From: Alphaproteobacteria bacterium
GTDB lineage: Bacteria > Pseudomonadota > Alphaproteobacteria > Micavibrionales > Micavibrionaceae
DNA: 37,432 bases
Reading direction: 5' to 3'
Assembly: GCA_023140215.1 (NCBI GenBank)
Contig: JAGLMC010000078.1
Coordinates: forward strand, 1-37,432
The first letter of the stretch is position 1, and each line of letters starts with the position of its first letter. The notes below the pieces were generated by a model. It did not search any database and had not been told where the DNA came from. It saw only the letters and a list, made by a program, of their open reading frames with translations. The position numbers and the translations under genes are program-made. Below, piece by piece: positions 1 through 37,432 of the stretch.

Positions 1-1512
1 CAGCATAGTCCATATACGAGTGATTGTTTTACGGCTATGTCCGCGCTTTTTAATATCCTCAATTCCCATATCATGTTCAATTAGGCAGGACAATATATCA
101 TCAAGCTTTTCATATTCAGGAAGGGTATCTTGATCTGTTTGATTTTCTTTAAGTTCGGCTGTTGGTGCTTTAGTAATAATACGTTTTGGAATAACGTGAT
201 TTTTTTTATTACGCCAATTTGAAAGTTCATAAACTTGTGTTTTGTAAACATCCTTAAGCGCGTTAAACCCACCACACATATCACCATAAAGTGTGGCATA
301 TCCTACAGCCATTTCGGATTTGTTTCCGGTAGAAAGAACCATATTACCATTAGCATTAGACAAAGCCATCAGAATTAGCCCGCGAGTTCTGGGCTGGATA
401 TTTTCAAATGTAGTAGAGGGAGCATCAGTAGATAAATGCGGCTTCAATATTTTGTTAAAAGTCTCTATCGGTTCTTCGATTGAAATTGTGTCGAGTTTTA
501 CACCGAGGTTATTTACCAGCTCTTTGGCATCATCCAGACTGTCCTGTGATGTGTAGCGTGAAGGCATCATCACACAATGAACCTTATCTGCGCCTAGAGC
601 ATCAACAGCAATAACAGCGCTAAGCGCACTATCAATTCCACCTGAAAGCCCTATAAGAATACCGGGAAAATTATTCTTAATAACATAGTCACGCAATCCG
701 ATTACAAGAGCCATGTACATTGCTTCACTATAAGATAGTTGCTTAATAGTTTTGTCATGTTCAATATGCCAATTAGTTTTTTTATTAAAGGAAGTATGAT
801 AAATACCTTCATCAAATTCATGTCCTTGAAAAGCAAGTTCACCGTTTTCTTTTAAAATAAATGACGCACCATCAAAAACAAGTTCATCTTGAGCACCGGC
901 TTGGTTAATATAGATAAGGGGCAGTGTGGTTTCTTGTACTCGACGGGTAGCACATTTGAGGCGTTCATCATTTTGCTTGGAATTAAATGGGCTGCCGTTA
1001 ATTACAATGAGAATATCCGCGCCATTGTCTTTTAAGTGCTGAGCTGTGTCTTTGTACCACATATCCTCACAGATCATAACGCCGAGTTTATATCCATTAA
1101 AGTTTATAGGAATAGGCAATGATCCGGATGTAAAAACTCTGAACTCATCAAATACTCCGTAGTTAGGAAGATGGTGTTTTAAGGTTGTTGCTTTGATTTC
1201 ACCATTTTTAATTAAATGAACAGCGCTATAAATTTTTCCGTTAATTTCCCATGGACAGGAAATAAGTGAAGCTGCGCTAAAGTTTTTACTCTCTTTCAAA
1301 ATTTCATCAATAGTGCATTTAATTTCTTGAATAAAAAACGGTTTTAATATGAGATCTTCAGGCGGGTATCCACATATAATAAGCTCTGAAAAGATAATCA
1401 GATCAGTTTCTTTTGGAACATTTGACCATGCATCAAGAATTTTGGTTTTGTTATATTCAAGATCACCCACAATGGGGTTGAGTTGTGCAAGAGTTATTTT
1501 TAATGCATTCAT
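1..1512 (-). CDS. nadE: Glutamine-dependent NAD+ synthetase, 3' end beyond window
   Basis: Makes NAD+ from deamido-NAD+, ATP and glutamine-derived ammonia in the cytoplasm. My translation from the ATG at 1512-1510 runs 504 codons without a stop to base 1. The first half is a carbon-nitrogen hydrolase (glutaminase) domain with the expected triad: Glu43 in FSELIICGYPPEDL, the Lys in TLKHHLPNYG and the Cys in VMICEDMW. The second half is the synthetase domain with the ATP-binding motif GLSGGIDSALSAV and a later STGNKSE motif. The family is about 540-560 aa, so some 40-60 residues are missing at the edge. It starts 12 bp after aroG, so the two are probably co-transcribed. Confidence 0.95.
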   Translation of the reverse strand, partial: MNALKITLAQLNPIVGDLEYNKTKILDAWSNVPKETDLIIFSELIICGYPPEDLILKPFFIQEIKCTIDEILKESKNFSAASLISCPWEINGKIYSAVHLIKNGEIKATTLKHHLPNYGVFDEFRVFTSGSLPIPINFNGYKLGVMICEDMWYKDTAQHLKDNGADILIVINGSPFNSKQNDERLKCATRRVQETTLPLIYINQAGAQDELVFDGASFILKENGELAFQGHEFDEGIYHTSFNKKTNWHIEHDKTIKQLSYSEAMYMALVIGLRDYVIKNNFPGILIGLSGGIDSALSAVIAVDALGADKVHCVMMPSRYTSQDSLDDAKELVNNLGVKLDTISIEEPIETFNKILKPHLSTDAPSTTFENIQPRTRGLILMALSNANGNMVLSTGNKSEMAVGYATLYGDMCGGFNALKDVYKTQVYELSNWRNKKNHVIPKRIITKAPTAELKENQTDQDTLPEYEKLDDILSCLIEHDMGIEDIKKRGHSRKTITRIWTML

Positions 1513-1524
1513 AGCAATTTGCTT

Positions 1525-2919
1525 TTATTCTGCCGCATCTACAAGGATCGGATCAATTTCGTTTCTTTGTTTTACATCTTTAAGCTCTTTTGCAATTAGG
1601 AAAGCCAGCTCCAATGATTGATTGGCATTTAGCCTAGGATCACAATGTGTGTGGTAACGGCTGGAAAGATCTTCATCTGTAATTTCTTCTGCACCACCAA
1701 TACATTCAGTAACATTTTGTCCGGTCATTTCAAAATGAACACCACCCGGATGAGTACCTTCAGCTTTATGAATAGCGAAAAATTGACGCATTTCACTTAA
1801 GATATGTTCGAAATTACGGGTTTTATAACCGGTTGAAGATTTGATGATATTGGCATGCATAGGATCACAAGACCATACAACGCTTCGACCTTCTTTTTCT
1901 ACGGCGCGGATAAGAGGTGTTAGTTTTTCTTCAACCTGTTTATGTCCCATGCGCGTAATAAGCGTAAGACGACCCGGAATATTCTCAGGGTTTAGAGTAT
2001 CAATCAGTCGTAAAAGTTCATCAGGATCAAGGTCAGGAGAACATTTCAAACCAAGTGGATTTTTAATTCCTTTTACAAATTCAATTTGAGCATGATCGTT
2101 TTGATGTGTACGTGCACCAATCCAAAGAAAATGTGCAGAACAATCATAGTATTCACCAGTAAGACTGTCTATGCGTGTTAAAGCTTCTTCATAATTGAGA
2201 AGAAGAGCTTCATGCGAAGTGTAAAAGTCTGTTTGGTAGATTTGTGGAACAGTCTGGCTAGTAACGCCGCACGCTGACATAAAATGAAGAGCTTCATCAA
2301 TCCGGTCAGCCAAGTCTTTATAACGTTCTCCGAGAGGACTGTTTTTAATAAAGCCAAGATTCCATTTATGTACACGGTTTAAATCAGCATATCCGCCTTT
2401 TGCAAAAGCGCGCAGTAAGTTGAGTGTTGCTGATGACTGGTGATATGCCTTAAGCATACGCTCAGGATCATGTTTTCTGGATTCTTCTGTAAATTCAAAA
2501 CCGTTAATATTATCACCGCGGTAACTTGGTAGCGTAATACCGTTTTGTGTTTCATTATCACTGGAGCGTGGTTTTGCAAATTGTCCGGCTATGCGTCCCA
2601 TTTTAACAATCGGTAGAGCACCGGCATAAGTTAGCACAACAGACATTTGCAGGATAACGCGGAATGTATCTCGAATTTTGTTGGCATTAAATTCTGCAAA
2701 ACTTTCAGCACAGTCACCACCTTGTAGTAAAAATGCTTTTCCTTGAGCAACATCAGCCAGATTTTGCTGAAGGTTTCTAGCTTCACCGGCAAAGACAAGC
2801 GGGGGTAAAGAGGAAAGTTCTCTTTCCACATTTTCAAGCGCTTGCTTATCTTTATAAGTTGGCATTTGTTCTACTGGTTTATCGCGCCAGCTTGCAGGTG
2901 TCCATTGTGTCATTATCAT
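1525..2919 (-). CDS. aroG: Class II 3-deoxy-7-phosphoheptulonate (DAHP) synthase
   Basis: First step of the shikimate pathway: phosphoenolpyruvate plus erythrose 4-phosphate give DAHP. The 464-aa length and sequence fit the class II (plant-like) family: N-terminal [10 protein letters not shown], then [12 protein letters not shown], the KPRSS motif, the [18 protein letters not shown] stretch, and [10 protein letters not shown] with a later [15 protein letters not shown] segment. This class is usual in alphaproteobacteria. The first two in-frame ATGs are two codons apart (MIM), and initiation at the second (MTQW) is equally plausible. nadE follows 12 bp downstream. A promoter candidate lies upstream at 2955-2983. 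Confidence 0.96.
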
Positions 2920-2954
2920 CTTTCATGTAGAGCGTTTATATTCAAAACCATAAC

Positions 2955-2983
2955 TTTATAGTTCATCGTGATACTTTACGCAA
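2955..2983 (-). promoter_or_regulatory. Candidate sigma-70 promoter of aroG-nadE
   Basis: Read on the minus strand there is TTGCGT (2983-2978), a 17-nt spacer, and TATAAA (2960-2955), 35 nt before the aroG start. The -10 matches 5 of 6 consensus bases and the -35 only 3 of 6. The rest of the 2920-3090 gap between aroG and the divergent HD gene is AT-rich, with no other element I can name. Confidence 0.4.
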
Positions 2984-3090
2984 AGTTTTACTTTTTTTCA
3001 TTCAAGCATGTATAAAACGTAAAAAATACATTACAATCATTAAAGTATGGTTTTTAATTATTATTATAGTAAAGATTATGGGTTTAAATT

Positions 3091-4245
3091 GTGGTTCTAA
3101 ATAGTCGCTTCCGGCAAAAATATATGACATTTATTCAAGATGCAGCTAGAGTTTCCGGTGGTCAAATAAGTGCGCATGTCATTGAAAATACATTGGAAAG
3201 CATTAATAAAACGGTAGATAAAGATCTTGTCGTTTTACAAAAGGATGCTAATTTTATTTTTTCAACTTTGGGTGGTGTGCATGAGCAGACAAAAAATACG
3301 GTGGAACTTTTAAAGCGATGGCACTTTATTGATAATGCTCCATCTTTAATGTCTTTATGTATTTTGACGATAGAAAATCTCAAACTTGATTTGCCTGAAG
3401 AGTATGTAAAAGCTCTTCTTTTAGCGAGTGTTTTAGGTGAGATTGAGAATAACAATCCATACCACAACAATATACATTTTAAGAAAGTTCTCTTGCAGAC
3501 AATTCGCATGATTGTTATGCACAATGATATATATGCAGGAACTAAAAAGATATTAGGTGATAAAGACATTGCTTTGCTTCTTATCGCTGCATGCATTCAT
3601 GATCTTGGGCATGATGGTAAAGGTAATACGGTTAAGGGTATCTTTAAACAAGGTCATCTTGAAGCACAATCAATTGATATGTCAGAGCCATATTTGAAAT
3701 ATTCAGGGCTTGATGATAAGAAAATATTGGAATATCTGCGTGTTATGCTTTTATGTACAGATACTTCGCCCCTTGGTGATCCTGTGAATCTAATGAATCA
3801 AATGAAGTCAGCGTATCGTTTTCATTTTTTGGGAGAAGATGAAAAAGCGCATACTCTTAATCTTGATCCGGAAATTTCATTATTACAAAGTGATAAAAAA
3901 CTGACCATTATGAGTATTATTCTCCATGAGGCCGATATAGCTACATCTGCCGGTATGTCTTATGAGGTTACTAAATACGAAACCAGCATTTTCATACAGG
4001 AATTAAAAGATGATGATGCACATCCACAACAAATTATAGCTTTTCTTAATCAGGTTTGTCAGAGAAAGTTTTTATCAAATACCGGACAGCGTTTATATTC
4101 TGCTAATCTTGCTAGAATTTATACTTTGGCTGAAGAAGATTTTAAGAACGGTAATCATGCATTTCCAAAACCGGAACATTCAGATTTTCTTATTGCTTAT
4201 GGAGCGGGGAACACCGATAGTTCTTCTAGTAAAACTATAAATTAA
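3091..4245 (+). CDS. HD phosphohydrolase with class I cyclic-nucleotide phosphodiesterase signature
   Basis: A 384-aa predicted cytoplasmic protein with no signal peptide or membrane segment. Residues about 120-290 carry the metal-site pattern of eukaryote-type class I 3',5'-cyclic nucleotide phosphodiesterases: YHNNIH (His125, His129), HDLGHDGKGN (His170, Asp171, His174, Asn179, i.e. HDx2Hx4N) and LHEADIATS (Asp282). Order and spacing match that family, which supports a metal-dependent phosphodiesterase. The nucleotide substrate cannot be read from this. The N-terminal 100 residues are helical and unassigned. The frame opens at GTG 3091 just after an in-frame stop, and ATG 3124 (MTFIQDAARV) is an alternative start; neither has a clear Shine-Dalgarno. 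The gene is alone on this strand and overlaps the convergent lpxL by 4 bp. Confidence 0.75.
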   Translation: MVLNSRFRQKYMTFIQDAARVSGGQISAHVIENTLESINKTVDKDLVVLQKDANFIFSTLGGVHEQTKNTVELLKRWHFIDNAPSLMSLCILTIENLKLDLPEEYVKALLLASVLGEIENNNPYHNNIHFKKVLLQTIRMIVMHNDIYAGTKKILGDKDIALLLIAACIHDLGHDGKGNTVKGIFKQGHLEAQSIDMSEPYLKYSGLDDKKILEYLRVMLLCTDTSPLGDPVNLMNQMKSAYRFHFLGEDEKAHTLNLDPEISLLQSDKKLTIMSIILHEADIATSAGMSYEVTKYETSIFIQELKDDDAHPQQIIAFLNQVCQRKFLSNTGQRLYSANLARIYTLAEEDFKNGNHAFPKPEHSDFLIAYGAGNTDSSSSKTIN

Positions 4246-5105
4246 CCCCATCGTCTGTGTAGCCATAGCCATTGTCCGGGCTTTTCTTTAATCCAGCTTT
4301 CTAAATATTTATGAGCTTGTGCAATAACTTCTTCCACAGGAATCGGGTTGTTTTGTTCATCAAAAAGAACAAGCGGTTCATAAATGTTAATCCTGAATTT
4401 AGCTGCTCCAAGCCGTTCATTACGTACAGGAACAAGAGGGCATTTATATTTCTGGCAGAGCTGCACAAAAACCGGATTAGTCATAGCCGGAATATCAAAA
4501 AAAGGAACAGACAGTCCTTCGTTGTATTTTTGATCTATGAGTATACCGACATAATTTTTATTTTTGAGTGCTGTAATAAGTTCTTTTCCACCTTTGCGGG
4601 ATTTTGGATAGGCTTTGAGTTGCCCTCCCAGTGAACGAGCGTGCATTAGAAGTTTGTCACTCCACGGGTTGTTAGGCGCTCGATATGTCAGGGCAATATC
4701 TTTGTTGAATTGTTTAAGCGTTGCAGCACAATTAACTTCCCAGTTTGAAAGATGAGCTCCGAAAAAAATAGCTCCTTGCTTTTTATCGAATATACTTTTT
4801 AGAATTTCACTTCCATTTATATCTGTACGTTTTTCGGCAATATGTTCCAAATGAGGATATTCAGCAATTATCTGACCTAAATTTTCCCACATATCGGAAA
4901 TCACTTTTTTTTGCTGTGTTTCATCCAAATCAGGTAGAGCATTTTGCAGGTTTCTAAATGCTTTGCGGGATGCAGCAAGATTTGAGCCAATTGTTTTTCC
5001 AAGCCATCCACCAATATTGGAGGCAGTTTCAACCGGTAAAATACGGAAGATAAAAAAGAGAATATAAAGAAGCAAAGCTTCAAAGAAGTATCGGATATGT
5101 TTCAT
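4242..5105 (-). CDS. lpxL: Lipid A late acyltransferase (LpxL/HtrB family)
   Basis: Transfers a secondary acyl chain to Kdo2-lipid IVA at the inner face of the cytoplasmic membrane. The 287-aa protein has one N-terminal hydrophobic anchor (residues about 6-22) and the family's HX4E catalytic motif HLSNWE (His118, Glu123). It also has the conserved ILIDQKYNEG segment and the C-terminal QWLWLHRRW typical of LpxL/LpxM. Which acyl chain and position it uses cannot be told; it could equally be named a lysophospholipid acyltransferase. It follows lpxK and waaA on the same strand with a 93-bp gap filled by repeat R2. The start codon overlaps the stop of a five-codon reading frame (MKMII) as ATGA. 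Confidence 0.88.
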   Translation of the reverse strand: MKHIRYFFEALLLYILFFIFRILPVETASNIGGWLGKTIGSNLAASRKAFRNLQNALPDLDETQQKKVISDMWENLGQIIAEYPHLEHIAEKRTDINGSEILKSIFDKKQGAIFFGAHLSNWEVNCAATLKQFNKDIALTYRAPNNPWSDKLLMHARSLGGQLKAYPKSRKGGKELITALKNKNYVGILIDQKYNEGLSVPFFDIPAMTNPVFVQLCQKYKCPLVPVRNERLGAAKFRINIYEPLVLFDEQNNPIPVEEVIAQAHKYLESWIKEKPGQWLWLHRRWG

Positions 5106-5197
5106 ATAATCATTTTCATTTATTTTACTGACATTATTATTGCGCTCTTAAAGTAGTTTATTCCTTGTCAGTAAAGTAAAGCTAAACCAAACGACTA
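5105..5197 (-). repeat. R2 repeat copy A: intercistronic element with two interleaved stems
   Basis: Fills the lpxK-lpxL gap. On the plus strand the order is: box TATAATCATTTTCATTTAT (5105-5123), stem arm a TTTACTGACA (5124-5133), arm b GTTTA (5156-5160), arm a' TGTCAGTAAA (5166-5175), arm b' TAAAC (5183-5187), then CAAACGACTA to 5197. a pairs perfectly with a' and b with b'. The interleaved order a-b-a'-b' gives either an H-type pseudoknot or two alternative hairpins. Copy B at 15184-15253 has the same order with compensatory changes in both stems. Copy A has about 20 extra bases between a and b. I do not recognise the family. Confidence 0.6.
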
Positions 5198-5198
5198 A

Positions 5199-6194
5199 TT
5201 AGGATATAGAAATCCTGTCTTTTAAAAAATTTATAATAGCAGTTTCATTATTCCAAACCAGTTCTATTGGTAGTGTTTGTACTTTATCTTTAAAGCTTTC
5301 CGGTAAGCGTATGTAATCTTTTTCAGTTGTAATGAGTTCAGAGTCATTTTCATCCGCCAAGTCTAAAAGTTGATTTAAGTCTTTTTCACAATAAGGGTAG
5401 TGATCGGGAAAACTAAGCGTTTTAACTATATCGCACTTTAATGATTGTAGAGTGTTAAAAAACTTTTCCGGAAAACCTATGCCTGCGAACGCTAGGTATT
5501 TTTTATTTTCAGGTGGTGTTTTTATAGCAGATAAAGTAGCAAAGAAAACAGGCTTGTTAGAGGGAAGAATTTTGAGAATATCTCTCTTATCTTCACCAAT
5601 GAGGATAAATGCATCAGCGCACAAAAGAGATTTCATGAGCCGGCTTCTAAGAGGCCCTGCAGGAATAGTTTTTTTGTTTCCAAAGCCCATTGTACCATCA
5701 ATAACAATAAATTTTATATCCTTATGAATAGAGGGATTTTGTAGTCCGTCATCCATAATTATAAGGTCTGCACCTTTTTTGATTGCAAAAGCAGCTCCCA
5801 GAGTACGTTTTTTTGAAACAATTGTTGAAGCATGCTTTGAAAGCAAAATAGCCTCATCTCCAATTTCTTTAAAGCTATGTGATTGATAGTTTGCAACAAG
5901 AGGATGTTTTAAATGTCCTCCATAACCGCGTGTAAGAAAGAAAGCGTTTTTTGCGAGCTTGTTGCTCTTTATTATTTTTTCTAAAGCTATAGCTACTGGA
6001 GTTTTTCCAGCACCTCCGGCTACAATATTACCAATGCAAATAATAGGAATATCAAAATGTTCCGGCGTTTTTGATGCTTGATGTATTTTGTGAGCAAGAG
6101 CATATAAAGAGGAAAGGGGAGTTATTATCGTTTCAATGAATGGAGGTTTGCTATCTTCTGAACGATACCAAAATGATGGGGTTTTAAACTTCAT
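5199..6194 (-). CDS. lpxK: Tetraacyldisaccharide 4'-kinase
   Basis: Phosphorylates the 4' position of the lipid A disaccharide precursor to give lipid IVA, at the inner membrane. The protein has 331 aa, normal for the family. It carries the N-terminal WYRSEDSKP segment, the P-loop region GNIVAGGAGKTP (GGAGKT at about 60-65), an LTRGYGG motif, and the IIMDDGLQNPSI motif containing the conserved DDG. The stop abuts repeat R2. The start overlaps the end of waaA by 4 bp (ATGA), so the two are translationally coupled. Confidence 0.95.
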   Translation of the reverse strand: MKFKTPSFWYRSEDSKPPFIETIITPLSSLYALAHKIHQASKTPEHFDIPIICIGNIVAGGAGKTPVAIALEKIIKSNKLAKNAFFLTRGYGGHLKHPLVANYQSHSFKEIGDEAILLSKHASTIVSKKRTLGAAFAIKKGADLIIMDDGLQNPSIHKDIKFIVIDGTMGFGNKKTIPAGPLRSRLMKSLLCADAFILIGEDKRDILKILPSNKPVFFATLSAIKTPPENKKYLAFAGIGFPEKFFNTLQSLKCDIVKTLSFPDHYPYCEKDLNQLLDLADENDSELITTEKDYIRLPESFKDKVQTLPIELVWNNETAIINFLKDRISIS

Positions 6195-7498
6195 TTCATG
6201 TTTGCCAGTTTATGAGGCTCTATAATTCCAGAGTTTTCAAGAAGTGGCAATAATGAACTCCAAACCTTTTCAATAACAGCCTCTTTATCTTGTGAAAATT
6301 TAAGAGCATTGGCTTGATATTTTTGTAATTTATTTTTATCGTTTAGCAAATCAGAAATTGTATTAACTAATTCTTGTTCGGTATTTACTTGAATAGAAGC
6401 GTTTGCATTTCCTATTTCATCATAAATTTCCTGAAGATTTTGCACATGTTTGCCATGTAAAATAGCACAATTAAGTTGAGCCGCTTCAATTGGATTATGT
6501 CCACCTCCGCCATCATTGCTAAAGGAACGCCCGATGCATGCTATTGGTGTAGCTCGGTAGAATAATCCAAGTTCTCCAAGTGTATTGGCTATATATATAT
6601 CTGTTTCATAATCTGGAAGCTGTTTTGTTTCATTTCTCAGTATGGAGGATAATTTATAAGTATTGATTTCGGATTGAATGGATTTTCCACGTTCCGGATG
6701 ACGTGGGATAATAATCGTTAAAATATCAGGTATGCTGTTTTTAAGAGTTTGATGCACACGACAAGCAAGCGCTTCTTCACCATTATGTGTGCTGGCATAT
6801 AGCCAGATAGGACGATTGCCGATAGAACCTAATAAGGCTTTAAAGTCAGTGTCACAGGCAGGAAGGGCTTTGGCACTGTATTTCAGATTATCTGTATATC
6901 TAACATTTTTTGCTCCTAGAATTTTAAACCGCTCTGCATCTTTTTGTGTTTGCGTTAAAATTAAAGAAAAGCTTGATAGAAGAGTGCGGGCTGTATTTTT
7001 AATAAATTTCCAGTTTCTAAAAGAAGAATTAGAAAGTTTGGCATTTATAAGCACTGTTGGAATATTATGAGAATTAATAGTTTGGAGCATGTTTGGCCAT
7101 ATTTCAGATTCCATCCATAAAATAAAATCAGGCTGCCAGTATTCTAAAAAGCGCTCCACCCAATTCATATAATCAAGCGGATAGAATTGATGAAAGGCGC
7201 GATCCGGTAGCTTTTCTTTCATCAGTTCAGCAGAGGTGATCGTTCCTGTTGTTACGAGAATGTGAAGTTTTTCATTATATCTAAGTAGAAGATTAATTAA
7301 AACCAGTACCGCTTGTGCTTCTCCAACACTGGCAGCGTGAACCCATACAAGCGATGTTTCAGGTCTTTTTTTGCTGGGAATACCTTTGCGTTCTTCAATA
7401 CGCTCAGGAAGTTCTTTTCCATTATTTTGCCGACGGTTAAGTAATGATATAAGAGCAGGGTGGCTAATATCTGTTAAAAACTTATAAAGTTTCAGCAT
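6191..7498 (-). CDS. waaA: 3-deoxy-D-manno-octulosonic acid (Kdo) transferase
   Basis: Adds Kdo from CMP-Kdo to lipid IVA; a membrane-associated GT-B glycosyltransferase of family GT30. The 435-aa protein has the N-terminal ERIEERKG segment and WVHAASVGEAQ, in which Glu60 is the conserved catalytic acidic residue. Further on are the MESEIWPNM motif and a C-terminal half with IIIPRHPERG and the GGGHNPIEAA donor-site motif. It lies 9 bp after rquA and overlaps lpxK by 4 bp. The waaA-lpxK pairing is a common alphaproteobacterial arrangement. Whether it adds one or two Kdo residues cannot be predicted. Confidence 0.95.
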   Translation of the reverse strand: MLKLYKFLTDISHPALISLLNRRQNNGKELPERIEERKGIPSKKRPETSLVWVHAASVGEAQAVLVLINLLLRYNEKLHILVTTGTITSAELMKEKLPDRAFHQFYPLDYMNWVERFLEYWQPDFILWMESEIWPNMLQTINSHNIPTVLINAKLSNSSFRNWKFIKNTARTLLSSFSLILTQTQKDAERFKILGAKNVRYTDNLKYSAKALPACDTDFKALLGSIGNRPIWLYASTHNGEEALACRVHQTLKNSIPDILTIIIPRHPERGKSIQSEINTYKLSSILRNETKQLPDYETDIYIANTLGELGLFYRATPIACIGRSFSNDGGGGHNPIEAAQLNCAILHGKHVQNLQEIYDEIGNANASIQVNTEQELVNTISDLLNDKNKLQKYQANALKFSQDKEAVIEKVWSSLLPLLENSGIIEPHKLANMK

Positions 7499-7507
7499 TT
7501 TTAACTT

Positions 7508-8290
7508 TTAACTTTTTCTTTGTGCCGTAGTTTTTTGGTATAAACCCATGAAACATGTTTCTGTATCCCATACAAAATCATCTCTTTTTTCAGCAAAATC
7601 TTTTATTGGCTTGTTTAAAAGACCTCTCGCATATGGCTCTAGGTATTTGTAAACAAAAGACATTATAGGGCGCAGAGGATGCCACATTGCATATTGATGG
7701 TAATCAACAAAGACAGCTTTTCCATTTGGGGCAACACGATCTAAAAGAGAGTTTATAATGCGTTCTTTGTAATCATCAGGAACTTCATGCAGCAAGAAAA
7801 AGCAGTTTACTACATCTACAATGCATCCATCCGGATCTGAAGCATCTGCGACTTTGTAAGCTACATTTTTAGGCTTTTTGAGTTTTCTGCGCGTATTTGC
7901 AAGTTGAATTCTTGAAATATCTTCTACATGAAGAAATCCCTTATCAGACAATGCCTGATGTGTTCTTTGTGAAAGATCACCATACACGGCAGCAGGTTGT
8001 AAAACAGAAGCATCAGGATCAAGATCGTCTAAAAACCAGTTTTGAAGCTTTCTGTAATATCCAAAAAGAATTGTGTTAACTACAAAATGGTGATCTAGAA
8101 GCCTGACATTTTGAGGCGATAAATAAGCCCAGTAATAAGTTTTAACAAGATAGTCTGGAAGAGTTACTTTTACCTTGTTTTTATAATTAAGAATTTTTCT
8201 GATAGATGTTTTTCGTTTGTCAACATAGCTTCTTATTACTTGATGACACGTATTTTTAAAAGATTCATGAAATTTAAGCATTTGTAACAT
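7508..8290 (-). CDS. rquA: RquA-like rhodoquinone biosynthesis protein
   Basis: RquA converts ubiquinone to rhodoquinone, the low-potential quinone that lets complex I and fumarate reductase work together without oxygen. The 260-aa protein has a class I methyltransferase-like fold but lacks the usual glycine-rich SAM motif I. In its place is VLQPAAVYGDLS, the substitution I associate with RquA. Other segments I match from memory are YYWAYLSPQNVRLLD, CFFLLHEVPDDYKE, VFVDYHQY with HPLRPIMSFV, and the C-terminal CFMGLYQK. It heads the waaA-lpxK-lpxL run (9-bp gap), an unusual setting. A divergent UbiE/UbiG-like methyltransferase is the main alternative. Confidence 0.82.
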   Translation of the reverse strand: MLQMLKFHESFKNTCHQVIRSYVDKRKTSIRKILNYKNKVKVTLPDYLVKTYYWAYLSPQNVRLLDHHFVVNTILFGYYRKLQNWFLDDLDPDASVLQPAAVYGDLSQRTHQALSDKGFLHVEDISRIQLANTRRKLKKPKNVAYKVADASDPDGCIVDVVNCFFLLHEVPDDYKERIINSLLDRVAPNGKAVFVDYHQYAMWHPLRPIMSFVYKYLEPYARGLLNKPIKDFAEKRDDFVWDTETCFMGLYQKTTAQRKS

Positions 8291-8349
8291 TCTGTTAGTG
8301 GATGATTATAAAGTATAAAACGGAGACACATTACTTTAGTATATTCCTG

Positions 8350-8379
8350 ATAAATTCTCAATAAATTCTCGATAAATCA
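8350..8379. repeat. Short tandem repeat in the rquA upstream region
   Basis: ATAAATTCTCA (8350-8360), ATAAATTCTCG (8361-8371) and a partial third unit ATAAATCA follow one another in the gap between the first secreted-protein gene and rquA. It may simply be slippage in AT-rich spacer. No function is claimed. Confidence 0.4.
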
Positions 8380-8387
8380 AGCTCTTT

Positions 8388-9278
8388 TTAATTTGGGGTG
8401 CATTTTTTACTTTTAGGGTCGTAATTACAGCCCGGTGGTAGGCATATTTTTTCGGGATAAGTATCTGTTCCTGCTCCTCTGTATACAGTTAACCCTGTTT
8501 GAATCGTGGGTGATTTGGAACACTTGTCAGGATCTAAGTTTTCTAAATATGTAACTACATCGTCTTCTTGCCATGGAGTATGTGCGGAAACAAGTGCTGT
8601 GTTTATTTCTTGTGTCCATCTATTTGAAATAGATGGTTCGCATTGATTTGGAAGATATCTTTTGTCTTCTGAATCCCTGTATTCTTCAAATGTAAAAAAA
8701 CCATCGTTTTCAGGATTGGAAATAAAATCACGACATTTGGCTGTACCTGTACTGTCGTAGTCTCCTTTTTTGTTGATGACCGTACCTGTTTGCCATACTC
8801 TATCCATAATATCGCAGGTATATGAACCACCGGATATGGTATCCGTTTTATATATAACGCTTGAAAGACGTCCTCCAAGCATTGGATGAGAAAAGTTTCC
8901 ACTTAGATATCCGCTTAATGCAGAACCAACAAGATTTCTAAGAGCATTATCCATGCTATTTGAGGGAAGTATAGTTCCCCAGTGTCTTGTTTCGCTAAAC
9001 ATATTAATAGCATGTTCCGCAAGTTCATTTAAAAATCTGTCAAAGCAGGTGTATTCAAGAACACTGTCAGGCTTAAAGATAAGATTTTGATTTTGTGTAA
9101 TTTCCCTTTGAGCCTCTAGCCATGCCCGCGATTCCAGAGAATCATAATAATCCGGATCACATGGTGAATCTGCCGGTGTTTGTGCTTGTACGTCAGGTAT
9201 TAATACTCCCAGTGTCAAAGCTACTATAGTTAAGACAAGGATAGCGCTTAGTTTTGTGGTTTTTAGAAATTCTTTCAC
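8388..9278 (-). CDS. Exported cysteine-rich protein of unknown function (paralogue 1)
   Basis: A 296-aa protein with a clear signal peptide: basic start, hydrophobic core to about residue 28, likely cleavage after VQA near residue 32. It shares an ordered block series with the next gene: CDxD near the mature N-terminus, SRAxxEAxRE, KPDSVLEYTCFD, FSET, DNALxxLV, an NFxHxxLGG segment, KCRDF, FEExxxxD, LPxxCxPS and a C-terminal PxxCxYxxKxxxC ending. The conserved cysteines suggest a disulfide-bonded periplasmic or surface protein. No enzyme motif is visible and I do not recognise the family. It is probably the last gene of a three-gene unit. Confidence 0.85.
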   Translation of the reverse strand: MKEFLKTTKLSAILVLTIVALTLGVLIPDVQAQTPADSPCDPDYYDSLESRAWLEAQREITQNQNLIFKPDSVLEYTCFDRFLNELAEHAINMFSETRHWGTILPSNSMDNALRNLVGSALSGYLSGNFSHPMLGGRLSSVIYKTDTISGGSYTCDIMDRVWQTGTVINKKGDYDSTGTAKCRDFISNPENDGFFTFEEYRDSEDKRYLPNQCEPSISNRWTQEINTALVSAHTPWQEDDVVTYLENLDPDKCSKSPTIQTGLTVYRGAGTDTYPEKICLPPGCNYDPKSKKCTPN

Positions 9279-9352
9279 GTTTTATATTCTCCACCTTTTT
9301 AGTATTTTACTGCACTTATAGCCCTTAGCGCAAATAGCTTTTTCAAAGATAT

Positions 9353-10327
9353 TTAATTTTGTTTACATTCACTGGTTTTATAATTGTAATAACAACTTGG
9401 ATTTGGACATACATGTTCTGGAAAAGTTTCACTGTTTTGAATTATTACATGCCCGCTACTTCCGACATTTTTTATAACAACAGTTACCATAAGCCCTGTC
9501 GGAATTGGAGGATTAAAACATTTATGCCCTAAAGTTCCTATTAACATACGATTTAAATAGTTTTCTTTTGACGAGTCAAAGTTTACATAGGGGTATTCAT
9601 TAACGTTTGTGGATGAATTGTTGGCTAGATTAATATAATCAGAGGTAATCATTGTCTTTGAAGGTGAGCAGGTTTTTGGTAGTGATCTTGGATCACGAAC
9701 TGCTAATTCTTCAAAACTCATAAACAGGTCATCTACGGCAAAGTCACGACACTTTGATAGATAATACATGCTGTTCATAAAAAGGCAGTCATAATTTCCT
9801 GATCCTATTGATGCGGAAATGGAATTATTTTGTCCATCGGCAGAGCCTCCAAGAAAATCATGTTTAAAATTTGAATCTACGTATTTTTTTAGACTATCGA
9901 GTACGAGTATCTCAAGAGCATTATCAAGACTGGTATTTCCTAATATTGTTTCGGAGAAAAAAGAGCCGACAGATTTAGCTGTTCTACTTACAATTTGATC
10001 AAAACATGTGTATTCCAAAACACTGTCCGGTTTACGTATAACTGTTTGACCGGTTACATTTTCCCGTTCAGCTTCAATAAGTGCTCTGGAGTAAATCTGG
10101 TTCATGAAGTCTGCATCGCATGCGCCACTAGTGCTTTTGCCAGCATTTTCTCCTGTAATATTTGGCCCGTCACTTGGATCAAAAGAATCATTAATAGTTT
10201 TAGGTGTAATGCAAGGAAGACCGGCAATACAAGCTGCACTAGCTTCAAAGGAAATCAAACATGCAAAAAGACACAGCATTGCTTTGATACCGAATGTTTT
10301 TGTATGTGATTTTAAGTTATTTTGCAT
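9353..10327 (-). CDS. Exported cysteine-rich protein of unknown function (paralogue 2)
   Basis: A 324-aa tandem paralogue of the preceding entry, clearly diverged but with the shared blocks and cysteines in the same order (CDADFMNQIYSRALIEAERE, KPDSVLEYTCFD, FSET, SLDNALEILV, FLGG, KCRDF, LPKTCSP, HVCPNPSCYYNYKTSEC). The signal peptide spans about residues 1-31 with cleavage near ASA. A glycine/serine/asparagine-rich stretch in the middle and a 30-40 residue spacer before SGACD differ from paralogue 1. Its start lies 14 bp after the small exported protein gene, so they are probably one operon. Function unknown. Confidence 0.85.
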   Translation of the reverse strand: MQNNLKSHTKTFGIKAMLCLFACLISFEASAACIAGLPCITPKTINDSFDPSDGPNITGENAGKSTSGACDADFMNQIYSRALIEAERENVTGQTVIRKPDSVLEYTCFDQIVSRTAKSVGSFFSETILGNTSLDNALEILVLDSLKKYVDSNFKHDFLGGSADGQNNSISASIGSGNYDCLFMNSMYYLSKCRDFAVDDLFMSFEELAVRDPRSLPKTCSPSKTMITSDYINLANNSSTNVNEYPYVNFDSSKENYLNRMLIGTLGHKCFNPPIPTGLMVTVVIKNVGSSGHVIIQNSETFPEHVCPNPSCYYNYKTSECKQN

Positions 10328-10341
10328 TCAATTCCGCCTGT

Positions 10342-10776
10342 TTACTTTGACAGTATATACTGTGATTGCTTCGGTTCCCAGATATATACGTCATAATCAA
10401 AGTCGTTAAGTATATTTTTAAATGCAAAAATGTTTCGAATGCCATGTTTAGTAGTATTTCCAATCATTAAATGCTTTGCCTGTATTTCTGCAAGTTCTAT
10501 TATTTTATTGTTACTTTCAGCTAAGATTTTATATATGCAATGGCTTTTTAAATTCATACAGTCCTCAGGTCTGACAATAAATTCATCAATACCATCCTCG
10601 TTAACATCTATTCTTGCAATGTCCGGAGTATATGTCACAAAATTATTTATAAGTTTTTGTGATCTTTTGCTGAGAGTTTGATTAAAAACAAGCCTTTCCG
10701 ATGCAAGCGCAGATATGCATATATTAATGGCTATAAAAAGTATTCCAAATCCAATAATAAAAATTCTTTTATTCAT
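10342..10776 (-). CDS. Small exported hypothetical protein with acidic calcium-loop-like motif
   Basis: A 144-aa protein with an N-terminal hydrophobic segment (residues about 5-25, a signal peptide or anchor) ending near ALA. Residues about 53-66 read DIARIDVNEDGIDEF, which resembles the DxNxDGxDE calcium-binding loop of FG-GAP/VCBS-type repeats. Two cysteines (CMNLKSHC) are seven residues apart. It is the first gene of the probable unit with the two cysteine-rich paralogues, 14 bp upstream of the second. No family recognised. Repeat R1 copy 1 lies just upstream. Confidence 0.75.
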   Translation of the reverse strand: MNKRIFIIGFGILFIAINICISALASERLVFNQTLSKRSQKLINNFVTYTPDIARIDVNEDGIDEFIVRPEDCMNLKSHCIYKILAESNNKIIELAEIQAKHLMIGNTTKHGIRNIFAFKNILNDFDYDVYIWEPKQSQYILSK

Positions 10777-10851
10777 GAGAATACTGCCCCGATTATATAT
10801 CCTCTATAAGTTTAACAAATTAGCACGTAAATTTGCAAAAATTTTAAAATA

Positions 10852-10995
10852 TAGTGTTTTTAAATAGGAATCGTACAGATTCTATTTAAAATTGTACCGT
10901 GCGACTGCACGGCGGGCGTAAGCCCGAAGCATGTCCGGCGTTTGAGGACTTGCATTAAAAATATCAGGTTTTTAGTGCAAATTATTATACTTAGA
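10852..10995 (-). repeat. R1 dispersed repeat, copy 1 (four-hairpin 3' element)
   Basis: A 144-bp unit that aligns without gaps and at about 90% identity to 22545-22688. Hairpins on the plus strand: A 10861-10888 (GAATC stem extended by TAAATA/TATTTA around one bulge), B 10897-10912 (CCGTGC, loop GACT, GCACGG), C 10913-10926 (CGGGC, loop GTAA, GCCCG) and D 10950-10980 (12-bp AT-rich stem, 7-nt loop). It lies 15 bp past the DUF3126 stop, on the 3' side of that gene. Read on the minus strand, hairpin B is followed by TACAATTTT, so it could act as a terminator. Confidence 0.85.
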
Positions 10996-11010
10996 GTTGA
11001 AAAAGGGTTT

Positions 11011-11238
11011 TTATATTGTAGCCGGTAGGTCAATATCAAGAATTGCCATGTTAAAATTATAGGAAATTTCACCGTCTTCATCATCTTTATAGATTAGGCC
11101 TATAAATTCACCATTGAGAATAACCTCAACGGAGTCTGTTGCTTTTTCACGCATTTTTAAAGCGATGTCTTTAACACCAAATGTTTGTTGTAAATAGGAT
11201 TGAAGTCTTGGAACTTCAACCGGATCAATTACTGCCAT
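11011..11238 (-). CDS. DUF3126 family protein
   Basis: A 75-aa soluble protein matching, by recall, the small alphaproteobacterial DUF3126 family: N-terminal PVEVPRLQSYLQQTFG, a middle VEVILNGEFIGLIYKDDEDGE and the C-terminal ISYNFNMAILDIDL. The role of the family is unknown. A good Shine-Dalgarno (GGAG, 9 nt before the ATG) supports the start. Single gene between olsA and repeat R1. Confidence 0.85.
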   Translation of the reverse strand: MAVIDPVEVPRLQSYLQQTFGVKDIALKMREKATDSVEVILNGEFIGLIYKDDEDGEISYNFNMAILDIDLPATI

Positions 11239-11320
11239 GATAGTTTCTCCTTTAGAATATTATTTTTTAATTTACAGTTTAGTTTATAATTGATTTTTGT
11301 ATTCGAGACACGCACTTTAA

Positions 11321-12082
11321 TTATAATCCACTGTTTACGGCTTCGTAGCATGCTTTGGCAAGTACTTTTCTGTCATTATAATCACTTGCTTTTAATGTGG
11401 GATGAAAGGTAATGCGGATTTTTGTTTTTGTTATTTTAGCAAATCTGGTTAAATGTTTGCTCAATTCTATATCATCATCAAATGGCCATGCATATATATT
11501 ATGTTCTTCTTTTGATTGTGGTGCATGTCCGTCAATTTCAAGAATTTTGATGGTTACAGGTTGTATATAAAGATTTTCATTATTATCGTTAATAGCTAGA
11601 GAAAACAGGCTGGACTTAAATGGTAGCACATTAAGTCCACTGGTTGATGTGCCTTCCGGAAAAATAATAAGACTATCTCCTGCGTTTATGCGTTCTTGCA
11701 GGATATTTACATGATTTCCCGTTGCTGATCGTTTGCGCTGAATGAATACTGTTTGAACAAGTGTGGCAAGGTATCCAAAAACCGGCCATTTTGCGACTTC
11801 ACTTTTTGAAACAAAGGAGGCTTTTATAATGCTGCCTAGTAGGGGAATATCAAGATAAGAGAGGTGGTTACTCATAAAAAGAGTTTGCTTGTCGAAACTG
11901 GGCTTTCCGATTATCTCATAATTAAGTTTGAAAACAGAACAAATAGAAGCATTCCAAAGACGTGGTAGGTGATATGAATGCTTTCCCTTTGTGAAAAGTA
12001 GAACAAGGCTTTGAGTAGGGATTACCAATAAACAAAACAAGAAAAAGTAAAAGAATTTAAGTATAACTCTAAATGATGTCAT
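11321..12082 (-). CDS. olsA: Lyso-ornithine lipid O-acyltransferase (PlsC family)
   Basis: A 253-aa membrane-bound acyltransferase of the PlsC family. A hydrophobic anchor covers about residues 8-30. The catalytic HX4D motif is NHLSYLD (His73, Asp78), followed by FIQRKR and FPEGTS (about 141-146), the glycerol-phosphate-type acceptor and acyl motifs. The sequence alone would also fit a 1-acylglycerol-3-phosphate acyltransferase. The choice of OlsA rests on tight coupling to the upstream olsB-like gene (TAATG, one shared base), the standard arrangement for ornithine-lipid synthesis. Confidence 0.8.
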   Translation of the reverse strand: MTSFRVILKFFYFFLFCLLVIPTQSLVLLFTKGKHSYHLPRLWNASICSVFKLNYEIIGKPSFDKQTLFMSNHLSYLDIPLLGSIIKASFVSKSEVAKWPVFGYLATLVQTVFIQRKRSATGNHVNILQERINAGDSLIIFPEGTSTSGLNVLPFKSSLFSLAINDNNENLYIQPVTIKILEIDGHAPQSKEEHNIYAWPFDDDIELSKHLTRFAKITKTKIRITFHPTLKASDYNDRKVLAKACYEAVNSGL

Positions 12083-12936
12083 TAGCTATCTTTTTTGTCA
12101 GATGATTGTTCAGATTGTTCTTGAGATGGAGTTGGTACTATTGTTTTTTGGTTTTTACGTTCATAATGATTAAGGTAGCGCTCGGATAATAGGTGAGTTT
12201 GTGCAACGATACATATATCCGTAGTGTTAAATTGCTTGTCAATAACTGCACCATCACCAATGCTGGCACCAAGGCGTAAATAGCCCTTTATCAGTGGAGG
12301 TAATGCAGAAAAGGCTTTGCGTTGATTTAAGTCTTTTTTTGGAATGATATTCATATCAACATAATGTTTATCTAATGCGCGTGGGCATATATCTTCAGGG
12401 GAAACATGAAAGTGGTATAAATATGAAAGCTGTGCAGAAAGATGGTCAATGTCTGTGCCATGTAGGCTGGCACATCCGAACATAATATCTATTTTGTAAT
12501 TACTAACAAATTCGGCAATTCCTTGCCAAAGCATGTTAAGAATAGGGCGTGTGCGATATTCTTGAAGCACACATGAACGACCAAGTTCTAACACAGAAGC
12601 GTTTGTATTTAGCAGGCTGGTTAAATCAAATTCATTGCTTGTATAAAACTGACCATATTCTTTAGCACGTTCTTGACGGAGAAGACGGTATGTCCCAACT
12701 ATTTTTTCATGGCCACTTAAACTATCAACAACGATTAAATGATCTGTATATTTATCGTAATCATCAATATCAAGTTGTGTAATTTTCATTTCAGCACTTG
12801 GCTTTGCACCATATTCTTCATAAAAAACTTTATATCGCAAACGTTGTGCCGCCTCAATTTCATCTGGCGATTCAGTTAAGCGCACAACAACAGCACTTGT
12901 ATTTATGGATTTTGTACGTGAAGATTCTAACGACAT
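12082..12936 (-). CDS. olsB: L-ornithine N-alpha-acyltransferase (GNAT family)
   Basis: First step of ornithine-lipid synthesis: transfer of a 3-hydroxyacyl chain from acyl-ACP to ornithine. The 284-aa protein has the hallmarks of the OlsB-type acetyltransferase family: AAQRLRYKVFYEEYGA near residue 30, then the VGTYRLLRQ segment, ELGRSCVLQEYRTRPILNMLW, and a FGCASLHG segment. After it come PPLIKGYLRLGA and GDGAVIDKQFNTTDICIV. A hydrophilic Gln/Ser-rich tail of about 25 residues is extra. The stop overlaps the olsA start by one base. Confidence 0.82.
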   Translation of the reverse strand: MSLESSRTKSINTSAVVVRLTESPDEIEAAQRLRYKVFYEEYGAKPSAEMKITQLDIDDYDKYTDHLIVVDSLSGHEKIVGTYRLLRQERAKEYGQFYTSNEFDLTSLLNTNASVLELGRSCVLQEYRTRPILNMLWQGIAEFVSNYKIDIMFGCASLHGTDIDHLSAQLSYLYHFHVSPEDICPRALDKHYVDMNIIPKKDLNQRKAFSALPPLIKGYLRLGASIGDGAVIDKQFNTTDICIVAQTHLLSERYLNHYERKNQKTIVPTPSQEQSEQSSDKKDS

Positions 12937-12979
12937 ATGATTGTTTGGTTTTTATTTTTTAACAATGGTATCTATAAAT

Positions 12980-14182
12980 TTAACGAATGTAGATATGAAC
13001 TTCATTTGTTGAAGCTTCTTTACTTTCTCCATACGAAAGATCTATGCGCTCTAAAGGAAGTCCCATTTGTGTAAGAGTACGCAATACACGCTCGGCATTT
13101 CTGCGTGCACGTGTGCTTTCAATGGCAATCTCGGCAGCATTACCGGTTGAAGGATGCACAGCAATAAGATCAAATCTGGCATTAGGATAGCGTTCAAGAG
13201 CTTCATTAATTGCCATATAAATAGGTTGCTCATATTTAACATTAGGACGGTCAAAACGAATTTTTGCCAGTGGACGCGGATTTGATGGAGCTAACGACTC
13301 TGCATTGGACGAGGACGAGGATGTCGCTGTGCTTTCTGTATCTGCAATGTCACTATTGATATTCCCAACATTAAATGCTTTTGCATTTGCAAATGGATGA
13401 TTAGCTAGACTCTTTCCGAACAAGTCACCATGTATTACTCCCAGAGATAATGTCCGTAAGTTATTACGTTCAGAACTGAGATAAGAACTTGTGCGAGTAA
13501 TATCGTCATTAACATTGTTAAGAATACGTTCAATGATTACGAGTGTATTGTTTGTGGAATCTTCAAGCTTTGTAAGTTTAACATGATCTTCTTCAATAGC
13601 TCCTGAAAGACTATAAGTAGCCCGTGTGGATTCCAGTAAGAAAGATGCTTCTGATGCAATGCCGGCAGCACTAACAGCAAGGCGGTTTAGCTGAGTAACA
13701 CTTCCAGAAAGATTGTCCAGATTAGCCTGAGCTGTGTTTACTTTTTTCAATAGACGCGGATTTCCGGGAGTAGTTCCGGATTGTAATTGTGTATTGATTG
13801 TAGCAATAGCTGCATAATATTCTGAGGCTTTGTTTTCATTTTTTCTTTGTAGCAAGCTTAACTCTGAAGACAATCCGCTTACATTGGATTGTAAGCTATG
13901 TAGCTCGCCATCCAGCACATTAATTTTATGTGCTACGTGTGTGGATGTTGGTGAATAATAGTCACGTCCAACAATTTCACTAGGATATATTTCACGAACT
14001 TGTACAGGCTTGCTGTATACTTTGTCTCTTATATCTTCAGGAATAGGAGAATTATAAATTACTAACGGTGGCCGTTTAACCTGTTCCTGCGCAAGAGCTG
14101 GAGAGAGGTTAAATAGCGAAATGATTAAAAACCCTGATAGGGCAAGAAGACTATTCCGGAAGCTCATGTGTTTTCTGACCAT
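12980..14182 (-). CDS. Exported envelope protein with helical middle and OmpA-like C-terminus
   Basis: A 400-aa protein. A signal peptide (hydrophobic to about residue 30, ending ALAQ) precedes a proline-rich stretch. Residues about 75-255 are rich in Leu/Ser/Asn/Glu heptads and look like coiled coil, then comes a Ser/Thr/Ala linker. The last 90 residues (RFDLIAVHP, STRARRNAERVLRTLTQMGLP, ERIDLSYGES, EVHIYIR) resemble the OmpA C-terminal peptidoglycan-associating fold. This suggests an outer-membrane or periplasmic protein that reaches the cell wall; the evidence is pattern-level only. ATG 14167 (MSFRNS) is an alternative start giving a cleaner signal peptide. It lies 43 bp upstream of olsB. 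Confidence 0.72.
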   Translation of the reverse strand: MVRKHMSFRNSLLALSGFLIISLFNLSPALAQEQVKRPPLVIYNSPIPEDIRDKVYSKPVQVREIYPSEIVGRDYYSPTSTHVAHKINVLDGELHSLQSNVSGLSSELSLLQRKNENKASEYYAAIATINTQLQSGTTPGNPRLLKKVNTAQANLDNLSGSVTQLNRLAVSAAGIASEASFLLESTRATYSLSGAIEEDHVKLTKLEDSTNNTLVIIERILNNVNDDITRTSSYLSSERNNLRTLSLGVIHGDLFGKSLANHPFANAKAFNVGNINSDIADTESTATSSSSSNAESLAPSNPRPLAKIRFDRPNVKYEQPIYMAINEALERYPNARFDLIAVHPSTGNAAEIAIESTRARRNAERVLRTLTQMGLPLERIDLSYGESKEASTNEVHIYIR

Positions 14183-14437
14183 ATTTATTTACTTAAAGAG
14201 TTATTGAAAACTTGTTAACTTGTATCAATGGAGTAAAATTATCAATAGAGCAAAATAGATTCTACTTCCTAAATTCACCTGAGTATAACATTGCTTTAAA
14301 AGCATTATGTGTCAAGTATTAGCCATATTTTTTTATATTTAATTATGTGATTAATGTTGATCTGCGAATGATAGGCTTGCATTAAAAATTTATATCAAGT
14401 AATGTCTGCCCGCATTTTGCAGAGGAATATACCTCAT

Positions 14438-14514
14438 GCACCCGTAGCTCAACTGGATAGAGTACCTGACTACGAATCAGGCGGTTGGAGGTTCGAATCC
14501 TCCCGGGTGCGCCA
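14438..14514 (+). tRNA. tRNA-Arg (anticodon ACG)
   Basis: A complete cloverleaf of 77 bases including an encoded CCA. The acceptor stem GCACCCG pairs with CGGGTGC. The anticodon stem CCTGA/TCAGG encloses CTACGAA, giving anticodon ACG (Arg, CGN codons after A-to-I editing). The T arm has GGAGG, TTCGAAT and CCTCC. It is the only plus-strand gene between 4245 and 26651. A weak promoter candidate is TTGCAT (14377-14382) with TAATGT 17 nt later. No intrinsic terminator is obvious in the 51 bp before hisIE ends. Confidence 0.97.
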
Positions 14515-14565
14515 TTTTGAAATCACCTCCATTAATTGACCTTAACGCCTTGAAAGGTAACGCTC

Positions 14566-15198
14566 TTAAGAATTATGTCTATTTTTTAAAACTTGGCAAA
14601 CATCATTAATGTTTAATTTGGCATCTTCTAATAAGATTAAAATGTGAAAAATTAAATCAGCAGTTTCATTTAAAATTTCTTTCTTATTGCCAATTATGTG
14701 TGCAAGAGATAATTCTACGCCTTCTTCGCCGACTTTTTGTGCGATGCGTTTAGAACCTTTCTGAAATAATTCTACAGTATAACTGTTTTCAGATTTTTCT
14801 TTCCGGCGTTTTTTAATGATGAGAGAAAGTTTATTTAAAAAGGTCACAGATTCTTTATCATCATCACTATCATTATCACCAAAGCAGGTTTGTGTTCCAG
14901 TATGACATACAGGGCCGTTAGGGCGCGCTTGAACGAGAAGGGTATCATCGTCACAATCAAGCTGTATAGATACAAAATCAAGCGTATTGCCTGATGTTTC
15001 ACCTTTCATCCATAGGCGATTTTTAGATCGACTAAAAAATGTAACATATCCACTTTCTTGAGTTTTCTTTAATGCAGCTTTGTTCATATAGCCGAGCATG
15101 AGAACGGTTTTGTTATTAGCGTCTTGAATTATTGCAGGTAGTAAACTACCTCCTTTATCCCAATTAGGTTGTTCAATATCAATTATATTCATTTTCAT
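14566..15198 (-). CDS. hisIE: Phosphoribosyl-AMP cyclohydrolase / phosphoribosyl-ATP pyrophosphatase fusion
   Basis: Carries out the second and third steps of histidine synthesis. The N-terminal HisI domain (about 1-108) has WDKGGSLLPAII, GYMNKAAL, FFSRSK and the metal/zinc residues of LDCDDD and CHTGTQTC. The C-terminal HisE domain (about 118-210) has KGSKRIAQKVGEEGVELSLA and NETADLIFHILILL. The fused form is typical of gammaproteobacteria and Bacteroidetes, whereas alphaproteobacteria usually have separate genes. The first ATG (15198) overlaps the stop of a five-codon frame as ATGA, and the second ATG (15192) is also possible. Last gene of the his operon. Confidence 0.95.
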   Translation of the reverse strand: MKMNIIDIEQPNWDKGGSLLPAIIQDANNKTVLMLGYMNKAALKKTQESGYVTFFSRSKNRLWMKGETSGNTLDFVSIQLDCDDDTLLVQARPNGPVCHTGTQTCFGDNDSDDDKESVTFLNKLSLIIKKRRKEKSENSYTVELFQKGSKRIAQKVGEEGVELSLAHIIGNKKEILNETADLIFHILILLEDAKLNINDVCQVLKNRHNS

Positions 15199-15253
15199 TT
15201 ACTTTCTAACATTGTCGTTTGTTCCTTGTTAGTAAAGCAAAGTCAAACGACTA
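15184..15253 (-). repeat. R2 repeat copy B: intercistronic element with two interleaved stems
   Basis: Lies between the hisF stop and the hisIE start and overlaps the first codons of hisIE. On the plus strand: box 15184-15202, arm a CTTTCTAACA (15202-15211), arm b GTCGTTTG (15214-15221), arm a' TGTTAGTAAAG (15227-15237), arm b' CAAACGAC (15244-15251). a pairs with a' with one bulged T, and b with b' perfectly. Compared with copy A, a G-C pair in stem a becomes A-T and an A-T pair in stem b becomes G-C. Read as RNA it also holds AAGGAA 9 nt before a five-codon frame (MLESK, 15212-15195) that ends on the hisIE start. Confidence 0.62.
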
Positions 15254-15258
15254 TATTG

Positions 15259-16026
15259 TTATGATCTAACTTCTATATTCTGATTTTTAAGATATGTTTT
15301 TAAATCCGGTATAGAAAGTTGATTGCTGTGAAAAACACTAGCTGCCAATGCTCCATCTACATTGGCTTTTTTAAAAACATCCATAAAATCTTGTTTTTTT
15401 CCTGCGCCACCTGATGCAATGAGTGGAATGGTTAAAACCTCACGCATAATTTTAAGTTGTTCTATATCATATCCTTGATGCATTCCGTCATTATTCATAC
15501 AATTCATAACAATTTCACCTGCTCCTAAATTTTGCACATGCTGCACCCAATCCAATGTATTGTGCTTGGATTTCAAGGTCTTGTTTGCATCTCCTGTATA
15601 TTGATAAACAACATAATCACCATTTTCTTTACGGCTATCCACTCCGACTACAACACATTGAGCGCCAAGGGTTTCTGCAAGTTCGGTAATAAAATCCGGC
15701 CGTTCCAGCGCAGGGGAATTAATAGATATTTTATCTGCCCCGTCGTTCAGTATTTTTTGCGCATCACTAAGATTGCGAATGCCACCTGCTACACAGAATG
15801 GTATATTAATAAATCGTGCAATTTTATTAACCCAGCTTTTATCAACTACGCGTCCATCACTACTGGCTGTAATATCATATAACACCAACTCATCCGCACC
15901 TTCATCAGTATATTTTTGTGCCAGATCACAAATATCGCCCATGTCACGGTGATTGCGAAATTGCACGCCCTTAACCACACGGCCATCTTTTACATCAAGA
16001 CAGGGAATGATGCGTTTGGCTAGCAT
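15259..16026 (-). CDS. hisF: Imidazole glycerol phosphate synthase cyclase subunit
   Basis: With HisH, makes imidazole glycerol phosphate and AICAR from PRFAR and glutamine-derived ammonia. It is a (beta/alpha)8 barrel of about 255 aa with [15 protein letters not shown] (catalytic Asp11), [35 protein letters not shown] (second catalytic Asp) and LIASGGAG. The start is placed at 16026 rather than the longer in-frame ATG at 16050. GGAGG sits 8 nt upstream of 16026, and MLAKRI is the universal HisF N-terminus. The gene then overlaps hisA by 7 bp. Confidence 0.96.
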
Positions 16027-16745
16027 GTTACTGCCTCCAATGCTTCGCATAAAGTGAAGGCTCCTTCGTAAAGAGCCTTGCCGATAATTACTCCATCGGT
16101 GGTGAGTGTTTTTAAGTCCTGTAATGTGCTAACACCACCGGAGGCTTGAATAGATAAATCAGGAAATTTTTGTATTAAGTCTTGATATAGTTCAAAATTA
16201 CAGCCCTGCATTGTGCCGTCTTTTGAAATATCAGTGCAAAGAATGTGCTTAATGCCTGCGTTTTGATAGTCTGTTAGAAAATCATTTATGTGGATTGTGC
16301 TACTTTCTTGCCAACCGGAAATAGAGATTTTATATATATTGTTTTGCTTTGTTACGTCAGCAGCAAGACAAATATAATTTGCACCAAATTTGGAGATTAT
16401 ATCTTTTATCAGATCGGGGTTTTTAACAGCCATAGATCCAATAACAACGCGGCTTGCTCCTGCATCAATTAAAGTCTGAACATCATCAAAATTACGAATG
16501 CCGCCACCTGTTTGAATCTTTAACCCACTCGCATTGATAATATTTTTAATCAGATTTACCTGACGATTTTCGGGGTTTTTTGCACCATCTAAATCAACAA
16601 TATGAATCCATTCCGCACCATCAGCTTTATAGGACTTGGCTATATTCACGGGAGTGGTTTCATAGATTGTTTTTTGTGCAAAAGCTCCCTTGTATAATCG
16701 TACGCATTTCCCATCAATCAAATCTATGGATGGATATATAATCAT
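16020..16745 (-). CDS. hisA: Phosphoribosylformimino-5-aminoimidazole carboxamide ribotide isomerase
   Basis: Amadori isomerisation of ProFAR to PRFAR. A 241-aa half-barrel-repeat protein with [14 protein letters not shown] (catalytic Asp8), [30 protein letters not shown], a [12 protein letters not shown] active-site segment and QASGGVS. From memory the sequence follows the E. coli type closely ([15 protein letters not shown]). It begins 2 bp after hisH ends and runs 7 bp into hisF. Confidence 0.96.
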
Positions 16746-16747
16746 GA

Positions 16748-17335
16748 TTACATCTCCGTAAAGTTTTTAAGTAATTGTGCCCCTGCATTGCCGGAGCGTT
16801 CAGGATGAAATTGGCATCCCATGAAGTTATCTTGCACAACAACGGCAGAAAATGGCGTGCCATAATCTGTTTTACCAAATGTATAATTACCCGTTTCTGC
16901 ACGGTAAGAATGGACAAAATAAAAATAATTTTCATTTGTTATATTCTGTGTCAAAGGATGGGGCTTATTAAAAGATACGGTATTCCAACCCATATGCGGA
17001 ATAACTTCACATGTTTTCTTATCAAATTTGTTCACTGTGCTATCAATAATGTTAAGCATATCAATGTTACCTTCTTGTGATTGTTTGAATAGTAACTGCA
17101 TTCCCAGACATATGCCTAGTACAGGTTGAGTCAGAGCTTTCAAGCAATCTACAAGACAATGCTCATGTAATTGCATCATAGCGGATTTTGCTGCGCCAAC
17201 ACCGGGTAAAATAACGTGATCTGCATTGGCAATTAAATCAGAATCAATTGTTAAAATGCCTTTTATGCCAAGGCGTTCTAAAGCAAACATTACAGAAGCA
17301 ATATTTGCACCGCCGTAATTAACTATCGCAATCAT
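16748..17335 (-). CDS. hisH: Imidazole glycerol phosphate synthase glutaminase subunit
   Basis: Class I glutamine amidotransferase that feeds ammonia to HisF. The 195-aa protein has NYGGANIASV at the N-terminus, an oxyanion-strand ILPGVGAAKSAM, the nucleophile in GICLGMQ (Cys76), and the His/Glu pair in GCQFHPERSG near residues 176-178, so the triad is intact. The start overlaps the stop of hisCB by 4 bp (ATGA), and hisA starts 2 bp downstream. Confidence 0.96.
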   Translation of the reverse strand: MIAIVNYGGANIASVMFALERLGIKGILTIDSDLIANADHVILPGVGAAKSAMMQLHEHCLVDCLKALTQPVLGICLGMQLLFKQSQEGNIDMLNIIDSTVNKFDKKTCEVIPHMGWNTVSFNKPHPLTQNITNENYFYFVHSYRAETGNYTFGKTDYGTPFSAVVVQDNFMGCQFHPERSGNAGAQLLKNFTEM

Positions 17336-18990
17336 AATATTCCTTTTGTGCTTGGCAGATCATCACCTTTATATTGAATGGCTTGACGCAATGCACGACC
17401 TAAAGCTTTGAAACAACTTTCTACCATATGGTGTGTGTTTTTACCTTCTACGTTAATATGAAGCGTGGCTTTTAGGTTTTCTGCAAAAGAATAAAAAACA
17501 TGTTCAATCATATCAGTTGGTAAATCACCCACCATATTTTCAGGAAAATCACCTGAAAATTTTAGATAAAACCTTCCGCTTAAATCAATCACGACTTGCG
17601 CTAAAGCTTCATCCATAGGCACGGTAAAGCCATAGCGTCCGATTCCACGTTTATCACCAAGAGCCTCTTTTATTGCCTGTCCAAGCAAGATTGCGCAATC
17701 TTCAATTGTGTGATGTGGATCAATCTCTAAATCTCCCTTGCATTCCAGTTCCAGTGAAAAGCCACCGTGCTTTGCTACTTGTTCCAGCATGTGATTATAA
17801 AATCCAATACCTGTGTTAACGACTACAGGAGATTGCGCATCTAAATTTACACAAACAGATATGGCGGTTTCATTGGTGCTACGATTGACAGTTACAATTC
17901 GTTGTTTTGGCAATGTAGGTAATTCTTCGTTGTGCATAATTGATAGAAGTTTGTCCATTTCTTCTTTTTTGCCAATAGAAATACGAATGCAATTATTTAA
18001 AGTAGGCTGGTGCGATTGATCACGGATAATGATATTATTGTTGATACATTTTTCAATAAGGGTTTTGCTGTTTTTTACATTAATTAGAATATAATTGGTA
18101 TCAGAAGGGTAAATTGTTTTTACAATATCTATCGTTTTTAATTCAGTGATAGAACGCTGTTTTTGATCTAACAAGGCGGCACGTTTTTCGGTTAGACGTT
18201 GTAAATTGTTGGAAGTTAGAATTTTCATTACTGTCTCAACAACCGGCTGTGGAATTGGATAAGGGGGCAGGATTTTTAGAATTAAAGCAATGATATCTTT
18301 TTGCGCTATTGCAACGCCGCACCGTACTCCTGCTGCTGCGTAGGATTTGGAAAGTGTGCGTAAAACCACTAAATTCGGTGTGTTTTCAATATTTGGCAAA
18401 AGACCGGTACTTTTTTCAGAATACTCAATATAAGTTTCATCAACTACAATTAGAGCTGTATCGTCAAAGGCGGTGCATAATTGCAAAATATCGTCAACGC
18501 TCATTAAATTACCGGTTGGGTTGTTGGGCGAGCAAATGAAGATCAGTTTTGTATTTTGATTACTTTCCTTTTTTATTCGATTTATATCTAAAGCAAAATT
18601 GTTGGTTAGAGGAGCTGTTTTAACTTCTGCGCCTTGAATTTTTGCAGAATGTTCATACATTGCAAAAGTCGGTGGGCAAATGATGACATTGTCCTGATAT
18701 GGTGTGCAAAAGATACGGATCAAGCAGTCAATGGCTTCATCTGCACCGCGTGCAATGGCCATGTTACGGGAGGATACATCATAAAGTTTGCATAGAACAT
18801 CGGTTAATTGATCTGGTTGCTGATCAGGATAGCGCGATAAATTTTCTGCGCCAATATAGGGTTCAAATGCGCATTCATTAGCATCCAGAAAGATCATGTT
18901 AGCTTGTTTTTTATACAAAGAACGTGCTGATGAATATGATTCCATCTCTACAATATCAGGACGCGCACGTTTTAAAATAGGGTTTATCAT
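17332..18990 (-). CDS. hisCB: Histidinol-phosphate aminotransferase fused to imidazoleglycerol-phosphate dehydratase
   Basis: One uninterrupted 552-codon frame. Residues 1 to about 355 are HisC, a PLP fold-type I aminotransferase, with LDANECAFEP, SPNNPTGN, VVDETYIEY and the PLP lysine in LRTLSKSYAAAG (Lys215). Residues about 364-552 are the HisB dehydratase with TGIGFYNHMLEQ, two metal-binding HH motifs (DPHHTIED, NTHHMVES), PMDEALAQ and the ending PSTKGIL. Usual HisB fusions join the dehydratase to a HAD-type histidinol-phosphatase; that domain is absent here and a separate hisN lies upstream. The linker is short (about 355-364), with no trace of a third domain. It overlaps both hisN and hisH by 4 bp. 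Confidence 0.95.
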   Translation of the reverse strand: MINPILKRARPDIVEMESYSSARSLYKKQANMIFLDANECAFEPYIGAENLSRYPDQQPDQLTDVLCKLYDVSSRNMAIARGADEAIDCLIRIFCTPYQDNVIICPPTFAMYEHSAKIQGAEVKTAPLTNNFALDINRIKKESNQNTKLIFICSPNNPTGNLMSVDDILQLCTAFDDTALIVVDETYIEYSEKSTGLLPNIENTPNLVVLRTLSKSYAAAGVRCGVAIAQKDIIALILKILPPYPIPQPVVETVMKILTSNNLQRLTEKRAALLDQKQRSITELKTIDIVKTIYPSDTNYILINVKNSKTLIEKCINNNIIIRDQSHQPTLNNCIRISIGKKEEMDKLLSIMHNEELPTLPKQRIVTVNRSTNETAISVCVNLDAQSPVVVNTGIGFYNHMLEQVAKHGGFSLELECKGDLEIDPHHTIEDCAILLGQAIKEALGDKRGIGRYGFTVPMDEALAQVVIDLSGRFYLKFSGDFPENMVGDLPTDMIEHVFYSFAENLKATLHINVEGKNTHHMVESCFKALGRALRQAIQYKGDDLPSTKGIL

Positions 18991-19793
18991 GTGTTCTCCT
19001 GATATAAAGATACAATTTGATTTGCTAAATCTGGTGAACGTGTGGCAATTACACCGTATTTTTGTGTAGCAGCTTGTGAAACATCAAACCGTATGTTGGT
19101 GTAATTATTACCCTCTAAATCCAAGACGGTTATACCTGCATTTATTAAAACAGGAAGAACCGGCGCAATATCATGAAGACGTAAACGATTTTCTATGATG
19201 GCATCTACTGAGCCTTTAATTACACTGGTAAATCCCATACAGTTTAATGCTAGTGTTATGGTTTTGACGTTATCCTTAAGCGCTTGCACAAAACAAGATT
19301 CAAACATGCTATCAGGGTTCGTACATGCTACGATGCTATCAGATAACATTGTGCTTTTAATTTGCTTTGTGATCGGTGGTTGATTCGATAGAAAAACATT
19401 ATTGTTTATAGGATCGGCGATTGCCCCTGCAATTGCTTTGCCTTGATGAAGTAATCCTATAAGGATACCAAAACAACTAGGTTTTTTAGCTAAAAATTCC
19501 AGCGTTCCATCTAATGGATCAAGTATCCAAATAGTATCATTATCTATTTTATAAGCCCCAAATTCCTCACCCCAAATACCATGATCTGGATATTGCTTCA
19601 TAATTAAATCACGCAAGATTTTTTCTGTTTCTCTGTCAGCAAGACTAGCAGGAGAATTATCAGATTTGGTTTCAATATTAATGTTAACACCGTCACAGTA
19701 TTTCTGATAAAATGTGTACAGACATTCGTTTGCTTGCGGTATTAAAGTAGTTTCAATAAAATTCAAATATTCTATATTACATACTTCCCCCAT
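18987..19793 (-). CDS. hisN: Inositol-monophosphatase-family histidinol-phosphatase
   Basis: Predicted to dephosphorylate histidinol phosphate. A 268-aa IMPase-superfamily protein with metal-binding GEE (residues 75-77), DPLDGT (92-97) and a C-terminal domain including LRLHDIAPVLPVL. Substrate is inferred from position: it sits between hisD and hisCB, coupled to both (one-base TAATG overlap with hisD, ATGA overlap with hisCB), and the operon has no HAD-type phosphatase. A general inositol or 3'-phosphoadenosine phosphatase is possible from sequence alone but unlikely in this position. Confidence 0.85.
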   Translation of the reverse strand: MGEVCNIEYLNFIETTLIPQANECLYTFYQKYCDGVNINIETKSDNSPASLADRETEKILRDLIMKQYPDHGIWGEEFGAYKIDNDTIWILDPLDGTLEFLAKKPSCFGILIGLLHQGKAIAGAIADPINNNVFLSNQPPITKQIKSTMLSDSIVACTNPDSMFESCFVQALKDNVKTITLALNCMGFTSVIKGSVDAIIENRLRLHDIAPVLPVLINAGITVLDLEGNNYTNIRFDVSQAATQKYGVIATRSPDLANQIVSLYQENT

Positions 19794-21073
19794 TAGATAC
19801 TCTCCCTGCGAATAGATATAGCTCTCGCGTGCGCGTCCAGTCCTTCTAATAGAGCTAAGGTTTCAACTGTTTGTCCTATATTTTTCAGGCCTGTTTTTGT
19901 AATGGTTTGAACAGTCATTGTTTTTTGAAAAGCTTCAACGCTTAAACCTGAATAAGATCGTGCATAGCCATAAGTTGGTAGAACATGATTAGTGCCACTA
20001 GCATAATCACCTACAGATTCCGGTGTCCATTGGTTAAGAAAAACAGATCCGGCATTTTGTATATCGTCTAGATATTGTTCTGCGTCCTCAAAAGCTATAA
20101 TTAAATGTTCAGGTGCATATTGATTAGCCAACATGATAGCTTCATCCATATTGTTTACGATAATTGCAAGACTGTTTTCTAATGCAGCTTTGGCAATATC
20201 ACGGCGAGGTAGTGCCTTTAATTGTTTATTAATTTCATTTTGAACTTGATCTGATAAATCTTGCGATGATGTTATAAGCACTACTTGCGAATTTTTATCA
20301 TGCTCAGCTTGAGATAATAAATCAGCAGCAATAAATTCAGGATTGCCGGTTTCATTTGCGATTACACAAACTTCTGATGATCCTGCGGGCATATCAATAG
20401 CTGCACCTTCTATATCGCGTGATACTTGTATTTTGGCTTCTGTTACATAAGCATTGCCGGGGCCAAAAATTTTACAACATTTGGGAATGGTTTGAGTGCC
20501 GTAAGCCATAGCAGCAATGGATTGCGCGCCACCGATTTTGAAAATATTAGTAATTCCACATAATTCCGCTGCGTAAGAGATATAGGGATTTATATCGCCG
20601 TTTATATCACATGGTGTACAGAGTATGATATTTTTACATGTTGCAATTTGTGCAGGTACACCAAGCATTAAAGCTGTAGAAACAAGCGGTGCAGTACCAC
20701 TCGGTACATATAGGCCGATATTTTCAAGAGGGCGCACGATACGCTGACATTTAACATCCGGCATTGTTTCAACCGAATAAGATGTAAAGCCTTGTTTTTG
20801 ATGAAATTCTTTAATGTTTTTATAAGCATTATCAATGGCTTTACAGATTTTTTGGTCAAGAGATTCTATTTGTTTTTCAGCAAGAAATGATTTTAACATC
20901 ACACCATCAAATTGCTTTGTATAGCTTTGCACAGCTTCATCACCATTTTTCCGGACGTTTTGAAGAATGTCTGTAACTTTTGCTACAATATCGGCATTAT
21001 TTGTAAAAGTTGGACGCTGCAAGCATGCTTGTTGTTCTGTCTTATTCAAGCTATTCCATATAATTGTTTTCAT
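19793..21073 (-). CDS. hisD: Histidinol dehydrogenase
   Basis: Zinc enzyme that oxidises histidinol to histidine in the last two steps, using two NAD+. Its 426 aa are normal length. Motifs include GLYVPSGTAPLVSTALML, GGAQSIAAMAYGT, KIFGPGNAYVTEAK, AAIDMPAGSSEV, LLSQAEHDKNSQ, QYAPEHLII, and SVGDYASGTNHVLPTYGYAR with the zinc/catalytic histidines. The middle matches the enterobacterial type closely. It lies 3 bp after hisG and shares one base with hisN. Confidence 0.97.
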   Translation of the reverse strand: MKTIIWNSLNKTEQQACLQRPTFTNNADIVAKVTDILQNVRKNGDEAVQSYTKQFDGVMLKSFLAEKQIESLDQKICKAIDNAYKNIKEFHQKQGFTSYSVETMPDVKCQRIVRPLENIGLYVPSGTAPLVSTALMLGVPAQIATCKNIILCTPCDINGDINPYISYAAELCGITNIFKIGGAQSIAAMAYGTQTIPKCCKIFGPGNAYVTEAKIQVSRDIEGAAIDMPAGSSEVCVIANETGNPEFIAADLLSQAEHDKNSQVVLITSSQDLSDQVQNEINKQLKALPRRDIAKAALENSLAIIVNNMDEAIMLANQYAPEHLIIAFEDAEQYLDDIQNAGSVFLNQWTPESVGDYASGTNHVLPTYGYARSYSGLSVEAFQKTMTVQTITKTGLKNIGQTVETLALLEGLDAHARAISIRRESI

Positions 21074-21076
21074 GAC

Positions 21077-21982
21077 TTAATCCATCATTTTTTCTATTGG
21101 TAAAACGAGAATAGAACTAGCCCCTTTGTCTTTTAGGTCTTCCATCGTATTCCAGAACACTTCTTCTTCACTTACAGCGTGAACAGCAACTTGTTCATTG
21201 CAACCTTTTAAGGGAATAATTGTTGGTGCTTTAGAACCGGGTAGAACAGCCTTGATTTTATCCAGCGCATTAATCGGTGCATGTAAGACAATATAGCGAC
21301 TATTTCGCGCTTTCAGGACAGCATTCATGCGTGTGACTAAACGGACACAAATACTATTCAGATTGTCCGGCATATTTAAGTTTTTAATCAGCACTGCTTG
21401 ACTGTTCAGGATAGTTTCAACTTCTTTTAATCCATTTGAAGTTAGTGTATTGCCTGTGGATACCAAATCACAAATAGCATCGGCAAGGTGTGTTTTTGGG
21501 GCAATCTCTACCGCACCGCGCATAGTTACGATTTTTGCATTTATATTTTGGCTTTGAAGATACTGCGCTAACAGTCCTTTATATGAAGTAGCAATTGTCT
21601 TTCCATTAAAGAATTGTAATCCCTCATAATTTATTTCATTTGGTACGGCTAATGATAAACGGCATTGTCCAAAGCCAAATTTTACAAGTGTCTCTAATTT
21701 GGAAAAATTGCCATTTTCAGAGTTTTCTTGCGCCTCAAATTCTTGTGTCTCAAACAATACATTTTCACCAACAATACCTAACTGACATACATCTGTAGCT
21801 ACAAAAGCAGGAATATCATCATCACGTACTAAAAGTACATCTAATGGAAAATTTTGCGCACGGCATAATAATTGATCTTTGCTTCTTTCCAGCGTAATAC
21901 CGCATTTAGATAGCAAATCAAGCGAACGCTCTGCCAGCCGTCCCGATTTCTGAACGGCTATTTTTAATCTTGTGTTTTCCAT
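21077..21982 (-). CDS. hisG: ATP phosphoribosyltransferase, long form
   Basis: Committed step: ATP plus PRPP give phosphoribosyl-ATP. The 301-aa length marks the long form with its own C-terminal ACT-like histidine-binding domain (about 225-301, AVHAVSEEEVFWNTMEDL to SILVLPIEKMMD), so it should be feedback-inhibited without HisZ. Catalytic-domain motifs: NTRLKIAVQKSGRL, VRDDDIP, LGIVGENVL, ATSYKGLLAQYL and DAICDLVSTGNTL. Many alphaproteobacteria have the short HisG with HisZ, so the long form here stands out. The start overlaps the yerC stop by one base (TAATG). Confidence 0.97.
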   Translation of the reverse strand: MENTRLKIAVQKSGRLAERSLDLLSKCGITLERSKDQLLCRAQNFPLDVLLVRDDDIPAFVATDVCQLGIVGENVLFETQEFEAQENSENGNFSKLETLVKFGFGQCRLSLAVPNEINYEGLQFFNGKTIATSYKGLLAQYLQSQNINAKIVTMRGAVEIAPKTHLADAICDLVSTGNTLTSNGLKEVETILNSQAVLIKNLNMPDNLNSICVRLVTRMNAVLKARNSRYIVLHAPINALDKIKAVLPGSKAPTIIPLKGCNEQVAVHAVSEEEVFWNTMEDLKDKGASSILVLPIEKMMD

Positions 21983-22275
21983 TAGATATGCCCAAGCCGT
22001 TTTAATATTGTGGTATAGCCGTTATGTCCGTATTTGATAAAACGAGCTACACGCCCCACTGTAGTAGTGCTAACTCCTATTTCATCGGCAATCTGGCGGT
22101 AAGGCTTTTTCTCAGTCAACATTCGTGCAACATGCCACCGCGCAGTAAATTCCTCTATTTCGGCAGGCGTACAAAGATCATAAAAGAATTGTTTACATTC
22201 TTCTGTTGTTTCAAGTTTTAAAATTGCTTCAAACAATTTTCTTTCTTCGTCTTTTTGCACGTTATGCAATTCCAA
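21982..22275 (-). CDS. yerC: YerC/TrpR-family DNA-binding regulator at the head of the his operon
   Basis: A 97-aa all-helical protein with the TrpR-superfamily pattern: FFYDLCTPAEIEEFTARWHVARML followed by the helix-turn-helix YRQIADEIGVSTTTVGRVARF (about 59-79). No membrane or enzyme motifs. Its place as first gene, coupled to hisG by TAATG, suggests it represses its own operon in response to histidine; TrpR-family his regulators are known in other bacteria. The frame starts with TTG at 22275, no ATG is available upstream before a stop, and there is no strong Shine-Dalgarno, so the exact start is uncertain. Confidence 0.85.
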   Translation of the reverse strand: MELHNVQKDEERKLFEAILKLETTEECKQFFYDLCTPAEIEEFTARWHVARMLTEKKPYRQIADEIGVSTTTVGRVARFIKYGHNGYTTILKRLGHI

Positions 22276-22278
22276 TTT

Positions 22279-22352
22279 TGTATTATTGAGTTATCAAGCT
22301 AATACAGTAATACACACTTGTCAATCTTTTTTTATTCGTGTAATAATATTAC
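22279..22352 (-). promoter_or_regulatory. Candidate his operon promoter with palindromic operators
   Basis: On the minus strand a perfect -35 TTGACA lies at 22324-22319, with a poor -10 candidate (TAGCTT, 17-nt spacer). Two inverted repeats bracket it: TGTATTA/TAATACA (22279-22285 and 22300-22306) over the -10 and start region, and GTAATA-A-TATTAC (22340-22352), a perfect 6-1-6 palindrome upstream. A further GTAATAC lies at 22307-22313. The recurring GTAATA half-site is a plausible target of the YerC-type regulator. This is inference from position. Confidence 0.42.
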
Positions 22353-22544
22353 TTGCATGCGCTGACGGAGATCTCGTTATATTATCATTTTGCGTTAAAT
22401 ATATTGCCCCTGTAATTTTTATGTAAACGTATTTGTGGTGCTTCTGATGAATATATTCCTATACTTTTTTCCAAAAGTCAAGAGAAATTTACAAATAAAA
22501 TAAAAACTTAAAAAAATTAATAGAAAACCAGCACTTGGTAATTA
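22353..22544. other. AT-rich spacer upstream of the his operon
   Basis: The gap between yerC and purQ (22276-22706) is the only gene-free stretch above 300 bp. It holds the his promoter region (22279-22352), this AT-rich part and repeat R1 copy 2. I see no convincing ORF, tRNA or riboswitch here. Confidence 0.5.
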
Positions 22545-22688
22545 TAGTGATTTTGAATAAGAATCGTGCAGATTCTATTTAAAATTGTACCGTGCGACTG
22601 CACGGCGGGCATATGCCCGAAGCATGTCCGGCGTTTGAGGACTTGTATTAAAAATGTCAGATTTTTAATATAAATTATTATATTTAGG
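22545..22688 (-). repeat. R1 dispersed repeat, copy 2 (four-hairpin 3' element)
   Basis: The partner of 10852-10995, in the same orientation and with no indels. Hairpins fall at 22554-22581, 22590-22605, 22606-22619 and 22643-22673. In hairpin D the C-G pair of copy 1 (10953-10977) is T-A here (22646-22670), and another T.G wobble becomes T-A. Hairpin C becomes a fully symmetric palindrome (CGGGCATATGCCCG). It lies 18 bp beyond the purQ stop, again at the 3' end of a minus-strand gene. Confidence 0.85.
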
Positions 22689-22706
22689 TTAAGGGAAATA
22701 ATAGGG

Positions 22707-23525
22707 TTATTTCTTTATTGAAGTATCGAAATATGTAGCTGCGTTTTTAAAGATTGTCATTCCATCGCTTGTTTTTAAAATATTCTTACCGTTTCGTTGT
22801 GCTTGATCTTTGATTTTATGGTAATCATCACGCTGCCATGTGAACATTGCGCGCTCCGGGTGTGGCATTATAGCCAGCACTTTACCGCTTTGATCTGTTA
22901 TGGCTGCAATGTCTTCTATTGAACCATTTGGGTTGTATGGAAATTCTCCATCAGCATTGCTTCCGTCCGATTTTATATATCTTGCTGCTATTTGATTGTT
23001 TTTCTTAAGTTCTTTAAGCGTTTCTTTTTTCATCATGAAACGTCCTTCACCATGTGCTACCGGAATGTGCATGGATTTTATATTTTTAAACCATGGAGAT
23101 TTTGTTTTTCCGGTTTTAATGTTAACCCAGCGACACTGGTAACGTGCGCTTACGTTATGTGTTACAGCAACAAGGCGATCTCCGTAGTCTTTCTTAAATC
23201 CGGGGACTAGACCAAGATTGGCGAGAATTTGGCAACCGTTACAAATTCCAAGTGTTAATGTATCACGTTCTACAAATTTTTGGAGATCATCCCAAATTGC
23301 TAATTTCATTTTTTGTGCAAATGCGTTTCCAGAGCCAGTGTCATCGCCGTAGGAAAAACCACCGGGGATGGCTAGGATTTGTATATTATCCAGTTCTTTC
23401 GGATTTTCTATTAGATCATTGATATGACGTATAGAGCCTGAAAAGCCATTACATTTAAACGCATGAAGAGTTTCTTCTTCACAATTTAATCCGTATCCAC
23501 TGAGAACTATTACTCTTGCTGTCAT
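22707..23525 (-). CDS. purQ: Phosphoribosylformylglycinamidine synthase glutaminase subunit
   Basis: Class I glutamine amidotransferase that supplies ammonia to PurL for FGAM formation in purine synthesis. The 272-aa protein has IPGGFSYGDDTGSGNAF, the nucleophile in LGICNGCQIL (Cys95), VAHGEGRF, and MPHPERAMF near the C-terminus, so the triad is intact. It is about 40-50 aa longer than the usual PurQ of PurS/PurQ/PurL systems. Such a longer PurQ accompanies PurL proteins of about 1000 aa. The ATG directly follows the purL stop (TAAATG). Repeat R1 follows downstream. Confidence 0.93.
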   Translation of the reverse strand: MTARVIVLSGYGLNCEEETLHAFKCNGFSGSIRHINDLIENPKELDNIQILAIPGGFSYGDDTGSGNAFAQKMKLAIWDDLQKFVERDTLTLGICNGCQILANLGLVPGFKKDYGDRLVAVTHNVSARYQCRWVNIKTGKTKSPWFKNIKSMHIPVAHGEGRFMMKKETLKELKKNNQIAARYIKSDGSNADGEFPYNPNGSIEDIAAITDQSGKVLAIMPHPERAMFTWQRDDYHKIKDQAQRNGKNILKTSDGMTIFKNAATYFDTSIKK

Positions 23526-26483
23526 TTAATAGTTCTCCAAAGGTGTTTTATAGGCTTCTTCCAATACTTTAATTTCAGCCTCTAAAACATTGTTTATATT
23601 TAAAACATCATCATCAGTGACCTGACCGATTAAGTGAATATCGGAAAAACCTTCAAATGCTTGTTTGAATGGTTCTATATTATAAGGCGATACGGTTACA
23701 AGAATACGTCCCTGACTTTCGGAAAATAAGAGTTTGTCTGTGCGCAGATCAAAATTAGAAAGGTCGATATTCAAGCCGAGCTGTCCTGCGATTGCTTTTT
23801 TAGCTAGAGCAACGCCTAATCCTCCAAGTCCTATACTGATTGCTGAGCTAATCATTTCTTCACGGGCGGCTTTACCGTAAAGAGTATAAAGTTGAAGGTT
23901 TTTTTCACCATCTACTTGCGGGACATTTTGTCCAAGATGTCCGTGCATATTGTAATATTCACTTGCTCCAAGTTCATCTTTGGTTTCACCAAGCAGGAAT
24001 ATAAAATCACCGACGGCTTTTGGTTCTAGTGATATTGAGTATTTGATATTATCAATTATTCCAATACTGGAGATTAAAAGAGTAGGGGGCACGGAAATTT
24101 TTATTTGGTCTCCATTTTCATCAAATCCTTTGAAGTCATTGAACATAGAATCTTTGCCGGAAATAAAGGGTGTTTCATATAGGACAGATAAATTGTATAT
24201 AGCTTCAGCAGCGCGTTTTAGTTGTCCTAGACGTTCCGGCTCATCTGAGGAACACCAGCAGAAATTATCAAGAATGGCGAGTTGTTTAAAGTCAACGCCT
24301 GCCGCTACAGCGTTACGTATGGCTGTATCTAATGCTGCTGTGGCCATATGATAAGTATCAATATCGCTATATCGTGGTGCAAGTCCTTGTGAGAGAACAA
24401 TTCCTTTTGGTGATGAAAAAACAGGTTTTGTGATTGAGGTTTCAGCGTAAATTCTGCCTGAGCCTTGTAATGAACCTAGAACGGCTGTTCCTTGTACAGT
24501 ATGGTCATATTGCGTAGCTATAAATTCTTTGGAGCATATATTAAGTCGTCCAAGCATATCTTTAAGAGTTTGTGCATAGTCTGTCGGCTCTGAGATGTTT
24601 GGTTCGGACTTATCGTTTAGTGTGAAAGAGCTTGTTAGCGGTGTTTCAGGAATACCATTATGGAGAAAATCCATATCCATATCCATGATAGTTTCTTTTT
24701 TGTATGTAATATGTGCGCGGTTTGTATTGGTGTAAGTGCCAATGACTGTAGCCTCAACTCCACGCTTTGCAAGTAAAGCAATGATTTTATCTGTATTTTC
24801 AGTTGGAGCAGCTAGTGTCATTCTTTCTTGTGACTCGGATATCCAGATTTCCCATGGAGCCATTCCGGGATATTTTAGTGGTACTTTTTCTAATTCAACA
24901 TGAAAACCGCCTGATTGCTCTCCCATTTCACCAACAGAAGAAGAAAGTCCGCCGGCACCATTATCAGTAATAGCGCTGTATAGTCCCATATCGCGTACTT
25001 CTTTTATTAAAGCATCCGAGAATTTTTTTTGTGTTATCGGGTCTCCAATTTGTACGGCTGTTGCCGGTGAGCCTTCATCAAGGGCAACTGAGGAGAATGT
25101 TGCGCCGTGAATGCCATCGCGTCCAACGCGACCACCAAGCATTATAATTTTATCTCCCGGACGGGCTTGTTTTTTATGGCTTGGTTTGTTGTTAATTTCA
25201 CGCGGTATAAGGCCAATAGTTCCAACAAAGATAAGCGGTTTTCCAACATAGCGTTTATCAAAATAAACGAATCCTTGCGGGGTTGGAATCCCAGAGCAAT
25301 TTCCTCCAACTTCAACGCCTTGAATAACACCGTTCATAATGGTTTCCGGTGAAAGAATTGGGGTTTTCAGGTTTTTATCACGGTAGTATTGAGGGATAGT
25401 TACTTTTTCTGTTTCTTTGTTATTTTCTTTTTTAAAGGGCAGGTGTTTTTGACTTGTTTGGACTGGCGCAAGGCAATATCCATATCTGTTAATTATGGGC
25501 TTAGCACCCATTCCGAAGCCAAGGCAATCACGGTTTACGCCAACAATACCTGTAATTGCTCCGCCGAATGGGTCTAAAGCAGAGGGGCTGTTGTGCGTTT
25601 CAACTTTATCTGTAATCAGCCAGTTTTCATCAAAAATAATAGCTCCGGCATTGTCAGAAAATACTGATACGCAAATATCGTCATTACCGCGTTTAGCGCG
25701 GATTTCTTGCGTTGCACGTTTTATATAATGTTTGTAAATTCCATCTTTAATTTCATCAAGCGGTGAGGCAAAAATTGTATGTTTGCAGTGTTCTGACCAT
25801 GTTTGTGCAATGGTTTCCAGTTCTATATCTTTTGCCGGACGACCCTTTTTTATGAAGTATTCTTTTACGGCTTGCATATAGAGCAATGACATACCGAGAG
25901 GCCCGCGCCTTGATCCATCTTTATTTGCGATTCCTTTAGAGCCTATTGTTTCCAGTTCTTCATTAGAAATATCGAGATTAATATCATCAGCGGATATGTC
26001 TTTGTTTTCCAGATGAACTTTTGGAATTATAATATCCATGCCACCATCTTTATTAAATTCTTTACGGCTTTTGATAGATGCGCGTTGAATTAGTTTGTTA
26101 GATAGCGTTGTTGCAAGTAATTCTATGTCTTGTTTTTCAAGATCACCTTTAATTAGAAACAGGCGGGAAGAATAGCATGTAGTATCATTTTCACCACCGG
26201 CCAGTTTTAATAGTTCTTGCGCTGTGTGACCGGTATTATCTGTAACGCCGGGTAAGTATCCGATTTCAAGAGCCCAGTCAAAATTATTAGGAAAATCGTT
26301 AAGTTTTTGTGTTATTGGGTTTGTAAGGCTGGTTGTGAATTCGTGTGATGATGCTTTCGGGTTTTCAGATGTATAAACGTCAACAATGCGAACAGAGGCG
26401 GTTTTACCACTGTTCTTTAATATATTCTCAATTTTGATGGCGCGCCCGTCATCATCGTGAGAAAGAACCTCAATGCGTATCAT
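23526..26483 (-). CDS. purL: Phosphoribosylformylglycinamidine synthase, intermediate-size PurL
   Basis: ATP-dependent synthase forming FGAM from FGAR. It has 985 aa, between the small PurL (about 740 aa, with separate PurS) and the large enterobacterial form (about 1300 aa, with fused glutaminase). The N-terminal 180 residues look PurS-like. Then come the linker and synthase with LETIAQTWSEHCKHTIF, KVETHNSPSALDPFGGA, GGRVGRDGIHGATFSS and SAITDNGAGGLSSSVGEMGE. The second half has the repeat domain with GTAVLGSLQGSGR and ISGKDSMFNDF. No glutaminase domain is present; purQ follows immediately. No purS is seen in the window. Confidence 0.94.
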   Translation of the reverse strand: MIRIEVLSHDDDGRAIKIENILKNSGKTASVRIVDVYTSENPKASSHEFTTSLTNPITQKLNDFPNNFDWALEIGYLPGVTDNTGHTAQELLKLAGGENDTTCYSSRLFLIKGDLEKQDIELLATTLSNKLIQRASIKSRKEFNKDGGMDIIIPKVHLENKDISADDINLDISNEELETIGSKGIANKDGSRRGPLGMSLLYMQAVKEYFIKKGRPAKDIELETIAQTWSEHCKHTIFASPLDEIKDGIYKHYIKRATQEIRAKRGNDDICVSVFSDNAGAIIFDENWLITDKVETHNSPSALDPFGGAITGIVGVNRDCLGFGMGAKPIINRYGYCLAPVQTSQKHLPFKKENNKETEKVTIPQYYRDKNLKTPILSPETIMNGVIQGVEVGGNCSGIPTPQGFVYFDKRYVGKPLIFVGTIGLIPREINNKPSHKKQARPGDKIIMLGGRVGRDGIHGATFSSVALDEGSPATAVQIGDPITQKKFSDALIKEVRDMGLYSAITDNGAGGLSSSVGEMGEQSGGFHVELEKVPLKYPGMAPWEIWISESQERMTLAAPTENTDKIIALLAKRGVEATVIGTYTNTNRAHITYKKETIMDMDMDFLHNGIPETPLTSSFTLNDKSEPNISEPTDYAQTLKDMLGRLNICSKEFIATQYDHTVQGTAVLGSLQGSGRIYAETSITKPVFSSPKGIVLSQGLAPRYSDIDTYHMATAALDTAIRNAVAAGVDFKQLAILDNFCWCSSDEPERLGQLKRAAEAIYNLSVLYETPFISGKDSMFNDFKGFDENGDQIKISVPPTLLISSIGIIDNIKYSISLEPKAVGDFIFLLGETKDELGASEYYNMHGHLGQNVPQVDGEKNLQLYTLYGKAAREEMISSAISIGLGGLGVALAKKAIAGQLGLNIDLSNFDLRTDKLLFSESQGRILVTVSPYNIEPFKQAFEGFSDIHLIGQVTDDDVLNINNVLEAEIKVLEEAYKTPLENY

Positions 26484-26650
26484 ATCTTTTCCTGTACATA
26501 TAAGGTGTTCTAAGGAGTTTGGGTTAAGCTATGAAAAGTGAATCGTCAAGCTTTTTAGTTATTTATAATCATTTTCATTTACTTTATATATTAGCGCGGT
26601 ACATTTGCTTGATGGTGTTTTAATTTAATGAAAAGGGTACGTGTTTTACT
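26484..26650. promoter_or_regulatory. Divergent purL / nuoG promoter region with Fur-like box
   Basis: A 167-bp gap between divergent starts, so it must hold promoters for both unless transcription enters from outside. At 26564-26582 the minus strand reads GTAAATGAAAATGATTATA, matching 14 of 19 positions of the classical Fur consensus. In such AT-rich DNA this is only suggestive. The same string begins both R2 copies, where it overlaps gene starts. Confidence 0.3.
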
Positions 26651-28714
26651 ATGCCTAAATTGACTATTGATGGAATGAAGGTTGAGGTTGAATCTGGAAC
26701 TAGCATTCTTCAGGCGGCTAAACAGCTAGGTATTGAAATACCACATTTTTGTTATCATGACAGGCTTTCCGTTTCTGCAAATTGCCGGATGTGTCTTGTT
26801 GAGATTGAGGGTGGCCCTCCCAAGCCTGTTGCTTCTTGCGCTGTGGAATGTGGCGATAATATGATTGTTAAAACAAATTCTGAAATGGTGCAAAAAGCTC
26901 GCAAGGGCGTGATGGAAATGATGTTGATTAATCATCCTATTGATTGTCCTGTTTGTGATCAGGGCGGGGAGTGTGATTTACAGGATCAAGCTGTTGGCTA
27001 TGGATTTGACCGTTCACGTTTTAATGAAAAAAAGCGCAAGGTTCAGGATAAAGAGCTTGGCCCGCTTATTAAAACTGTAATGACTAGGTGTATTAATTGT
27101 ACCCGTTGTCTTCGTTTTTTAGAAGAAATTGCCGGAACTCCCGTATTGGGGCAGCTTAATCGTGGTGAAGATGCTGAGATTGGAACTTTTGTTGACGAAT
27201 TTATAAAAACGGAACTTTCTGGAAATTTGGTTGATATATGTCCGGTCGGGGCTTTGACATCTAAACCTTATGCTTTTAAGGCTCGGAGTTGGGAACTTAA
27301 AAAAGTAGAAACTATTGATGTTCATAATGCTATGGGGTGTAACATACGCGCTGATGTTCGTGGTCGTGAAGTTATGCGCATTTTGCCCCGTTTGCATGAA
27401 GATGTTAATGAGGAGTGGATTGATGATAAAACCCGTTTTTCCTATGACGGTCTGAATAAAGGGCGTTTAGATCGGCCATATATTCGTAATGAGGATACAG
27501 GAAAGCTTGTTGAAACGGGTTGGGAAGAGGCTTTTGCTTATATTAAGAAAAAGCTTAAAAATATCAAAGGTGATCAGATTGCCGGTCTTGTCGGTGATCT
27601 GGTTGATGTTGAATCGATTGTTGCTCTTAAGGATTTTCTTTCCGGTTTTGACTCACCTAATATGGATTGTCGTACAGACGGTGCTAAGTTTGATCCGTCG
27701 AATCGTTCCGGTTATCTTTTTAACTCAACGATTTCAGGAATAGATGAGGCTGATGCTATTTTTCTTATTGGTACAAATCCAAGACAAGAGGCAGCTCTTA
27801 TAAATGCTCGTATTCGCCGTAATGTTTTAGAGCGCCGTATTCCGATTGTGCTGATTGGCGAACCGGTTGATTTGACGTATTCTTATACTCATGCTGGAAG
27901 TAGTTTGGATGATTTCCTAAAGCTTGCTAAGAATTATGCCAAGAAGAATAACGTAAAGAAACCAATGATAATAGTTGGTTCCGGTGTGTTTGAATGCTCT
28001 GATGGTGAGGCTGTTCATCATGCGCTTTGTAATGCTGCGAAAGATATGGGGGCTATACAAAAGAATTGGAATGGATTTAACATTCTTCATCGTGCGGCTT
28101 CCCGCGTTGGTGCTTTAGATGTTGGTTTTGTGCCGGAGAAAGGGGGGCGCGATTTTTCCGGTATTATTGACGGTACAAAAGATGGCTCTATTAAAGTGCT
28201 TTATCTTTTGGGTGCGGATGAATTTGATGCGCGTGCTTCTATTGGATGGAAAACTTTTGTGATTTATCAAGGGCATCATGGTGATTATGGCGCATCGCGG
28301 GCTGATGTTATTTTACCGGGAGTTGCCTATACGGAAAAAGATGGGCTTTATGTTAATATGGAAGGACGGCCACAAAAGGCTCGTCAAGCTTCTTCACTGC
28401 CCGGAGATGCTCGTGAGGATTGGAAGATTTTGCGTGCATTGTCTGAGAGTTTTAAAACTTCTTTGCCTTATAATACGCGAATTCAACTGCAAGAGCGTAT
28501 TGTGGAGGAATGGCCTCATCTTGGTGATATTGATGTAATTCAGCCTGCAAAATGGTGTGTTAGCGGTAAAAAGAAGAAAGTCAGCAAAGCCTCATTTGTG
28601 AATCCGGTTAAGAATTTTTACATGACGAATGCTATTTGCCGAGCTTCTGAAACTATGCAGAAATGTTCAGAGGCTTTTAATTGTTCTGATAAAGAATGTT
28701 TGGAGGCTGCGTAA
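26651..28714 (+). CDS. nuoG: NADH-quinone oxidoreductase subunit G
   Basis: Peripheral-arm subunit of complex I carrying iron-sulfur clusters that pass electrons from NADH to the quinone site. A 687-aa protein with the N-terminal [2Fe-2S] ferredoxin domain (Cys34, Cys45, Cys48, Cys63), the HX3CX2CX5C cluster site (HPIDCPVCDQGGEC, His95 to Cys108), and the CINCTRC [4Fe-4S] site (Cys147, Cys150, Cys153) completed by DICPVGAL. A molybdopterin-oxidoreductase-like C-terminal domain follows. nuoA-F, expected upstream in most alphaproteobacteria, are absent; a divergent purL lies there instead, so the nuo genes are split. Confidence 0.97.
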   Translation: MPKLTIDGMKVEVESGTSILQAAKQLGIEIPHFCYHDRLSVSANCRMCLVEIEGGPPKPVASCAVECGDNMIVKTNSEMVQKARKGVMEMMLINHPIDCPVCDQGGECDLQDQAVGYGFDRSRFNEKKRKVQDKELGPLIKTVMTRCINCTRCLRFLEEIAGTPVLGQLNRGEDAEIGTFVDEFIKTELSGNLVDICPVGALTSKPYAFKARSWELKKVETIDVHNAMGCNIRADVRGREVMRILPRLHEDVNEEWIDDKTRFSYDGLNKGRLDRPYIRNEDTGKLVETGWEEAFAYIKKKLKNIKGDQIAGLVGDLVDVESIVALKDFLSGFDSPNMDCRTDGAKFDPSNRSGYLFNSTISGIDEADAIFLIGTNPRQEAALINARIRRNVLERRIPIVLIGEPVDLTYSYTHAGSSLDDFLKLAKNYAKKNNVKKPMIIVGSGVFECSDGEAVHHALCNAAKDMGAIQKNWNGFNILHRAASRVGALDVGFVPEKGGRDFSGIIDGTKDGSIKVLYLLGADEFDARASIGWKTFVIYQGHHGDYGASRADVILPGVAYTEKDGLYVNMEGRPQKARQASSLPGDAREDWKILRALSESFKTSLPYNTRIQLQERIVEEWPHLGDIDVIQPAKWCVSGKKKKVSKASFVNPVKNFYMTNAICRASETMQKCSEAFNCSDKECLEAA

Positions 28715-28733
28715 TGATAATTAGGGGATTGTT

Positions 28734-29756
28734 ATGATTGAGTCTCTTTTGTCTCTTTGGGATCCATATGGTATTTGGACAGCTTGGACATTGCTCTATA
28801 TTGCTTTGATTGTTGCCGGTGTTTTATTTTTTGTAGCGTATTTGACTTATGCTGAGCGTAAGGTTATGAGCGCAATGCAGCGTCGTCAGGGGCCTATGTT
28901 GGTGGGCCCTTTTGGTTTGCTTCAGCCTATTGCGGACGGGATAAAGCTTTTTTCTAAAGAAACTATTATTCCTTCACAGGCTAATGGAGTTGTTTTTTTA
29001 TTAGCACCGATGATGCTTTTTGCGCTTTCGCTTGTTGCATGGGCTGTGATTCCATTTGATAAGGGTTGGGTATTGGCAAATATTAATGTTGGTGTTTTAT
29101 ATCTTTTTGCGATTTCATCTATGACAATTTATGGAATTATTATGGCAGGATGGGCATCGAATTCACGTTATGCATTTTTGGGAGGTTTGCGTGCAGCTTC
29201 TCAGATGGTTTCTTATGAAGTTTCTATGGGTTTGGTTATTGTTTGTATTTTGTTGTGTACCGGATCTTTAAATTTGCAAGAGATTGTGTTAGCTCCCCGT
29301 CCTGTCTGGATGCAAATTTTGCTTTTTCCAATGTTTATTGTTTTTCTTATTTCAATTCTTGCTGAAACTAATCGCGCTCCATTCGATTTGCCGGAAGGTG
29401 AGTCGGAAATTACAGGTGGATTTATGGTTGAATATACGGCAATGGCTTATGCATTGTTTTTTCTTGGTGAATATTCAGCAATGATTTTGATGAGTGCTAT
29501 AACGACGACTCTTTTTCTTGGGGGTTGGTTGCCTCCTTTTGGTATAGAGTTTTTAGAGTTTATTCCCGGTATTATCTGGTTTGCGTTTAAAACAGCTTTG
29601 ATTTTATTTTTCTTTATTTGGGCACGAGTTACATTGCCTCGTTTTCGTTACGATCAGTTAATGCGCTTGGGGTGGAAAGTATTTTTACCTCTGACATTAT
29701 TTTGGGTGGTAATGCTTTCCAGTGTGTTGTTATTAACAGATTCTTTGCCTAGTTAG
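28734..29756 (+). CDS. nuoH: NADH-quinone oxidoreductase subunit H
   Basis: Membrane subunit of complex I at the quinone chamber and the junction with the peripheral arm. A 340-aa multi-spanning protein with the conserved cytoplasmic loop [32 protein letters not shown] and [16 protein letters not shown]; the acidic residues of these loops are present. AGGGG-type Shine-Dalgarno about 8 nt before the ATG. It follows nuoG by 19 bp. Confidence 0.97.
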
Positions 29757-29782
29757 TGGGTATAGTTAAGTGAGATATATTT

Positions 29783-30271
29783 ATGACTTTTGATCATGTT
29801 TTACGTTCATTTTTATTGACTGAAATTGTTAAGGGTTTTCTCTTAACATTGAAATATATGTTTTTTGTTCCGCGTGTAACTATTAACTATCCAAATGAAA
29901 AAGGATATATAAGCCCTCGTTTTCGCGGTGAACATGCTTTGCGTCGTTATCCAAATGGTGAAGAGCGTTGTATTGCTTGCAAAATGTGTGAGGCAATTTG
30001 TCCGGCAATGGCTATTACAATAGAAGCTGAGCAAATGGATGATGGCTCAAGACGTACAACACGTTACGATATTGATCTTACTAAATGTATATATTGTGGT
30101 TTGTGTCAGGAGGCTTGTCCTGTGGATGCTATTGTTGAAGGGCCTAATTTTGAATATGCGACAGAAACTCGAGAGGAATTGCTTTATAATAAAGCGAAAT
30201 TACTTGAAAATGGTGATCGCTGGGAAGCTCAGATCGCTGCTAATCTGGTTGCAGATGCTCCTTATCGTTGA
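29783..30271 (+). CDS. nuoI: NADH-quinone oxidoreductase subunit I
   Basis: Carries the two [4Fe-4S] clusters of the TYKY subunit in complex I. A 162-aa protein with both CX2CX2CX3C sites: Cys63, 66, 69, 73 ([12 protein letters not shown]) and Cys102, 105, 108, 112 ([12 protein letters not shown]). The preceding [18 protein letters not shown] is typical. It ends 14 bp before the converging stop of the deacylase-like gene that interrupts the nuo run. Confidence 0.97.
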
Positions 30272-30285
30272 GTTTTATTTAGGCT

Positions 30286-30786
30286 TTAGTATGGTATGTG
30301 CCAATATATGTTAAGTATTTCTGTTCCGGGGTTGTCATTGTCCAGACTGGCATTGGATATGTGTCCAAAAGCTATACCAAGTTTTTGCTCTGATTCAAAT
30401 TTATGTGTAATTTCCAGTTGAGAGCGAAACTCGATGGTGTGTCCGAGGTCAAGGTTACTACTTCCTTTCATATAAACACCGGCACCAAAGTTTGGTGTAA
30501 TGTACCAGTTTGGAGTGAATTCCCAATTATAAAGAAGTCCACCACCACCCCATACGGAACCGTCAGAGGTTAGTTCTATTCCAGCCCATGGGTGAAGTAG
30601 GTCAAGTAAAACAGGTGTGTCGGGACGGTATTCGATGCGAAAATCTGCTGCTTTTTCATCATCTATAACATCATAACAACCAGTGCTTATGCTTAAATAA
30701 TCTTTAGCTTTTGCAATAGATGTCATTGTTATTATTAAAGAACAGCTTATTAGTCCTATAGAAAGAAATTTTGTGCTGATTTTCAT
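30286..30786 (-). CDS. PagL-like lipid A deacylase / acyloxyacyl hydrolase
   Basis: A predicted outer-membrane beta-barrel esterase that would remove a 3-O-linked acyl chain from lipid A. It has 166 aa with a signal peptide (residues 1 to about 27, ending AKA). The mature part shows alternating strand patterns and ends in aromatic Tyr. The catalytic pattern of PagL is present with exact spacing: GHISN (His142, Ser144) and Glu156 in NPGTEILNIYW, with offsets 0, +2 and +14 as in PagL His126/Ser128/Glu140. It lies on the opposite strand between nuoI and nuoJ, which normally adjoin. Substrate not proven. Confidence 0.85.
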   Translation of the reverse strand: MKISTKFLSIGLISCSLIITMTSIAKAKDYLSISTGCYDVIDDEKAADFRIEYRPDTPVLLDLLHPWAGIELTSDGSVWGGGGLLYNWEFTPNWYITPNFGAGVYMKGSSNLDLGHTIEFRSQLEITHKFESEQKLGIAFGHISNASLDNDNPGTEILNIYWHIPY

Positions 30787-30973
30787 GGTGTTTATTTTCC
30801 ATTTTATAAAGAATAGATTTGAATGAATATGCTCTTAAGTATTTATGATGGCAATTAGAAATAAATATTTATTTTTTAGCGATCAAGCCTTGCGATAAAT
30901 TTAAGAAAAGAATAAAAAAAGAACATAAACAAAAGTCAGAGTATACCGACTTGTTCATATTAGAGATAATTAT
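30787..30973. promoter_or_regulatory. Divergent promoter region between pagL-like gene and nuoJ
   Basis: 187 bp of AT-rich sequence between divergent starts. It should contain a promoter for the deacylase-like gene and probably a secondary one for nuoJ-N, because the antisense gene separates them from nuoG-H-I. An imperfect palindrome AAGTC-AGAGTATACC-GACTT with core GTATAC lies at 30933-30952, about 20 nt before the nuoJ start, and is an operator candidate. No -35/-10 pair is convincing. Confidence 0.35.
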
Positions 30974-31588
30974 ATGATTGTACAGGCTTTAGCCTTTTAT
31001 TTGTTTGCAGGGATTTTGTTGCTTAGTGCCTTTATGGTAATTGCGGCTCGTAATCCTGTTCATTCGGTGTTGTTTTTGATTTTAGCATTTTTTAATTCTG
31101 CCGGATTATTTATTTTGTTAGGTGCTGAGTTTATCGCTTTGATTATGGTTATTGTTTATGTTGGTGCTGTGGCGGTGTTGTTTTTGTTCGTTGTTATGAT
31201 GCTGGATATTAGTTTTGCAGATTTGCGTAAGGGAGCAATGCAGTATGTTCCAGTTGGGATGATGATCGGAGCACTTCTTATAATAGAGCTTGTTTTTGTT
31301 TATGGTTCTTGGACATTTGCTACAGGGCATGAAGAGTATTTGGATGCGCCGTTTGAGCGGTTTAGTGAATTAACAAATACCGAGGCTTTGGGACATTTGC
31401 TTTATATTGATTATGTTTATGCATTTCAGATTGCAGGGCTTATTCTTTTTGTTGCTATGGTAGGTGCGATTGTACTCACACATAGAAGGCGATCAGGTGT
31501 GCGTCATCAGAATGTATCTGATCAGCAAGCTAGAAAGGTGGAGGATGCTTTTGAGGTTCAAAAAGTTACTCCACGGATAGGAATGTAA
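30974..31588 (+). CDS. nuoJ: NADH-quinone oxidoreductase subunit J
   Basis: Membrane-arm subunit of complex I. A 204-aa protein with five predicted hydrophobic spans, the N-terminal ARNPVHSVLFLILAFFN motif and the conserved IVYVGAVAVLFLFVVMML helix containing the pi-bulge region, then HRRRSG near the end. The hydrophilic C-terminus of about 35 residues is family-typical. nuoK starts 3 bp downstream. Confidence 0.96.
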   Translation: MIVQALAFYLFAGILLLSAFMVIAARNPVHSVLFLILAFFNSAGLFILLGAEFIALIMVIVYVGAVAVLFLFVVMMLDISFADLRKGAMQYVPVGMMIGALLIIELVFVYGSWTFATGHEEYLDAPFERFSELTNTEALGHLLYIDYVYAFQIAGLILFVAMVGAIVLTHRRRSGVRHQNVSDQQARKVEDAFEVQKVTPRIGM

Positions 31589-31591
31589 TTT

Positions 31592-31903
31592 ATGATGATA
31601 ATTGACTTACATCATTATCTTATTTTAGCAGGAGCACTTTTCACGCTTGGTGTGTTTGGGATATTTTTAAACCGGAAAAATGTGATTGTTATCATGATGT
31701 CAATTGAGCTTATGCTGCTTGCGGTTAATATTAATTTTGTTGCTTTTTCTTATTACTTAAATGATCTAACCGGACAGGTTTTTGCAATATTTGTTTTGAC
31801 TGTTGCTGCTGCTGAGGCGGCTATTGGTTTGGCTATTTTGGTTACGTTTTTTCGTAATAAAGGCTCTGTTGCTGTAGAAGATATTTCGGCGATGAAAGGA
31901 TAG
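31592..31903 (+). CDS. nuoK: NADH-quinone oxidoreductase subunit K
   Basis: Small membrane-arm subunit of complex I (103 aa, three hydrophobic helices). The proton-channel glutamates are present in [15 protein letters not shown] and in [15 protein letters not shown]. Conserved start [19 protein letters not shown]. Between nuoJ (3-bp gap) and nuoL (5-bp gap). Confidence 0.97.
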
Positions 31904-31908
31904 CTTAT

Positions 31909-33837
31909 ATGGAACTTTTGGCTGTGTTTCTTCCATTGTTTGCTTTTTTGATTGCAGGGTTGTTTGGAAAAAAGATTGGTGATCGTATGTCACAGTGTGT
32001 GACATGCTCTGCTCTTGTGGTTGCGGCTTTTGCTTCTATTTTGTTATTTTTTGATGTTGTTGGCGGTCATGGATATACTACAGTTCTTTCGCCATGGATA
32101 AGTTCTGGCGAGTTTTCAGCTTTTTGGGCTTTACGTATTGATCAGCTTTCTGTTGTGATGATTTGTGTTGTTAATATTATTTCCGCATGTGTGCATATTT
32201 ATTCTATTGGTTACATGAGTCATGATCCGTGTAAGGCGCGCTTTATGGCTTATTTGAGTTTCTTTACTTTCGTGATGTTAATGCTGGTTACTGCTGATAA
32301 TTTGCTTCAGCTTTTTTTCGGTTGGGAAGGCGTTGGGCTTGCTTCTTATCTGCTAATTGGATTTTGGAATAATAGGGATTCGGCAAATTCAGCAGCGATT
32401 AAGGCTTTTGTTGTTAATCGTGTCGGTGATTTAGGCTTGGTGCTTGGTATTATGTTGCTGTTTGTTATTTTTGGTTCCATTGAGTTTGACATTATTTTTA
32501 ATAATGCACAATTACATTCACAAACTATGTTTACTTTTTTCGGATATGATCTGCATGCCTTGACGGTTGTGTGTTTACTTTTGTTTGTTGGTGCTGTTGG
32601 TAAATCAGCTCAGCTTGGTTTGCATACATGGCTTCCTGATGCGATGGAAGGGCCAACACCTGTATCGGCTTTAATTCATGCAGCAACGATGGTGACGGCA
32701 GGAGTTTTTCTTGTGGCTCGTTTTTCTCCGGTTTTTGAGTATGCTCCAATAGCATTAATGGTTGTAACTGTTTTTGGTGCTTTGACTGCTTTTATGGCTG
32801 CGACGATTGCTATGACGCAATTTGATATCAAGCGGGTCATTGCTTATTCAACTATGAGCCAGCTTGGTTATATGTTTTTTGCGCTTGGTGTTTCGGCTTA
32901 TGGCGCGGCAATGTTTCATCTCGTGACCCATGCGTTTTTTAAATCTCTGCTTTTCCTTGGAGCCGGTTCTGTTATTCACGCTATGAGTGATGAACAGGAT
33001 ATGCGTAAAATGGGCGGTATTTATAAGAAAATACCTGTAACATATGCACTTATGTTGATTGGTTCTTTGGCTTTGGCCGGTATATTTCCATTTGCCGGTT
33101 ATTTCTCTAAAGATATCATACTAGAGGCAGTCTGGGCGGATCATACATGGTTTGGTGATTTTGCTTTTTTGATTGGGATTATAGTGGCCTTTATGACTGC
33201 GTTTTATAGCTGGCGTTTGTTGTTGATGACTTTTCATGGTGAACCTCGTATGAGCAAGGATGTTATGAGCCGTGTTCGTGAATCTTCAAGTGTAATACTT
33301 GCCCCTCTCTTTATTTTGGCAGCAGGTGCGGTGTTTGTAGGCTTTGTGTTTTATAATATGTTTGTTGGTCATCATTCTATATGGCATGAAACTATTATAG
33401 TCTTACAGGAAAATGACACTATTACTGCGGCGCATAATGCACCGTTTTGGATCAAAAGACTGCCATTACTTATGGGTGGTTTTGGTATTGTTACGGCATA
33501 TGTTTTTTATTTTTGGATTCCTAGTTTACCGGCTAAGTTTTCATCAGCTTTTAAATGGATTTATATGCTCTTTTTTAACAAATGGTTTTTTGATGAGATA
33601 TATAATCGTTTGATTGTTCGTGGTGTTTATTGTCTTGGAAATATTTTCTGGCGTAGTGGGGATCAGAATATAATTGATCGTTTTGGTCCAGATGGAAGTG
33701 TTAAAGTTTCTAGAAAATTTGCCGGAATGTTAAGCAGATTTCAAAGCGGATATATTTATCAATATGCATTTATGATGATTGTTGCTGTGATCGGGATTGT
33801 TTCTTGGGTTATTTTTAGAGTGGGTCAAGGATTTTAA
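31909..33837 (+). CDS. nuoL: NADH-quinone oxidoreductase subunit L
   Basis: Largest antiporter-like proton-pumping subunit of complex I, 642 aa, with the long lateral helix at the C-terminus. Motifs include LLQLFFGWEGVGLASYLLIGFW (conserved Glu), NRVGDLGLVLG, KSAQLGLHTWLPDAMEGPTPVSALIHAATMV, IKRVIAYSTMSQLGYM, HAFFKSLLFLGAGSVIH and FPFAGYFSKD. Gaps of 5 bp to nuoK and 3 bp to nuoM. Confidence 0.97.
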   Translation: MELLAVFLPLFAFLIAGLFGKKIGDRMSQCVTCSALVVAAFASILLFFDVVGGHGYTTVLSPWISSGEFSAFWALRIDQLSVVMICVVNIISACVHIYSIGYMSHDPCKARFMAYLSFFTFVMLMLVTADNLLQLFFGWEGVGLASYLLIGFWNNRDSANSAAIKAFVVNRVGDLGLVLGIMLLFVIFGSIEFDIIFNNAQLHSQTMFTFFGYDLHALTVVCLLLFVGAVGKSAQLGLHTWLPDAMEGPTPVSALIHAATMVTAGVFLVARFSPVFEYAPIALMVVTVFGALTAFMAATIAMTQFDIKRVIAYSTMSQLGYMFFALGVSAYGAAMFHLVTHAFFKSLLFLGAGSVIHAMSDEQDMRKMGGIYKKIPVTYALMLIGSLALAGIFPFAGYFSKDIILEAVWADHTWFGDFAFLIGIIVAFMTAFYSWRLLLMTFHGEPRMSKDVMSRVRESSSVILAPLFILAAGAVFVGFVFYNMFVGHHSIWHETIIVLQENDTITAAHNAPFWIKRLPLLMGGFGIVTAYVFYFWIPSLPAKFSSAFKWIYMLFFNKWFFDEIYNRLIVRGVYCLGNIFWRSGDQNIIDRFGPDGSVKVSRKFAGMLSRFQSGYIYQYAFMMIVAVIGIVSWVIFRVGQGF

Positions 33838-33840
33838 GAT

Positions 33841-35379
33841 ATGTTTGAATTTTCACTTTTATCAGCTATGACGTTTTTGCCCCTTGCCGGAGTGGTGATT
33901 ATTTTGTTTATTCGGGGTGAACAAGAATATGTTGCTCGTAATTCAAGGTATGTAGCTCTTTTTACCTCTGTATTTACTTTTGCATTTGGCCTGTTCATGT
34001 TTTTACAGTTTGATTCGGCTTCAGCAGAATTTCAGTTTGTTGAGAAAAGTAATTGGTTTAAGCCGTTTGGTATTAGCTATCACATGGGTGTAGACGGGAT
34101 TTCTCTCTTTTTTATATTGCTCTCGGTCTTTTTGACTCCGATTTGTATTTTGGCTTCATGGGAATCTATTAAAGTTCGTGTGAAAGAGTATATGATTGCT
34201 TTTTTGGTGCTTGAAACTTTTATGATTGGGACTTTCTGCGCGCTTGATACGGTTTTATTCTATACTTTTTTTGAAGGTGTTTTAATACCGATGTTTTTGA
34301 TTATCGGTATTTGGGGTGGTCAGCGGCGTGTTTATGCATCCTATAAGTTTTTTCTTTATACGCTTTTGGGCTCTGTACTTATGCTGTTGGCACTTTTGAC
34401 GTTGTATGCGCAAGTTGGTTCAACAGATATTATCGTGCTTATGGATAATCCAGTTGCAAGAGATTTGCAAATGTGGCTCTGGCTAGCGTTCTTTGCAAGT
34501 TTTGCTGTGAAAATGCCTATGTGGCCTGTGCATACGTGGCTGCCGGATGCTCATGTTGAAGCACCTACGGCCGGCTCGGTGATTCTTGCCGGTGTGCTTT
34601 TGAAAATGGGTGGATATGGGTTTTTACGTTTTTCTTTGCCTATGTTCCCAGAGGCAAGTTTGTTTTTTGCACCTATGGTTTACTGGCTTAGTATTATTGC
34701 GATCATCTATACATCACTTATTGCATTGGTTCAGGAAGATATGAAGAAGCTGATTGCGTATTCTTCTGTGGCGCATATGGGGTTCGTGACACTTGGTATA
34801 TTTACAGCTACAACACAAGGCGTTGAAGGTGGAATATTTCAGATGCTTAGTCATGGTTTGATTTCTGCTGCTCTCTTTTTGTGTGTTGGCGTTTTGTATG
34901 ATCGTTTACATACACGTGAGATTTTACGATATGGAGGTCTTGTCAAAAATATGCCTAAATATGCAACAGTATTTATGATCTTTGTGTTGGGTTCGGTTGG
35001 ATTGCCGGGAACGAGTGGTTTTATTGGTGAGTTTTTGTCACTTCTTGGTGCATTTCAGGTTGATATGTTAATTGCGGCTTTGGCTTCTATTGGCGTGGTT
35101 TTAGGTGCGGCATATATGCTTATTTTATATCGCCGTGTTATTTTTGGTGTGCAGGTTAATAAAGATGCTGCTGGAATGCCCGATTTGAATAATCGTGAAT
35201 ATGGAATTTTGCTATCAATTATTGTTCTGGTTTTGTGGCTTGGTCTTTTTCCTAATGTTGTGCTTGATCGTGTTTCTCCATCGGTTGATAAGTTACTGAC
35301 TGAATATCATTCAAAGCTGGAGGTGGCTGCTGGTTTTGGTAATGTTATTGTTGGTGTTGAGGGAGAACAAGTTAAATGA
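33841..35379 (+). CDS. nuoM: NADH-quinone oxidoreductase subunit M
   Basis: Antiporter-like proton-pumping subunit, 512 aa. Motifs: [32 protein letters not shown] (conserved Glu), [53 protein letters not shown] and [12 protein letters not shown]. Its stop overlaps the nuoN start by 4 bp (ATGA), showing translational coupling. Confidence 0.97.
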
Positions 35380-36821
35380 TTGATTTTAATCTTCTTCCAT
35401 TGTTGCCCGAGATATTTCTTTCCTTAACGGCTATGGGATTTTTGATTGTTGGCGTGTGTCGCGGTCATGAATCAATGCAGGTTGTTTCTTGGGCAAGCGT
35501 TCTTTCCTATGCTTTTTGCGGGATTTTACTTTTAAGTATGAGTTGGGATACTGAAATTGTTTTGAACGATATGTTTAAGTTTGATCGGTTTGCAGGGCTT
35601 ATGAAGCTTTTGATTCTTTTAGGGCTGATTATTTCTGTTGCTCTTTCTGTTCGTTATCTTAAGCAGGAGGGAATTGCACGTTTTGAATATCCTGTTTTAG
35701 TAACGCTTGCCGGTATTGGTATGATGTTGATGGTGTCATCCAATAATTTACTTTCACTTTATATGGGGCTGGAACTGCAATCATTGAGCCTTTATGTGTT
35801 GGCATCATTTAATAGAAATTCTTTAAAATCTTCAGAGGCCGGTGTTAAGTATTTTGTTTTGGGCTCTCTTTCTTCAGGTATGCTTTTGTTCGGGATTTCC
35901 TTGATTTACGGCTTTGTTGGATCTGTTGATTTTGGCGCTATCGGTAATACGTTAGCTTCGCTTCAAAACGTACCATTTGGAGTAACTTTCGGCCTTGTGT
36001 TTATTCTTGCAGGTCTTGCTTTTAAGATATCTGCTGTGCCGTTTCATATGTGGACTCCAGATGTGTATCAAGGCGCTCCGACCAGTGTGACGGCTCTTTT
36101 TGCAATTATTCCCAAGATTGCGGCAATGGGTCTGCTTATTCGTTTATTGTTCGAGCCATTCGCATCAATTGCCGATCAGTGGGGGCAGATAATTTATTTC
36201 TTGTCTCTGGCTTCTATGATTGTGGGTTCTTTTGCTGCTATTATGCAGGAAAATATTAAGCGTTTAATGGCGTATAGTTCAATCGGTAATATGGGTTATG
36301 CTTTGATTGGTGTTGTTGCCGGAACGCAAGGCGGGGTTGCTGCTGTTATTCTTTATTTGATTATTTATCTGGTTATGACTTCTGGCGTATTTACTGTTAT
36401 TTTATCCATGCGCCGTGATGGATCAGATTATGAAAAAATTAGTGATTTGCGTGGTATGTCTCAAAGTAATCCTGTGATGGCTTATGCTATGGCTATCTTA
36501 ATGTTTTCTATGAGCGGTATTCCACCTATGGCTGGTTTTTTTGGTAAATTATTAATCTTTGAAGCTGCTATTGCTCAGGAACTTTATATTTTGGCTGTGT
36601 TTGGTGTTTTGAGTTCTGTTGTGGCAGCATATTATTATTTGCGTATTGTTAAAGTTATGTTTTTTGAAGAGGAGGGAGATGCTTTTGATGGAGATCTTCC
36701 ATTTGCACGCCGTATAGTTCTTTTTGTTAGCGTTATGTTTGTTTTAGCTTTTGCTATAAAGCCCGGTTTGATTGTTGCAAGTACGCAGGGTGCGGCTTCG
36801 GTTCTTTTTGCGGGATTGTGA
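35376..36821 (+). CDS. nuoN: NADH-quinone oxidoreductase subunit N
   Basis: Third antiporter-like subunit of complex I, 481 aa. Motifs: [20 protein letters not shown] (conserved Glu), [66 protein letters not shown] and [15 protein letters not shown]. birA follows 3 bp downstream, the order usual in alphaproteobacteria. Confidence 0.97.
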
Positions 36822-36824
36822 GTT

Positions 36825-37432
36825 TTGAGTATTTCTTGGAATATTGAAACTTATGACAGCGTAAAATCTACGCAGGATATTATTAAAGTTAATGCCTCTA
36901 TCGGCGAGCCGGAAGGGCTGGTTGTTCAAGCTAAAAATCAAACTAAAGGTTATGGGCGTCATGGTCGTAGCTGGGTGTCAAAACGTGGAAATCTTTTTCT
37001 TTCAATTTTGTTACGGCCATCATGTAGTGTGCTTTCTGTTGGACAGATTTCTTTATTTTCCGGACTTGCATTGGCTAAAACGTTGCAAAAACATCTCGAT
37101 CAACCGGAGGTTTTATCTTTAAAATGGCCAAATGATGTTCTTTTGGAAGGAAAAAAATGTGCAGGGATTTTAATTGAAACCGATCTTAGTCATAATCAAT
37201 CTTTGGAATGGCTGGCACTTGGTGTCGGGGTTAATATTATTTCTGCTTCTGTTTGTGATGAGTGGTCTTGTATTCAAAGTTATGCTAAAGAAGCTCCGTC
37301 TATTAATATTCTTCGAGATGATTTTCTTAAGCAAATTGATTACTACTATATGATTTGGAGTCAAGAAGGTATAGTGCCGATTCGTAAAGAGTGGCTTGGC
37401 ATTGCTTATAAACGCGGTACAGCTTTGACAGT
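36825..37432 (+). CDS. birA: Biotin-[acetyl-CoA-carboxylase] ligase, 3' end beyond window
   Basis: Attaches biotin to the carrier protein of acetyl-CoA carboxylase through biotinyl-AMP. About 202 codons are visible. Key motifs: SVKSTQDI near the N-terminus, the biotin/ATP loop KGYGRHGRSW, LSLKWPNDVLLEGKKCAGILIE with the catalytic lysine, and GVGVNI. There is no N-terminal helix-turn-helix, so it is an enzyme-only form. The frame opens right after an in-frame stop and the only early start is TTG at 36825, 3 bp past nuoN, so translation probably relies on coupling. Around 40-50 residues lie past the edge. Confidence 0.93.
   Translation, partial: MSISWNIETYDSVKSTQDIIKVNASIGEPEGLVVQAKNQTKGYGRHGRSWVSKRGNLFLSILLRPSCSVLSVGQISLFSGLALAKTLQKHLDQPEVLSLKWPNDVLLEGKKCAGILIETDLSHNQSLEWLALGVGVNIISASVCDEWSCIQSYAKEAPSINILRDDFLKQIDYYYMIWSQEGIVPIRKEWLGIAYKRGTALT

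Follow-up and report, generated by a model that had tools for sequence, protein, structure and literature searches.

In a contig of an alphaproteobacterium of the Micavibrionaceae (Alphaproteobacteria bacterium, GCA_023140215.1, JAGLMC010000078.1, positions 1 to 37,432 of the forward strand; this whole stretch of 37,432 nucleotides is termed the window), two similar non-coding segments are located shortly past the stop codons of two genes. This raised the question of whether they represent a dispersed, RNA-structured module of gene 3' ends, as proposed in a preliminary description, or copies of a mobile element. The analysis favours the latter: with a probability of about 0.7, the segments belong to a non-autonomous miniature transposable element (MITE). 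The window's own genome, designated G000, comprises 1.71 Mb in 116 contigs and is 97% complete.

The two window copies and their conserved core

The two gap-free copies with about 14 differences were recovered, with an identity of 91% over 148 nt. Their boundaries had been drawn loosely at 10852-10995 and 22545-22688, and aligned relatives place the ends so that each copy extends from TATA to TATA (Table 1). The distance of 15-18 bp to the stop codons is correct for the looser boundary, with the true ends being 21 and 24 nt away. The neighbouring genes were named correctly, as the matches to PF11324 for the DUF3126 gene and to GATase_5 for purQ revealed. Instead of four hairpins five were identified, designated A to E, since a short hairpin with the loop GGCGTTTGA is present between the ones previously called C and D. 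The exchange of a C-G for a T-A pair in the former hairpin D is real, and this hairpin is E in the five-hairpin scheme.

Table 1. Positions of the element copies, their parts and the adjacent genes in the window.
Feature	Positions	Strand	Domain match
Copy 1, whole element, hairpins A-E, ends TATAGTGTTTT and AAATTATTATA	10850..10989	+	
Copy 1, left inverted end and hairpin A	10850..10896	+	
Copy 1, core hairpin B, CCGTGC-GACT-GCACGG	10897..10912	+	
Copy 1, core hairpin C, CGGGC-GTAA-GCCCG	10913..10926	+	
Copy 1, conserved linker AAGCAT	10927..10932	+	
Copy 1, core hairpin D, GTCC-GGCGTTTGA-GGAC, loop in common with Streptomyces repeats	10933..10949	+	
Copy 1, hairpin E (10950-10980) and right inverted end	10950..10989	+	
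Copy 2, whole element	22543..22682	+	
Copy 2, core hairpin B	22590..22605	+	
Copy 2, core hairpin C, CGGGC-ATAT-GCCCG	22606..22619	+	
Copy 2, core hairpin D	22626..22642	+	
Copy 2, hairpin E (22643-22673) and right inverted end	22643..22682	+	
DUF3126 gene, stop 21 nt from copy 1	11011..11238	-	PF11324, E 3e-28
purQ-like glutamine amidotransferase gene, stop 24 nt from copy 2	22707..23525	-	PF13507 GATase_5, E 6e-83

The element is non-coding and about 140-165 nt long across its copies. It consists of the inverted ends TATAGTGATTT...AAATTATTATA, of hairpins A and E, which form long arms on these ends, and of a core containing hairpins B, C and D. For the two window copies, fold z-scores of about -6 on the plus strand and of -4 to -5 on the minus strand were obtained; on either strand the fold was better than each of 200 shuffles, and the plus strand folds better. 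With minus-strand genes on both sides of each copy, DUF3126 and purQ are antisense to this better-folding strand. The gene located across copy 2 from purQ (21982-22275) encodes a Trp repressor-like protein (PF01371), and the sole Rfam match in the window is a tRNA gene on the plus strand (14438-14511).

In the core, hairpin B (loop GACT) and hairpin C are followed by the linker AAGC and by hairpin D with the loop GGCGNTTGA, which is also written GGCGUUUGA. In an alignment of core sequences trimmed by hand to near-equal length (A4), 14 of the 15 pairs were changed on both sides, as compared to 0 of 500 shuffles. There, 95% of the cells were paired, a value which neither shuffles nor slid registers came near; trimming of the rows favours the structure, yet slid registers drop to 28-47% paired. 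When twenty genomes were compared with one curated row each, the core stems were found to be swapped through compensatory changes, while three features were usually kept across lineages, namely the tip GC-GACT-GC in B, the linker AAGC and, in D, the GGCGNTTGA loop. Arms and ends differ wholly by lineage, with TATAGTGATTT in the group of the window, TATAGTCATTT in genome G017, TACCAAG with a TNA flank in GC-rich lineages and TAGAGC in G351.

In hairpin B, two adjacent positions are mostly occupied by Watson-Crick or tandem G.A pairs. The latter would be C.T mismatches on the other strand, so that, judged from these letters, the plus strand looks like the functional fold. The comparison of G-U with A-C mismatches (30 to 16, p 0.05) is suggestive only and leans to the same strand. 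MITEs normally need only their ends to be kept, and a class-wide covarying core is unexpected for a plain MITE.

Distribution, insertion sites and ends

A covariance model built for the element (R1) was used to count copies at E<=0.001, and a second model (R2) covers the core. In the window's own 1.7-Mb genome at least 30 R1 matches were identified, and a BLAST search with copy 1 against this genome gave at least 46 matches at E<=10, about 27 of them long. Of the earlier view, the dispersal, the structure and the covariation are supported, as is the conclusion that the segments are no remnants of coding DNA. Within the same taxonomic family, R1 matches come from 24 of 104 genomes, which represent 14 of 39 genera. 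They occur in bursts, with at least 31 in G019 and at least 26 in G017 in addition to those in G000, and with zero in most other genomes of the family; most congeners contain few or no copies. In a sample of the class, R1 matched 9 and R2 16 of 385 genomes. When GC-rich relatives were used as queries, megaplasmids of Azospirillum and Niveispirillum were identified as named carriers.

A core search at E 1e-4 with stricter filters in 398 genomes of the phylum matched the own genome alone. Plasmid and phage collections gave no meaningful match to a window copy. In viral contigs, a 21-mer of the element had 0 matches, and the 45 matches of the 15-mer TCCGGCGTTTGAGGA were judged to be near chance. 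Rfam 15 contained no credible match at the element at gathering and relaxed thresholds, and a description of the element or its core was not found in the literature searched by sequence. Many copies are truncated. Short versions consisting of A, B and C only were seen at L090 (G001), just ahead of a sequence which by eye we take to be RNase P RNA, and at L087 (G109), just ahead of what by eye is presumably a tRNA gene.

Nearly all copies are intergenic. Copy after copy carries the terminal inverted repeats TATAGTGATTT / AAATAACTATA, or variants of the respective lineage, with TA at both tips. Empty orthologous sites, with the neighbouring genes unchanged, were identified in sister species for two loci, L072 of G095 as compared to G097 and L071 of G063 as compared to G062, in which a single TA stands against TA-element-TA; these are comparisons of presence and absence between species at about 70-76% identity. 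In the AT-rich group, TA is present at both tips with no longer duplication visible, and TA alone is weak evidence. GC-rich copies are flanked by matched 3-bp TNA repeats, as in 5 of 6 copies of G135. Two Azospirillum copies (L417 and L418) have TGA/TGA flanks, and the repeat of L417 is located at the stop codon itself. In one frame the end of the element reads TAT AGT GAT TTT GAA TAA, and this TAA, 18 nt into the element, is the exact end of several neighbouring open frames.

The preliminary description had also pointed to a partner transposase. No RAYT gene was found linked to the element, but an IS630-family element with matching ends is present in the relative G017. It is 894 bp long and encodes a DDE_3 domain. 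Its end matches most element ends of G017 at 18-21 of 26 bases, and its own two ends match each other at 20 of 26. As background, 27 of about 82,000 26-mers in the G017 loci reach 18, and nearly all of these are element ends. Genes for DDE_3 proteins of the IS630 family were detected in 13 of 24 tested genomes. The IS630 ends in G097 and G002 begin with TATAGC; in G351 they begin with TAGAGC like the local element, with only six bases in common. The IS630 of G019 was rejected as a source, its ends being different (TAGTACCCCG).

On this basis, a mode of insertion can be proposed. The inverted ends start with TATAG and lead into the long hairpins A (left) and E (right); an IS630-family DDE transposase acting on these ends in trans would most likely insert the element at TA sites. 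Copies may survive beside stop codons because these contain TA, or in other lineages TNA, and also because 15 nt of open frame in the element end are followed by a stop codon. Once transcribed, the chain of hairpins probably alters processing or stability, by analogy to Correia/NEMIS elements. No IS630 (DDE_3) gene was found in the 116 contigs of the 97% complete own genome, so that the enzyme acting there is inferred. Recent mobility, an influence on mRNA and a function of the core are likewise inferences.

The same ends were also identified with other contents. In G017 and G019, TATAG ends also enclose palindromes resembling CGTC-type REP dimers (GTCATTGCGAG..., GTCATCCTGAACTTGTTTCAGGAT...). 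At L351, L352, L353 and L355 of G019, TATAG...CTATA ends or a similar left end surround palindromes replacing the B-C-D core, and the same is seen at L360, L362, L363 and L366 of G017. A 49-bp palindrome of G017 (L364:1001-1049, C18:37500) consists of the two ends only and is empty of cargo. A comparable arrangement is described for Anabaena, where GTAG-15 REP dimers are present inside TATAGGA palindromes (PMC3733652). Occurring with other or no cargo, the TATAG ends look like a general vehicle, for which the B-C-D core would be one of several hairpin cargoes.

Position at gene ends and the alternatives

With genes defined as open frames of at least 70 aa in AT-rich genomes, 43 of the 78 3' ends of flanking genes are no more than 30 nt away from the element, as compared to 18 of 54 gene starts. 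Convergent flanking gene pairs outnumber divergent ones (22 vs 10, p 0.05), and among tandem pairs, 25 have the plus strand in sense and 9 in antisense orientation (p 0.009). The preference for 3' ends probably results mostly from insertion and tolerance. The pattern fits an insertion at TA or TNA together with a loss of copies from promoters, and a mild benefit of the sense orientation would be compatible with it.

These counts also speak for the role in which the element was first regarded, a 3' module maintained specifically for the host genes to terminate transcription or stabilise mRNA, and the strong folds on both strands would suit this role. We nevertheless consider it improbable. Terminator-like sites were searched at both window copies and none was found, which argues against a terminator role at copy 1 as well as copy 2; both copies are, in addition, oriented antisense. 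Orthologues in sister species manage without the element, and 54 of the flanking sides are gene starts. In G095 one copy (L315) is located between two genes which we take to be rpoA and rplQ; these two genes normally share one operon. Of the dispersed 3' module, the frequent position just past stop codons is thus retained, for what is primarily a mobile element. Covariation, the stable fold of the plus strand and the sense bias in tandem pairs might likewise be explained by a family of independently transcribed small RNA genes that became multicopy by chance. This is very unlikely, with promoter-like sites being no commoner than in shuffled sequence and Rfam giving no match, and with inverted ends, empty sites and many truncated copies pointing elsewhere.

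The remaining alternative concerns the mode of movement. The folded core could mobilise the element as single-stranded DNA or RNA, in a REP/RAYT-like manner or guided by the core RNA, with the inverted ends being secondary. Only the core is conserved class-wide with strong covariation while the ends differ, and in the AT-rich group the plus strand, with the tandem G.A pairs in B, folds about 14-15 kcal/mol better. However, TA or matched TNA repeats next to inverted ends indicate a DDE enzyme, and these ends are the ones found with other cargo or none. Mobility by a RAYT or Y1 transposase was rejected, as Y1 genes are missing from G026, G020 and G013 and, where they do occur, are decayed or not linked to the element, and the element consensus contains no GTAG tag, which is a criterion for REP/RAYT systems. 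Mobilisation by the core is therefore unlikely, and the MITE mobilised through its ends is preferred. A decayed IS200-like Y1 transposase gene with one internal stop codon was seen in the own genome (L050, C110:199-564).

Relation to known repeats and significance

By analogy, the element appears to work like RUP and Correia/NEMIS and to have an outline like CIR. RUP of Streptococcus pneumoniae is about 107 bp long and intergenic, and its mobilisation by IS630 was proposed from common ends and TA targets (PMC2229807). The same argument holds for the element and for RUP with IS630-Spn1; however, no class-wide covarying core has been described for RUP, and the IS630 matching the element is present in a relative and not in the own genome. 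The Correia/NEMIS elements of Neisseria, of about 107-155 bp, have inverted ends and TA tips, and their transcripts are cut by RNase III (PMC2229807, PMC10969869). The likeness in ends and tips is one by description, and Correia/NEMIS form one long stem, whereas the arms of the element fold separately. CIR repeats of Caulobacter, Brucella and other Alphaproteobacteria are intergenic, about 110 bp long, with TA tips and two arms joined by a linker (PMC2229807). Compared by description alone, this resembles the two arms A and E with the core between them and TA tips. GANTC, which forms the tip of the CIR arm, was counted when present anywhere in a copy, and was found in 20 of 30 copies of G000, 14 of 14 of G017 and 3 of 27 of G019. 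CGTC and GTAG REPs are intergenic palindromes favouring gene 3' ends, with CGTC being common in Alphaproteobacteria and defined by a CGTC tag, a stem of 8-9 bp and a loop of 4-5 nt (PMC3733652). Membership in the CGTC REPs was rejected, because the core has three different hairpins and no CGTC/GTAG tag on a stem of 8-9 bp; REP-like dimers do occur as alternative cargo within the ends of the element. The class-wide covarying core sets the element apart from the known MITEs.

For hairpin D a similarity outside of the phylum was identified. In the genome collection, at least 118 stretches contain the exact 17-mer of hairpin D; among the matches listed, all are from Streptomycetaceae. The Streptomyces intergenic hairpin CCGGCGHTTGAGG was found 10-192 times per strand in eight Streptomycetaceae genomes, in one of which it is near background, as compared to 2-14 times for the reversed control. 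Like the element, it carries the loop GGCGNTTGA on a variable stem in many copies per genome, with AGC two bases before the stem and T, A or C at loop position 5. Unlike in the element, no hairpins A, B, C and E were noticed in its surroundings, and most R2 matches at Streptomyces loci cover only the linker and D (positions 32-53) or fit weakly at full length. On the letters compared, the likeness is counted as a common motif. In Embleya hyalina (L165), D-type hairpins are arrayed in tandem at a period of about 66 nt, with similar clusters elsewhere in the genome.

A doubtful but conceivable extension is that the core, with its GGCGNTTGA loop and AAGC linker, was carried through the Alphaproteobacteria by different transposon ends, and that hairpin D is the Streptomyces motif. 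If so, one widespread factor would recognise the GGCGNTTGA loop, as RNA or single-stranded DNA, in two phyla.

For the Alphaproteobacteria, the element adds a class-wide repeat family which is absent from Rfam and of which no description was found in the literature searched. It points to a partner factor for the GGCGNTTGA loop. With the covarying core being kept class-wide while ends and arms were replaced, selection on the inside of a non-autonomous element becomes testable, and since the Azospirillum carriers are culturable, the element is open to testing there.
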